NCBI GenBank assembly: GCA_016937015.1
Contig: JAFGWT010000151.1
Coordinates: forward strand, 1 to 48,123
Origin: Deltaproteobacteria bacterium
Lineage (GTDB): Bacteria; Myxococcota_A; Polyangia; JAAYKL01
Direction of reading: 5' to 3'
DNA: 48,123 nt
The translations under genes and the position numbers were made by a program. Every line of letters starts with the position of its first letter. Position 1 is the first letter of the stretch. This document shows, piece by piece, positions 1-48,123 of the stretch. The notes beneath the pieces were generated by a model. That model did not search any database. It worked only from the letters and a program-made list of their open reading frames with translations, and was not told where the DNA came from.

Positions 1-2720
1 AGCGAGACATTCAGTCCGGTTACCCAGAAAACGGCTCGTCCGGAAGGAAGACGGGCATAGCTGCTGGTGGCCCGCGATTCGCTGCCGTCTGTCGAAGGCA
101 ATACGATTGTTCCATCAACACCGGTCGACAGCTCTACTGGCAAATATTTTAGATAGTGTGAAGTCAAACGATATCGCGGTGTCACCTTTAGCGCGCTGAA
201 ACCGCGCCGGTTGATGTTTTCAAAAGTAACATCCACACCTGTCCCCAGAAGGCCGGATGTGCCAGGAATGTTCGCAGTGCGGAATCCGGTGAGCAGATAC
301 CATTCAAACCATTTGAACATATTTGCCAGCGGCGCGTCTGGGTGGTTGCCGTTATAGTTGGCGTATCGCTGAGTCAACTCCGTCCTGAATCCTTTGGCTT
401 CTTCGCCGAAGAACCAAATATCTCTTGGGCGATAGCTGGCGCGAATTTTCAGCCGGTAGTTGATGGCCAGCCCAAAAATATTTCGATGGCCGTATTCGAA
501 CCCGCCGCGAATACCTTCCTCCGTGGCCACGCCTGCCCGAAGCTCCAGATACTGCGAGTCTCTTTCTGCAACAGTGACAAGAATATTTTTCTTTTCACCC
601 GCAATTCCCTGCGATTGCATCTGAACTGTTGCAGAATTAAAGACGCCTATATCCATTACCCGTTGCCGTGCCCGGTTCAGCATGGATGGCGTGACGAGAT
701 CGCCAGACTTGAAACCGAGATTATCGGCGATAAATCGTCTGTTGGTCCGATCTGCATTAATTACAATTCGGTTGACGCGAACCACCGGTCCTTCTTCGAT
801 ATTGATGAATACTTTTGCAGTGGTCTGGTCCGGTGCCATCGCTGTTTCCCAGTTCACGCCTGCAAACATGTGTCCCTTTTCCTGGTATGATTTTAAAATT
901 GAATCCGCTGCATCGCGAATAAAGTATTCATTATACGGTTGCCCCATGCGCAATTCACCAATACGCAGGAGTTCGGCAGAATTGAATGTGGTAGGCGTAT
1001 TGCCCGAAATCTCAATGCTCTCAATCAGGGTCTGTACTCCCTCGGTGACTGAAAACCGCACAAGCAGCGATTTGTGGTCGTCATCAATGAAAAGACAGGG
1101 GAACAGACCGTCCGAATCTGTCTTATCCCGGACGTATGTCACAGGCATGTAGCGTTTACCGTTCCAGTGTATTGGCGATTGTTTCTCAATTTCACATGTG
1201 TCGGTCGCTTCTACTTTTAAAAATCCCTGTTCCAGATACAGGTCCTCAATATGGTGTGTTGCCTCCAGATAGTGCGCGGGGTTATATATGGTTTCGGGAC
1301 TGCTGTAGACAGCCCCTGCCCCTTGGGTGCGTCCCCTTGCCACAGTCCCATCGCCCCCCGCGACGACGTTGTTCAACGCGTCGGTGCTGAACTGCTCAAA
1401 CACATCTTCGTTTCGATTCTGCTCAGACATAAAGGCAAAGATTTCGTCCTTCAGGTAGGTGATGCCCAAATAACTCGCGCCCTCAATGCGGATATCGTCC
1501 ACCTCAACCGGCGGACCCTCTTGAATGCTATAAACAATTGACTGCCATCTGACCTCGTCGCGGGAACAGGTCTGTTTAATGCGAACGGAGTACCATTTGT
1601 CGGGATTCGCGTAACAGCGGCGGTATGCGTTGACCACAGCGTGGAACAGACCCTTTGAAATGGCGTAGTCTTTCAGGTTCTCTATTGACTGTTCGATACC
1701 CCGAACATCGGTTTTGAATTCGGGTTGCCACACAATCTCCCGCAGTTCCTGGTTTCGCAGTTTGTGGTTGCCTTGAAAAGCCACCATCGATCGCAGCCCT
1801 ACCTGGGTTGAAATATGAAGTACGTATCGGTTGTGTCCCAGTTTCTGCTCCGTATATGTTTCCGAGATGCGCGCATCGGGATACCCCAGTTCAAACAGCG
1901 TCCGCTGAAGTTTTTCCAGTCCTGTACGCACAGATGTGTCATCGCGAATGATTCCTTTTTTCAGGCCTGATACCCGGAGTAATTGCTCCTTGGCGAGGTC
2001 GTCAGTCAGGCCACTGATATGAACGTCCACATAACGGTCGGGAGCGCCTTCCACCACATTGATTATCAACGCCAGTTCGGATACGGTGCTGGTGGTTTCC
2101 AGACGCACCGACGCAGACGCGTCATTGAACCCACGCTTACCGTACTCGCGAAGCAGGTCATCGCGAATATTCAGCATTACCTCATTGTCAGGAACAATGG
2201 TGCCACCAGCGGAATACCCAATGGCCCGTTTGACTTCGGCATTGTTCAGCGCGGCATTTCCCGTTATCTCAAAACGTGAAATTCGGAACATCGGTTCAAC
2301 CCGAATGAGTATCACAACACCGTCCTTGTCAGCCTTGCGCACTGAAATCTGAATATTGCGATACTTGCCACTTTCCCAAAGTGCCATTACCATCTGACGC
2401 GTCAGCGACCTCGAAAGACGTCCGCCCGGCTGAAGGGCCACATCCGCGACTGGGTCAAACCCTTTGGGTGGAGAAATAGCTTCCACATCAACTATTTTTT
2501 TCCCCAGCAATGCGTCCACCGCAGACTGATTCAATCCTTCGACATGCTGTGTTTCGCCTGGCAGTGGTGTACTGAGCAATACACCCATTTCCCCCTCCCA
2601 CAGCGATTCAAATTCAGGCAGGAAAGGACGTGGAGCGCTCGATTGCGCCAACGCCGAAAAACTTCCTGAGAGCAACAGTATGGCACACCCTATTGCCCGG
2701 ATGATAGCCCCGTTCAGCAC
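1..2720 (-). CDS. Omp85-family outer membrane assembly protein (TamA/BamA-like), 3' end beyond window
   Basis: The frame is open from a GTG at 2720 to the window edge, giving 906 codons with no stop, so the C-terminal barrel is incomplete. Residues 1-25 form a signal peptide ending Ser-Ala-Leu-Ala. About seven POTRA-like repeats follow (roughly 60-145, 145-230, 230-310, 310-405, 405-560, 560-645, 645-725). They show the usual pattern of a G-N/G-A turn, a hydrophobic helix and an E-G-P/E-G-V strand. From about residue 730 (YLELRAGV) the sequence alternates like an outer-membrane beta-barrel. Known family role: assembling outer-membrane proteins, or with TamB forming a bridge across the periplasm. 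The GTG lies three bases after the tamB stop, with GGAG inside the tamB 3' end, so translation is probably coupled. The tamB linkage favours a TamA role, but TamA usually has three POTRA domains and BamA five. No gene symbol is given. Confidence 0.9.
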   Translation of the reverse strand, partial: MLNGAIIRAIGCAILLLSGSFSALAQSSAPRPFLPEFESLWEGEMGVLLSTPLPGETQHVEGLNQSAVDALLGKKIVDVEAISPPKGFDPVADVALQPGGRLSRSLTRQMVMALWESGKYRNIQISVRKADKDGVVILIRVEPMFRISRFEITGNAALNNAEVKRAIGYSAGGTIVPDNEVMLNIRDDLLREYGKRGFNDASASVRLETTSTVSELALIINVVEGAPDRYVDVHISGLTDDLAKEQLLRVSGLKKGIIRDDTSVRTGLEKLQRTLFELGYPDARISETYTEQKLGHNRYVLHISTQVGLRSMVAFQGNHKLRNQELREIVWQPEFKTDVRGIEQSIENLKDYAISKGLFHAVVNAYRRCYANPDKWYSVRIKQTCSRDEVRWQSIVYSIQEGPPVEVDDIRIEGASYLGITYLKDEIFAFMSEQNRNEDVFEQFSTDALNNVVAGGDGTVARGRTQGAGAVYSSPETIYNPAHYLEATHHIEDLYLEQGFLKVEATDTCEIEKQSPIHWNGKRYMPVTYVRDKTDSDGLFPCLFIDDDHKSLLVRFSVTEGVQTLIESIEISGNTPTTFNSAELLRIGELRMGQPYNEYFIRDAADSILKSYQEKGHMFAGVNWETAMAPDQTTAKVFINIEEGPVVRVNRIVINADRTNRRFIADNLGFKSGDLVTPSMLNRARQRVMDIGVFNSATVQMQSQGIAGEKKNILVTVAERDSQYLELRAGVATEEGIRGGFEYGHRNIFGLAINYRLKIRASYRPRDIWFFGEEAKGFRTELTQRYANYNGNHPDAPLANMFKWFEWYLLTGFRTANIPGTSGLLGTGVDVTFENINRRGFSALKVTPRYRLTSHYLKYLPVELSTGVDGTIVLPSTDGSESRATSSYARLPSGRAVFWVTGLNVS

Positions 2721-2723
2721 GAA

Positions 2724-5700
2724 TTAAAACTCCAGTCTGAAGCGCAAATCAAGACCCCAGTTTCCCGCTTTACTGGTTTCTGTTTTGTTGTCATACCCCG
2801 CAGAAACCGAAACATTGTCATTTATTTCATAACTCAGTGTGCCTTCCACATCCTGTTCCTGACCGACGCTTGACGACACCTGAACCCATATATCGTCGGC
2901 AATTCGTTTCCCAAGCGCCACCCGTGTGGTTTCAGCTGCGGCTTTTTCAGAATATTCGCTGTACACATTCACTTCAACCGGGATGGCGTCAGACCCCGCA
3001 TTTTCCAGCAGTGGCAGCAGGCTCATGGCGAGCCCCTGGCTGTTCATCGCAGTGTGCTCCTGTTTAATCATGCCAGTCAGCAGCAGAATCACAATGTCCT
3101 CCTGAGAAAGGTATGGCTGGCTGGAGAGCCGCACTTCATACTCTTCCACCGTGCCCTCCGCGGTAATGGTCACCTTCCAGTCGCGGACGTCCACATCCGC
3201 TGTCACTCTGAAATACGGGTTTTCAGGCCTGTTGGGATCTTTAAACGACAAAAATGCATTTTGGATTTCAAATGTCTTTCCTGCAAAGCGCACTTCACCG
3301 TCAGCGCCCAGAACCCTGCCCGTGAATCCGAAGTTCTGGCTCGTGCCAATCAGGCGAAGGGGTTCTTCGTGGTCGTCAATTTTCAATCGTGCATCCAGGA
3401 GATTGTTTAATATTTCGAGGTTTCTCTCACCGTGCAGTCGAATATCATATTCAAACGAATCCTTGCTTTTGTCGAAAAGTCTTGGCCGTTTGGTACGCTT
3501 TCGCTTTCCGCCGATTCCGGTCATATCCAGGTCCGACAACTCAATGATATGTACCGGCGCGGTATACTTAAAATTGGAAATTTCAACATCACCGGTGATC
3601 TGTGGGATGTCCCGTTCCTTTCCGGGTATCATGATAAGTCCGTCATTGCGCGTGGATGCCTTAAGTGACAAATCGTCCATCAATCGGAGTCCCAGATTGG
3701 CGGCAGTGAGCGTAAATCGATAATCGTCAATTCGCATACCATGCAGTGACAGCCAACCATGCATATCCATTGAACCACCAGCAGTTTTTGCGGAAAAATC
3801 CTCAAGTCGAATCATACTTGATCCCAGCTGTAGCTTCCCATTGACAGACTCAATCACATGGGGGAATCCTTCCACTGAAAACTGTGCGTCCCTGACTTCC
3901 GCCTCGCCTCTGAATTTCGGATCATCCCACGGACCACTGATGACCGTATTGAATGAAAGTGTTCCGGCACTTTCTGTAATGGTGTCAGTGAGCTGGTTGA
4001 GCAACTTTAGATTGGTTAGCCCATGAGCGGTCAGTTTGAACTTCCTGGCGTCAATCCGTGCATCCATGTCGAAAACAAAATTTTTGCCAAGAAACCGCGC
4101 GCCATCAAATGTCAGAATACTGTCTTCAAAACTCAGGTTGAATGGCTGCTTGTTGGCAATCGCCAGCCGGTTGTATCGTCCGGACAGATTGAATATTCGG
4201 CCGTTGCCCCGGATGCGGGGGTTGCCTGCCAATTTGCCGATGACGGCCAGTTCGCCTGTGGTTTTTAGCGCCAGACGATTTTTGGATGACTGAAATCCAA
4301 GCACCGCCGCCAGATCCAAATCAGTCACAAACGCTTCCAATTCAAATTTGTTTTTATTGAAATCAAATACACTGTGTTCCAGCACCGCCATGCCATTGGC
4401 CAGTGTGCCTGCTGCACCAACCACATTATCGTCGAGGGTCAGTTCCACGTCACTGTTTCCAAATCGCATCTCGTGGCGCTTCATATCGCTGATTCGCACC
4501 GTTGCCTTTCCCCGGGGATTGTCCCAGGTGCCTTCTATGACTACAAGCGCCTGTCCGGTACCTTCAATTTCCAAGTCACTTACCGCTGGAAAGACAATGT
4601 CTTCGATGCGAACGTTGGTTGCCACACCCATAAAATTCAGCTCATCGTTCCCGCCGAGCGTGCCGGAAATTGCCACAGACCCCTTTCCCTTGCTCATATC
4701 AAACCGATTCACTGTCAGAATATCATTGTCATAGACTGCATTTACCGCACCTTTACCGAATACCTCATTGAACAGAGTGAGTCCTTCGTGGGACACAACG
4801 GTATCCACTCGCAGGTTTTCCGGTTTAGACTGATAGCGAATATCCACTGTACCGGAGACGTATCCTTTGGGATTACCCCACCTGGACGTATCCAGATGGT
4901 ATGAACGGCCCAGATCTTCCAGCTCCGCGCGCTCAATATCGAAAATGGTATTGATGCTCAGCCCAAATGGTGAGTGGAAATCAAGTGTCAGTCGCCCCGC
5001 GTGGTAATGGCTTTTACGGCTGCGTAAATCGAGGTTGTCAAACATCAGCTTTTCGCCATCAAACCGAATAACCGATGACGCGTGCCGATAATCGAACCCT
5101 GAAAAATTCATATCGGTGAAATCGATGCTGCCGTCGATGGTTGGCGCACCATACCCCGGCGCTTTGATTTTACAGTCCAGCCTGCCGTTGCCATCAACTG
5201 CAAAGCCTGTGATTTGGCCAACATCCCCAAGGTCCATCCGGGATGACCAGGCGTGCAGATTCCAGCCTGCCTGCTTATTGAACGCAAATCCCATATCCAC
5301 ATTTACGAGGGACTTGTTGCGTCGCACCAAAAATCCTTTACCCTCAAAACTGTTTTCGGTTACGGTGAAAGGTCCCTGCACTGTCGCATCTGGAATGGAC
5401 AGCAAAATTGATTTTCCTGGCTGTCGAAATCCGTCGTCAAACACCTGGTGATTTTTCACCCGTAGGGTTGCATTTCCTTTCAGACTGAGGCCATTCAGTG
5501 TACCGGTCACTTTGGCTTTGCCGCTTACCTGCTGCATCACGTAGGAATTATCAACTGTCAGATTTTCAAGCAGTTTTGCCAATTCGATGTCGTCGAGAGT
5601 CACTGTGCTTTGGATGCTCATCTTTTTGTCGAACGCCATTTCACCGGACATTCGCAACGCCCCACCGGCAGTGCGCAGCTCAACATCCGACCACGCCACT

Positions 5701-6707
5701 CCTCGGGAGTTGTAGGAAATCGTTCCATCCAAATCACCAATAACGAAATCATCCACTTCAACGCCTCGCAGCGTGACATCACCCCTCGCGATTACTTCCG
5801 GCTTGCCGCTTTTTTGCACTGCCACGTTCAGTTGCCCGGCAAATCCGGCAGTCCCTTTCAAAGCGGGGGTCTCAATTGGAAACCGCGCCAGTCGTCGCAA
5901 CGGCACATTTACTGAGACAAACATGGCATTAAGCTGGTTTTCTGCAATGTTTACCGGTACGTACACGTCGCGACACTCAACGGCCACTTCCGCCAGCTTT
6001 CCCTGAAAGGTTCTAATGTTCAACGCATCTTCATCCAATGCCGCACGCAGCTTTAAACCGCGAACCTGCTCATCAAGAGTGATGGTTTCTTTTTGGAAAT
6101 TGACGTTTGCTTTTTCGAGCAACCCTCGAATTTCAATTTGCTCCTGTCCACGGTGCCGGCCAGTAATATCCAGATAGAGGCCATTTACAGTGAGGTTTAA
6201 TCGCCCCATCTCTGTTGGATCGTCTATTTCAAATTCAAATCGCCCGCTGCTGAGTGCCACAACATCGAATTTTGGCAGGAAGGAGAGGTCGATGCGATCA
6301 CTGGCAGTGTCGCCAATTTTGGAGGCGCTGCGAAATCGTGCCATGTCGTCAGCTGAAAGAAATACGTGACAGTTTGGCGCCCCCATGTAGATTTCTTCGA
6401 TGCTGATTTTACCAGCCAGTAAATCCAGCGCGCTGGGTGAAACTTCGGCTTCCTCCACGGTACACCCGATATCCAGATCCTTGCCTTTAACCTTCAAATC
6501 CTCGAGCAGTAGTCGGGGAGGAAAAAATTCCAAATCGATTTGTCGAAATTCCACCTGAAGTCCGGTTTGACGCTGGATGCCGTCGTGCAGTTCTTTTGAA
6601 ATCCACTTGGACCCGGGTTTCGATGTAACAAACAGCAATGCCCCGGCTGCGAGGAGTCCCACCAGCAAAAAGACCACAAGAAAAATTCTGGCGATCCGCC
6701 TGGCCAC
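2724..6707 (-). CDS. tamB: TamB-like translocation/assembly module, AsmA-like bridge protein
   Basis: This 1327-residue protein starts at a GTG preceded by GAGGTAAC. Residues 5-27 form one N-terminal membrane anchor. The rest is long, repetitive beta-rich sequence of the AsmA/TamB type, seen in strings of short strands with G-x-L/G-x-I turns. The C-terminal 350 residues carry the TamB (DUF490) signature, including the stretch around LSSQPYLSQEDIVILLLTGM, and end in a strand with terminal Phe. Family role: an inner-membrane-anchored periplasmic tube that works with an Omp85 partner in outer-membrane protein assembly or phospholipid transport. The Omp85 gene follows after three bases in the same orientation, which supports the assignment. 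The length matches E. coli TamB (about 1260) well. A sigma70-like promoter lies about 60 bases upstream. Confidence 0.93.
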   Translation of the reverse strand: MARRIARIFLVVFLLVGLLAAGALLFVTSKPGSKWISKELHDGIQRQTGLQVEFRQIDLEFFPPRLLLEDLKVKGKDLDIGCTVEEAEVSPSALDLLAGKISIEEIYMGAPNCHVFLSADDMARFRSASKIGDTASDRIDLSFLPKFDVVALSSGRFEFEIDDPTEMGRLNLTVNGLYLDITGRHRGQEQIEIRGLLEKANVNFQKETITLDEQVRGLKLRAALDEDALNIRTFQGKLAEVAVECRDVYVPVNIAENQLNAMFVSVNVPLRRLARFPIETPALKGTAGFAGQLNVAVQKSGKPEVIARGDVTLRGVEVDDFVIGDLDGTISYNSRGVAWSDVELRTAGGALRMSGEMAFDKKMSIQSTVTLDDIELAKLLENLTVDNSYVMQQVSGKAKVTGTLNGLSLKGNATLRVKNHQVFDDGFRQPGKSILLSIPDATVQGPFTVTENSFEGKGFLVRRNKSLVNVDMGFAFNKQAGWNLHAWSSRMDLGDVGQITGFAVDGNGRLDCKIKAPGYGAPTIDGSIDFTDMNFSGFDYRHASSVIRFDGEKLMFDNLDLRSRKSHYHAGRLTLDFHSPFGLSINTIFDIERAELEDLGRSYHLDTSRWGNPKGYVSGTVDIRYQSKPENLRVDTVVSHEGLTLFNEVFGKGAVNAVYDNDILTVNRFDMSKGKGSVAISGTLGGNDELNFMGVATNVRIEDIVFPAVSDLEIEGTGQALVVIEGTWDNPRGKATVRISDMKRHEMRFGNSDVELTLDDNVVGAAGTLANGMAVLEHSVFDFNKNKFELEAFVTDLDLAAVLGFQSSKNRLALKTTGELAVIGKLAGNPRIRGNGRIFNLSGRYNRLAIANKQPFNLSFEDSILTFDGARFLGKNFVFDMDARIDARKFKLTAHGLTNLKLLNQLTDTITESAGTLSFNTVISGPWDDPKFRGEAEVRDAQFSVEGFPHVIESVNGKLQLGSSMIRLEDFSAKTAGGSMDMHGWLSLHGMRIDDYRFTLTAANLGLRLMDDLSLKASTRNDGLIMIPGKERDIPQITGDVEISNFKYTAPVHIIELSDLDMTGIGGKRKRTKRPRLFDKSKDSFEYDIRLHGERNLEILNNLLDARLKIDDHEEPLRLIGTSQNFGFTGRVLGADGEVRFAGKTFEIQNAFLSFKDPNRPENPYFRVTADVDVRDWKVTITAEGTVEEYEVRLSSQPYLSQEDIVILLLTGMIKQEHTAMNSQGLAMSLLPLLENAGSDAIPVEVNVYSEYSEKAAAETTRVALGKRIADDIWVQVSSSVGQEQDVEGTLSYEINDNVSVSAGYDNKTETSKAGNWGLDLRFRLEF

Positions 6708-7034
6708 GTTACCTCGCTGTTTTTACATTCAGTTTTAAGCATGCTTTTTGAAATATCATGTGTTTATTATAAGTAAGTTACCTAATCGTATGAAATAATT
6801 AATTTTTTATAAGTTTGCAACGGGCGCGTCAGATAGCTAAGTTATTGAAAAAACAGATATATTGTGCCACCAACACCTACATGTGGGACATTGTGAATTG
6901 GTGGAAATTTACATTAATAAAATATCGGCCACGTAATATCTGGCTGATTCCCGAAAAGATTGCCGGGCCGCCCGAGGGGTGAGGGCCGCGACTGTCGAAA
7001 TCTTGCTGCGTATCCTGCGTATCGCCCAGAAGGG
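6708..7034. other. Intergenic region between tamB and the GH5 gene
   Basis: This 327-base gap holds the tamB promoter in its left part, within an AT-rich stretch around 6760-6830. The right part (6960-7030) is GC-richer and contains a short tandem repeat of TGCGTATC near 7006-7023. I see no convincing gene, RNA or T-tailed hairpin. Confidence 0.5.
6766..6794 (-). promoter_or_regulatory. Predicted sigma70-type promoter of tamB
   Basis: On the minus strand a TTCATA -35 box (6789-6794, four of six matches) and a perfect TATAAT -10 box (6766-6771) are separated by 17 bases. The tamB GTG is about 55 bases downstream. Prediction from sequence only. Confidence 0.5.
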
Positions 7035-8315
7035 CTATTGGTAGGTGCTTAAGTGTTTAACAAGTGTTTTTACCTGGGCGAAGACTTCTTTACCCTCAAT
7101 GCCATTTGCTTCCAGGTCGGCGACCTGCTTGTCACTCCAGCAATGAGGGTCAATGGGATCCTGCCAGGAGGCGCACCCGGGACCCGCTGACCACCATGTC
7201 CAGCCTACAAACACATCGTCATTCGCTTCGATGAAGTTCAGCATATCTTCGAGTGCAGTCATACAGACCGTATCATCCTGCACCCCGAATTCCCCCAGAA
7301 ATCCATATTTATTGTTCTCGCGAAGCCATTGAGTGAAACGATACATTCGATAGGAACCGACCGTTTCGTTGGTGCAAAAATCCGGATGCTGATCGGTGCC
7401 ACCGCGCACCAGTTCCCCATCCGAGCATCTGCATTCTCCCCAGTCCGAGCTTATCTCATTAAGATACTGGTGAACTTCGAAGATCAAATGGTTGTCCCCG
7501 AGGGGATCGACTATTTCCAGCATCGCATCGGCATTTGTGGTTTCCCGGGCACTGTCTGTCCAGGTTTCATACCAGCTGTGCGCACCGCTCCAGCCATTGG
7601 CGTTCAGGAAGATAAGGTTCTGTGCGCCGGTGGCCCGAATGGCCGAGATCGCGGTATTGGCAGCTGTTACCCACTGCGATGTAGGCATGTCGTGCGGTTC
7701 GTTCATGATGCCAAACATCACTTCCGGATAAGGCTTGAAAATTTCTGCCAACCGCCGCCAGGCATCGGCGTAATCATCGTATGACACCTCTTCGGACCCG
7801 ATTAAATCACCGTGGTATCGAGCGTAGTTGTGCATGTCGATAACAATTTTGGCACGATATGACTTCAGGTGAAAGACTGTGATCTTGAGCTCCTCAAGTT
7901 CCGTCTCATCCAGTTCGCCCCCCAGCTCAGGTTGCAGATATTCCCATTTGAACGGCAGTCTGATGGTGGTCATTCCCCAACCCCGAAACCATTTCAAATA
8001 CGAGGCATAGCCCTTGCTGAGGTACTGATTGGGCCATGCTGTGGCAGAGGCGCCGCCATCCCATTCCGGACCACTCATGTTCACGCCAACAAATGGCAAG
8101 CCGGACATATCAAAACTGAACGATGCGTTGGGATTGATTGACGTATCGTACTCAATTGGTTGGTCGCCCGCAACTTTGTGTTCTGTCGTGTCGGTGTCGA
8201 TGACATGCGGAACACCGCCGTCGTCATCACCTGTGGTGCAGCCAGTCAGTAGAATGGTGGTCGCAACAAGCGCTGCGGCTGCTGTGGTTTGGTAAATCGC
8301 TTTCGGTAACTTCAT
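7035..8315 (-). CDS. Glycoside hydrolase family 5 lipoprotein (cellulase-like)
   Basis: I placed the start at ATG 8315 because AGAGGAT sits just upstream and because this start gives a clean lipoprotein signal ending Leu-Leu-Thr-Gly-Cys (Cys26). The product has 426 residues. After a short Asp-rich spacer comes a GH5 TIM barrel. It shows RLPFKWEY (substrate cleft), IDMHNY, the acid/base motif MNEP (Glu206) and the nucleophile motif GEFG (Glu342), plus a Trp-rich GWTWWSAG strand. Family role: hydrolysis of beta-1,4-glucans or mannans with retention. Substrate cannot be decided from sequence. The mature protein should sit on the outer membrane or cell surface. It contains several cysteine pairs in the second half (CRCS, FCTN, GCAS) that could form disulfides outside the cytoplasm. 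Confidence 0.88.
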   Translation of the reverse strand: MKLPKAIYQTTAAAALVATTILLTGCTTGDDDGGVPHVIDTDTTEHKVAGDQPIEYDTSINPNASFSFDMSGLPFVGVNMSGPEWDGGASATAWPNQYLSKGYASYLKWFRGWGMTTIRLPFKWEYLQPELGGELDETELEELKITVFHLKSYRAKIVIDMHNYARYHGDLIGSEEVSYDDYADAWRRLAEIFKPYPEVMFGIMNEPHDMPTSQWVTAANTAISAIRATGAQNLIFLNANGWSGAHSWYETWTDSARETTNADAMLEIVDPLGDNHLIFEVHQYLNEISSDWGECRCSDGELVRGGTDQHPDFCTNETVGSYRMYRFTQWLRENNKYGFLGEFGVQDDTVCMTALEDMLNFIEANDDVFVGWTWWSAGPGCASWQDPIDPHCWSDKQVADLEANGIEGKEVFAQVKTLVKHLSTYQ

Positions 8316-8334
8316 TTTTATCCTCTTTATTAAG

Positions 8335-8368
8335 TGACAAAACATTCGTGCCAGGAAAAGTTTTGTCA
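8335..8368. promoter_or_regulatory. Inverted repeat upstream of GH5 gene
   Basis: TGACAAAAC (8335-8343) and GTTTTGTCA (8360-8368) are perfect 9-base arms with a 16-base spacer, 20 bases before the GH5 start codon. It could be a regulator binding site or a leader hairpin; no T-run follows it. Confidence 0.45.
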
Positions 8369-8372
8369 TTTA

Positions 8373-8412
8373 GGCCTTAAGGCAGACCGTCTCTAAGGCC
8401 GGCCCTAAGGCC
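8373..8412. repeat. CTAAGGCC repeat cluster
   Basis: The octamer CTAAGGCC occurs at 8393-8400 and 8405-8412. Its near-complement GGCCTTAAGG is at 8373-8382. GGCCTTA can pair with TAAGGCC to form alternative hairpins. It lies between the TPR gene stop and the GH5 gene, so a transcript-end hairpin for the TPR gene is possible, although no T-run follows. Confidence 0.4.
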
Positions 8413-8458
8413 GTGCATATTGTACCACTGGTGGCGTGGGGCAGTCAAAGCGGCTCAA

Positions 8459-9733
8459 TTATTCGGCCATTCTTCTCAACCCGTCAACTGCGTTCCGCTG
8501 TTCTTCTGTTCTGGCCAATACACCCGCGGCATCCAGATACTGCACCATCAGTTCAGTATCCGCGTTTTGCGCCAGAAGCAGCCGAGCCGCTTCCAGGTTA
8601 TACAAGTATAAATTTTCGGTGTCGTAGCCATTGGCCAGATGTCGATAAATGTCAGATGCATCCTTCAGTTTTCCCTGTTCCTCCAACAGTCTGGCGAGAG
8701 GCACTGCAGCTTCCGGGTCATATTGGTCATGTCCAACAGTGTTGCCGAAGTGGTCCAGCACCGTTTTAAAACAGTCGATGGCTTCCTTTTTGGCATTCAT
8801 TGCCAGATACGTCAGGCCGAGTTCCCGAAATACCCGCATATCCGGATGGATGGCCCCCATTGTGTCCATGGCGTTCTGCAGGGAGCGTTTGGCTCGCTCC
8901 AGTTCACCTCTTTCCCGCAAAAATGTACCCAGCTGCAACAAGGGCACGTGGTTATCCGGCGCCGCACGATAAGACCTTATCAGTGCTTTTTCAGCACCAT
9001 CAAAATCACCTTTTGCTGTATGAATGGAAGCCAGCATCTGCCAGGCCAGCCAAAGTTCCTCCACATCCTCGTCGCCGTCGTTTTCCGCTTTATTCACGAA
9101 TGTTCGTATCGACTCTTCAGCACCTGCCAAATCCTCTGACTGCAATTGGAGTCGCCCAATTTCCAAAAACAAATATCGCGCTTCGTTTAAGTCAATTTCT
9201 TCGGCAACCTTCTGAATCTGAGTCAGAGCCTGTTTGACATCGCCGTCGTGAGCGGTCATCAACGCGTGATAAAATCCTTCGGGATACTGGGCGAACTCCG
9301 CGGCCATTGCGGCGCTCCACGAACCGGCAATCACCGCCAGCAAATCGTCGTCAGTCATCTCCGGTGCTGCATCCGCAGCTGCTTCCGCGGTCGCGTTGTC
9401 AAATGTGGTTCTGCATTGCTCAACTGCTTCCGCCAGTTCGGGGGAGTTGCATATAAGTAAAACATCATCCAGTGTCTCGTATGCTTTTTCCACCACATTC
9501 TGTGCAAAGAGCGCCCGGGCCTGTTCCAGCCGCTGCATTGCAAGTTGGTTGGCGCATAGGGCAATTTGGGCTTTCACGTCTTCAATATCCGTTGCGGCGC
9601 AGTCCTTTGATTTTTTCAGTGCACGTTGAAATGAAAGTCTTGCTTCTCCGGCATTTCCCTCTGCGAAAAAACGTTCTCCTTCGGCTTTATGTTCGGCAAA
9701 TGTGCCACCTGTTATCCATTTCAAAATAGACAT
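8459..9733 (-). CDS. Tetratricopeptide-repeat protein, cytoplasmic
   Basis: This protein has 424 residues. ATG 9733 is preceded by GAGGAT at good spacing. No signal peptide or membrane segment is visible. An N-terminal helical pair (15-70) of TPR type precedes an acidic Ala/Asp-rich linker (about 110-125). From about 185 to the end several TPR units follow, with the typical spacing of Leu/Ala/Tyr/Pro positions, for example the units beginning ARYLFLEIGRLQ, LWLAWQMLASIH, VPLLQLGTFLRE and VFRELGLTYLAM. TPR proteins act as docking scaffolds; the partner is unknown. The gene stands between two surface lipoprotein genes with gaps of 143 and 214 bases, so co-transcription is possible but not shown. 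Confidence 0.85.
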   Translation of the reverse strand: MSILKWITGGTFAEHKAEGERFFAEGNAGEARLSFQRALKKSKDCAATDIEDVKAQIALCANQLAMQRLEQARALFAQNVVEKAYETLDDVLLICNSPELAEAVEQCRTTFDNATAEAAADAAPEMTDDDLLAVIAGSWSAAMAAEFAQYPEGFYHALMTAHDGDVKQALTQIQKVAEEIDLNEARYLFLEIGRLQLQSEDLAGAEESIRTFVNKAENDGDEDVEELWLAWQMLASIHTAKGDFDGAEKALIRSYRAAPDNHVPLLQLGTFLRERGELERAKRSLQNAMDTMGAIHPDMRVFRELGLTYLAMNAKKEAIDCFKTVLDHFGNTVGHDQYDPEAAVPLARLLEEQGKLKDASDIYRHLANGYDTENLYLYNLEAARLLLAQNADTELMVQYLDAAGVLARTEEQRNAVDGLRRMAE

Positions 9734-9947
9734 AAAATCCTCATTTTAAATATGGCCCCCAATTTAAGGGAAGGGGCGCCTGTACAGTTGCAAGGCATAT
9801 CCGTCGAAAGCGCTTACCAATACATAATTCAAAGTTTTTTTCCAGAGATAACGCTGTTAGACCATCTGAAAAGCGCTTCTCGATGCAATTCCAACTCGCG
9901 ACCTGGCTGTGCGGGCGGGTGTGTTGGAGTGCTTCGAACTTACAGAA

Positions 9948-11033
9948 TTATTCCACTTCAACAACCACAAAGCAGTTGATGTCAGTCTCAATGCGAAAAT
10001 TTGACGCTTCGGTGTGTCGTTCCGCATGAAAGATATCCATCTTGTAAGTACCGCCTTTCTCAATTTCGAGGGTCTTTGCCTTTTTGTCGAAATCGATTGT
10101 GCCTTCGAATGGCCAGTGCATTCCCCCCAGATCAAGGGCGAGATGATCATTTACGAAAATCCAAAGGTCATCATCGCCTCGGAATGTGAATCGCTCACCA
10201 CCGGCATAGGTGAATTCCAGGTGCACTTCGGTGGTAAACAGGAAGTTGTGAGATTCACCGTCTTCGTCGCGCTGGCCACTTTCAACCCCCCATCCCTCTT
10301 CGTCTCCGATGGGGAAAAAGCTATTCGAGTCGAATACATATGAACCATCAGACTGCTTTTCCAAAGTGAGCCACTTCCTGACCTCTTTGTTTACATCATC
10401 AACAGTATTGTACCAGTCCGAGAACGATGATGAACCGTCGTACATTGGTACCGGAATGTCGTACTGTTCCTCGTTTTGCGCGCTGTTGTACCAGTTTTCT
10501 TCCCAACCCTGGGTCGAAACCAGATTTGCGCCATCCAGATCCCCGCCAGTGGGACATGTCTCCTGGCAACCGCTGTCCACGACCTGGTTAACACCCCAGG
10601 TACTGTTGAATCGGGGTTTGTCATCACTTCCCAGTTGTTCGTCCACAACGCCCTGTAAGGGTCCCCAGCCCAGATTGACACGCTGAAAATCCGGGTGTTC
10701 TGCCTTGAAATCCCGGAATACGGCCAGGATCACTTCACCGCAGTTATTGGGGTCCGGCGTATATTTGTCATACTCAATCCATGTATTGGGGGGCAGATTG
10801 CTTCCTGAATCACCGTCTGCATCAGAATCCCCGTCGCTGTCCGCGTCAGAATCAGCATCGCTATCGGTATCCGCGTCTGAATCCGATGGAATGATGCCGC
10901 CAGGCTTTTCACGATCACTGCTGCTGCTGCACGCAATTCCAAGAGACATCAGCAACACCGGTACCATTATCCCCAGCGCCATGGGCCATAATCCTTTAAC
11001 GCGCTGATTCTCTGTTTGAACACTGCTCATCAT
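9948..11033 (-). CDS. Fibro-slime domain lipoprotein with Asp-Ser linker
   Basis: The longest frame begins with TTG at 11048. I chose ATG 11033 because AAGGAG lies seven bases before it. The product has 361 residues. Its signal ends Leu-Gly-Ile-Ala-Cys (Cys35), a lipobox. An Asp-Ser/Asp-Ala linker covers roughly residues 50-75. The C-terminal half matches the fibro-slime/PA14-like pattern: FRGDDDLWIFVNDHLALDLGG followed by a strand pair and a KMDIFHAERH motif. Fibro-slime domains were first described in Fibrobacter surface proteins and Dictyostelium slime proteins and are linked to adhesion or polysaccharide binding. The likely location is the cell surface. Substrate or ligand is unknown. Confidence 0.85.
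   Translation of the reverse strand: MMSSVQTENQRVKGLWPMALGIMVPVLLMSLGIACSSSSDREKPGGIIPSDSDADTDSDADSDADSDGDSDADGDSGSNLPPNTWIEYDKYTPDPNNCGEVILAVFRDFKAEHPDFQRVNLGWGPLQGVVDEQLGSDDKPRFNSTWGVNQVVDSGCQETCPTGGDLDGANLVSTQGWEENWYNSAQNEEQYDIPVPMYDGSSSFSDWYNTVDDVNKEVRKWLTLEKQSDGSYVFDSNSFFPIGDEEGWGVESGQRDEDGESHNFLFTTEVHLEFTYAGGERFTFRGDDDLWIFVNDHLALDLGGMHWPFEGTIDFDKKAKTLEIEKGGTYKMDIFHAERHTEASNFRIETDINCFVVVEVE
10808..10890 (-). repeat. Asp-Ser/Asp-Ala codon repeat in fibro-slime gene
   Basis: Six-base units encoding Asp-Ser or Asp-Ala form a low-complexity tract just after the lipobox. It resembles the longer tracts at 38768-39008, 39574-39737 and 43662-43905. Confidence 0.8.
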
Positions 11034-11358
11034 TAAATTCTCCTTCAAAATAATTCCAAATAAGCACCCACGATCACAGGAACGCGGATTTACACACGCA
11101 TATAATATTAGTGGAAGGACTGCAGCGGATCAACAAAAGCATTAATCGTGTATTGATTCTTTGGCCGTTCAGGCGGGAAAACATTGAGTATCGCGAATGT
11201 CAAAGATTACAATTTTTTGCATTGCCTTAACGTGAAACCGAAAAACGGGATAACCGTGTTGCACATAAACCTTCAATACTGAATAATGAAATGACGATAA
11301 ATTTCGGCGAGTTGATGCGTAACAGGGGCATCCATTAAGCTAGGCGCGATAACTGTAT
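11034..11358. other. Divergent intergenic region, fibro-slime gene / histidine kinase
   Basis: This gap of 325 bases must hold the promoters of both divergent genes. A weak promoter candidate serves the leftward gene. For the kinase I find no clear -35/-10 pair and no good ribosome binding site before ATG 11359. No small gene or structured RNA is evident. Confidence 0.45.
11105..11133 (-). promoter_or_regulatory. Possible promoter of the fibro-slime lipoprotein gene
   Basis: On the minus strand TTGATC (11128-11133) and TAATAT (11105-11110) are spaced by 17 bases, each matching four of six consensus positions. The start codon is about 70 bases downstream. Weak prediction. Confidence 0.3.
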
Positions 11359-13191
11359 ATGCTGCGATTACACAACGAAAATCAGGACAGGTTGAATGAG
11401 GTGGCGGAGTCCTATTTCGGGCCGGTCTCTCTGACAGCGGGAATTGTGATGTTTCTATATACCTTTTTTAATGCCATCGGTTCAACTCCTGATTCAAACC
11501 CCTTGATGCTGATTCATGACGCCCTGATTGGCGTGATGGCATTGATATTTGCTTTTCTGGGCTTCACGCACAAAGTGCCGTATCGTTTCATTCATCCACT
11601 CCTGGGTGTTGTAATACTCAGTATCGCATTGAGTATTCTTCATTCGCTATATCTGTCTCCAAGGCCGATTCATAGCGTTTTGTTGATGCTGTTGGTGCTT
11701 GTAACCGGCAATTTTTTTCTGTCAATGAGATGGGCACTGTCAATCATCAGTATCTCTGCCGCGGGGTGGTTCGCAGTTGGGCTTATTTGTTTCGAGCGGT
11801 CGGACTTTGCGGATTATGCGCTGGCAATGACCGGAGTCATCATTACCACTGTTATGATTATTCATAACCGTATAGGCCGAAACATGCGTCTCATCACTTT
11901 GCATCATAAAGACCGTGAAGCGAGAGAACGGCTATCTGAATCAATTGAAGAGACCCGGCGGGAAATTGATGAACGTCGAAAAGCGGAATTGGAGCAGCGG
12001 CGCCTGGAAAACCAGCTGCGGCAGGCCCAGAAGCTGGAAGCCGTTGGACGACTCGCCGGTGGTGTTGCCCACGACATTAACAATATGTTGGCAGCTATAT
12101 CAGGCACTGCAGAAGCGCTGATGCGCGATTGCAGCAATGAACAGCTGGTCTCTGAAGATTTGGACAGCATTTTGGCGGCTTGTAACAGGGGCAAGGTGCT
12201 TACGTCCAATCTGCTGGGTTTCGCCCAGAAGGGAAAGTATCGACGAGAGCAGATTGACCTTAATGAGATGATTCGGGATGTGAAGACGTTTATGTCACGA
12301 ACGATTCCTGAACATATTTGGTTCGAGACTTTTCTTTGTAAGGACCTTCCTCCCATTGAAGGGGACCCGGGGCAAATCAATCAGGTTCTCGTTAATCTTA
12401 TTAACAACGCAGTGGATGCCATGGAAGTGGATGGGCATCTGATTATTACCACCGAGCTGGTGGATGAAATAGAGCGCCAGGGGGTGACGGGGTTGGAGAG
12501 CGCCAGCGGCACGTATATTAAAATTATTGTTTCCGATACGGGCAGAGGCATGAAGGAAGGAACGATAGAGCGCGCGTTCGAACCGTTTTTCTCCACAAAA
12601 AAAACCGGTGAAGGCACTGGCCTGGGATTGTCCATGGTGTATGGCACCATCACCAATCATGGCGGCGCCGTGCTCATTCGCAGCGCTGTAAACCAGGGTA
12701 CAGCCGTCACGGTATATCTCCCCGAATACACTCGAAGCACCTTGCGTGTTGCCAGCGAACACCAACCCCGCTTTTCCGCTCCTGCGCAGCATGGGCTTGT
12801 TTTGCTGGTGGATGATGAACCGCTGGTTCGCAGAAGTGGTAAACGCATTTTGGAGCAGATGGGCTATTCCGTTGTCGAGGCAGCGGGCGGCGAGGAAGCG
12901 TTGGAAAAATATGCAGACTCAACAATACCGGTGGATGTGGTGCTGCTGGATCTTATAATGCCAGGAATGGAAGGCGATGAAGTGTTCCGGCGGTTAAAAG
13001 AAATTGATTCGGAAGTGAAAGTGATTTTTGTCTCAGCATATTCAAGAGAAACCATGCGAGTGGACAATTTACTGGCAGACGGTGCGCTCGATTTTGTCCA
13101 GAAACCATTCAGTGTAAATGACATTGATTTGGCCATCGCCACCGCTATTGGTATTCCCGGTAAAACAGAGTCCTCGCAGCGTACGTTTTAG
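11359..13191 (+). CDS. Hybrid sensor histidine kinase with C-terminal receiver
   Basis: This protein has 610 residues. Residues 20-170 contain about five to six hydrophobic helices, a membrane sensor with no large periplasmic loop. A charged coiled coil (about 175-225) leads to the HisKA box, with the phospho-acceptor His238 in GVAHDINN. The ATPase domain shows the N box (NNAVDAM, around 349-355), G1 (SDTGRGM, Asp393) and G2 (GEGTGLGL, around 418-424). A receiver domain fills 480-598 with the acidic pair DDE, phospho-acceptor Asp531 (LLDLIMPGM) and Lys582 (QKPF). It lacks a PAS domain. Kinases of this build often relay phosphate to a separate response regulator, but none is encoded in the window, so this is an orphan. 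The signal is unknown. No strong ribosome binding site precedes the start. Confidence 0.92.
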   Translation: MLRLHNENQDRLNEVAESYFGPVSLTAGIVMFLYTFFNAIGSTPDSNPLMLIHDALIGVMALIFAFLGFTHKVPYRFIHPLLGVVILSIALSILHSLYLSPRPIHSVLLMLLVLVTGNFFLSMRWALSIISISAAGWFAVGLICFERSDFADYALAMTGVIITTVMIIHNRIGRNMRLITLHHKDREARERLSESIEETRREIDERRKAELEQRRLENQLRQAQKLEAVGRLAGGVAHDINNMLAAISGTAEALMRDCSNEQLVSEDLDSILAACNRGKVLTSNLLGFAQKGKYRREQIDLNEMIRDVKTFMSRTIPEHIWFETFLCKDLPPIEGDPGQINQVLVNLINNAVDAMEVDGHLIITTELVDEIERQGVTGLESASGTYIKIIVSDTGRGMKEGTIERAFEPFFSTKKTGEGTGLGLSMVYGTITNHGGAVLIRSAVNQGTAVTVYLPEYTRSTLRVASEHQPRFSAPAQHGLVLLVDDEPLVRRSGKRILEQMGYSVVEAAGGEEALEKYADSTIPVDVVLLDLIMPGMEGDEVFRRLKEIDSEVKVIFVSAYSRETMRVDNLLADGALDFVQKPFSVNDIDLAIATAIGIPGKTESSQRTF

Positions 13192-13269
13192 TCGCCACGC
13201 GACCCCGCAAGACATTCCGTTGACTTTCCGGAGCAGGTGAATACATTCAAGTCGAAAGTGAGGTGAAGG

Positions 13270-13980
13270 ATGCCACTTTTTGGAATGTTTATTGACCCTC
13301 TGTATATGATTATGCTGATTCCCGGATTGCTGTTGGCTGGTTGGGCATCGCTAAAAGTTAAAAGCACTTTTGCAAAGTATTCACGGGTGCCATCATCCCG
13401 GGGACTTTCCGGCGCGGAGACAGCGCGTCGCATCCTCCGCCACAATGGGATTTTTGATGTTCACGTGGAAGAGACCCGAGGAATGTTATCCGACCATTAC
13501 GATCCCCGCAGTAAGGTTGTTCGTCTTTCACCGGACGTATACAGGCAGCCGTCGGTTGCAGCGATGGCAGTAGCCGCGCATGAGGTGGGGCACGCGATTC
13601 AGCATGCGAAAGGATATGCGCCGCTGGCACTTCGGTCCGCTGCGGTACCCCTCGCCCAGCTGGGATCATATGCGCCATGGATTATCATGATCGGCGGATT
13701 TTTGCTGCACATGCTTGAGCTAGTATATGTAGGTGTTGCCCTGTTTACAGTAACAGTGGTGTTTCAGCTGATTACCTTGCCTGTCGAGTTCAATGCCTCT
13801 TCCCGGGCCAAAGATCAGCTGGCGCAGATGGGGCTGGTCAGCCGCGCTGATGCCAGCGGGGTATCCAGTGTCCTGTCCGCCGCTGCAATGACTTATGTGG
13901 CAGCTGCCGTGAGTGCCGTATTAACGCTGCTCTATTACCTTATTCGGTTGGGTCTTATTGGTGGGAATCGGGATGAGTGA
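13270..13980 (+). CDS. YugP-type integral membrane zinc metallopeptidase
   Basis: This protein has 236 residues; ATG 13270 follows GAGGTGAAGG. An N-terminal membrane helix (10-30) is followed by a soluble segment with the zinc-binding motif HEVGH (His104, Glu105, His108). Further hydrophobic helices lie around 125-165 and 195-225. The conserved stretch AAHEVGHAIQHAKGY matches the neutral zinc metallopeptidase family Zn_peptidase_2 (B. subtilis YugP), and the length is right for it. The physiological substrate of this family is not known. The gene starts 78 bases after the kinase stop in the same direction and may share its transcript. Confidence 0.9.
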   Translation: MPLFGMFIDPLYMIMLIPGLLLAGWASLKVKSTFAKYSRVPSSRGLSGAETARRILRHNGIFDVHVEETRGMLSDHYDPRSKVVRLSPDVYRQPSVAAMAVAAHEVGHAIQHAKGYAPLALRSAAVPLAQLGSYAPWIIMIGGFLLHMLELVYVGVALFTVTVVFQLITLPVEFNASSRAKDQLAQMGLVSRADASGVSSVLSAAAMTYVAAAVSAVLTLLYYLIRLGLIGGNRDE

Positions 13981-13982
13981 AA

Positions 13983-15137
13983 CTATGCGCAAAGTGAGAT
14001 GATCGCATCCACTTGCGCTTCGCCAATATCATTCCGCTCCCCAATTATCATGCCTCTGGATGCCAATGTGTTCGAAATGCTCTTGCAGTCTGCTGGGGTT
14101 AAATTGTATGCGGACAGGGAGGTTGGACAGCCAGTTTCTTCGAAAAACTGTTTGGTTCTCGCAATGCATGTGTCAATGATTTCATCGTCGTTTGTGCCGT
14201 CAATCGCCCATACCCGTCGGGCGTACTGAACGATCTTATCTCGCTTCTGGTCACGCTGATGCTGCATTATGGCAGGTAGAACCATTGCGAGTGTACGCGC
14301 GTGGTCGATTCCATGCAGCGCGGTGATTTCATGGCCAATGATATGCGTACTCCAGTCTCCCACTGTGCCGCAGCCGATTAATGTATTGAGTGCATTTGAT
14401 GCGCACCACATAATATTGGCCCGAATTTCCACATCCTGCGGGGTCTTGTTTACCTGTGGCGCCAGTTCCACCAGAGTGGATAATATGGCCTCTGCCTGGC
14501 GGTCCTGCAGCGGTGTGTTAACATCATAGGTCAGGTATTGTTCCATAACATGCACAAAGGCGTCCACAATGCCGTTGGCTGTTTGGCGCGCATCGAGTGA
14601 CAAGGTGGTTGCCGGATCCAGCACAGAAAATTGGGGCATGACTATCGGCGTTCCAAATGCAAGTTTCTGTCCTTTCTCTCTGCGGGATATGACAGCATTT
14701 CCATTGACCTCCGAACCGGTCGCCGGCAGCGTCAGTACACATCCGAGCGGGGCAGCTGACTTAACCAGGGCGCCTTTTTCGAGAATGTCCCAGGGATCGC
14801 CCCCTTCAAATTTTGTGGCAGCTGCGATAAATTTCGTCGCATCCAGAACGGATCCCCCTCCCACCGCGAGAAAAAACGTAACATTCTCCTGTTTGGCAAT
14901 GCGTACGGCGTCGATGCATTTTTCGTATTCGGGATTGGGTTCAATTCCCTCAAATTCGATAATGTCCCTGCCAGACAACGCTGATTTCACTTTATCGTAA
15001 ACACCGTTTTTTCGAATGGAGCCCATCCCCATGGTGATCATCACTTTTTCATTGGCAGGCAGCAGTGCTGCAAGCTGGTTCATTGCGTTGGTGCCAAACA
15101 CCACTTTCACGGGATTGTAGTATGTGAAGTTTTTCAC
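13983..15137 (-). CDS. Iron-containing alcohol dehydrogenase (YqhD/BdhA-like)
   Basis: This protein has 384 residues; the GTG start follows AAGGAAGG. The N-terminal nucleotide-binding half has GGGSVLDATKFIAAA, and the C-terminal helical half carries the metal ligands Asp192, His196, His265 and His279, at the spacing seen in YqhD. This subgroup uses NADPH and reduces a wide range of short aldehydes, including those from lipid peroxidation. The motif HEITALHGIDHA and the overall length fit the family. It converges with the zinc peptidase gene, with two bases between stops. A detoxification role is plausible given the nearby thiol-redox genes, but this is inference. Confidence 0.92.
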   Translation of the reverse strand: MKNFTYYNPVKVVFGTNAMNQLAALLPANEKVMITMGMGSIRKNGVYDKVKSALSGRDIIEFEGIEPNPEYEKCIDAVRIAKQENVTFFLAVGGGSVLDATKFIAAATKFEGGDPWDILEKGALVKSAAPLGCVLTLPATGSEVNGNAVISRREKGQKLAFGTPIVMPQFSVLDPATTLSLDARQTANGIVDAFVHVMEQYLTYDVNTPLQDRQAEAILSTLVELAPQVNKTPQDVEIRANIMWCASNALNTLIGCGTVGDWSTHIIGHEITALHGIDHARTLAMVLPAIMQHQRDQKRDKIVQYARRVWAIDGTNDDEIIDTCIARTKQFFEETGCPTSLSAYNLTPADCKSISNTLASRGMIIGERNDIGEAQVDAIISLCA

Positions 15138-15368
15138 GAAATACCTTCCTTTCTGTCATTGGTTTCACTTATTCGAACAGGTTTTGTTTAGTGGAGTGTA
15201 GCCATGAAAACAGCTCAACCCAAGTAAACTCTCTAGAAATAGCGGTAATTACTGTCCTGGGCTCTGGCATTTGCGGTCATTTGTGTAAAGGGAATTCCTG
15301 TGTGGTTAAAATTGGCTGGATGAATTTCAACCTTGCTTTATAGGACGGCTGAATTGTTGAAAGACCTG

Positions 15369-15393
15369 AAAAATCAGCCCTGATTGCGGGCTG
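15369..15393 (-). terminator. Rho-independent terminator of the 68-residue protein gene
   Basis: Read on the minus strand, CAGCCC (15393-15388) and GGGCTG (15380-15375) form a six-pair stem with a seven-base loop, followed directly by ATTTTT. It begins seven bases after the stop codon of the small Cys-rich gene. Confidence 0.7.
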
Positions 15394-15399
15394 GAAAAA

Positions 15400-15606
15400 T
15401 CAGGCCTCCCATGCAAGGGGGGTGGCAGCACGCTCGTAACTGATCATTCGTCTCGAACTGCAGGCGTAGTTGTTGCAGTCCTTGCAGGAAAATGACGGCC
15501 AGAGCAACGCTGATGCTTCCGTCAGACATGTGTCATAGTGGACGCAATCATCTTTCCTGTGTTCTTTGATTTCCTGAAACTGAAGTTCCTGTTCAAGCTT
15601 TTGCAT
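15400..15606 (-). CDS. Small Cys-rich protein, possible zinc-binding, unknown function
   Basis: This is a 68-residue protein with ATG 15606 and a strong site GAGGTGAATC before it, so a real gene is likely despite the size. Residues 20-50 contain five cysteines in the pattern C-x6-C-x14-C-x2-C-x4-C, with aromatic residues between (HYDTCL, WPSFSC). The N-terminus is a charged Glu/Gln-rich helix. This Cys spacing suggests a zinc or metal site; small proteins of similar look occur in Deltaproteobacteria, but I do not recognise a named family. It has its own terminator downstream and an inverted repeat 26 bases upstream, so it is probably a single-gene, regulated transcript. Confidence 0.7.
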   Translation of the reverse strand: MQKLEQELQFQEIKEHRKDDCVHYDTCLTEASALLWPSFSCKDCNNYACSSRRMISYERAATPLAWEA

Positions 15607-15632
15607 GATTCACCTCGTTTAGAACCGTTAAG

Positions 15633-15655
15633 TAAGTTAAGTACCTGTTAACTTA
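15633..15655. promoter_or_regulatory. Inverted repeat TAAGTTAA-N7-TTAACTTA
   Basis: These are perfect 8-base arms with a 7-base spacer, 27 bases before the start of the small Cys-rich gene and about 190 bases before the thiol-redox operon that runs the other way. GTTAAG also occurs as a direct repeat at 15627-15632 and 15636-15641. This looks like an operator for a dimeric regulator. Confidence 0.5.
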
Positions 15656-15846
15656 GTGTCCTTTTAGACGGGATTTATGGAAAAATTTTTCAATGAACAT
15701 GCATTTTTTTATTTCAGGTGCAGAAATATTATGGACAGCGAGGCGTTTTGCGATTTAATCGGTGGATGTCCAGAGGTAATTATTGCGTTGCTCGAGTTGG
15801 GACGTTTGTGAATTTCAGGGGATTACTCCAGTCAAAGGCACATGCT

Positions 15847-16365
15847 ATGTCTGAATCATTTTCAACGATGAAAAAATCAATCATTGAAGCCGGGGTGATT
15901 GCGGTCACGGTATTCCTGACTTCACTGGGAATCAACCTGGTGCATCCGTCACGCATTCCCTATATCGCTGACGCACCGTACGAAACAATGGTTCCGTGTC
16001 CCGTTCAGGAAGGGCACGTGACACCTGCGAACCCCACCGCGTTTGCGACGACATCTAAACATGTTCTATTTGTTGATGCCCGGGAGAAGGGCGACTACGA
16101 CAAATGGCACTACCCGGGTGCATTGCTTTTGACATATGATTTCCTCGATCCCATTCCCGAATCAGAGCTTCGCATCATGGCCCAGCGGATTGCTGCATTG
16201 CGCGCCACCAAAGTCGTTGTTTATGGAGATGGCGATGACCCGGATACCGGAAAGCTGCTGGGAATTGATATTTCTGCGTCTGGCATAAATAATGTTTACT
16301 TCGTCAGAGGCGGGGCGGCCGCTTTGGAGGAAGCCGTTGCTTCACAGAATCGAGGTGCCCAATGA
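15847..16365 (+). CDS. Membrane-anchored rhodanese-like protein lacking the catalytic cysteine
   Basis: The frame extends upstream to a GTG at 15718, but those 43 residues look non-coding. ATG 15847 has AAAGG ten bases before it and leads into a membrane anchor (about 12-32). The product is 172 residues. The rest is a rhodanese fold: LFVDAREKGDYDKWHYPGAL, then a strand VVVYGD where active rhodaneses have Tyr-Cys, then a conserved end NNVYFVRGGAAAL. The catalytic Cys position is Gly, so sulfur transfer is unlikely and a binding role is more plausible. The domain should face the periplasm. Its stop overlaps the next start by four bases (ATGA), so it is coupled with the MauE/DoxX gene. Confidence 0.8.
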   Translation: MSESFSTMKKSIIEAGVIAVTVFLTSLGINLVHPSRIPYIADAPYETMVPCPVQEGHVTPANPTAFATTSKHVLFVDAREKGDYDKWHYPGALLLTYDFLDPIPESELRIMAQRIAALRATKVVVYGDGDDPDTGKLLGIDISASGINNVYFVRGGAAALEEAVASQNRGAQ

Positions 16366-16841
16366 GCCGGTTCCTGGATTGGAGTGGACACCGGTGGATC
16401 GCACTGCCCATACGATTCTATCTGGGCGGTGTGTTTATTCTGGCCAGTCTGCATAAAATTGCACACCCGGATGCATTTGCACTCGACGTCGCCACATACA
16501 ACATTCTGCCGTTGTTTCTTATCAATATAATGGCAATATGTCTGCCGTGGCTGGAAGTGGTGTGTGGTGCGTTGATGATCGCGGGGGTTAAATCCCGTGC
16601 GTCCGCGTGGTTGATTTCGGGAATGATGGTGATGTTTCTTGTGGCGCTATTCGTCGCTCTCTCCAACGGTCTGGATATGTCCTGCGGGTGCTTCGCGTCA
16701 TCGTCAATGGCCAGTGAAGACACTATTTCAAAAATGACTGCACTTCGTGATTTGGGCTGGCTGGTGCTGGGAGTGTATGTTTTGATTTTTGATCATCGTC
16801 CAGTGGGTCTTGAATCGCTTATTTACAAAAGGAGAAAGTGA
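16362..16841 (+). CDS. MauE/DoxX-family membrane protein
   Basis: This protein has 159 residues; ATG 16362 has GAGGTG seven bases before it. Four membrane helices are visible (about 14-32, 50-75, 83-100, 128-148). A short CGCF motif (about 107-110) lies between the third and fourth. MauE/DoxX proteins with this motif are thought to pass electrons or disulfides across the membrane, as MauE does in methylamine dehydrogenase maturation. The gene sits between a rhodanese-like and a DsbA-like protein, which supports a thiol-redox relay in the cell envelope. Role inferred from family and context. Confidence 0.82.
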   Translation: MSRFLDWSGHRWIALPIRFYLGGVFILASLHKIAHPDAFALDVATYNILPLFLINIMAICLPWLEVVCGALMIAGVKSRASAWLISGMMVMFLVALFVALSNGLDMSCGCFASSSMASEDTISKMTALRDLGWLVLGVYVLIFDHRPVGLESLIYKRRK

Positions 16842-16842
16842 T

Positions 16843-17688
16843 ATGAACAGATTTGCATTTGTTGGATTCGTGTTCGCCGTTTTTGTTTTCACGTCAGCAG
16901 CGGTTCAGGCAGGTTTGCCCGAATGCGATAAACTCACCGGTGAAAAGAAAGTGCTGGCCGAAAAAATTCTCAACAGCGTGCACCCCTACAGCTGCTGCGA
17001 TGAGACTATAAGCAAATGTCTTAAGAAGAAAAATCCATGTGCGCTTGCAGAGCGTCTGGCCCGTCGCGTGTGTCGGCTGGTGGCCAAGGGTGAGTCAGAG
17101 GACAAAATCAACCGAAGACTTCAAAAACGGGCCGAAAGCATGAATTCGTATCAAAAGAAAGCAACGATTAATCTGGCAGGAACGGTTCCGGCCGGTGATG
17201 TCAATGCGCCGGTGAAGGTGGTGGTGTATGCCTGCGCCCGCTGCCCGTTTTGCAGCAAAATCATACCGGCGCTCCAAAAGGAAGTAACGAATGGGAGATT
17301 GAAGGGAAAGGCGCAGCTGTTTTTCAAGCCATTTCCATTAAAGAGCCACGATTACTCAAAAGAGGGTGGTTTAGCGATGGTCGCTGCATCCGATTTGGGT
17401 AAATTCTGGGAGTTCACGCTGTATATGTATGAACATTTTGACATGTTCTGCGTGGATAAACTGGCTGACTGGGCGGAAATGCAGGGTATGGATAAAGAAA
17501 AATTCAGGCAACTGATGGCGGATGCGAATACCCGTAATGCACTGGTTGAGAGTAAGAGGGAAGGCCTGGCTAACGGTGTCAAAGCGACGCCGCAACTGTT
17601 TATAAATAACAAAATGTATACTGGGTTTCTTGATATTGATGAGATAGTGGACATAACGCTCGAGGAAGCGGAAAATTCGTCAAAGTAA
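16843..17688 (+). CDS. Exported DsbA-like thiol-disulfide protein with CcmH-like N-terminal part
   Basis: ATG 16843 is preceded by AAAGGAG and opens a signal peptide ending Ala-Val-Gln-Ala (residue 23), so I chose it over the upstream ATG. The product has 281 residues. Residues 45-100 contain six cysteines and the pattern SCCDETISKC ... RVCRLVAKGESEDKI, which resembles the CcmH/CycL helical domain. Residues 110-275 form a thioredoxin/DsbA fold with Cys134-Pro-Phe-Cys137 and the cis-Pro motif ATPQLFINN. Likely a periplasmic oxidoreductase or disulfide carrier paired with the MauE/DoxX protein one base upstream. The double architecture is unusual. Confidence 0.85.
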   Translation: MNRFAFVGFVFAVFVFTSAAVQAGLPECDKLTGEKKVLAEKILNSVHPYSCCDETISKCLKKKNPCALAERLARRVCRLVAKGESEDKINRRLQKRAESMNSYQKKATINLAGTVPAGDVNAPVKVVVYACARCPFCSKIIPALQKEVTNGRLKGKAQLFFKPFPLKSHDYSKEGGLAMVAASDLGKFWEFTLYMYEHFDMFCVDKLADWAEMQGMDKEKFRQLMADANTRNALVESKREGLANGVKATPQLFINNKMYTGFLDIDEIVDITLEEAENSSK

Positions 17689-17705
17689 TATCATCAAGGA
17701 GCACC

Positions 17706-18152
17706 ATGACCTCTTTGGGAGAGCCCTACATCCCACACGGTGGCCCGCCACAGACCCCTCTCCCATCGCCGCAAATTTTTACGGCAATGGGAAATGAAGG
17801 CATTTATGCTATGCTGGCCGATTTTTACCGGTTACTTGGAAAATCCAAAATCAGTAACATGTTTCCCAATTCAGAAGAGGAACTACTGGCTGCGTCCAGG
17901 CGGAGCGCTGCATTTTTCGTTCAGATTTGTGGAGGTCCACAGCAGTACACTGAAAAGTATGGTCCACCACGGCTGCGCGCCCGCCATATGCCTTTTGCAA
18001 TCAGTCTGGCCGATAAAGCGGTGTGGCTGGACTGTTTTCGAGAAGTAATTGAAACCGCACCGGAAAAGTATGGATTTCCCCGGCAGCATATTGACGGCTT
18101 TATTGCCTGGCTGACCGCTTTTGCCGGTTGGATGGTCAATCAACGGGAGTGA
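17706..18152 (+). CDS. Truncated haemoglobin, group II (trHbO-like)
   Basis: This protein has 148 residues; ATG 17706 follows AAGGAGCACC. After a 22-residue Pro-rich N-terminus the globin core contains YTEKYGPPRLRARHMPFAI, the group II signature, with proximal His94. Trp107 is at the invariant G8 position. Family role: haem protein binding oxygen or nitric oxide, often linked to oxidative or nitrosative stress. It begins 17 bases after the DsbA-like gene and is the last intact member of the operon. The Pro-rich extension before the globin core is uncommon. Confidence 0.9.
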   Translation: MTSLGEPYIPHGGPPQTPLPSPQIFTAMGNEGIYAMLADFYRLLGKSKISNMFPNSEEELLAASRRSAAFFVQICGGPQQYTEKYGPPRLRARHMPFAISLADKAVWLDCFREVIETAPEKYGFPRQHIDGFIAWLTAFAGWMVNQRE

Positions 18153-18170
18153 TTTTTCTGACACAATGTT

Positions 18171-18510
18171 TTGACCAAACATACGCTCGATTCATTGAGC
18201 GCTGTGGGTGATACCCGAATCCGGGTGGGCAGATTTTCAGAAAACCTGGCGACGAAATTGTCAAATCTCGATGCGGAATTGCTGTATGCCCTTGCCGCTA
18301 TCTGCCAGCATGAAAATCTGTCGGTTTCAGAGGTCCGCGACGTTTTAAATGTTTCCACCGATTTTGCCAGCTTGGCGATTGGTTTTTTAACAGAATGGTC
18401 TCATCGAACCAAAGCATACAGACAGTCGCCGACATACAGTTGCGCCGCGATTTTATCTTCCGGTGATTAAGCTGCTGAGAGGGCATCACCTGCTGTACGA
18501 GAAGGAGTAA
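18171..18510 (+). pseudogene. Winged-helix-like regulator, apparently frameshifted
   Basis: The first frame (from TTG 18171, no good ribosome site) gives ELLYALAAICQHENLSVSE, then a helix-turn-helix-like stretch ending GFLTE at 18395, after which it runs into unlikely Ser/Thr-rich residues and stops at 18470. From 18394 the +1 frame reads NGLIEPKHTDSRRHTVAPRF and continues to TAA at 18510, an excellent recognition-helix end, wing and C-terminal helix. Joined, the two make a winged-helix protein of about 113 residues. Loss of two A residues (GAAAAT to GAAT near 18393) or one inserted base would explain it. It could be a real mutation, a sequencing error or programmed frameshifting. The second frame ends four bases before the next ATG. 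Confidence 0.55.
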
Positions 18511-18513
18511 TCC

Positions 18514-18855
18514 ATGCCTGATGCAGGAACCGATAATCTGATGCATTCATTTGACCCCGGCGCGTTTGACTGTATGGTCGTCATGACGTTTTACGTTTCT
18601 CCTTTCCTCGACCACAAACGAGCGCGTGAAATTGTGGACGATGCAGTTGTCGCATCCAAATATCTTTATCTGGGAAAGCCGATGACAGCAATGGTGCACA
18701 ACCGCATTACAGAACAGGGCCAGCTTCTGGTAGAGATTATTGCAAAGGCATACGCCTACGATGCCCGCTGCGAAAGTTCATTTGAATCCGATGTGACCGA
18801 CCGAGTGCTTGACGCCTTTCGCACCGAACAGCTTTTACCGGCTTCTGCCGCTTGA
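18514..18855 (+). CDS. Orphan C-terminal domain of an MscS-type mechanosensitive channel
   Basis: This protein has 113 residues; ATG 18514 follows AAGGAG closely. There is no membrane helix. The sequence resembles the cytoplasmic beta and alpha/beta part of MscS-like channels: a strand MTFYVSPFLDHKRAREIV, then DAVVASKYLYLGKP, then IIAKAYAYDARCESSFESDV and a final helix. The pore and transmembrane part are missing, and no channel gene is nearby. It may be a fragment, or a soluble domain used alone. It follows the winged-helix frame directly and may be co-translated with it. The MscS link is from pattern memory, not an alignment. Confidence 0.6.
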   Translation: MPDAGTDNLMHSFDPGAFDCMVVMTFYVSPFLDHKRAREIVDDAVVASKYLYLGKPMTAMVHNRITEQGQLLVEIIAKAYAYDARCESSFESDVTDRVLDAFRTEQLLPASAA

Positions 18856-18863
18856 AAGTGGAC

Positions 18864-19979
18864 TCAGCAAATACTTTTAAACGCAGCAGCGGCGGCTTCC
18901 TGAAGATAACTTCGGGAATTGGCAATTGCGGTCTTCACGTCAGTGCCTGGTGGTGTGACAGCACCGGCCAGCCTGAACCGCCTGGTGAATTCCTCCGTAT
19001 GATCAGCAATTTGGCCGGAGAGCAGTATGGTTGGCACGTTATGCTGTCGCGACAGGCGTTCCACATAATCACATAACTTTCCAGCGGACGACTGCAGGTC
19101 GGTTCGTCCTTCGCCTGTTACCACGTAATTCGCACCATTCAGATGTTGTTCCAGCCTCACCATGTCGGCCACCGCTTTTGCTCCGGAGATGAGCGTTCCG
19201 TTTAAGAAGGCTCGAATTCCCATCCCCAATCCGCCGCCGGCACCGTCTCCTGGCAGAGCTGCCGGGTTAAGCAGCCCTTGCTTAACCAGAAGCGCCTGCA
19301 AGCCTGCGAGCCCAATTTCGAGCTGTTCCACCATGTGGGGCGTTGCGCCTTTTTGTGGACCATATTGCATTGCGGCGCCGCGGGTGCCCAGCAATGGACT
19401 GATGACATCCGTAGCCACGCGAAACGTCGAACGACCAACCCGAACATCAACCATGGTTGCATCAATGGCAGCAATTCGGACCAGTGATTTGCCCGATGGC
19501 AGAAGGGCCTTTCCATGGGCGTCCAGAAACACGTATCCCAGCGCAGAGGCCATCCCTGTTCCGCCATCCACTGTCGCGCTCCCCCCGACACTGATGACAA
19601 AATCGCGAATCCCCATGTCGAGTGCGCAGCGAATCAGCTCCCCGGTACCCAGCGTGTGGGTGACCATGGGGTTTCGTTCGTGAAGCTGCAACCGCTCGAG
19701 ACCGCTTGCTTCTGCCATTTCAATCAGTGCGGTTTCTCCGATGATAGAAAATCGTGCGTCAACGGGCCTTCCAAGTGGATCGGTGACACGCACTGTTTGT
19801 AATGGCAGATTCAGTGCGGCTGCAACACTGGTTACGGTGCCTTCGCCGCCATCCGCCATGGGACACCTCAAAATGGTTGCCGTTGGGAGGACCCGTCGAA
19901 TACCGATTTCAATGTGTCGGGCCACCTCAATTGCACTTAGGCAATCCTTGTAAGAATCCGGTGCAATGACTATTTTCAC
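18864..19979 (-). CDS. Glycerate kinase, GarK/GlxK family
   Basis: This protein has 371 residues; GTG 19979 follows AGGAGG. It opens with MKIVIAPDSYKDCLSA, the hallmark of this family, then has CPMADGGEGTV, GGSATVDGGTGMASALG and GAGGGLGMGI, and ends with a VVTGEGRTDLQS motif. It phosphorylates D-glycerate with ATP to 2-phosphoglycerate, feeding glycolysis from glyoxylate, glucarate or serine breakdown. The length is typical (about 380). It converges with the MscS-domain gene and diverges from the methyltransferase gene. No other glycerate pathway gene is in the window. Confidence 0.93.
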   Translation of the reverse strand: MKIVIAPDSYKDCLSAIEVARHIEIGIRRVLPTATILRCPMADGGEGTVTSVAAALNLPLQTVRVTDPLGRPVDARFSIIGETALIEMAEASGLERLQLHERNPMVTHTLGTGELIRCALDMGIRDFVISVGGSATVDGGTGMASALGYVFLDAHGKALLPSGKSLVRIAAIDATMVDVRVGRSTFRVATDVISPLLGTRGAAMQYGPQKGATPHMVEQLEIGLAGLQALLVKQGLLNPAALPGDGAGGGLGMGIRAFLNGTLISGAKAVADMVRLEQHLNGANYVVTGEGRTDLQSSAGKLCDYVERLSRQHNVPTILLSGQIADHTEEFTRRFRLAGAVTPPGTDVKTAIANSRSYLQEAAAAAFKSIC

Positions 19980-20132
19980 CTCAGCCTCCTGGCGCGTCTG
20001 ATGCTCCTAATCCGATAGGGTACAAAAAAGTCTCGAAATTACAAGTGGTTACATTAATTTTAAACGGGATATTTTTTTTTGACACCCAACTTTGCGTGCC
20101 TGGCTCTGTGTGGTACAAAAATTCAATCTCAT

Positions 20133-20148
20133 CTCATAATATTTTGAG
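20133..20148. promoter_or_regulatory. Near-palindrome before the methyltransferase gene
   Basis: CTCATAATATTTTGAG is a 16-base palindrome with one mismatched pair. It abuts the ribosome binding site GAGGGG of the methyltransferase. It could be an operator that would block initiation when bound, or a small leader hairpin. Confidence 0.35.
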
Positions 20149-20155
20149 GGGAAAC

Positions 20156-20818
20156 ATGACCGAAAAAGTGAATTTGCTGAATATTGAAAAAATCGACGAA
20201 AGATACAGCGGTCTGGCGGAACAAAGCTGTTGTCTGTCCTGCGGTCAGGCTATCAATCTGGCCGAGCCGCGCGAGGGCGAGGTTTGTGTGGATATTGGAA
20301 GCGGTCGCGGCACCGATGTGATTCGCATGGCACAGACGGTGGGCCCTAATGGATATGCGTACGGTGTCGACACATCGTCCGGCATGCTAAAAAAAGCGCG
20401 CAGTACAGCCAAAAAGCTTGGCGTGGACAATGTGGAGTTCATTGATGCCACATTTGAAAATATCCCGTTGCGGGATCAATGTGCGGATTTGATTATATCC
20501 AATTGTTCCATCAATCATGCCGATAACAAACAGGCGGTGTGGCAGCAGATTTATCGAATACTCAAAGGCGGTGGCCGGTTTGTTGTAAGCGACATTTATG
20601 CCATTGAACCGGTTCCGGAGGAATACCGCAACGATCCGGAGGCGGTGGCCGAGTGCTGGGCCGGCGCGGTCACTAAAGACGAATACATGAAAACCCTGCA
20701 GTATGCCGGATTTGGCACAATTGAAATCCTCGAGGAAAGCGCGCCATACGATAAAGGCAAAGTTCAGGTGGCCAGCTTTACCATTCAGGGGACACGTCCC
20801 GGTTGTTGCTGTGGATAA
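20156..20818 (+). CDS. ArsM-like SAM-dependent methyltransferase with CCCG tail
   Basis: I chose ATG 20156 because GAGGGG precedes it; the upstream 37 residues have no coding character. The product has 220 residues. The class I methyltransferase core shows VDIGSGRGTDVIRMA (motif I), YGVDTSSGML and the stretch ISNCSINHADNK. Cys117 and Cys167 match the two arsenite-binding cysteines of ArsM (Cys174 and Cys224 in the Cyanidioschyzon enzyme, from memory). A CCLSC cluster (25-29) lies near the N-terminus. The protein ends with Gly-Cys-Cys-Cys-Gly. Known family role: methylation of arsenite or related thiol-bound metalloid. Here it heads a cluster with a Cys peptide, a radical SAM enzyme and thioredoxin reductase, so its substrate could be a peptide-bound thiol or metalloid. 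Confidence 0.8.
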   Translation: MTEKVNLLNIEKIDERYSGLAEQSCCLSCGQAINLAEPREGEVCVDIGSGRGTDVIRMAQTVGPNGYAYGVDTSSGMLKKARSTAKKLGVDNVEFIDATFENIPLRDQCADLIISNCSINHADNKQAVWQQIYRILKGGGRFVVSDIYAIEPVPEEYRNDPEAVAECWAGAVTKDEYMKTLQYAGFGTIEILEESAPYDKGKVQVASFTIQGTRPGCCCG

Positions 20819-20847
20819 CCGATAACCATTTATTACGGAGAATTAAA

Positions 20848-20985
20848 ATGAAATCACTCACTAAAACCAAACAGATTGAATCTCAAAAGAGCAGTACCCA
20901 TAAACGCGAAGAAAAAAAGGATACCAAATCGGTTGCCCAGTGCTGCGCCAAGGTGTCCAAAGTTGTGGCCGGCTGCCACGATTGA
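20848..20985 (+). CDS. Short Cys-containing peptide, candidate RiPP precursor
   Basis: This is a 45-residue frame; ATG 20848 follows CGGAG at seven to nine bases. The first 28 residues are Lys/Glu/Ser/Thr-rich and look like a leader. The tail SVAQCCAKVSKVVAGCHD holds three cysteines and is small-residue rich like a core. It lies 29 bases after the methyltransferase and 75 bases before a radical SAM/SPASM gene, the classic place of a precursor peptide. There is no signal peptide. It could also be a small metal- or metalloid-binding peptide. I do not recognise a named precursor family. Confidence 0.7.
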   Translation: MKSLTKTKQIESQKSSTHKREEKKDTKSVAQCCAKVSKVVAGCHD

Positions 20986-21060
20986 ACCGCAAACAGCTGC
21001 TTTCTTTTTCCGACACCAAATCTTCTCCATTCGTCTCCTTTGCCTGAAAGATGACTGACC

Positions 21061-22389
21061 ATGTTAAAAAAGTCCAAATACAATATCATTTTTGACCTTG
21101 AAAACGGCGAAAGCAAAATGATTGCGAATTCCCTGTATGGCGCGGCGGACGTTCTGAATAGCTCGGAATACGGGCAATATCAGACCGATGATTTTTCGGA
21201 TCCCATGTGGCGGGAGCGCGGCTATGCGGTGGTGCCCGAAGAAGAACAACAGGCTTTTCAAACCCAATATATGGATTTCATTGACAGTCGCGACACTGAG
21301 GAAATTCAGCTGTTTTTTGTTCCCACATACAACTGCAATTTTGGATGCGATTACTGCTATCAAAGCGAGTATACATCATCGGCCTCCGTGTATGAACCCG
21401 CCGTGGTTGATGCATTTTTTGATTACATTGGATCCGAATTTGCCGGCAGGAAAAAGTATTGCACCCTGTTTGGGGGAGAACCGCTGCTGCCAAATGAAAA
21501 AGCAGTGCAGCTGGTATCGTACTTTCTTTCAAAGGCCAAAGCGCACGGGCTGGAAACAGCGATCGTCACAAATGGATTTCACCTGAAAAAATATTTGCCG
21601 GTGCTAAAAGAGTCGCTTATTCGTGAGGTGCAGGTAACACTCGATGGCACCAGGGAAGTGCACAACAAACGACGTCCATTGAAAGGCGGCGGCAACACGT
21701 TCGATGAAATTGTTGAAGGCGTTGATGCTCTGCTGAATGCGGGATTGTCAGTTAATTTGCGCATGGTGGTGGACAGCGACAACATCGGTTCCCTCGCGGA
21801 CCTCGCGGCATTCGCCATAGACAAAGGGTGGACAAAAGCCCCTGGATTCAAGACGCAGCTGGGCCGCAATTATGAGTTGCACAGCTGTCAGAAAAATGGA
21901 CAGGCGCTGTATAGCCGTGTGCAGATGTATGAAGAGTTGAAGGACTTGATTGAAAAGCATCCGCATATCCTTGAGTTTCATACGCCATCTTTTCATTTTG
22001 TTAAGTCACTTAGGGACAATGGCGAATTGCCCGCTGCGCTGTTTGATTCGTGTCCAGGATGTAAGACTGAATGGGCATTTGATTACCAGGGGAACATTTA
22101 TTCCTGCACGGCCACAGTGGGCAAGCAAGACGAGGTACTGGGAACCTTTTTCCCACACGTGACCAAACATGACGACGATATTGAAGGCTGGCAGGACAGG
22201 GATATTCTTGCCATAGAAAAATGCAGGGACTGCAACCTGGCGCTGGTGTGCGGCGGTGGTTGCGGATCTGTGGCCAAAAATCAGAACGGCAGCGTCAGCA
22301 CGCCGGATTGCCGGCCCGTAAAGGAAGTTGCACAAACCGGCGCCAGATTGTTTTTTACGCCAGACGGCGAATTGCGGCGGCTCAAGTGA
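21061..22389 (+). CDS. Radical SAM/SPASM peptide maturase
   Basis: This protein has 442 residues, with only a weak ribosome site before ATG 21061. The first 80 residues look like a small recognition domain (FDLENGESKMIANSLYG). The radical SAM motif is Cys92-x3-Cys96-x2-Cys99 (CNFGCDYC), followed by the GGEPLL motif, VTNGFHL and VTLDGTREVHN. The C-terminal SPASM part has SCPGCK, YSCTATVGK and the cluster CRDCNLALVCGGGCG, ligands for two further iron-sulfur clusters. Family role: making thioether, carbon-carbon or epimer modifications in ribosomal peptides. The short Cys peptide just upstream is the obvious candidate substrate. No exporter or protease is present in the cluster. Confidence 0.9.
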   Translation: MLKKSKYNIIFDLENGESKMIANSLYGAADVLNSSEYGQYQTDDFSDPMWRERGYAVVPEEEQQAFQTQYMDFIDSRDTEEIQLFFVPTYNCNFGCDYCYQSEYTSSASVYEPAVVDAFFDYIGSEFAGRKKYCTLFGGEPLLPNEKAVQLVSYFLSKAKAHGLETAIVTNGFHLKKYLPVLKESLIREVQVTLDGTREVHNKRRPLKGGGNTFDEIVEGVDALLNAGLSVNLRMVVDSDNIGSLADLAAFAIDKGWTKAPGFKTQLGRNYELHSCQKNGQALYSRVQMYEELKDLIEKHPHILEFHTPSFHFVKSLRDNGELPAALFDSCPGCKTEWAFDYQGNIYSCTATVGKQDEVLGTFFPHVTKHDDDIEGWQDRDILAIEKCRDCNLALVCGGGCGSVAKNQNGSVSTPDCRPVKEVAQTGARLFFTPDGELRRLK

Positions 22390-22437
22390 CGCGTAAATGC
22401 ATATTGAAAAATAACTTTTCAGCACCAGGGGAATACC

Positions 22438-23736
22438 ATGTCAGAACACAACATCAGTTACATCAATCATGAGGAATGGGAAAAAGAAGTATTGCGTGCG
22501 AAAGGAGGCGTTGTCGTAGATTTTTATTCTTCCGAGTGTCCTCCCTGTGAAGCCCTGGCATCAAAGTACGAGTCGCTGGCGGGCATTTATGGCAATGACG
22601 TTAAATTTATAAAGGTATTCCGCCAGGAAAACCGGGATCTGGCTGAATCGCTGGGGGTCAAGGGATCTCCCACGGTTCTTTTTTATAAGGATGGCGCGCA
22701 TACGGGCGACACCCTGAGTGGCGGCATTCGTCGCGCCGATTTGGAGCGCAATATTCATGCACTGTTGCCGGAAGAACGGGCGCAGCAGCTTAAAGCTCAG
22801 GAGAAACCGTTTACCAGTGAGTACGATGTGATGATTATTGGCGCTGGCCCCGCTGGAATGACAGCCGCAATTTACGCGGCCCAGGCCAAACTGAAAACGG
22901 TGCTGGTGGACCGCGGCATGCCTGGCGGTAACGTGAGTATCACCCACCAGGTGTCCAATTATCCCGGCTTTGTTGCCCCCCAGCCCGGTTACATGCTGTC
23001 TCATTACATGTCGGAACAGGCGAGGGAGGCCGGTGCGCATTTTCGGCAGGCCGTGGATATTACCAGTGTGGATTTACATAAAAAAGCTCTCGTGGTGGAT
23101 GGCATTGAGACCATCCTAGCTAAAAAGATTATTCTGGCGACAGGGTCTTCGCCCAGGCCACTGAACATTCCAGGTGAGGTGGAATACAAAGGGAAGGGCG
23201 TTTCTTACTGCGCCACCTGTGATGCCAAATACTACGAAGGCAAACATGTTGTGGTTATCGGAGGGGGCAACTCTGCGATTGAAGAGGCGTTGTTCATTGA
23301 TAAATTCACCGGTAAAATCACGGTGGTTCATCAGTTTGACCAACTGCAGGCGAACAAAACATCGGCTGAAAAAGCGCTGGCCAATCCCAATATTCAATTC
23401 ATGTTCTCCCACGAGCCTCGTGCGTTCATCGCCGAGGGCGGCACAGTGAACAGGGTTGAGGTAGAGGATTTGAAAACCGGCGAGCGAAAATTCATCGAAT
23501 GCGATGGGGTCTTTGTGTTCATTGGCATGGAACCCAACCTCAGTCTGTTTAGCGAAAGCTTTGAGAAGGATCAGTGGGGTTACATCGTCGTGGACGATTC
23601 CATGCGCACAAGCATTCCAGATGTGTTTGCGGCCGGCGACATCATTCATAAGCAGTATCGTCAGATAACGACCGCGGTTGCCGATGGCACCATCGCTGCC
23701 ATGGCCGCCGCCAAAGACCTTGAAGCCCAGGCGTAA
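22438..23736 (+). CDS. Thioredoxin-thioredoxin reductase fusion protein
   Basis: This protein has 432 residues; ATG 22438 follows AGGGGAATACC. Residues 5-105 are a thioredoxin fold with Cys34-Pro-Pro-Cys37 and a cis-Pro motif GSPTVLFY. Residues 125-432 are a low-molecular-weight thioredoxin reductase: FAD site IIGAGPAGMTAA, redox pair Cys258-Ala-Thr-Cys261, NADPH site VVIGGGNSAIEEA, and the C-terminal FAAGDIIHKQYRQITTA. The domain order, thioredoxin first, is the reverse of the known C-terminal thioredoxin fusion in Mycobacterium leprae. It begins 48 bases after the radical SAM gene and closes the cluster. It would supply reducing power to the methyltransferase or the peptide. Confidence 0.93.
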   Translation: MSEHNISYINHEEWEKEVLRAKGGVVVDFYSSECPPCEALASKYESLAGIYGNDVKFIKVFRQENRDLAESLGVKGSPTVLFYKDGAHTGDTLSGGIRRADLERNIHALLPEERAQQLKAQEKPFTSEYDVMIIGAGPAGMTAAIYAAQAKLKTVLVDRGMPGGNVSITHQVSNYPGFVAPQPGYMLSHYMSEQAREAGAHFRQAVDITSVDLHKKALVVDGIETILAKKIILATGSSPRPLNIPGEVEYKGKGVSYCATCDAKYYEGKHVVVIGGGNSAIEEALFIDKFTGKITVVHQFDQLQANKTSAEKALANPNIQFMFSHEPRAFIAEGGTVNRVEVEDLKTGERKFIECDGVFVFIGMEPNLSLFSESFEKDQWGYIVVDDSMRTSIPDVFAAGDIIHKQYRQITTAVADGTIAAMAAAKDLEAQA

Positions 23737-23956
23737 ACGGAGCGAATGCGCGTGCATCACAGTGCCGAAACATCGGATTTTCCGGGATGCCCGGTGTTAT
23801 CAAATGATTCCTGTGTCGGTCGACAGCAAAACGAAAATGGTCGAATTAATTTTTAGCACATTGACCGTTGCCGCATCCGTCAAAAACAGCGATTGAACTG
23901 TGTGTGACTTTGTGCTTTAACTTTTGTGCACATACACTTCAGTTATCAGAGGCAAC

Positions 23957-24172
23957 ATGACCGTAGAAAAAGAACCATTTGAGAGTATTCTTGAAAAAAT
24001 CGAGCAGATTGTTCGCGCCCTGGAGAGCAATGATATCCCGTTGGACGAGGCCCTCGCCAGGTTTGAGGAAGGGGTGGCCCTTTCCAGAGCCGGCACCGCG
24101 AGACTGGAAGAAGCGGAACGGCGAATTGAAGAAATACTGAAAGATGGGTCTACCCGACCAGTGGAACAATAA
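23957..24172 (+). CDS. xseB: Exodeoxyribonuclease VII small subunit
   Basis: This protein has 71 residues; ATG 23957 has AGAGG before it, so the upstream frame was dropped. The sequence shows the XseB signature: FESILEKIEQIVRALESNDI followed by PLDEALARFEEGV and LEEAERRIEEIL. XseB binds the large subunit XseA as a short coiled coil, and together they degrade single-stranded DNA. xseA and the usual neighbours (ispA, dxs) are not in the window, so the gene is separated here. Confidence 0.93.
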   Translation: MTVEKEPFESILEKIEQIVRALESNDIPLDEALARFEEGVALSRAGTARLEEAERRIEEILKDGSTRPVEQ

Positions 24173-24421
24173 TTAAAAATCAACACGCCTTTTCAAATCT
24201 CGTCGAGGGGCCACATCCAATCCAGACCGTACATCCGGTTTATTGGCGCCATTTGCGCGTGGGCAATGCCAATTGCTTTCATATCGGCAACCTTTCATTT
24301 CAGATCTGAATTCTGAAACAACCAAAGAGTACTGCAACTTTCTGATTTTACGGGGGGTGTGATACGGTCTGCAATTTGCAATGACACGTTATGTGGCAGA
24401 ACTGCCGCGGAGAGGATTCAT

Positions 24422-24805
24422 ATGCATCGTCATTCTGATATTCCAATCACAGTAGATCAGCAGGTAAGCGAGTTTATCAACGAGCTGCATCAGCGGACAG
24501 GTGCGGGTAGCGATTTTTTAAATGTGATTCGACCAGCGGTATATCGGATGTTCCAGACGGTGGATGTCTTAAACCTTGGAGATGCCAAGGACGCGTTTAT
24601 GCGCAAGGCGGAGCTGCATGTGCAGACGCTGGCGCATCTGTCGCGCACCCTCAATCATCTCGCACGGCTGAGCGAGCAGGAAAAATCGAATCCGGCATTG
24701 ACCCCCGCGATGATACGGCAGCTTGAATTCACCCGTGGGGTGGTGGTGAATACCCTCCTTAAGACCTATGGCGGATTCGGGGCGCGAGCGACCATTCGAG
24801 GTTAG
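24422..24805 (+). CDS. Small alpha-helical protein, unknown function
   Basis: This protein has 127 residues; ATG 24422 is preceded by GAGAGGATTCAT, which rules out the longer upstream start. The whole protein is predicted helical by its pattern of Leu/Val/Phe spacing: helix 12-28, 38-55, 63-90 (AFMRKAELHVQTLAHLSRTL) and 100-120. No cysteine, signal or membrane segment is seen. It looks like a four-helix bundle. No family is recognised. The flanking gaps of 249 and 108 bases suggest its own transcript. Confidence 0.65.
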   Translation: MHRHSDIPITVDQQVSEFINELHQRTGAGSDFLNVIRPAVYRMFQTVDVLNLGDAKDAFMRKAELHVQTLAHLSRTLNHLARLSEQEKSNPALTPAMIRQLEFTRGVVVNTLLKTYGGFGARATIRG

Positions 24806-24913
24806 TGTCGTTGCAAACACTGGTCAACCAACTTTAAATCACTCAAAAAAATTGGTATGGTGACGCGGCCTGAGGCCCTGTTTTTGCATTAGGCGGACTG
24901 AAAGGAGAATTCG

Positions 24914-26101
24914 GTGTCAAAACTGCTCGCGCCAGCGGGAAACATGGAAAAGCTCAAGGTGGCGGTCGCCTATGGTGCCGACGAGGTATATCTCGGGCTG
25001 GATCGGTTTTCATTACGCAGTTACGCAGGAAATTTTTCCATGAGCGAGGCTGCGGAGGCGATTCAATATTTGCACATACACAATATTCCGGGATATGTCG
25101 CTCTGAATATATATCCCTTTGAACACGAATATGCCGACATTCTGGCCACCGCCAGACAGCTGGAGGATATGGGGGCGGATGCGGTCATCGTTTCTGATTT
25201 GGGCGTCATTGATCTTTTTCGTCGGGAACATGTCAATCTGCCCATTCACATCAGTACCCAGGCCAATACATTGAGTCCGCAAACCGTTATGGCATATAAA
25301 GCGCTGGGAGCTGCCCGGGTAAATCTTGCCCGGGAGCTTTCGTTTGCGCAGATTCAATCTCTGCAGCGAAGCGTGTCGGGAATTGAAACCGAAGTGTTTG
25401 TACACGGGGCAGTCTGCTTTTCGTATTCCGGGCGTTGCGCTATCAGTGACTATACCACCGGTCGGCGCGCGAACCGCGGGGAGTGCACTCACCCCTGTCG
25501 ATGGCAGTATACGCTGATAGAAAAGGAGCGTCCGGATCAGCCGTTTGACGCGGCCGAAGATGAGCGGGGGCTGTATCTGTTTAACAGTAAGGATTTGGCG
25601 CTTTATTCGTATGTTTCGGGGCTGCAGCAGGCAGGCGTAACTTCTTTTAAAATCGAAGGCAGAATGAAATCCATTCACTACCTCGCGAGTGTGCTGTCGC
25701 TGTACAGAAAAATTATCGATGGCGTTGAGGTTTTGGAAACGGAAGCCCTTTCCCAATTGTCACGTGTGATGAATCGCGGGTATTCCACTGGTTTTATGAA
25801 AGGGAATGTGACCCCTGATGATTATCGGTTCCATGACAATGAAACCCGCGGCCATTCGAAATTTCTGGGGATTGTGACCTGGTCGGATGCGGCGGTTTGC
25901 CACATGGATGTGCGCAATCGGGTTGAAGCGGGTGCAGAGGTGGAGATTCTGACGCCCACCGGTGAGCTAATATCACAGACACTGCCGGGCCCCCTCCTTG
26001 CAGACACAGAAGGCAATGTCGCTCCGGTGCTCAATCACGGCAAGACCATGGTGCTGCCATTCACATTGCCGGAATATACCATCGTACGAAAGCTGGATTA
26101 G
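24914..26101 (+). CDS. Peptidase U32 family protein, tRNA hydroxylation (TrhP) type
   Basis: This protein has 395 residues; GTG 24914 follows AAAGGAG. It begins with KLLAPAGNMEKLKVAVAYGADEVYLG, the U32 N-terminal barrel signature. The four conserved cysteines are Cys168, Cys175, Cys191 and Cys195 in HGAVCFSYSGRC and GECTHPC, expected to hold an iron-sulfur cluster. The motif SFKIEGRMKS follows. TrhP-type members hydroxylate uridine 34 of tRNAs using prephenate; other U32 members act on ubiquinone or 23S rRNA. The length suits TrhP, but without alignment I would not fix the subgroup. The old peptidase label is misleading for this class. Confidence 0.88.
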   Translation: MSKLLAPAGNMEKLKVAVAYGADEVYLGLDRFSLRSYAGNFSMSEAAEAIQYLHIHNIPGYVALNIYPFEHEYADILATARQLEDMGADAVIVSDLGVIDLFRREHVNLPIHISTQANTLSPQTVMAYKALGAARVNLARELSFAQIQSLQRSVSGIETEVFVHGAVCFSYSGRCAISDYTTGRRANRGECTHPCRWQYTLIEKERPDQPFDAAEDERGLYLFNSKDLALYSYVSGLQQAGVTSFKIEGRMKSIHYLASVLSLYRKIIDGVEVLETEALSQLSRVMNRGYSTGFMKGNVTPDDYRFHDNETRGHSKFLGIVTWSDAAVCHMDVRNRVEAGAEVEILTPTGELISQTLPGPLLADTEGNVAPVLNHGKTMVLPFTLPEYTIVRKLD

Positions 26102-26306
26102 ATCGGCTCATGGATTGGATTGAGCGGATCTCGCGGATTATCGTGTGGTTCTGCTGGGCAAGTTGCGTATATGTAGACTGACGATACACGGTTCATCCTT
26201 TATCCAATTTAGATCATCTTCTGCAAGATTGCAGTTCGATTTGCTGCGAATATTGTTTATACTGAGGGAACGGTTTGCCGGCAGATACTGCGCAGAAAGG
26301 AATTCC

Positions 26307-26861
26307 ATGGAAAATCCATATGCCCCCCCAAAAGAAATTGACGATGTTGTCGTGTCCAACAAAGACGAAACCCAGCAGAATGTATTGTCAAGAGAAGGCA
26401 ATCTGATTGTCTGCCCCGACAATGCCACCTGGCCCGACCGGTGTGCGGTTTGCAATGCACCTGTTTCCGGTCCAAAATTGACACGCAGGTTTTTTTGGCA
26501 TCCCAGCTGGATATATCTGCTGTTCCTGGTCAGTTGGCTGATATATCTCATCGTCGCGCTAATTGTGCGCAAAAAGGGTACTGTTCATATCAGTGTCTGC
26601 GAAGAGCATCGCAAGCGTCGCACCGCCGGTATTCTGATTGCATCTTTGGGTACTGCTCTTTCATTGATACTACTTATCGCCGGGGCAGTAATGAGCGACA
26701 GCAACGGAGCGGTGGCAGGCGCGATGGTGTTGCTGGGAATTGTTGGGATTATTCTGTGTCTTGTACTCGGTTTGGTGATGGCGAAAACCGTTGCACCCAT
26801 GAAGATTGTCGATGGCATTCTGTGGGTGCGCGCCGGCAAGGCGTTTACCGATTCAATATAG
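26307..26861 (+). CDS. Membrane protein with N-terminal Cys motif, unknown function
   Basis: This protein has 184 residues; ATG 26307 follows AAAGGA, and the longer upstream frame is rejected. It starts MENPYAPP, a motif seen at the N-terminus of many small membrane proteins in Planctomycetes and Deltaproteobacteria. A pair CAVC (about 47-50) and an earlier Cys lie in the soluble head. Membrane helices follow (about 65-87, 105-130, 133-158). No enzyme motif is visible, and the role is unknown. Confidence 0.75.
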   Translation: MENPYAPPKEIDDVVVSNKDETQQNVLSREGNLIVCPDNATWPDRCAVCNAPVSGPKLTRRFFWHPSWIYLLFLVSWLIYLIVALIVRKKGTVHISVCEEHRKRRTAGILIASLGTALSLILLIAGAVMSDSNGAVAGAMVLLGIVGIILCLVLGLVMAKTVAPMKIVDGILWVRAGKAFTDSI

Positions 26862-26916
26862 ACGGGGATCAACCCGGCCGTCGTGAAATCCAGATAGAAA
26901 CCATGCAAAATTGAGC

Positions 26917-26931
26917 CTGCGACAGTCGCAG
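26917..26931. other. Small perfect hairpin between convergent genes
   Basis: CTGCGA-CAG-TCGCAG forms a six-pair stem with a three-base loop between the membrane-protein gene and RNase D. Without a T-run it is not a typical terminator, though it may protect a transcript end. Confidence 0.3.
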
Positions 26932-26995
26932 AAAGCCAATGGTTTCGACAGCGCCCACCAACAGCAAAGTAAGATCATTTTTAGATAGGCGTGGT

Positions 26996-28159
26996 CTATT
27001 CCACAACCGAAAATACCAGCTGCTGTTTATCCGGATTGTATCTTGCCGTCAGTTCACCTTTGAGACATTGGAGTATGCTGTTGCCCACTGCATCCTTTCG
27101 CCATCCGCGAAGTAAGCGGTGACGGTGTTCGCTGAAATCGTCCCCAAAATAGTCAGTGACCAGATACTCCAACTCCGCCCGAGTGGATAGCATCACGCTG
27201 GCCAGCTGCTCTTTGAGGCAGAACGCTTTAAGACAGAAGGACAGAAATTCGACTACCAGCGTCTGATTGTCAGTGAGCGATCCATAACTTTGCCTTGGCC
27301 GCTCCGGCAGCGGTGACGCGTTGGATTCGGTGATGATCCGGATAAGGTCTTTGGCGTATCGTTTGGTCAGATGGTCTGCCGAACGGAGTGACAGGAGTTC
27401 TCCTGGACTGGTGGGGCGACGGCGGGCCAGGTCAACCAGTGTGTAGTCGGATAGGATCTTTTTTCTGGGTAGATTACGCGATTTTGCCTCGTCTTCGCGA
27501 AAAGCGGCAAGCGCCTCCAGAACCGCCTGGTCGCGACCGTGCATTTGACCGGTCTTCTTAATACGCTTTTCGGGATGTGCCTCGTGAGCAGTGTAAAAAT
27601 CTGCATCTTCATAGTGGGTCAATTCGTCCGCGACCCAGGACAGTCGATTTGCCGCTTCAAGGGTGGCAATCATTTTTTCGTAGGCAGGAAGCAGATATTC
27701 GACATCCTCCAGCGCATACTGCAATTGTTCGGGTTTGAGTGGACGCTTGAGCCAATTGGTGTAGCTTTGACCTTTTTTCAATGGGATACCGAAAAGCTGC
27801 TGCACCAGCGATGCGTATGATACCTGGTGTCCCATGCCAATAAACGATGCGGCTATTTGTGTATCGAAAACGTTTTTAGGCGGTTTCCGGGTACGGTGAT
27901 AAAATATGCCCATATCCTGGGCCCCCGCATGAACCACAACGATAACCTCTTCTGCGCAAATGATATTTTCCAGCGGGCTCAGGTCGAGCGCGGACAGCGG
28001 ATCGATAATATAGCACTGCTCATCAACGGCAATCTGTATGAGTGCGAGTTCCGGATAGTAGCTGTTTTCCGGAATGAATTCGGAGTCGAGTCCAAAGCAG
28101 CCTGCCTGCCGGGCGCGCTGACAAAGCGCATTCAATTCGTCCTGAGTTTTGATTTGCAT
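26996..28159 (-). CDS. rnd: Ribonuclease D
   Basis: This protein has 387 residues; ATG 28159 has GGGAAC upstream. The DEDD exonuclease fold shows the first acidic pair at Asp25 and Glu27 (GLDSEFIPE), the second motif VVHAGAQDMGIF, and the third YALEDVEYLLP with Asp. An HRDC domain follows (about 205-285, beginning DQAVLEALAAFREDEA). Family role: 3'-end trimming of tRNA and other small RNAs. Domain order and length fit E. coli RNase D (375). It is the last gene of a long leftward run. Confidence 0.93.
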   Translation of the reverse strand: MQIKTQDELNALCQRARQAGCFGLDSEFIPENSYYPELALIQIAVDEQCYIIDPLSALDLSPLENIICAEEVIVVVHAGAQDMGIFYHRTRKPPKNVFDTQIAASFIGMGHQVSYASLVQQLFGIPLKKGQSYTNWLKRPLKPEQLQYALEDVEYLLPAYEKMIATLEAANRLSWVADELTHYEDADFYTAHEAHPEKRIKKTGQMHGRDQAVLEALAAFREDEAKSRNLPRKKILSDYTLVDLARRRPTSPGELLSLRSADHLTKRYAKDLIRIITESNASPLPERPRQSYGSLTDNQTLVVEFLSFCLKAFCLKEQLASVMLSTRAELEYLVTDYFGDDFSEHRHRLLRGWRKDAVGNSILQCLKGELTARYNPDKQQLVFSVVE

Positions 28160-28367
28160 GGTGTTCCCGTTTCCTTGACGCCTGTTTCAGTTCCAATGTA
28201 TTCGCAAACAAAAAATGAGGCAAGCCCAGCCAACTGCTGATGGCAATGGAATTTTGGGTAAAAATGCCATCGGTAACAGTTTTCTTTTGCAACTCAAGTT
28301 ATCAGATTGGGGTCAGTTTTGCGGCGGCAGGCGATGATGATGTGAGACAGGGCAGAATGCAGCAGCA

Positions 28368-30380
28368 CTACAGCGATGTATAAACGCCATTGATGGCGTC
28401 GGTGATATTGCCAATCCGATGGGCATCTCCTTTGACGACGATTTTTGGGACCAGTCCTTCGAATTCAGCAGCGTCCAGTATCGGTTGAAATCCGGTCGAG
28501 AGAATCAGGAGATCCGCTTTGATGAAGCGGCGTTCGCTTTGTTTACCCTGGCGAATCCATAGTCCTTCCGGTGTCACTTCTTCGTATTGGACTTTGTCGA
28601 TGGTGTTTACACCAAACAGGTCCATCTCCTGCACTGCCGTCCAGCGGGTGGCCCGGCCCATTCCTTTGCCAAAGAAACCCCGTCTTTTAAGAATGGTGAT
28701 GCTTTTGGCCGGCTTGAACGACAATGCTTCTTCGGCCCATTCGATACTGCCAAATCGATGCAGATATCCAATGGCTTCAGTGGTGGCAAAGCCGGGTGTC
28801 GCCAGGTGCAGTGCCATGGTGACGCCTGCGGCGTTTCCCCCGATAATGACGGCATGTTTGAATTCGGGCCACAGGTCCGTATCCACGAGTTCGGATACAT
28901 GAAAGACACAGGGGTGTGTTTCAATGCCCTTGAGGTCGATTCTGCGAGGCGCTGCGCCGGTTGCCAGAACGAGTATGTCCGGGGAGAGGGTGGCAACAAG
29001 CCTGGGTGTGAGTTCAGTATTTTTCATAATTTCAATTGGTGCGTTCTGTACCGCCGCAATGGTCCCTGTCAGCGCTCCATGGGTGATGTCATGGGAACTC
29101 AGCTGGGAGATGCGTCGCCATTTTCCGCCAAGCGCTTTTTCTTTTTCGACGAGTGTCACCGATGCCCCTTTTTGAACGTAATCCAGCGCCGCATGAAGAC
29201 CCGCAGGACCACTGCCGGCGACGACGACTCGAAGCCGATTGGCTGCACCGTTCGGGATGGCATTCAAATTTCCTGCAATACCGTATTGGGTTTGTGTGAA
29301 CCCAGACTGTATTCCCAGCTTTATTGCTGGATTCACTGTGCAGTGCGCAGGCTTTTGGGCGAACGCCTGGTCCAGGCATTGGCAACAGCCGATGCAGTTA
29401 ATGATTTCGTTGTCATCTTGAAGTGGCGGTGTGTTTTGATGCTTGCGAAATTCGCGTTCGATCTTTTGGGCAAACAGGGGGTCCGCGATAAGGGCTCGGC
29501 CGACAGTGATGCAGTCCGCACCGGACGCGCGCATCACGGCAACCGCATCGGCGTAGTTGCGGATTCGGCTGCCATAAAACACGGGAATACCCACTGCGTC
29601 TTTTATATTGCGACCAAGAAATCCAAAACTCTCTGCACTTCGTTGTCTGGTAATTTGGGGTACTTTGGTGCGATGACCGGCTACGGTGACATTGATAGCC
29701 ACCGCACCTTCGTCGGCCAGTCGCGCTGCAATCCGGGCGGCATCTGCCAAACCGTAGCCGCCCGGCAGGTATTCGTGACCGTGCATGCGAATGATAATTG
29801 GCATATCCGGTGCGTGTCTTTGAATGGCGCGCATTGCGTTGAGGGGACCACGCAATCTGTTTTCGAACGAACCGCTGAAGTTGGGCAGTGTGCCTGGATT
29901 GTGATGTGGCGACAACAGATGCGACAAAAGACTGCCACCGCTCAGCATGAGCTCGACATAGTGAAATCCGGCAATCTGCGCGCGTCTTGCTGCTATTCCG
30001 ATGCTCTCGATGAGCATCGTCAGGTGTGATTCGTCAGGTTTCCATGCGGGATTGTTGTATCCGGCTATAGGGCTGAGTTGTACGGCGCTGAGTGCGCCCA
30101 CAGTTGCGATGTCCTGATGAAGCGTCGCCATGCCGTCGATGTGTTTGTCCGATGAGAGTTCGAGCACGCCAGTGATTGTGGCAGAGGTGTCGGCAAATGT
30201 ATTGCAGAGTCCGGCCATGATCAGCGATACGTTGGCTCTTGCCCGTTCCGAGTAAAACCGGCGCTCGGCCTGCCCAACGCGGCCATCATCACACATTCCC
30301 AGATGCATGGCGGGCATAACGATACGGTTTTTGAGTTGGTGTGGCCCAATGGTGATGGGCGAAAACAGCTTGTCTGTCAT
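28368..30380 (-). CDS. Old-Yellow-Enzyme-type NADH:flavin oxidoreductase with Fe-S and FAD domains
   Basis: This protein has 670 residues; ATG 30380 lies six bases after the preceding stop, with AGGAA inside that gene's end, so it is coupled. Residues 1-325 form the FMN TIM barrel (LKNRIVMPAMHLG, ITVGRALIADP). About 325-345 a 4Fe-4S site appears as CIGCCQCLDQAF with a later HC. An FAD domain starts near 385 (VVVAGSGPAGLHAAL) and an NAD domain near 512 (VIIGGNAAGVTMAL). This layout is shared by 2,4-dienoyl-CoA reductase, trimethylamine dehydrogenase and bile-acid BaiH/BaiCD. The substrate cannot be chosen. The usual Tyr/His catalytic pair was not verified. Confidence 0.9.
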   Translation of the reverse strand: MTDKLFSPITIGPHQLKNRIVMPAMHLGMCDDGRVGQAERRFYSERARANVSLIMAGLCNTFADTSATITGVLELSSDKHIDGMATLHQDIATVGALSAVQLSPIAGYNNPAWKPDESHLTMLIESIGIAARRAQIAGFHYVELMLSGGSLLSHLLSPHHNPGTLPNFSGSFENRLRGPLNAMRAIQRHAPDMPIIIRMHGHEYLPGGYGLADAARIAARLADEGAVAINVTVAGHRTKVPQITRQRSAESFGFLGRNIKDAVGIPVFYGSRIRNYADAVAVMRASGADCITVGRALIADPLFAQKIEREFRKHQNTPPLQDDNEIINCIGCCQCLDQAFAQKPAHCTVNPAIKLGIQSGFTQTQYGIAGNLNAIPNGAANRLRVVVAGSGPAGLHAALDYVQKGASVTLVEKEKALGGKWRRISQLSSHDITHGALTGTIAAVQNAPIEIMKNTELTPRLVATLSPDILVLATGAAPRRIDLKGIETHPCVFHVSELVDTDLWPEFKHAVIIGGNAAGVTMALHLATPGFATTEAIGYLHRFGSIEWAEEALSFKPAKSITILKRRGFFGKGMGRATRWTAVQEMDLFGVNTIDKVQYEEVTPEGLWIRQGKQSERRFIKADLLILSTGFQPILDAAEFEGLVPKIVVKGDAHRIGNITDAINGVYTSL

Positions 30381-30386
30381 GTTGTA

Positions 30387-31844
30387 CTATTCCTGTTCTT
30401 CAGTCTCGTTGCCGATGACTGCTCCAGTAACCGAAATGAACCGATATGGCGGGGTGCATTTCCAGCCCATGCAGGTGCCCACATAAATGCCGCCATAGGG
30501 GCCAACGAAGGGACCCGCTGATAGTCTGCCAGGCAATTCAGTGTCCCACAGAATTTTACCCTGATGGTTGTATAGCGTCAGGGTTGTGGCATCTTCGTCG
30601 CTGGAACCTGCGTAAACGAAACCATCGGTGAAAAAGGGGGCAATACCGTTATTTCCCTTGATGAGGCGCTCCTGCACAGTGAATTGGCCCCGTTCTCCGG
30701 CCAGCAGAACATTATACGGACCGAGGTTTCCATCCCGCCTGGCGCAGGGACTGGATACGTCGCGGCAAAGGGCGATGGCCTGTTTCAGTCCACTCAGTTC
30801 AACCACCTTTCCATCCGTGACCCTTCCTGATATGGGCAGGCCGCGTTTGTACAGGATGGTACCCATTTTATCCACCATGACCACGGACACATCTTCCTGG
30901 GCGTCAGGCACAATGAATAAATATGTGTTGAACAGGCGGAAAAAAAGTGGTCGATTTTTAAGCGGGTATGACCAGCCTGTGTGCCCGCGTTCCAAAATAA
31001 GCGCGACGCTGCCCGATGTCCACACGATAGGTTCACACTTGAATGACGCACCCAGGACCACAGCCCCAAAGGGAAGCTCGGTTTCGCTGACAACGGCACC
31101 GGATTCTGAGATGACAGTGGCAACGCTTTTCTGGCCGCGTTTTCCCTGAAAGAGAACGCGATCATCACAGGAAAACGGCCCGTCCAGTTTTCGGACATCG
31201 TCAACCGTGACGCGCCATCGTTCATGTCCGTCACCGCCGAGTCTGGATACGTTCGCCGCATCGACCATGAACAGACTGTTAGGCGGGTTGAACGCCAGTG
31301 GGTACGGCCAAGGTTTTTGCCAGCCGATGCGACCATGTCGTTTCATCTGAAATACACTGCCAAATTGCCGGGACCACACGATTTCTTCATTATCTGTTAC
31401 AAATACGCGATGTCCTTCTCCGGCATTCAGCTCCCACCGCTCTACCCCTTTGGTCGTGACGTTGTGCAGGTATCTGCCGCTGGATACAGTCAGTCCGGCC
31501 GAAGCACTCCAGCTGATCCCGTCGACTGGTGCGTCAAACAGAATCGAATATCGTGCGTTGCCCGGTTCGCTGTATCGTATCATCAACGGCGATTTCAACA
31601 TGTTTGACAGTAACTGGGTGGGCGATAGAGGCGTGTCGTCAGATTTATCAGCATTCTTTTTTTCGGCGCTGTCAGTTGTGCCGGATGTGGACATCTCTTT
31701 GTCAACAGGTTTATCAATCTTTTTCTGAGCAGAGGATACCTCTGATGATACGTTTGACGGTGTGGACCTGGACTCTTTGCAGGCACTGAAGAAAAAAGCG
31801 ACAGACAGCAGACACACACCAATTATGCGGGTGAAAAATCTCAT
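30387..31844 (-). CDS. Lipoprotein with PQQ-type beta-propeller-like repeats
   Basis: The longest frame begins at TTG 31847; ATG 31844 is chosen and gives 485 residues. The signal ends Phe-Ser-Ala-Cys (Cys22), a lipobox, followed by a Ser/Lys/Asp-rich spacer to about 85. The rest alternates short strands with recurring G-x-x-x-W motifs, for example GVERWELN, GRIGWQKPW, GHERWRVTV, GHTGWSYPL and GKILWDTELPG. These match a PQQ-like or BamB-like propeller. Two Cys-containing loops (CRDVSSPC, CMGWKC) near the C-terminus may form disulfides. A specific function is unknown; scaffolding at the outer membrane is one option. Confidence 0.75.
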   Translation of the reverse strand: MRFFTRIIGVCLLSVAFFFSACKESRSTPSNVSSEVSSAQKKIDKPVDKEMSTSGTTDSAEKKNADKSDDTPLSPTQLLSNMLKSPLMIRYSEPGNARYSILFDAPVDGISWSASAGLTVSSGRYLHNVTTKGVERWELNAGEGHRVFVTDNEEIVWSRQFGSVFQMKRHGRIGWQKPWPYPLAFNPPNSLFMVDAANVSRLGGDGHERWRVTVDDVRKLDGPFSCDDRVLFQGKRGQKSVATVISESGAVVSETELPFGAVVLGASFKCEPIVWTSGSVALILERGHTGWSYPLKNRPLFFRLFNTYLFIVPDAQEDVSVVMVDKMGTILYKRGLPISGRVTDGKVVELSGLKQAIALCRDVSSPCARRDGNLGPYNVLLAGERGQFTVQERLIKGNNGIAPFFTDGFVYAGSSDEDATTLTLYNHQGKILWDTELPGRLSAGPFVGPYGGIYVGTCMGWKCTPPYRFISVTGAVIGNETEEQE

Positions 31845-31923
31845 CAAATTTAGTTTGTCGAATCCAGCATTGAGACGGCAAATGGCACGTCGCGACAGAT
31901 ACAGCTCACGGCCTTGTACCCAC

Positions 31924-32373
31924 TCATTTGATTTCGTTATTAGAGACGCATACCTTCATTGGCTTGACTCGCTTTTTTCCAAAACGAACCACTGCTTTAC
32001 AGGTATGGCCTCTGCCGCATTCATCGTCGGTTTTACATCTCTTTTTGCAGCTGAATGGATTGGTTGAGTACTGGTAGCAAACATGACCATCCGCGCACTC
32101 TTTGCTTTCTGTGCATGCCTCGTCCTGCACAGCAGTTCCCTGACCGGTTTTTTGGGCGCCAGTCTGTTTGGCCAGAATGGTGGCACCAATTATCAGAGCT
32201 GCAATAACAAACAGTATTTTTTTTTGCACGCCCAGACCTTCTTTACGATCTTCGTTTTGTGGCGTGTTGAGTGGCGCGCGTTTTACGAACGTCTCTTTTT
32301 GTTGTTTTGCAATCCGGTTTGCCGCCGAAGCGGATCGAGTTGCTGTTTTTTTATCTTTTCTTTTTTTTGTCAC
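31924..32373 (-). CDS. Membrane-anchored Cys-rich protein (Dickkopf-like Cys pattern)
   Basis: This protein has 149 residues; GTG 32373 follows AAGGG. The first 50 residues are very basic (Lys/Arg-rich), then one membrane helix (about 52-68) and an outside domain with eight cysteines (residues 87-145). The spacing CTESKEC-ADGHVC ... SCKKRC-KTDDEC-GRGHTC ... VCV repeats the C-x5-C-x5-C unit seen in Dickkopf-like or EGF-like extracellular domains of Myxococcota. The fold is likely disulfide-rich. It begins 30 bases after the polyferredoxin gene and may belong to the same transcript. Function unknown. Confidence 0.7.
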   Translation of the reverse strand: MTKKRKDKKTATRSASAANRIAKQQKETFVKRAPLNTPQNEDRKEGLGVQKKILFVIAALIIGATILAKQTGAQKTGQGTAVQDEACTESKECADGHVCYQYSTNPFSCKKRCKTDDECGRGHTCKAVVRFGKKRVKPMKVCVSNNEIK

Positions 32374-32403
32374 GATTTTAACCCTTGGCGCTGTCGCAAT
32401 GCA

Positions 32404-34077
32404 TTACTGCAGCAGCAGTTTATTTTTTTCCGAACGACTTTCTCCCGCGCTGGTGATGATGACTGCTGCCCTGTCATGGACCGGACATACGTGTTCACAG
32501 GCACCACATCCGGTGCAGTGAGCAGGATCGATATATGGTCGAAGCAGGGTGACTGCCTTGCCATATACGTTCACCGTGACCTCTTCGAGACGAATCGCTT
32601 TGGGAGATGCGGGGCAGAATTCCTCGCAGACCGTGCAGGGGGTGCCCATGGCCCATGGCAGGCATCGGCCGCGGTTAATAAAAGCGGTGCCTAGCCGTAT
32701 TGTATTTTCTCTGTGTGTGCCCGTCGGTGATCCGCTTTTTTGCTTTTCGTCGATTCGTCTGATGGCAGCGGTCGGACAAACCTGAGTGCACAAGGTGCAG
32801 GTCGGTTCACAGTAGCCCAGTTTGGGCACCAGCACAGGCGTCCAAAGGCCTTCCAGCCCGGCTTCATCCACTGCCGGATGCAGCGCGTTGTTGGGACAGA
32901 TTTTCATGCACTGACCGCATCGGATGCATCGCTTCAGGAATTCGGTTTCCTCCACCGCGCCAGGGGGGCGGATACATGCGGGGTCGGGACGACCACCCAT
33001 GGGGGACGTGGCTGAACCACTGCGAATCACGGGAATGAGCAGGACGCCGGTAACCGCACTGCCAATTAGCTGACGCTTTTTAATGTCAGGTCCATCGTTG
33101 GCACTGCTGTCTTTCCAACCGACCAGTCCAAATGAAAGGGCGTTATCCTGGCAGACCGACACGCAGTTCATGCACATATCGCATTCGCTTCGTTCCCATT
33201 TTGTTTCGGGGACGGGCGAAGCGGCGCCTGAGCAATACTGTTCACATTTTCCGCAATGGGTGCATTTTTGGCTGTCTTTGCGCAAAGTGAGGATACCGAA
33301 TCGACCGGAGATCCCCAGCAGAGCGCCGAGTGGGCAGGCATAGCGACACCACAGTCTGGGAACAAAGCGATTGGCAATCAGAACGGTGAAAAAAAACAGG
33401 GACAGGAAAACGCCTCCCACGGTAATCAGTCCACCCTGATGGACCACAAATCCATGCGCGCTTTCGTAGAGGTGGTCAGAAAGATGCTGCACCGCAATCA
33501 CGCCTGAATCAGAAGCTGCACCGATAACCCCTGAGAGCAGATAATCCGCGATGGGTAAAACCGTTAGCGCGATACCGCGGGTTACTATGCTGATAGGATC
33601 AAATATACCAACAATCGCTGAACCAAACAGTGCGCTTATAAGCATGGTGAGTAGCAGGAGGTACTTGATTTTTCGCGCTGGGGAGACCTCATTGCGGCGA
33701 CGTTTTGTTTTTTTTGACAGTCCAGGTCGAAATTCAGAGAACGCATGATTGAGCGTGCCCATTGGGCAAATCCAACTGCAGAATGCGCGTCCAAAGAAAA
33801 CCGCTGAACCAAGTATAATCAGGCTCCACAGCAGTGTTTGTGGAACACTGAATGTGCCAAGCCAAACGGTAATCATCGCCAGTGGGTCCAAATCCAAAAA
33901 TGCTTCGACGGGCCATGGCACATCCTGAGAATTCCCTGCGTCGAATGATGCACCGGTGAGCGACTCAGTCGCAAATATAAGAGACAGAAAGAGTCCGAAA
34001 AAAACGACTTGGGAAATGCGACGTCCAAGGCGCAGACGCATCCATTTTTTTGCGGGACCCGCCTTGAGACCGCTCAT
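32404..34077 (-). CDS. Membrane polyferredoxin, NapH/CcoG-like with extra Fe-S clusters
   Basis: This protein has 557 residues; ATG 34077 comes one base after the preceding stop (TGAAATG). The N-terminal half has about five membrane helices and the motifs FCSWICPMG and CRYACPLG typical of NapH. The second half carries many 4Fe-4S motifs: CTHCGKCEQYC, CDMCMNCVSVC, CIRCGQCMKIC, CTLCTQVC, CTVCEEFC and CTGCGACEHVC. This looks like NapH fused to NapG-type ferredoxin modules. A membrane electron-transfer role is expected, moving electrons from quinone or ferredoxin. Its pairing with the DUF362 gene suggests one complex. No terminal reductase is encoded in the window. Confidence 0.9.
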   Translation of the reverse strand: MSGLKAGPAKKWMRLRLGRRISQVVFFGLFLSLIFATESLTGASFDAGNSQDVPWPVEAFLDLDPLAMITVWLGTFSVPQTLLWSLIILGSAVFFGRAFCSWICPMGTLNHAFSEFRPGLSKKTKRRRNEVSPARKIKYLLLLTMLISALFGSAIVGIFDPISIVTRGIALTVLPIADYLLSGVIGAASDSGVIAVQHLSDHLYESAHGFVVHQGGLITVGGVFLSLFFFTVLIANRFVPRLWCRYACPLGALLGISGRFGILTLRKDSQKCTHCGKCEQYCSGAASPVPETKWERSECDMCMNCVSVCQDNALSFGLVGWKDSSANDGPDIKKRQLIGSAVTGVLLIPVIRSGSATSPMGGRPDPACIRPPGAVEETEFLKRCIRCGQCMKICPNNALHPAVDEAGLEGLWTPVLVPKLGYCEPTCTLCTQVCPTAAIRRIDEKQKSGSPTGTHRENTIRLGTAFINRGRCLPWAMGTPCTVCEEFCPASPKAIRLEEVTVNVYGKAVTLLRPYIDPAHCTGCGACEHVCPVHDRAAVIITSAGESRSEKNKLLLQ

Positions 34078-34078
34078 T

Positions 34079-35056
34079 TCAGGAAACCCTTTTGATTGTG
34101 AGTTTTTTAAGGTCCGCGATACCCAGCCCGCGGGCCTGAGCCAGCTTAAGGTATGGCAGGTCGTCGGGATTCACGCCAATCAGACCGCATGAATACGTGT
34201 CCACTGCAACCTGATCTGTTGACACAATAATTTCTCCCACCGCTTTGGTGTCCTGTAAATTTCCGCCCTGTGGACCGTTGTGAAGCAGGACGCGGGTGGC
34301 GTCCATCACGGTTAGCGTGGGTCGAATGAATTCGGCCAGGTCTGCGATTGAATCGTCGATTTTCTGATGCAGCCGGTTTCTTCTGCCCCCCAGTACGCCA
34401 TACAGGTTTTTCATGGCTCCGGTAAATCTGGATAGGCCATGGTGCTTGGCGATGGGCACATTAATGAATTTGTCCCCGCTGACCGCAGGACTCAGCACCG
34501 GCATGGTGCCCAATACAACCCCGCCGAGCTCAAAATCCCTGAATCGATGCGATGCTGGCAGAATAATTTCAGCGCCAGCGGCTTCTGCCATTTTCCAAAT
34601 GCCGGAACGGGTGAAACATCTCGACGCATCGTTGCAGGTGTTGTCTGTGACAACCACTTTGCCAGCCTTCGCTTCGAAACACATTTGTACCAGGGCCTGA
34701 ACCACAAGCGGATTGGTATTGGCAGCCTGCGCCGGGGTTCGATCCCATCCCACATTCGGTTTAATGACGACTTCGTCCCCTGGTGAAATAAACTGGCTCA
34801 TGCCACCAAGGGCATCGATGGCCCGACGAGTAGTCAAATCGGGTTTGTTGCCTTTGGAAACAACCACGTATCCAGCGCCCTTATCCTTTTTTGCAGGCAC
34901 CTGAAAATTTCGTATCTGGCGTACCTGTTTATTCTTCTGGGGGGCGTCCCGGCCAGCGTCCCGTGCAATGACAGCAGCGCTGCTGACAGTGCTAATTCCG
35001 GCACAGCCGATGACAGCCCGTTTGATGAATTGCCGTCTATCCCAGTCAGTCGACAT
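34079..35056 (-). CDS. Tat-exported DUF362 protein
   Basis: This protein has 325 residues; ATG 35056 follows GCAGGAG. The N-terminus has a twin-arginine signal (DRRQFIKRAVIG then a hydrophobic stretch), so folded export is expected. The core shows DUF362 features: VVIKPNVGWDRTPAQAANTNP, VVTDNTCNDA, FINVPIAKHHGLSRFTGAMKNLYG and VAVDTYSCGLIG. DUF362 proteins have no well proven reaction but are often linked with ferredoxin genes. Here it is immediately followed by the membrane polyferredoxin. A role as soluble partner of that complex is inference. Confidence 0.88.
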   Translation of the reverse strand: MSTDWDRRQFIKRAVIGCAGISTVSSAAVIARDAGRDAPQKNKQVRQIRNFQVPAKKDKGAGYVVVSKGNKPDLTTRRAIDALGGMSQFISPGDEVVIKPNVGWDRTPAQAANTNPLVVQALVQMCFEAKAGKVVVTDNTCNDASRCFTRSGIWKMAEAAGAEIILPASHRFRDFELGGVVLGTMPVLSPAVSGDKFINVPIAKHHGLSRFTGAMKNLYGVLGGRRNRLHQKIDDSIADLAEFIRPTLTVMDATRVLLHNGPQGGNLQDTKAVGEIIVSTDQVAVDTYSCGLIGVNPDDLPYLKLAQARGLGIADLKKLTIKRVS

Positions 35057-35071
35057 GTTTCGCTCCTGCGG

Positions 35072-36514
35072 TTATTTTTTTGATGTTTTTTTAGAAGCTG
35101 CCTTTTTGGCAGGTGCCTTTTTGGCAGGTGTCTTTTTAGCAGGTGCTTTTTCAGCAGGTGCTTTTTCAGCAGGTGCTTTTTTAGAAGGTGTCTTTTTAGC
35201 AGGCGCTTTTTTAACAGGCGCTTTTTTAACAGGTGTTTTTTTAGCAGGTGCTTTTTGCACAGGTGCTTTTTTGGCAGGCGCCTTTTTGGCAGGTGCCTTT
35301 TTGGCAGGTGCCTTTTTGGCAGGTGCTTTTTTAGCGGGCGCTTTGGGTGCAGCGGCTTTTGTAGCAGGCGCCTTTTTGGCAGGCGTTTTTTTGCCAGTCG
35401 CTTTTTTTCCAGTTACCGGTTGTACAGGCGCTTTTGGGGCGGGCGCCTTTTTAGCAGGTGCTTTTTGTACAGGTGCTTTTTTTGCGATATCGCCTTTTGG
35501 CGCCGCAGCTGCTTTTCCGGACTTTGCCTTTTTGGACCTGGCATCTGCGACAGGTTCAGCTGAAGACTCTGCTTTCTGCTTTTCCTTCTGACGCTTTTCG
35601 ATAAGCGCCTTGCGGGCGGCCAATGCAGCCACGCGTTCTGCTTTGGCTTGCTTATCAGCTTCCCGTTTTGCTTTTGCGGCAGCTTTCTTTTCAGCCTCGG
35701 CTTCCCGTTTTGCTTTTGCTTCAGCTCTGGCAGCGGCCTCTTCCTCTTCCCGCATTTTCCTTTCCTGCGCAGCGCGGGCTTCCTCCGCCAGCCGCTTGTG
35801 GTCAATCGTGTTTTCGATGCGCGCCACCATTCGGCCACATGCGGGACAGGCGTCAATTACTTCGTCCTGCAACAGTTTTGATTTGATGCCCGTGGGCATT
35901 TCCATGCGACAGACGCGGCAAATGCCATCCTCAAGGATGGTGAGCCCCACACCGGAGCGCGAGGCGCGCAGTCGTTCGTATTTTTTCACCAGCGCAATTG
36001 GCACGCCCTGGAGTTCCGCGTTTCGTTTTCGCTCCAAGTCGTTTATGTGGTTGTTATGAATTTTAATCTTTGCTTCCGGCGCCTGCTGGGAACGCTGTAC
36101 TTCATGCGCCCGTTCCTCGATTCGCGTCTGGATACTCTTTAAATTTTTTTCAAGAATTTCAATCTGCTCATCGGTTTCAACCACAAGTATCGATAGCTTT
36201 TCCTCTTCGGTTCGAAGCGCTTCGGTGGACGAGCGGTTACGCGGCTTGAATGCCCTCGCCCGATTGGCAATCAGCCCCTTGATGGCGCTTCGGATATCTT
36301 CCAGTGTATTTTGGTACATTTCCTTTTGCGCCCGGGTGGATTCCAGGCTTTCGCTAATGGACTGATACTCTGCTTTCAGTGTGTTCAGCTGCGGGTCTTC
36401 ACGCATGCATCGCTGTTGAAGCTCTTTCACCGTGTCGGCCACGCCTCTGATTTGCAGATCAATATCCTGGATAACCAGTAGTTTTTCGAGCAATTTTGAA
36501 TCCCATTGTTTCAT
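35072..36514 (-). CDS. Coiled-coil C4 zinc-ribbon protein with histone-H1-like Lys/Ala/Pro tail
   Basis: This protein has 480 residues; ATG 36514 follows AAGGAAG. Residues 1-190 form a long coiled coil, and a C4 zinc ribbon (Cys199, Cys202, Cys223, Cys226; ICRVC and CPACG) follows. This matches the bacterial CT398/zf-RING_7 family. Residues 235-325 are a charged Ala/Lys/Glu/Arg helix. From 335 to the end the protein is a run of PAKKAP-type repeats, like histone H1, HU-tail or Hc1 proteins. The extra tail probably binds DNA or RNA. The family is usually about 240 residues, so the tail doubles it. The gene heads a leftward run of seven genes. Confidence 0.85.
35090..35480 (-). repeat. Short-unit repeat coding for PAKKAP tail
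   Basis: About two dozen units of 15-18 bases, close to AGGTGCTTTTTTAGC on the plus strand, encode Lys-Lys-Ala-Pro-Ala/Val steps. The units are similar enough to slip or recombine, so tail length may vary between strains. Confidence 0.85.
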
Positions 36515-36543
36515 TTTTTACTTCCTTATAAATATTGCAAAAA

Positions 36544-36572
36544 CTATTAGCTTAATTTGCAAAATATGTCAA
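36544..36572 (-). promoter_or_regulatory. Predicted promoter of the zinc-ribbon gene
   Basis: On the minus strand a perfect TTGACA (36567-36572) and TAATAG (36544-36549, three of six matches) are 17 bases apart, about 30 bases before the start codon. Confidence 0.5.
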
Positions 36573-36644
36573 AGTGCACTGGCAAGATTGCAGTTATTTC
36601 GTCTAAAGAATTAATTCTGCGAGAAGCCTTGAATTTGCGTAGAT

Positions 36645-38537
36645 ATGACGAAAAAAAATACAGTTTTTGATGTTGTTGTGATTGGCGGCGGTCATGCGGG
36701 GTGCGAAGCATGGGCGGCATCCTGTCGTGTTGGCGTAAAAACAGCAATGATTGTGCCGTCTTTTGAGACAGTTGGGCTTCAGCCGTGTAATCCGGCAGTG
36801 GGGGGGCCAGGGAAGGGGCATCTGGTGCGCGAGATAGTGGCGCTGGGTGGCGTCATGGGAAAAGTGACCGACCGGAGTGGCATTCAGTTTCGCACCTTGA
36901 ATCGAACCAAGGGGCCCGCTGTTCGTTCCACCCGGGTGCAGACCGATTCAGCTGTATATATTCGCAATATGATGAGAATTTTGACTGATTACAGCGAACA
37001 TGGCGTTATCATTGAAGGATTTGCCGGAGACCTGAAGTGGGACGGCAGTGGTACCCAAAGAGCTATTTCCGGGGTGTATCTGCAAAACGGCGAGCTGATA
37101 AAATGCCGTTCCGTGGTTATCACCACCGGCACATATCTTCGTGGTATGCTTTTTATTGGTGACGAACTGACGCCCGGGGGGCGTCAGGGTGCTGAACCAT
37201 CGGTCACCCTTTCGGAATCATTGGAAAAAGCTGGCTTGCCACTGATTCGGTTAAAAACCGGAACCTGTCCAAGAATTGCGGGTGACTCAATAAACACCAG
37301 TTTGCTTGAAGCGCAGTTTGGCGATGAGCCACCACCTTTTTTCGACCCTGAAACCAAAGGTGTCCGCTTGCCGCAGCGTAGCTGTTACGTCACATACACG
37401 GGCGCTGAAACACATGCGGTAATACAGAAGAATCTTCACAGATCTGCGATGTACAGTGGCAGCATATCGGGAATTGGACCACGGTACTGTCCCAGCATTG
37501 AAACAAAAATTGAACGCTTTCCCGACAAGGATCGTCACCAGATTTTTTTGGAACCAGAGGATGTGGAGGGAAAAACCATTTACCCGGCAGGGCTTTCAAC
37601 CAGTTTTCCAAGGGATGTTCAGTTAGCAATGGTTCGTTCCATTCCTGGTCTACAGCACGCCAGAATTGTAAAATGGGGATATGCAGTAGAGTATGATGCG
37701 ATTGAACCGCAAACACTCGCACCCCATCTTGAGGTCGATGGCTTCAGGGGGCTCTATCTGGCAGGACAGATTCTGGGGACATCCGGGTATGAAGAGGCGG
37801 GCGCGCTGGGATTGATTGCCGGTGCCAACGCGGCATTGTCCGCGAAGGGCATTGCGCCAATTGTGTTGCCGCGAAACAAAGCCTATCTTGGCGTTATGAT
37901 TGATGATTTGACCGGGAGAGGTGTGGATGAGCCGTATCGGATGTTTACTTCGAGAGCGGAATATCGCCTGCTGCTTAGGGAGGATAACGCCGATGAAAGG
38001 CTGTTTGACGAGGCAGTGCGCAGTGGACTGATAGACGACCGGACCGCCGCGCGCACCCGTGCGTCCATGGAACTGATGACGGACACGTTGTCACGGCTGC
38101 AGGACAGCGCGTTGAATCCCAGTCAGGAAAACAACCAGCGACTGCGGGATGCCGGAATTTCGGAAATCAAAAAACCGACGACCCTGTTTGAACTGGCGCG
38201 ACGTGAGGAATGCCAGCTTGAAAGACTGTACCCTGTGGCGCCATGGCTGGCGGATTTGGATTGCGCGGTGCGAACCTGTCTGGAAGTGAAAATTAAGTAT
38301 GAAGGGTATCTTGGTCGCCAGGAAGTGCAGGCAAAACGTCTTGCAGAGGCGGATACTGTTCGGCTACCGGAAGGAATGTGTTTTGATGGAATTCCAGGTC
38401 TTAGGGGTGAAGTGATTGAAAAGCTGAATTTTTCGCGTCCAGCCACTCTGGGGCAGGCCAGCCGGATTCCCGGGGTGACACCCGCCGCAATTGAGATACT
38501 GCGGGTGTATATTCAGCGTCATCAGCAGAATAATTAA
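36645..38537 (+). CDS. mnmG: tRNA uridine-5-carboxymethylaminomethyl modification enzyme MnmG
   Basis: This protein has 630 residues starting at ATG 36645; the ribosome site is weak. FAD-binding GGGHAGCEAW is at the N-terminus, followed by the signature QPCNPAVGGPGKGHLVREI, GIQFRTLNRTKGPAVRSTR and, later, GQILGTSGYEEAGALGLIAG. The C-terminal helical part (about 540-630) ends with IPGVTPAAIEILRVYI. MnmG acts with MnmE to modify U34 of several tRNAs. Length is standard. mnmE is not nearby. It is divergent from the zinc-ribbon gene. Confidence 0.97.
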   Translation: MTKKNTVFDVVVIGGGHAGCEAWAASCRVGVKTAMIVPSFETVGLQPCNPAVGGPGKGHLVREIVALGGVMGKVTDRSGIQFRTLNRTKGPAVRSTRVQTDSAVYIRNMMRILTDYSEHGVIIEGFAGDLKWDGSGTQRAISGVYLQNGELIKCRSVVITTGTYLRGMLFIGDELTPGGRQGAEPSVTLSESLEKAGLPLIRLKTGTCPRIAGDSINTSLLEAQFGDEPPPFFDPETKGVRLPQRSCYVTYTGAETHAVIQKNLHRSAMYSGSISGIGPRYCPSIETKIERFPDKDRHQIFLEPEDVEGKTIYPAGLSTSFPRDVQLAMVRSIPGLQHARIVKWGYAVEYDAIEPQTLAPHLEVDGFRGLYLAGQILGTSGYEEAGALGLIAGANAALSAKGIAPIVLPRNKAYLGVMIDDLTGRGVDEPYRMFTSRAEYRLLLREDNADERLFDEAVRSGLIDDRTAARTRASMELMTDTLSRLQDSALNPSQENNQRLRDAGISEIKKPTTLFELARREECQLERLYPVAPWLADLDCAVRTCLEVKIKYEGYLGRQEVQAKRLAEADTVRLPEGMCFDGIPGLRGEVIEKLNFSRPATLGQASRIPGVTPAAIEILRVYIQRHQQNN

Positions 38538-38618
38538 GTAAAAACGCTAATTGTCCATCACATCAATTAAAATTTTTAGTAAAATTTAGCGAGCATGAAT
38601 GCCGGGTGAGCCTTCCGG

Positions 38619-38624
38619 TATAAT
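38619..38624 (+). promoter_or_regulatory. Possible -10 box of the deacetylase gene
   Basis: A perfect TATAAT lies about 65 bases before the start codon at 38690. The -35 at 17 bases (TGAATG) is poor. Prediction only. Confidence 0.35.
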
Positions 38625-38689
38625 TAAGGCACTTTACAATGTACGCTAATTTGGGCGTTCATTTTGCTTTTAATAATAAAGGAGTGTGC

Positions 38690-40651
38690 ATGAAACGGTT
38701 ACTTTGGATTTTTGTTTGCCTCACTGCGTTCTGGGCTTTGGGGTGCGGTACCACCAGCGAGACCGGCGACAGTTCAGATAGTGATTCGGATAGTGATTCG
38801 GATAGTGATTCGGATAGTGATTCGGATAGCGATTCTGACAGTGACAGTGATTCTGATGGGGATTCTGACAGTGATTCGGACAGCGATTCGGACAGCGATA
38901 GTGATTCGGATTCGGACAGTGATTCGGATTCAGACAGTGATTCGGATTCAGACAGTGACAGCGATTCCGATAGTGATTCGGATTCGGATTCGGACAGCGA
39001 TGGGGATATGTCGTCGTGTGACAACGTATCATTCGAGATTAAGACCGGCGGTTTTGTGTGTGCGGGTGCCATGCACGGATACGCATGGACCAGTCCTGGC
39101 GAAATTGATGGGGCTGAAATTGACCCGGCCAATTTTGAGGCAGTGTCAGGGGGCGAAGGCAAGCTGTGCGTGACCGGAAAAACCGTTGGCGATGAATCCT
39201 GGGGGTCGGTGGGAATCCTTGGTCTCAATGCATCTCAGGCGGAAGGTTCAAGTAAGGAAGGGGCCTGGAAGCCAACGAGCGACAACGACGGTATCGATGT
39301 CACAATTTCCAAAAACGGCACTTTTACGGTACGGCTTCAGGTTAAAACCGATGGTGGTGACGAATACTGCACAACCATCGATGACGGCGCCAACTCTGTA
39401 AAATGGGAAGATCTGACAGAAGCCTGCTGGGAATCCGGGAATCCGTCCTATAACGGAGAAGACCCCATTTCGTCGGTAATGCTGCTGGTGCCGGGCCACA
39501 ATGTTAATGACATTGATTACGATTTCTGTCTTGAAGAAATGATCGCCACTGGTGGCAAGGAAGTGATTGTGACCGATTCCGATTCTGACACGGATACTGA
39601 CACGGATTCGGACACGGACAGTGACACTGATTCGGATACGGACAGCGATACTGATTCGGATACGGACAGCGATACTGATTCAGACACGGACAGTGACACT
39701 GACACCGATACGGATTCCGACAGCGACGGCGACGGCGTGGTTTACGATTGCGGTATCCCGGATGCCGGTGAAGGTGGCAAATCCAAACCATCCGGAGCCC
39801 CCGGAGGCCTGAAAATCCTCGACTGGGCTGGCTACAAAGGCGCACTTTCGTATACCTTTGATGATGGCGATTCGTCCCAAATAACTAATTTCGATGCGAT
39901 GATGGCCCTTGATGTGAATTTTACATTCTTTTTAACGACAGCAATGGGGCAATGGCAAAACGATAAATACAAACAGGCACTTGCAAAGGGACATGAGATT
40001 GGCAATCATACCAGCGTTCATGATGAGAGTTGCGGAGGTATCGCTGAGGGAAAATCAGCACTCGAAGCACATTTTGGGACGACACTGTATACAATGGCCG
40101 CACCCAACGTGAAAACAGACGCATGTAAAGCAGCAGGGGTTCAAAATTATCATTTCATGGATCGTGGGGCAAATGCATGGGATATCGGCAGCGCGAGTAC
40201 TGCGATTATCAAGCCAAATGACAATTCTGATCCGTTTAATCTTCCCAGTTGTTTACCTGGTGCAAATCCTTCTGCGAGCCAGCTGAATAGTGCATCAGAT
40301 GCGGCCAGAAATCAGGGCGGATGGCTGGTATATACGATTCATGGGTTTGGAAGTGGCTATAACCCATGGACCTACACCGATTTCGATTCCAACGTGAAGT
40401 ATGTGAAAGGGCAGGGGGACATGTGGATTGACAGCATGATGAATGTCGGCGCCTACTGGATGGGGCAGAAGTCAGCCAATGTTTCCGGAACTTCTATGAG
40501 CTTCAATCTCCCGAATCACTTTCCCGAGGGTAAATGCCTGCGAGTGACCGTGGATGGTGGCGATGTATACCAGGATGGCCAGAAAGTGGCCTGGAACGAG
40601 CACGGTTACTACGAAGTATCTCTCGATGGTGGCGAAGTCACAGTGAAATAA
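38690..40651 (+). CDS. Polysaccharide deacetylase (CE4) lipoprotein with two Asp-Ser/Thr linkers
   Basis: ATG 38690 follows AAAGGAG and opens a lipoprotein signal ending Ala-Leu-Gly-Cys (Cys19); the 17-residue upstream extension is rejected. The product has 653 residues. Linker one (about 27-106, Asp-Ser) is followed by a beta-rich domain (about 110-290) with Trp and Cys pairs that may bind carbohydrate. Linker two (about 295-350, Asp-Thr/Asp-Ser) leads to a CE4 domain: TFDDGD with the metal Asp near 392, and [10 protein letters not shown] with His440 and His444. Role: removal of N- or O-acetyl groups from chitin, peptidoglycan or xylan. A small beta domain ends the protein. Likely surface exposed. 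Confidence 0.85.
38768..39008 (+). repeat. Asp-Ser codon repeat, deacetylase linker 1
   Basis: About 80 codons alternate Asp with Ser, with occasional Gly, in 6-base units (GATTCG, GACAGC, GATAGT). Varied synonymous codons reduce but do not remove the potential for slippage. Confidence 0.9.
39574..39737 (+). repeat. Asp-Thr/Asp-Ser codon repeat, deacetylase linker 2
   Basis: A second tract, with period 12 bases coding Asp-Thr-Asp-Ser, separates the middle beta domain from the CE4 domain. Confidence 0.9.
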
Positions 40652-40863
40652 TCTGGCGCTTTTTTTCGTTCTATTCGCTCCGGGTTTCAATCCTACCTGA
40701 CAAAAAGATTCTTTGTCGATTTTGTCTAAAATTGATGTTCCGCGAAATTTTTTGCAACAGTTTTGCAAGGTGGCCGAATAGCGTTTGTTGTTTTACAGAC
40801 AGTTCCATTTTGTCAAGATGGTGCTAAAAAGGGCGGATTACGTTTATTTCACGAGAAAGGTAC

Positions 40864-42936
40864 ATGATGAAAAAGGCTGCTTGTCTACTTTCAACATTAT
40901 TATGTTTGGGATGTTTAAAAAAAAATCCAATGGAATACCCTGATACGGAAACAGGTACAGTGCCCGACACAGGGACGAATTCTTTCAACGAGATCGAAAG
41001 TGACCCCGATACGGGTAGGATTGAAAGCAGCAGCGGCGATACGTCTTCGACTGAGCGGGAGACTGATAGCGCAATGTACAGTGACATCGGCAACAATGAT
41101 ACTGAGAACTCTGTGGTTTTAGACACCGTTTCAGCATCTGATGACAGCTCGTCAATACAATTGTCGGATGATACGTCGACACTATTCGAGGAAATATCAG
41201 AGGAGCGGGTTTTCGATGATACCGTGACAACAACCGCAACGGACATCGATACGGAAACTGTGGACACTGTGCCGATTTCATTTGCGGATACCGAGACACT
41301 CTCAGCAGACTCAGTGTCAGGTGATACGTGTGGCATCGTTGCTACCGTAAACGTTTGCGACGAGTTCAATAGAATTGTCAGTTTGAATAATTGCGGGGAA
41401 ACTTTAGCAACAGTAGAGCAATGTGGTGACCTTGAAGAATGTTTGCATGGCGTATGTATATGTCCTAAAGGCCTAACTGGAGAAAATTGTTCGATACCGG
41501 TACTGCATGTAAACGCTTCTATCGCTTCAGATGTTGGTCATAGTGGCAGGAGCTGGGAGGATGCTTTCAAGGATTTGCAGCAAGCGCTGGCACTTTCAGA
41601 TGGTGTTGGGCCGGTGGAGATCTGGGTCGCACACGGCCGTTATTTCCCTGGTATAAAACGCGAGGATACATTCGTAATGAAAGAGAATACTGCATTGTAC
41701 GGGGGATTTGCAGGCGAAGAACGAATCCGTGATCAAAGGGATTGGCTACAAAATGAAACGATTTTGGATGGAGATATAGACAGGAATGATAATGGCTCTT
41801 TTACGATGCACGGGGGCAATGCATATCATGTGGTGACCATCCAGCCGTTATCATCAAGTGTGAAACTGGATGGATTTACTGTTCGGGGAGGAAACGCGGA
41901 TACCACAGGTAGAGTAGGCCCCGAAGGTGGTGGGCTGATTGCGGACCAAGTATCGCTTCATGTGGAGAATTGTATTTTTAAAGAAAATAATGCGAGCAAC
42001 TTCGGTGGAGGAATAGCGCAAAATACGGGCTATCTGAAAGTTGTGAATAGTATATTCAGAAACAATCGCGCCGCTACAGGTGGTGGTATGTACGTTTACA
42101 TGAATGCAGATCCGTTAGGCATTGTGCTTGAAAACGTTGACTTCGTTGCAAACTCCGCAAGTTACGGCAGCGGCGGTGCAAGTCTGGATTCCACGACAGT
42201 TCAAGGCAAGGTTCATGGTTGTTCATTCATCGATAACTATTCGGCGGGGACTGCGGGAGGTGTACATGGGTCGAATATAATATTCGGGGACTGTAATTTT
42301 GTAAATAACCACGCCCAAAAAGGTGGTGCGATGGTGTTGTCGGGGGATGCACCCATGCTGGAGAATTGCATATTGTGGGCGAACGAAGCAGAATTTGAGG
42401 GAGGAGCTATGGTGGTTGCACAATTGGGGTCAGACTACAGACAGAGTACCCTGATAACAAATACGACCATTGCTGGGAATTATACAGGAGAATACAATGC
42501 AGCAGTTGCGGTAGTCAATGAATCCACCCTAACCATCTTCAACAGTATTATTTGGGGAAATGAAACTGGGATGGGCGGGGAGAATTTTCAATTCAGTTTT
42601 GAAGGCGACAGCAATCTTGCAACGCTGAAGAACAGTATTCTTGAAGGAGGATGCGATCGGAATGCTGCAATTGGGTGCACAGATGTGTTGAACTCCGATC
42701 CCTTTTTTGCGGATGAAACTGCGGGAAATTTGCATTTAAGGTCCGGGTCTCCAGCAATCGATGCGGGGCTAAATAGCGCTGTCGCTAGCGACTGGGTGGA
42801 TGCAGATGAAGATGGGGACACTGATGAACTGATGCCATGGGATATCGAAGGCTCTATGCGTGTTCTTGACGGTAACGGTGATTCAACAGCGACAGTGGAT
42901 ATGGGAGCCTATGAATATATCCCCGGTGCAAAATAG
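40864..42936 (+). CDS. Right-handed beta-helix lipoprotein (Pmp/parallel beta-helix type)
   Basis: This protein has 690 residues; ATG 40864 follows GAAAGG. The signal ends Leu-Cys-Leu-Gly-Cys (Cys17). Residues 20-155 are a Ser/Thr/Asp/Glu-rich spacer unlike the neat Asp-Ser linkers. A small Cys-rich EGF-like segment (about 160-215) precedes a parallel beta-helix (about 220-690). It has repeated coils such as LHVENCIFKENNASNFGGGI, LKVVNSIFRNNRAATGGGM and a DSPFF-like end with GSPAIDAG. This build occurs in polymorphic membrane proteins and surface adhesins or polysaccharide lyases, but no lyase motif was identified. Codons look more AT-rich than in the neighbours. Confidence 0.82.
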   Translation: MMKKAACLLSTLLCLGCLKKNPMEYPDTETGTVPDTGTNSFNEIESDPDTGRIESSSGDTSSTERETDSAMYSDIGNNDTENSVVLDTVSASDDSSSIQLSDDTSTLFEEISEERVFDDTVTTTATDIDTETVDTVPISFADTETLSADSVSGDTCGIVATVNVCDEFNRIVSLNNCGETLATVEQCGDLEECLHGVCICPKGLTGENCSIPVLHVNASIASDVGHSGRSWEDAFKDLQQALALSDGVGPVEIWVAHGRYFPGIKREDTFVMKENTALYGGFAGEERIRDQRDWLQNETILDGDIDRNDNGSFTMHGGNAYHVVTIQPLSSSVKLDGFTVRGGNADTTGRVGPEGGGLIADQVSLHVENCIFKENNASNFGGGIAQNTGYLKVVNSIFRNNRAATGGGMYVYMNADPLGIVLENVDFVANSASYGSGGASLDSTTVQGKVHGCSFIDNYSAGTAGGVHGSNIIFGDCNFVNNHAQKGGAMVLSGDAPMLENCILWANEAEFEGGAMVVAQLGSDYRQSTLITNTTIAGNYTGEYNAAVAVVNESTLTIFNSIIWGNETGMGGENFQFSFEGDSNLATLKNSILEGGCDRNAAIGCTDVLNSDPFFADETAGNLHLRSGSPAIDAGLNSAVASDWVDADEDGDTDELMPWDIEGSMRVLDGNGDSTATVDMGAYEYIPGAK

Positions 42937-42941
42937 TCTAT

Positions 42942-44030
42942 TCATCGATACGCGGGTGCAGCGGCGAAGAGCTGGCCGAGAGGTGTGAGAGCTGGGGGAT
43001 TTTCGCGGTCGGAGAGGCTGCTGTACGTGTTCCAGGGGTACCATGCGTAACGCTCCAGATCTGTCCGGTTGTTGAACATCTGCAGTGCGGAACTGAAAAA
43101 GTTCATTACGGTCTGCTCGTCAGGATTGCTTTCATTCATGCAGCCAAATTCGGTGAGCCAAAGGGGTTTTCCCCACTGGGAGGCCCAGTTCAGGGCACCA
43201 TTAAGTTGTCCGGCGTCGTTGCAGGACCCGGCGTTCCAGCCGTACCAGTGTACCGTGACAAAATCCACCCTAAGGCCATTGGCGTTCGCCTGCAGCATGA
43301 AGTCTTCAAGCCAGCCTCGCCCATTGTCAGACACAGCGGGACTGCCGACCCGCACGTTGGGGTTTGAAGTGAGCAGTGGCCACAATTCAATGGCGCGTTC
43401 CACTGTCATGTTGGCCTGGTCACTTTTATTGGGCTCGTTGAACCCAAGCACGACTGTGTAGCCTTTGCTGACGATCTCGTTATATTTGTCGATGATGCCA
43501 TCCTCTCCATCATCCCCCCATATCATCGGAACAAAATAGGGATCATCACAATCGGTCTCCTGAGAATAATGCATCCAGTTGTAACACCAGGATAAATTGA
43601 ACATCGCAATTTCATCAGCCCGGGAATTGCCCACTCCTTTAAAGGGAATTCCAGGTAATTCGGTGTCCGTATCTGAATCGGTATCAGAGTCAGTATCAGA
43701 GTCAGTATCAGAGTCAGTATCTGAATCGGTGTCAGAGTCAGTATCAGAGTCAGTATCAGAGTCAGTATCTGAATCAGTATCTGAATCGGTATCAGAGTCA
43801 GTATCTGAATCAGTATCTGAATCAGTATCTGAATCAGTATCTGAATCGGCATCTAAATCAGTATCTGAATCAGTATCACTGTCTGAGTCACTGTCTGTAT
43901 CCGCGTTTCCCGATGACGCATTGTTTGAATCAGTATTTTCAGAATCGGTGCCGCATCCGCAGAAAACTGTCAGCATCAGCAGTACCAGCGCTGTGAACGC
44001 CGTATTGAAAAAAAATAAAGTGTTACGCAT
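42942..44030 (-). CDS. GH128-type glycoside hydrolase lipoprotein (beta-1,3-glucanase-like)
   Basis: This protein has 362 residues; ATG 44030 has AAAGGG upstream. The signal ends Val-Phe-Cys-Gly-Cys (lipid Cys24 or Cys26). An Asp-Thr/Asp-Ser linker covers about 44-124. The catalytic core (Glyco_hydro_cc) has [12 protein letters not shown], the acid/base motif GFNEPN (Glu199), FVTVHWYGW and the nucleophile motif WLTEFG (Glu294), then WYPWNTY. GH128 enzymes hydrolyse beta-1,3-glucans, as in fungal or algal cell walls. It converges with the beta-helix gene, five bases between stops. Confidence 0.88.
43662..43905 (-). repeat. Asp-Thr-Asp-Ser 12-base repeat in the GH128 gene
   Basis: Near-identical 12-base units (plus strand TCAGTATCTGAA/TCAGTATCAGAG) cover about 240 bases. 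Its DNA identity is higher than in the deacetylase tracts, so recent expansion or slippage is likely. Confidence 0.9.
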
Positions 44031-44238
44031 GAAAAAGGCCCTTTCGATGAATTGCCCGGTTGCGCATGGGAGGCGTCCGAATATGGGATCAATCTTATCT
44101 TAAAAAATGAAAAAAAGCAGTATCACTGTGGGTCATTAATATTGCCTGTTTAAAACTGACAGTTGCCCATTTGAGCGATTGTAAGATAAAAAGATTTTCA
44201 GGAACGTGCGTCAAAACACCTTTTAATATGGATATGGC

Positions 44239-44571
44239 ATGATTCGAGAACTGACACCTGAAGAATTTGAAGCGACCGTTGCAGACAATATGCGTCTGCT
44301 CGATGAGAACGATGACACCTGCGCCGGCATTCCATTGGTTGATTATGTGGAACGGTGCATCGGCGTTCTTGAGATGAACATCGACGTGGATGACGTGGAG
44401 TTTCACTACGCATACATGAATGACCAACGGCAGATTTGCCATATCGGACTGAACTTTGGTGACGAAAATCTGTACCTGGTGGTGGTGGTGGATGTGTCGA
44501 AGCAAAAAATTATGGGGCATACGGTTTTGGATTTGTCAAAGCTCAAGACAAACCCGGATTCAAAAAGGTAG
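44239..44571 (+). CDS. Small protein of unknown function
   Basis: This protein has 110 residues; ATG 44239 has no strong ribosome site. It has an acidic N-terminal helix (LTPEEFEATVADNMRLLDE) and a C-terminal beta-strand set (EFHYAYMNDQRQICHIGLNF, LYLVVVVDVSKQKIMGHTVLDL). No family is recognised. It ends eight bases before the RHH/AT-hook gene, and the two are likely co-transcribed. Confidence 0.65.
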   Translation: MIRELTPEEFEATVADNMRLLDENDDTCAGIPLVDYVERCIGVLEMNIDVDDVEFHYAYMNDQRQICHIGLNFGDENLYLVVVVDVSKQKIMGHTVLDLSKLKTNPDSKR

Positions 44572-44579
44572 CACAGCCA

Positions 44580-45365
44580 ATGGTGAACTATAAGGAAAGT
44601 GCCTCCCGCGCCAGAGAAACATCAACATTTCGGTTTACTGCCTACGAAAAACAGTTGCTGGCTCATCTGGCGGACTTACAGGGAATGACCCAAACGGCGT
44701 TAATTCGATCACTGCTGGAAGACCGTGCATCGCAACTGGGAATTGACGCGTTGCCGGCACCGCAAAAAAAACGACGGCCAGGTCGTCCTAAAATGGAACC
44801 ACATCGTGACACTGACAAGTCGGCACTGGTTGAGCCTGTAGAAGATGAAGCGGATACCGAGCGTCCGGTCGCTGAACTTGTGAGTGCTGACCGTCCGGCT
44901 GCTGATCGCACGGTTGCGCAGCGCCCGATTGCAAAGACGGAGGAATCGGCACGGGGTGTCACTGCACGGGCGGTGAGGGAATCAGAGGTCTTCGCCGATA
45001 CGTTTGGCGCATTGATAGTTCAGTTCCAGCAGTCCTTTCGGGTGCGCAGCGAAAAAATGCAGCACGAGCTGGAAAACACCATTCGATTTGTGACTGGCGT
45101 CACCGGCGAGATGGTGTTGTTGCCGCCTGAATGGCTGCTCGCAGATATTGACGCGCCGTTGCTGACAGATGTGCGGGAGCGCATCAGGGACGCCGAAATG
45201 CGATTCCCCCAAAAGAATCTTCATTTAACCTATCTGCGAATGATGTTTAACTTCGCTGTAAAGGAAGGAATGGTGCCAGAAGCGGTCCGCCCCATGGAGA
45301 CCCTGCGTTCGTTTACTGCCAAAGAGGTGGCCGACGCGTTCCCCCTGCCTATTAAAACAATTTAG
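44580..45365 (+). CDS. Ribbon-helix-helix/AT-hook DNA-binding protein
   Basis: This protein has 261 residues; ATG 44580 follows AGGTAG. Residues 14-53 (TSTFRFTAYEKQLLAHLADL then GMTQTALIRSLLEDRA) resemble a ribbon-helix-helix. An AT-hook KKRRPGRPK lies at 63-71. An acidic Pro/Ala-rich linker runs to about 130, and a helical C-terminal domain follows (135-255). Two DNA-binding motifs of different type in one protein suggest a chromosomal or regulatory binding protein. Its last 14 bases overlap the convergent nucleotidyltransferase gene. Confidence 0.7.
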   Translation: MVNYKESASRARETSTFRFTAYEKQLLAHLADLQGMTQTALIRSLLEDRASQLGIDALPAPQKKRRPGRPKMEPHRDTDKSALVEPVEDEADTERPVAELVSADRPAADRTVAQRPIAKTEESARGVTARAVRESEVFADTFGALIVQFQQSFRVRSEKMQHELENTIRFVTGVTGEMVLLPPEWLLADIDAPLLTDVRERIRDAEMRFPQKNLHLTYLRMMFNFAVKEGMVPEAVRPMETLRSFTAKEVADAFPLPIKTI

Positions 45366-46077
45366 CAGCGTGTTCCACTGCGCCAGGGGTATCCACATCC
45401 TGCCATTTGCCGTCTTTGATGTCGTGAACCAGTGCTGTCCCCTGCAGACTCATCGCCTTGACCCCATCGGATAGTGAGCAATCGCCGTCGTCTCGGGTGT
45501 TGGCCGCTGCCTCGATTCGGTCAAACAGGGCGGGGGTGCATGAAAAGAGTCCGGTATCCACCGCATCAAACTCAGGCAGTTCCTTGTGGATTTCCATGAT
45601 TCTGCCGTTTTGCGTCTTGACTTTGGTGGCGTCGTCTTCGTCGTAAATGGCGTCCAGTTTTCTATCCACGGCCAGAACCAGCCCGTCTGCGGGTAATGGC
45701 GCTTCCTTGAGCCCGGCAATGAGAGATGATTCAAAAATGTGGTCGGCCATCGACAGAAAAAAGCTGCGTTGTCCCACCGCCTGTCTGGCAGCCAGGACGG
45801 ATAGTCCGTTGCTCAGAGTGTATCTGGGGTTGCGAACGAACTGCACATGATTTCTGGGATTATCGGCGCGGACGCCCTGCTCTATTTCGTCGGCGCGATG
45901 GCCGGTGACAATCACGGCATCCTTGATTCCTGCTTCGTAGAACCGGTCAAGAACCCGGAGAATGAGGGCTCGACCGTTGACCTGCATCAGCGGTTTGGGC
46001 AGAGTGTCGGCGCTGGTAAGCCTGGAGCCTATGCCCGCTGCGATAATAACTACAAGTGTTGGCTTTTCTGCGTTCAT
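45352..46077 (-). CDS. Sugar- or polyol-phosphate nucleotidyltransferase
   Basis: This protein has 241 residues; ATG 46077 has AAGGG closely upstream. The signature VVIIAAGIGSRLTSADTLPKPL is that of NTP-transferases. The later motifs SMADHIFE, DDATKV, KELPEFDAVDTGLFSC and KWQDVDTPGA match the short inositol-1-phosphate or phosphocholine cytidylyltransferase branch. It would activate a phosphorylated sugar or polyol with a nucleotide. The divergent neighbour is a diacylglycerol-kinase-type gene, so a phospholipid head-group route is possible. The substrate is not determined. Confidence 0.85.
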   Translation of the reverse strand: MNAEKPTLVVIIAAGIGSRLTSADTLPKPLMQVNGRALILRVLDRFYEAGIKDAVIVTGHRADEIEQGVRADNPRNHVQFVRNPRYTLSNGLSVLAARQAVGQRSFFLSMADHIFESSLIAGLKEAPLPADGLVLAVDRKLDAIYDEDDATKVKTQNGRIMEIHKELPEFDAVDTGLFSCTPALFDRIEAAANTRDDGDCSLSDGVKAMSLQGTALVHDIKDGKWQDVDTPGAVEHAAKLF

Positions 46078-46276
46078 GGCCCTTAAGTAGGCCAGCTATT
46101 CAACAGTGTCAACAATGTAGTGCGCAAATGTATGCCCCATGCATTTTGATGAAATACTCCGACGGGACAGCTGTTAGAATGGTATGACTTAAGGCATGAT
46201 TTTCTGTTTTTTTAACCGAAATAGAGGTAAGGTGAAACTTATATGCACATAGTGGAGCACAACGGCTGAGACAATC

Positions 46277-47356
46277 ATGAACGACTTTTCGATTGATTCA
46301 AATACGGGTTTTCAATCGGTACGTTTCTCCAAACCGCTTTTGTTGGTTGGGAATCCCACATCCCAGACCGGCAAGGCGGCTAAACGGATTGAACTGGCCC
46401 GGGAGATTATGCACCAGAAGGGCATTTCGCACGAGTTTCGCAGCACGTTACCCAATGGTGAAACGGTGCGCATGGTGCGCGACGCGATTGATAGCGACGG
46501 GTTTGACACTATCGTTTATATGGGGGGGGATGGCACTTTTTACGAGGTGGCAACCGGAATATGCACCTCAACGCAACCAGAGCGGATTCGACTGGGGATG
46601 CTGCCGTCCGGTACCGCCAATGATCAGGGAAAATCGTTTGGCATCTCATCAGAGGATCGCGCACTACCCGAAAATATCGATGTCATTCTCAATGGACACA
46701 ACGAATCTCTTGACGTGGGGGAAGTGACCGCGCTGGATGTGGATGGCAGGGTGATATCCACTGATTTTTTCTTTGACTCTCTTGGCTGGGGGCTGTCAGC
46801 GGCCATTTTAGCGTTTCGAAACCGCGAATTGCAAATGGTAAAAAAAATGCCTTTGTGGCGGGAGATGTATCGTGACCAGGCAGTGTATGTCCGCGCGGCG
46901 GTGCACGAACTCGCGCTTCACTGGGCCACGCGGGATCGGTTCGCCGCCGAGATTGAGGTTGACGGTTGGGTGCATCAGTTTGAAAAATTGTCTGATATTG
47001 TGGTGAGCAATACCACGGTTTACGCGGGGGAATGGATTATCGATCCTCATTGTTCAGCAAGCGACGGAATGATTGAACTGGCACCGTTTTCCGGTATGCG
47101 GGACTGGATGAGCAAGCTGATTGTTCATCATAAAAAAAATCTTATCACCGAGGAAATGCTGAACAAAATCGGTGTATCACACACGCCCAATCTCAAGGGA
47201 AAGGAATTTCGTATTCATTTGCTGCGTCCGTCGGTGGACAAAAGACTGCCTTCCCAGCGGGATGGCGAGGAATTTGTTGGCGCGGATGACTACTATATCC
47301 GGGTATTACCAAGACTTTTAACGGTTATTGTGCCTAAAAATTTTCATTGGATATAG
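46277..47356 (+). CDS. Diacylglycerol/sphingosine kinase-type lipid kinase
   Basis: This protein has 359 residues; ATG 46277 has a poor ribosome site. The catalytic fold contains LLLVGNPTSQTGKAAKRI, VYMGGDGTFYEVA (GGDGT motif) and LPSGTANDQGKSFGI. The later strand set FFFDSLGWGLSAAI and NTTVYAGEWIIDPHCSASDG is as in the DagK/YegS family. Family role: phosphorylation of diacylglycerol or another lipid alcohol. It is somewhat longer than YegS (about 300). An 8-residue upstream frame with a better ribosome site (46243-46269) may couple its translation. Confidence 0.9.
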   Translation: MNDFSIDSNTGFQSVRFSKPLLLVGNPTSQTGKAAKRIELAREIMHQKGISHEFRSTLPNGETVRMVRDAIDSDGFDTIVYMGGDGTFYEVATGICTSTQPERIRLGMLPSGTANDQGKSFGISSEDRALPENIDVILNGHNESLDVGEVTALDVDGRVISTDFFFDSLGWGLSAAILAFRNRELQMVKKMPLWREMYRDQAVYVRAAVHELALHWATRDRFAAEIEVDGWVHQFEKLSDIVVSNTTVYAGEWIIDPHCSASDGMIELAPFSGMRDWMSKLIVHHKKNLITEEMLNKIGVSHTPNLKGKEFRIHLLRPSVDKRLPSQRDGEEFVGADDYYIRVLPRLLTVIVPKNFHWI

Positions 47357-47379
47357 ATACCGTGTAAACTTTTCCAGCG

Positions 47380-47943
47380 ATGAACCAGATTCAGAACCGA
47401 AGAACCCTGTTTAGACGATATGCGGACCGCCGTGTTGCTGCCTTGCTTGAGTTGCATGAGATACTCTTCTACCAGAACGCAGGCGACCGCAGAGATCGTT
47501 TACTGATGAACACTATGAACGCGGACTATCAGACGGATAGGGTTGCGCTGGTGCAGACGATTCCAGAAACCCCATCAGCAGTCACTGTGCTCTGTGCATC
47601 TGAGAGCTGGTCGACACCGGTACCCGATCGATTATTGGTGGGCGCAGGCATTCAACGTGTCATCGATACCCATCGTCAGTTCGAAGGTGCATTGACCCTC
47701 TCCAGGTTCCGTCGGTCGTCAATTTTCAGTGACAGCGAATGGCAATCGCTGTGGGACAGTGACTTGCTTGAACCGGCCACTGCACTGCTTAGCGTGCCGG
47801 TTTGTCCTTCGAATGCGCCGGTTGCATATCTTTGGCTGGTGGCCGATAACGGCTCCAGGGAATGGAGCAGTCATGATCGGGATTTGGCTGAAGAGGAAGC
47901 CGTTCTTTTGGCCCGGGTTTTAGACCGGGAAATGCTTCGTTAG
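47380..47943 (+). CDS. Small GAF-like protein, unknown function
   Basis: This protein has 187 residues; ATG 47380 lies 24 bases after the kinase stop, with no strong ribosome site. Residues 15-45 form a helix, and the rest (about 48-185) alternates strands and helices like a GAF domain: RVALVQTIPE, TVLCASESW, LLSVPVCPS, VAYLWLVADNGSREW and a last helix. No enzyme motif is present. It may sense a small molecule and regulate or accompany the kinase, as an inference from context. Confidence 0.65.
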   Translation: MNQIQNRRTLFRRYADRRVAALLELHEILFYQNAGDRRDRLLMNTMNADYQTDRVALVQTIPETPSAVTVLCASESWSTPVPDRLLVGAGIQRVIDTHRQFEGALTLSRFRRSSIFSDSEWQSLWDSDLLEPATALLSVPVCPSNAPVAYLWLVADNGSREWSSHDRDLAEEEAVLLARVLDREMLR

Positions 47944-48042
47944 AAAATAAAATTTCGTTGAAATTTGTCAAAATTCGTCTCAATTTTGTGTTTGGCATCC
48001 ACAGTAGTAATGAAAAGAGATTTATTACTAACAGGAGACTAC

Positions 48043-48072
48043 ATGCGTGATCGCTTAAGCGGGCCATTCTGA
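48043..48072 (+). CDS. Possible 9-residue leader ORF
   Basis: ATG 48043 with CAGGAGACTAC before it is followed by only nine codons and TGA at 48072. The ribosome site is the best in this stretch. It might be a leader peptide for a gene beyond the window, or the broken start of one. Little supports it beyond the ribosome site. Confidence 0.25.
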   Translation: MRDRLSGPF

Positions 48073-48123
48073 GCGTATCCGTCAATATTCATCGTAGTCT
48101 CGGGTCATATTTGTGAGTTCCGG

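Follow-up and report, generated by a model that had tools for sequence, protein, structure and literature searches.

A conserved cassette of a cysteine peptide, a radical SAM/SPASM enzyme, an ArsM-like methyltransferase and a thioredoxin system in at least six bacterial phyla

The window analysed here, a 48,123-nucleotide stretch of a Myxococcota genome, raises the question of what is made by a cassette of four co-directional genes on its forward strand (positions 20156-23736). The genes encode, in this order, an ArsM-like SAM-dependent methyltransferase (20156..20818; 220 aa), a precursor-like cysteine peptide (20848..20985; 45 aa), a radical SAM/SPASM enzyme (21061..22389; 442 aa), and a thioredoxin-thioredoxin reductase (Trx-TrxR) fusion (22438..23736; 432 aa). 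A reading of the sequence alone had described this arrangement with intergenic gaps of 29, 75, and 48 bases, and both the coordinates and the gaps hold. Scans of the window itself for terminators and promoters gave results at chance level, and an Rfam search of the window returned no family at gathering score.

We read the cassette, with moderate confidence in the whole of the scheme proposed below, as an unnamed RiPP-like maturation system for an intracellular Cys-thiol peptide. It looks like a widespread cassette with an unnamed peptide product, which neither the models searched (NCBIfam, Pfam, PHROGs) nor the open literature searched contained, and the chemistry of this product seems to be described nowhere. 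In the open literature, nothing relevant came up for the core motif, for DUF1847, or for ArsM combined with radical SAM and RiPP, and no description was found there of an arsenic-type methyltransferase joined to a peptide maturase and a thioredoxin system of its own.

A near-invariant peptide and its partner gene

The peptide (MKSLTKTKQIESQKSSTHKREEKKDTKSVAQCCAKVSKVVAGCHD) runs from MKSLTKTK to a 16-residue conserved core, AQCCAKVSKVVAGCHD (20935..20982), which forms its exact C-terminus in the alignment of 92 loci. Its N-terminal segment MKSLTKT (20848..20868), for which the aligned family has the consensus M[KR]SL[IV]KK, is the presumed leader recognition motif. The 92 loci come from Myxococcota, Bacteroidota, Spirochaetota, Ignavibacteriota, Elusimicrobiota, and Fidelibacterota, and in 92/92 exactly one peptide with the core consensus AQCCAK-x-S-x4-GCHD-stop lies beside the SPASM gene. 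The residues A, C, C, A, K, G, C, H, and D of this core are each kept in 92/92 loci, Q and S in 91. The three-cysteine tail pointed out from the sequence therefore has invariant Cys positions, and the frame, which might have lacked conservation in relatives, is present at every locus. Nine core residues fixed across six phyla, together with an unclassified maturase, imply that the role of the product is important and conserved.

The peptide ends at one same point throughout, with 55 TAA, 31 TGA, and 6 TAG codons. Comparison of the window with a same-genus relative gave a pS of 0.68 and a pN of 0.055 for the peptide, which by this measure is under strong purifying selection. Given its recurrence in 92/92 loci, the three stop codons used at the same point, and these pS and pN values, we take the peptide to be a real gene and not a chance ORF; no NCBIfam or Pfam model matched the precursor with a meaningful E-value. 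Selenocysteine readthrough at the peptide TGA was ruled out, because relatives have TAA and TAG at the same point.

The gene set, with its near letter-perfect peptide tail, recurs across at least six bacterial phyla. The peptide occurs in 19 of the 290 genomes of the host's class and in 34 of 297 Spirochaetia genomes, and every one of these (19/19 and 34/34, respectively) also has the radical SAM orthologue. The carriers within a class are relatives of one another, and the counts are therefore not independent events. In the host's class, one radical SAM gene, the 19th, is truncated by a contig end, and two extra orthologues in Spirochaetia belong to loci cut by contig edges. Mirror-tree correlations of 0.75-0.82 were matched by none of 1000 permutations. 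Radical SAM gene and peptide are thus locked together across phyla (92/92 loci; 19/19; 34/34), and SPASM homologues that regularly lack a nearby Cys peptide, which would have spoken against the sequence-only reading, were not found among the orthologues.

Four genomes considered as peptide-less exceptions (G054, G105, G109, and G029) were rejected as such, the peptide sitting elsewhere in each; it is also present at L043, L048, L065, and L073. In G054, G109, and G029, the peptide, split Trx and TrxR genes, and the methyltransferase still form one group, while the radical SAM gene has a different location or a convergent orientation; the linkage of the cassette survives rearrangement. Distant radical SAM matches of about 25-32% identity (G710, G793, G620, and G702) were discarded as variant cassettes. 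They represent other families, because no similar peptide accompanies them and nif11-type peptides adjoin the gene in G702. That all four genes recur together with fixed cysteines is true in general, but a few loci (the L068/L087/L097 clade and L074) do not have Trx-TrxR next to the other genes, and one genome, G014, makes an exception: with 79% completeness, it has the methyltransferase and Trx-TrxR, and peptide and radical SAM gene were undetected. Methyltransferase and Trx-TrxR can accordingly exist without the peptide.

This pair alone in G014, where the methyltransferase has lost C25 and C26, would fit a peptide that is an unmodified small thiol protein, such as a redox carrier, a metallochaperone for the methyltransferase or a glutathione substitute, with the radical SAM target elsewhere; Trx-TrxR and ArsM both need thiol partners. 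We hold this to be quite improbable, given that the peptide is tied to the radical SAM gene no less closely than to any other partner, and that the radical SAM enzyme carries an RRE-like domain. A crude scan accords with the maturation scheme proposed below: terminator-like hairpins occurred in the gap between peptide and radical SAM gene at 25/70 loci, compared to 2/31 in the following gap, which is what a need for surplus peptide would predict.

The radical SAM/SPASM enzyme as a candidate maturase

Both cysteine clusters recognised from the sequence are invariant in 90 sequences. The radical SAM motif CNFGCDYC (CX3CX2C; C92, C96, and C99; 21334..21357) keeps its cysteines in 90/90, as does the full seven-Cys SPASM motif (22051..22311) for each of C331, C349, C388, C391, C397, C401, and C417, in the pattern C331-X12-G344-X4-C349 ... 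C388-X2-C391-X5-C397-X3-C401 ... C417. In the AlphaFold2 model (pLDDT 92, pTM 0.89), residues 1-80 (21061..21300) form a predicted RRE-like domain of three strands followed by three helices (E8-14, E18-23, E28-32, H34-41, H48-52, and H59-79), as compared with a published RRE description (PMC8326336). The nearest folds are CteB and SuiB. CteB, a thioether-forming ranthisynthase with an RRE (PMC8326336), is the best PDB match by sequence and by fold, at 17% identity in the fold alignment. The top-scoring HMMs are all peptide maturases, and none of the NCBIfam cut-offs was passed: despite full-length or near full-length similarity, the enzyme stays far under the curated values for TIGR04463 (134/525 bits), CefB (NF038107; 129/600), Clo7bot (116/600), and PapB (108/340), and it scores 96 bits against a cut-off of 425 for the SCIFF model. 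The CteB/SCIFF family shares the RRE-like N-terminus, the radical SAM and SPASM domains, and an adjoining short Cys precursor; SCIFF has six cysteines, however, in contrast to the three invariant core cysteines found here, and neither a methyltransferase nor a thioredoxin system is known to us from that family. The earlier impression that no named class fits the system agrees with all classes tested.

With its predicted RRE-like domain and full SPASM motif, the enzyme looks like an RRE-bearing, RiPP-type peptide maturase, as had been supposed, and it very probably acts on the neighbouring peptide. A conserved, encoded precursor tied to a maturase and the predicted RRE-like domain are features of RiPP systems. 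The MKSL(I/V)KK segment of the peptide would be bound by the RRE-like domain, and the enzyme would then modify the fixed core AQCCAK-x-S-x4-GCHD; the most likely route is a radical reaction in which one Cys takes part. A thioether is one candidate, by analogy with the relatives of the enzyme.

Resemblance to thioether-forming maturases would also suit a secreted bioactive RiPP, i.e. a sactipeptide- or ranthipeptide-type antimicrobial or signal. We regard this as very unlikely: antimicrobial cores are not near-invariant across phyla as this one is, and the flanks of 80 loci show no recurrent transporter or exporter, no recurrent peptidase of the C39 or any other type, and no recurrent immunity gene. 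With none of these genes recurrent, the product probably stays in the cell, where the peptide would handle metal(loid)s or serve in thiol redox, and is not secreted. No leader-removing peptidase family recurs in the flanks either, and housekeeping proteases could serve; given that the cassette has no such protease, the classical leader/core RiPP organisation may not apply.

Housekeeping proteases would likewise release the product if the cassette made a redox cofactor similar to mycofactocin or PQQ, with the SPASM enzyme acting on the GCHD end and Trx-TrxR as its partner. The invariant exact C-terminus, the lack of a recurrent exporter, the redox enzyme of the cassette, and the RRE-like domain are compatible with such a cofactor, which nevertheless appears unlikely, as the mycofactocin maturase model (MftC, TIGR03962) gives 50 bits where 265 are required, and no Mft-like partner genes, peptidase, or cofactor-dependent dehydrogenase family recur beside the cassette. 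The extra neighbours that do recur (DUF1847, thioredoxin, DUF302, and an SQR-like flavoprotein) are thiol/redox or uncharacterised proteins.

The methyltransferase and its possible target

In the maturation scheme that we favour, the ArsM-like methyltransferase would act after the SPASM enzyme on a thiol-ligated target of the same peptide, either the sulfur of a Cys or a soft metal or metalloid bound through the thiols. In CmArsM, the As-binding triad consists of C72, C174, and C224 (PMC3877260), and its counterparts C29, C117, and C167 are invariant in 87/87 cassette methyltransferases, in agreement with the As-binding Cys pattern seen in the first reading. Also conserved are C25, C26, and C44, and the C-terminus is Cys-rich (GCCCG). 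The AlphaFold2 model (pLDDT 93) has its best PDB folds in CmArsM, CrArsM, and human AS3MT, and some of the closest ArsM structures are As-bound. The enzyme thus resembles ArsM proteins (CmArsM, AS3MT, PRK11873) in fold, Cys triad, and the N-terminal CC-x-x-C, but it is short (220 aa compared to 377-387 in the solved algal enzymes), scores 193.8 bits against the cut-off of 263 for arsenite methyltransferase (NF008823), and lies far below cut-off for the ArsM models NF038099 and NF040538. Cassette methyltransferases form a separate clade by score gap (at least 240 bits versus at most 177), and the residues beside their As-site cysteines are not those of ordinary ArsM from the same class, with H121 for L, W168 for V/L/I, and C44 for V.

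An arsenic link of the cassette is suggested by the conserved cysteines and by homology. If the core cysteines bound As(III) or another soft element that is methylated on the peptide, with the radical SAM enzyme adding a group or locking the peptide, the product would be an organoarsenical or metalloid peptide. The triad and the As-bound relatives would accord with this, as would a core with three thiols, the number that As(III) needs, and the role of Trx/TrxR as a known reductant for AS3MT (PMC12608789). We nonetheless consider it rather unlikely, given that no arsR, arsB, acr3, or other ars gene is recurrent in the cassette flanks, that the As-site neighbours are altered, and that cassette genomes often hold an ordinary ArsM as well, so that plain arsenic methylation is covered elsewhere. 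ArsM-type methyltransferases are paired with radical SAM enzymes in the arsenosugar and arsinothricin pathways (ArsS/ArsL). The cassette has the same pairing, but the partner in its case is a SPASM maturase that bears an RRE-like domain and comes with a peptide.

The dedicated thioredoxin system

The last part of the favoured scheme is a dedicated thioredoxin/thioredoxin reductase, which would keep the cysteines of peptide and methyltransferase reduced. We tentatively extend this scheme to a new intracellular RiPP class in at least six phyla, in which a SPASM enzyme guided by its RRE and an ArsM-derived methyltransferase would yield a peptide whose Cys core bears a methylated or metalloid-bound thiol centre, is recharged by the cassette's thioredoxin system, and serves as a thiol/metalloid cofactor; this is a possibility that we put forward with considerable doubt. 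All parts of the cassette are small, which makes the chemistry directly approachable.

In the fusion, the Trx domain (CPPC, residues 34-37) precedes the reductase domain (CATC, residues 258-261; conserved in 81/81), and in related genomes Trx and TrxR are two adjacent genes. The protein shares the CPPC and CATC active sites and TIGR01292 similarity with the thioredoxin reductase/AhpF family and its Trx-TrxR fusions. It is set apart by its N-terminal Trx domain, by a TIGR01292 score just under the cut-off (332 versus 343.45 bits), and by its dedication to the cassette. The usual NADPH motif of thioredoxin reductases is HRR, and the fusion has HQFDQLQA in its place. A second Trx-TrxR match in the same genome (L115), with an inner TGA, was considered as a selenoprotein and proved to be two adjacent ordinary genes.

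A conserved cysteine peptide within a four-gene cassette

The methyltransferase (20156-20818), the peptide (20848-20985), the radical SAM/SPASM enzyme (21061-22389) and the thioredoxin-thioredoxin reductase (Trx-TrxR) fusion (22438-23736) all lie on the forward strand where the sequence-only reading had placed them, with intergenic gaps of 29, 75 and 48 bases. The 45-residue peptide ends in cysteine-containing AQCCAKVSKVVAGCHD, the radical SAM protein carries CNFGCDYC and a complete set of SPASM cysteines, and the last gene joins a CPPC thioredoxin to a CATC reductase. The methyltransferase itself terminates in GCCCG. The 48 kb contig belongs to a 6.4 Mb draft genome.

The cassette peptide is a real gene. 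Radical SAM relatives of at least about 50% identity, searched for in 290 genomes of the same class, share the identical four-gene order and peptide tail, and a public-genome scan confirmed 320 relatives, 80 of which were taken for locus analysis. The CCAK...GCHD-stop pattern occurs exactly once in each of 92 loci. Within the core, AQCCAK-x-S-x4-GCHD, no variation is seen at A, C, C, A, K, G, C, H or D (92/92 loci each), Q and S are kept in 91/92, and the intervening positions vary; whether cysteine positions are conserved was a check set by the earlier reading. The peptide ends with TAA at 55, TGA at 31 and TAG at 6 loci, and this use of three stop codons indicates that the C-terminus is real. 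Selenocysteine at the TGA is ruled out, given that relatives end with TAA or TAG at this position. Between the window and a same-genus relative, the peptide differs at 18 synonymous and 6 non-synonymous sites (pS 0.68, pN 0.055). Its N-terminus is conserved across the family as M-[KR]-S-L-[IV]-K-K and is followed by a mostly charged linker of variable length, which in some peptides contains an additional CC or CGC. One Myxococcales genome bin (CAIOFV, bin-5834) carries three cassettes with differing peptide leaders (L049, L077, L111).

Co-occurrence and variation of the four genes

The peptide is present in 19/290 genomes of the host's class, 18 of which were already among the radical SAM matches; in the remaining genome (G029), the radical SAM gene faces the cassette and is cut by the contig end. 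In Spirochaetia, all 34 peptide genomes (of 297) encode the radical SAM orthologue. The orthologue also turns up in G635 and G640, in both cases cut by a contig edge on the side of the peptide, and in eight genomes the only relatives are distant. Distant genes inspected in G710, G793, G620 and G702 are without the peptide. SPASM homologues regularly lacking a cysteine peptide, which would have spoken against the earlier proposal, were not found among intact Spirochaetia orthologues. Two of the distant relatives (L220 and L221, from G710 and G793; ~31% identity) are solitary genes with no recognisable peptide alongside. In Bacteroidia, the peptide adjoins the methyltransferase and radical SAM genes in all three genomes containing it (of 295). 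Since genomes inside a class are kin, these counts represent consistency rather than as many independent events.

The methyltransferase profile scores at least 240 bits in 20 genomes of the class, compared to at most 177 bits for ordinary ArsM (arsenite methyltransferase). These are the 19 peptide genomes and G014, the one clear exception to four-gene co-occurrence: here the methyltransferase adjoins Trx-TrxR with ~44 bases between them (L219, G014:C119, about 4526-6455), and neither peptide nor radical SAM gene was found in this 79% complete genome. Its methyltransferase carries C25 to S and C26 to D replacements. This arrangement suggests that methyltransferase and Trx-TrxR constitute a sub-module.

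Trx and TrxR are encoded by two adjoining genes in G054 and G029. In G054, the radical SAM gene lies several kilobases away, on the same contig, from a cluster of the peptide, Trx, TrxR and methyltransferase genes, and G109 shows this clustering too; that the functions stay together despite a broken operon argues for a functional link. Trx-TrxR was not found in the flanks of three related Bacteroidales loci (L068, L087, L097) or of L074. A cysteine-rich DUF1847 protein (e.g. L060:7306-7863), its gene often lying between those for the radical SAM enzyme and Trx-TrxR, occurs in 30/80 loci and is a candidate fifth partner. Extra thioredoxins, DUF302 proteins and SQR-like flavoproteins also recur; exporter, peptidase, immunity and ars genes do not in the flanks of these 80 loci.

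Pairwise distances of three cassette proteins correlate at 0.75-0.82 (0/1000 permutations as high), as expected for genes inherited as a unit. The radical SAM tree, in which the window's protein clusters with Myxococcota, requires nine phylum changes versus a minimum of five, indicating mostly vertical spread with some transfer. A crude scan detected terminator-like hairpins in the peptide-radical SAM gap of 25/70 loci with a usable gap, the methyltransferase-peptide gap of 15/75 and the radical SAM-Trx-TrxR gap of 2/31, and none above chance in the window.

Enzymes, proposed pathway and surroundings

Among NCBIfam models, the radical SAM enzyme scores highest against RiPP maturases, all far below cut-off (TIGR04463 134/525, CefB 129/600, Clo7bot 116/600, PapB 108/340), and the same models lead for 45 family members; not one NCBIfam cut-off is reached. 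No NCBIfam, Pfam or PHROGs model names the peptide, in agreement with the earlier reading, which could not assign the system to a named class. In the AlphaFold2 model (pLDDT 92, pTM 0.89), which matches CteB and SuiB first in Foldseek, the N-terminal domain comprises three strands and three helices, the layout of RRE domains (PMC8326336). All cysteines of the SPASM spacing, C-X12-G-X4-C ... C-X2-C-X5-C-X3-C ... C, are conserved (90/90), and C276 is one more invariant cysteine.

The methyltransferase model (pLDDT 93) finds As-methyltransferase structures first. The As-binding pattern recognised earlier holds throughout: C29, C117 and C167 (87/87) align with C72, C174 and C224 of CmArsM, its three As(III) ligands (PMC3877260). 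The cassette methyltransferases have C25, C26, C29, C117 and C167 in common with the ordinary ArsM of their class, but differ from it at C44, R57, H121, W129, E166, W168, E194, S195, G201 and T209. Judged from these residues, the enzyme may have retained a soft-ligand site in altered surroundings, as would suit another or a larger substrate.

Classical NADPH-dependent thioredoxin reductases carry the motif HRRxxxR; the window's fusion reads HQFDQLQA at this position, and its electron donor may be other than NADPH. Pairing of the methyltransferase with Trx-TrxR has precedent, given that Trx/TrxR is a reductant of the arsenite methyltransferase AS3MT (PMC12608789).

The radical SAM enzyme very probably acts on the peptide as its substrate. 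We somewhat favor a scheme in which the SPASM enzyme, guided by its RRE-like domain, would modify the core by radical chemistry, thiol-dependent methyl transfer would follow or be coupled to this step, the private Trx-TrxR would serve as reductant, and the product would be an intracellular cysteine peptide. Involvement of arsenic or another metalloid appears unlikely. Maturase and peptide form a new family within known SPASM peptide maturation; as far as these searches reach, the maturase's partner set is without earlier description, and the open-access papers searched yielded no account of the cassette.

Consecutive Rhodanese-like, DoxX-like and DsbA-like genes (15718-17688), assigned by eye from their sequences, lie 2.5 kb upstream of the window's cassette; the first two families also occur upstream in L034, and a comparable trio is found close to the radical SAM gene of L118 (183-2061). 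Upstream of the methyltransferase, on the other strand, eleven Bacteroidota loci, including L103 (4109-4543), encode a zinc-ribbon protein of ~144 aa, which resembles an IS1595-type transposase fragment and is possibly a domesticated regulator. Elsewhere in the window, the genes at 9948-11048, 38639-40651 and 42942-44030 encode putatively exported or surface-located proteins that contain long repeats of the dipeptides Ser-Asp or Thr-Asp.
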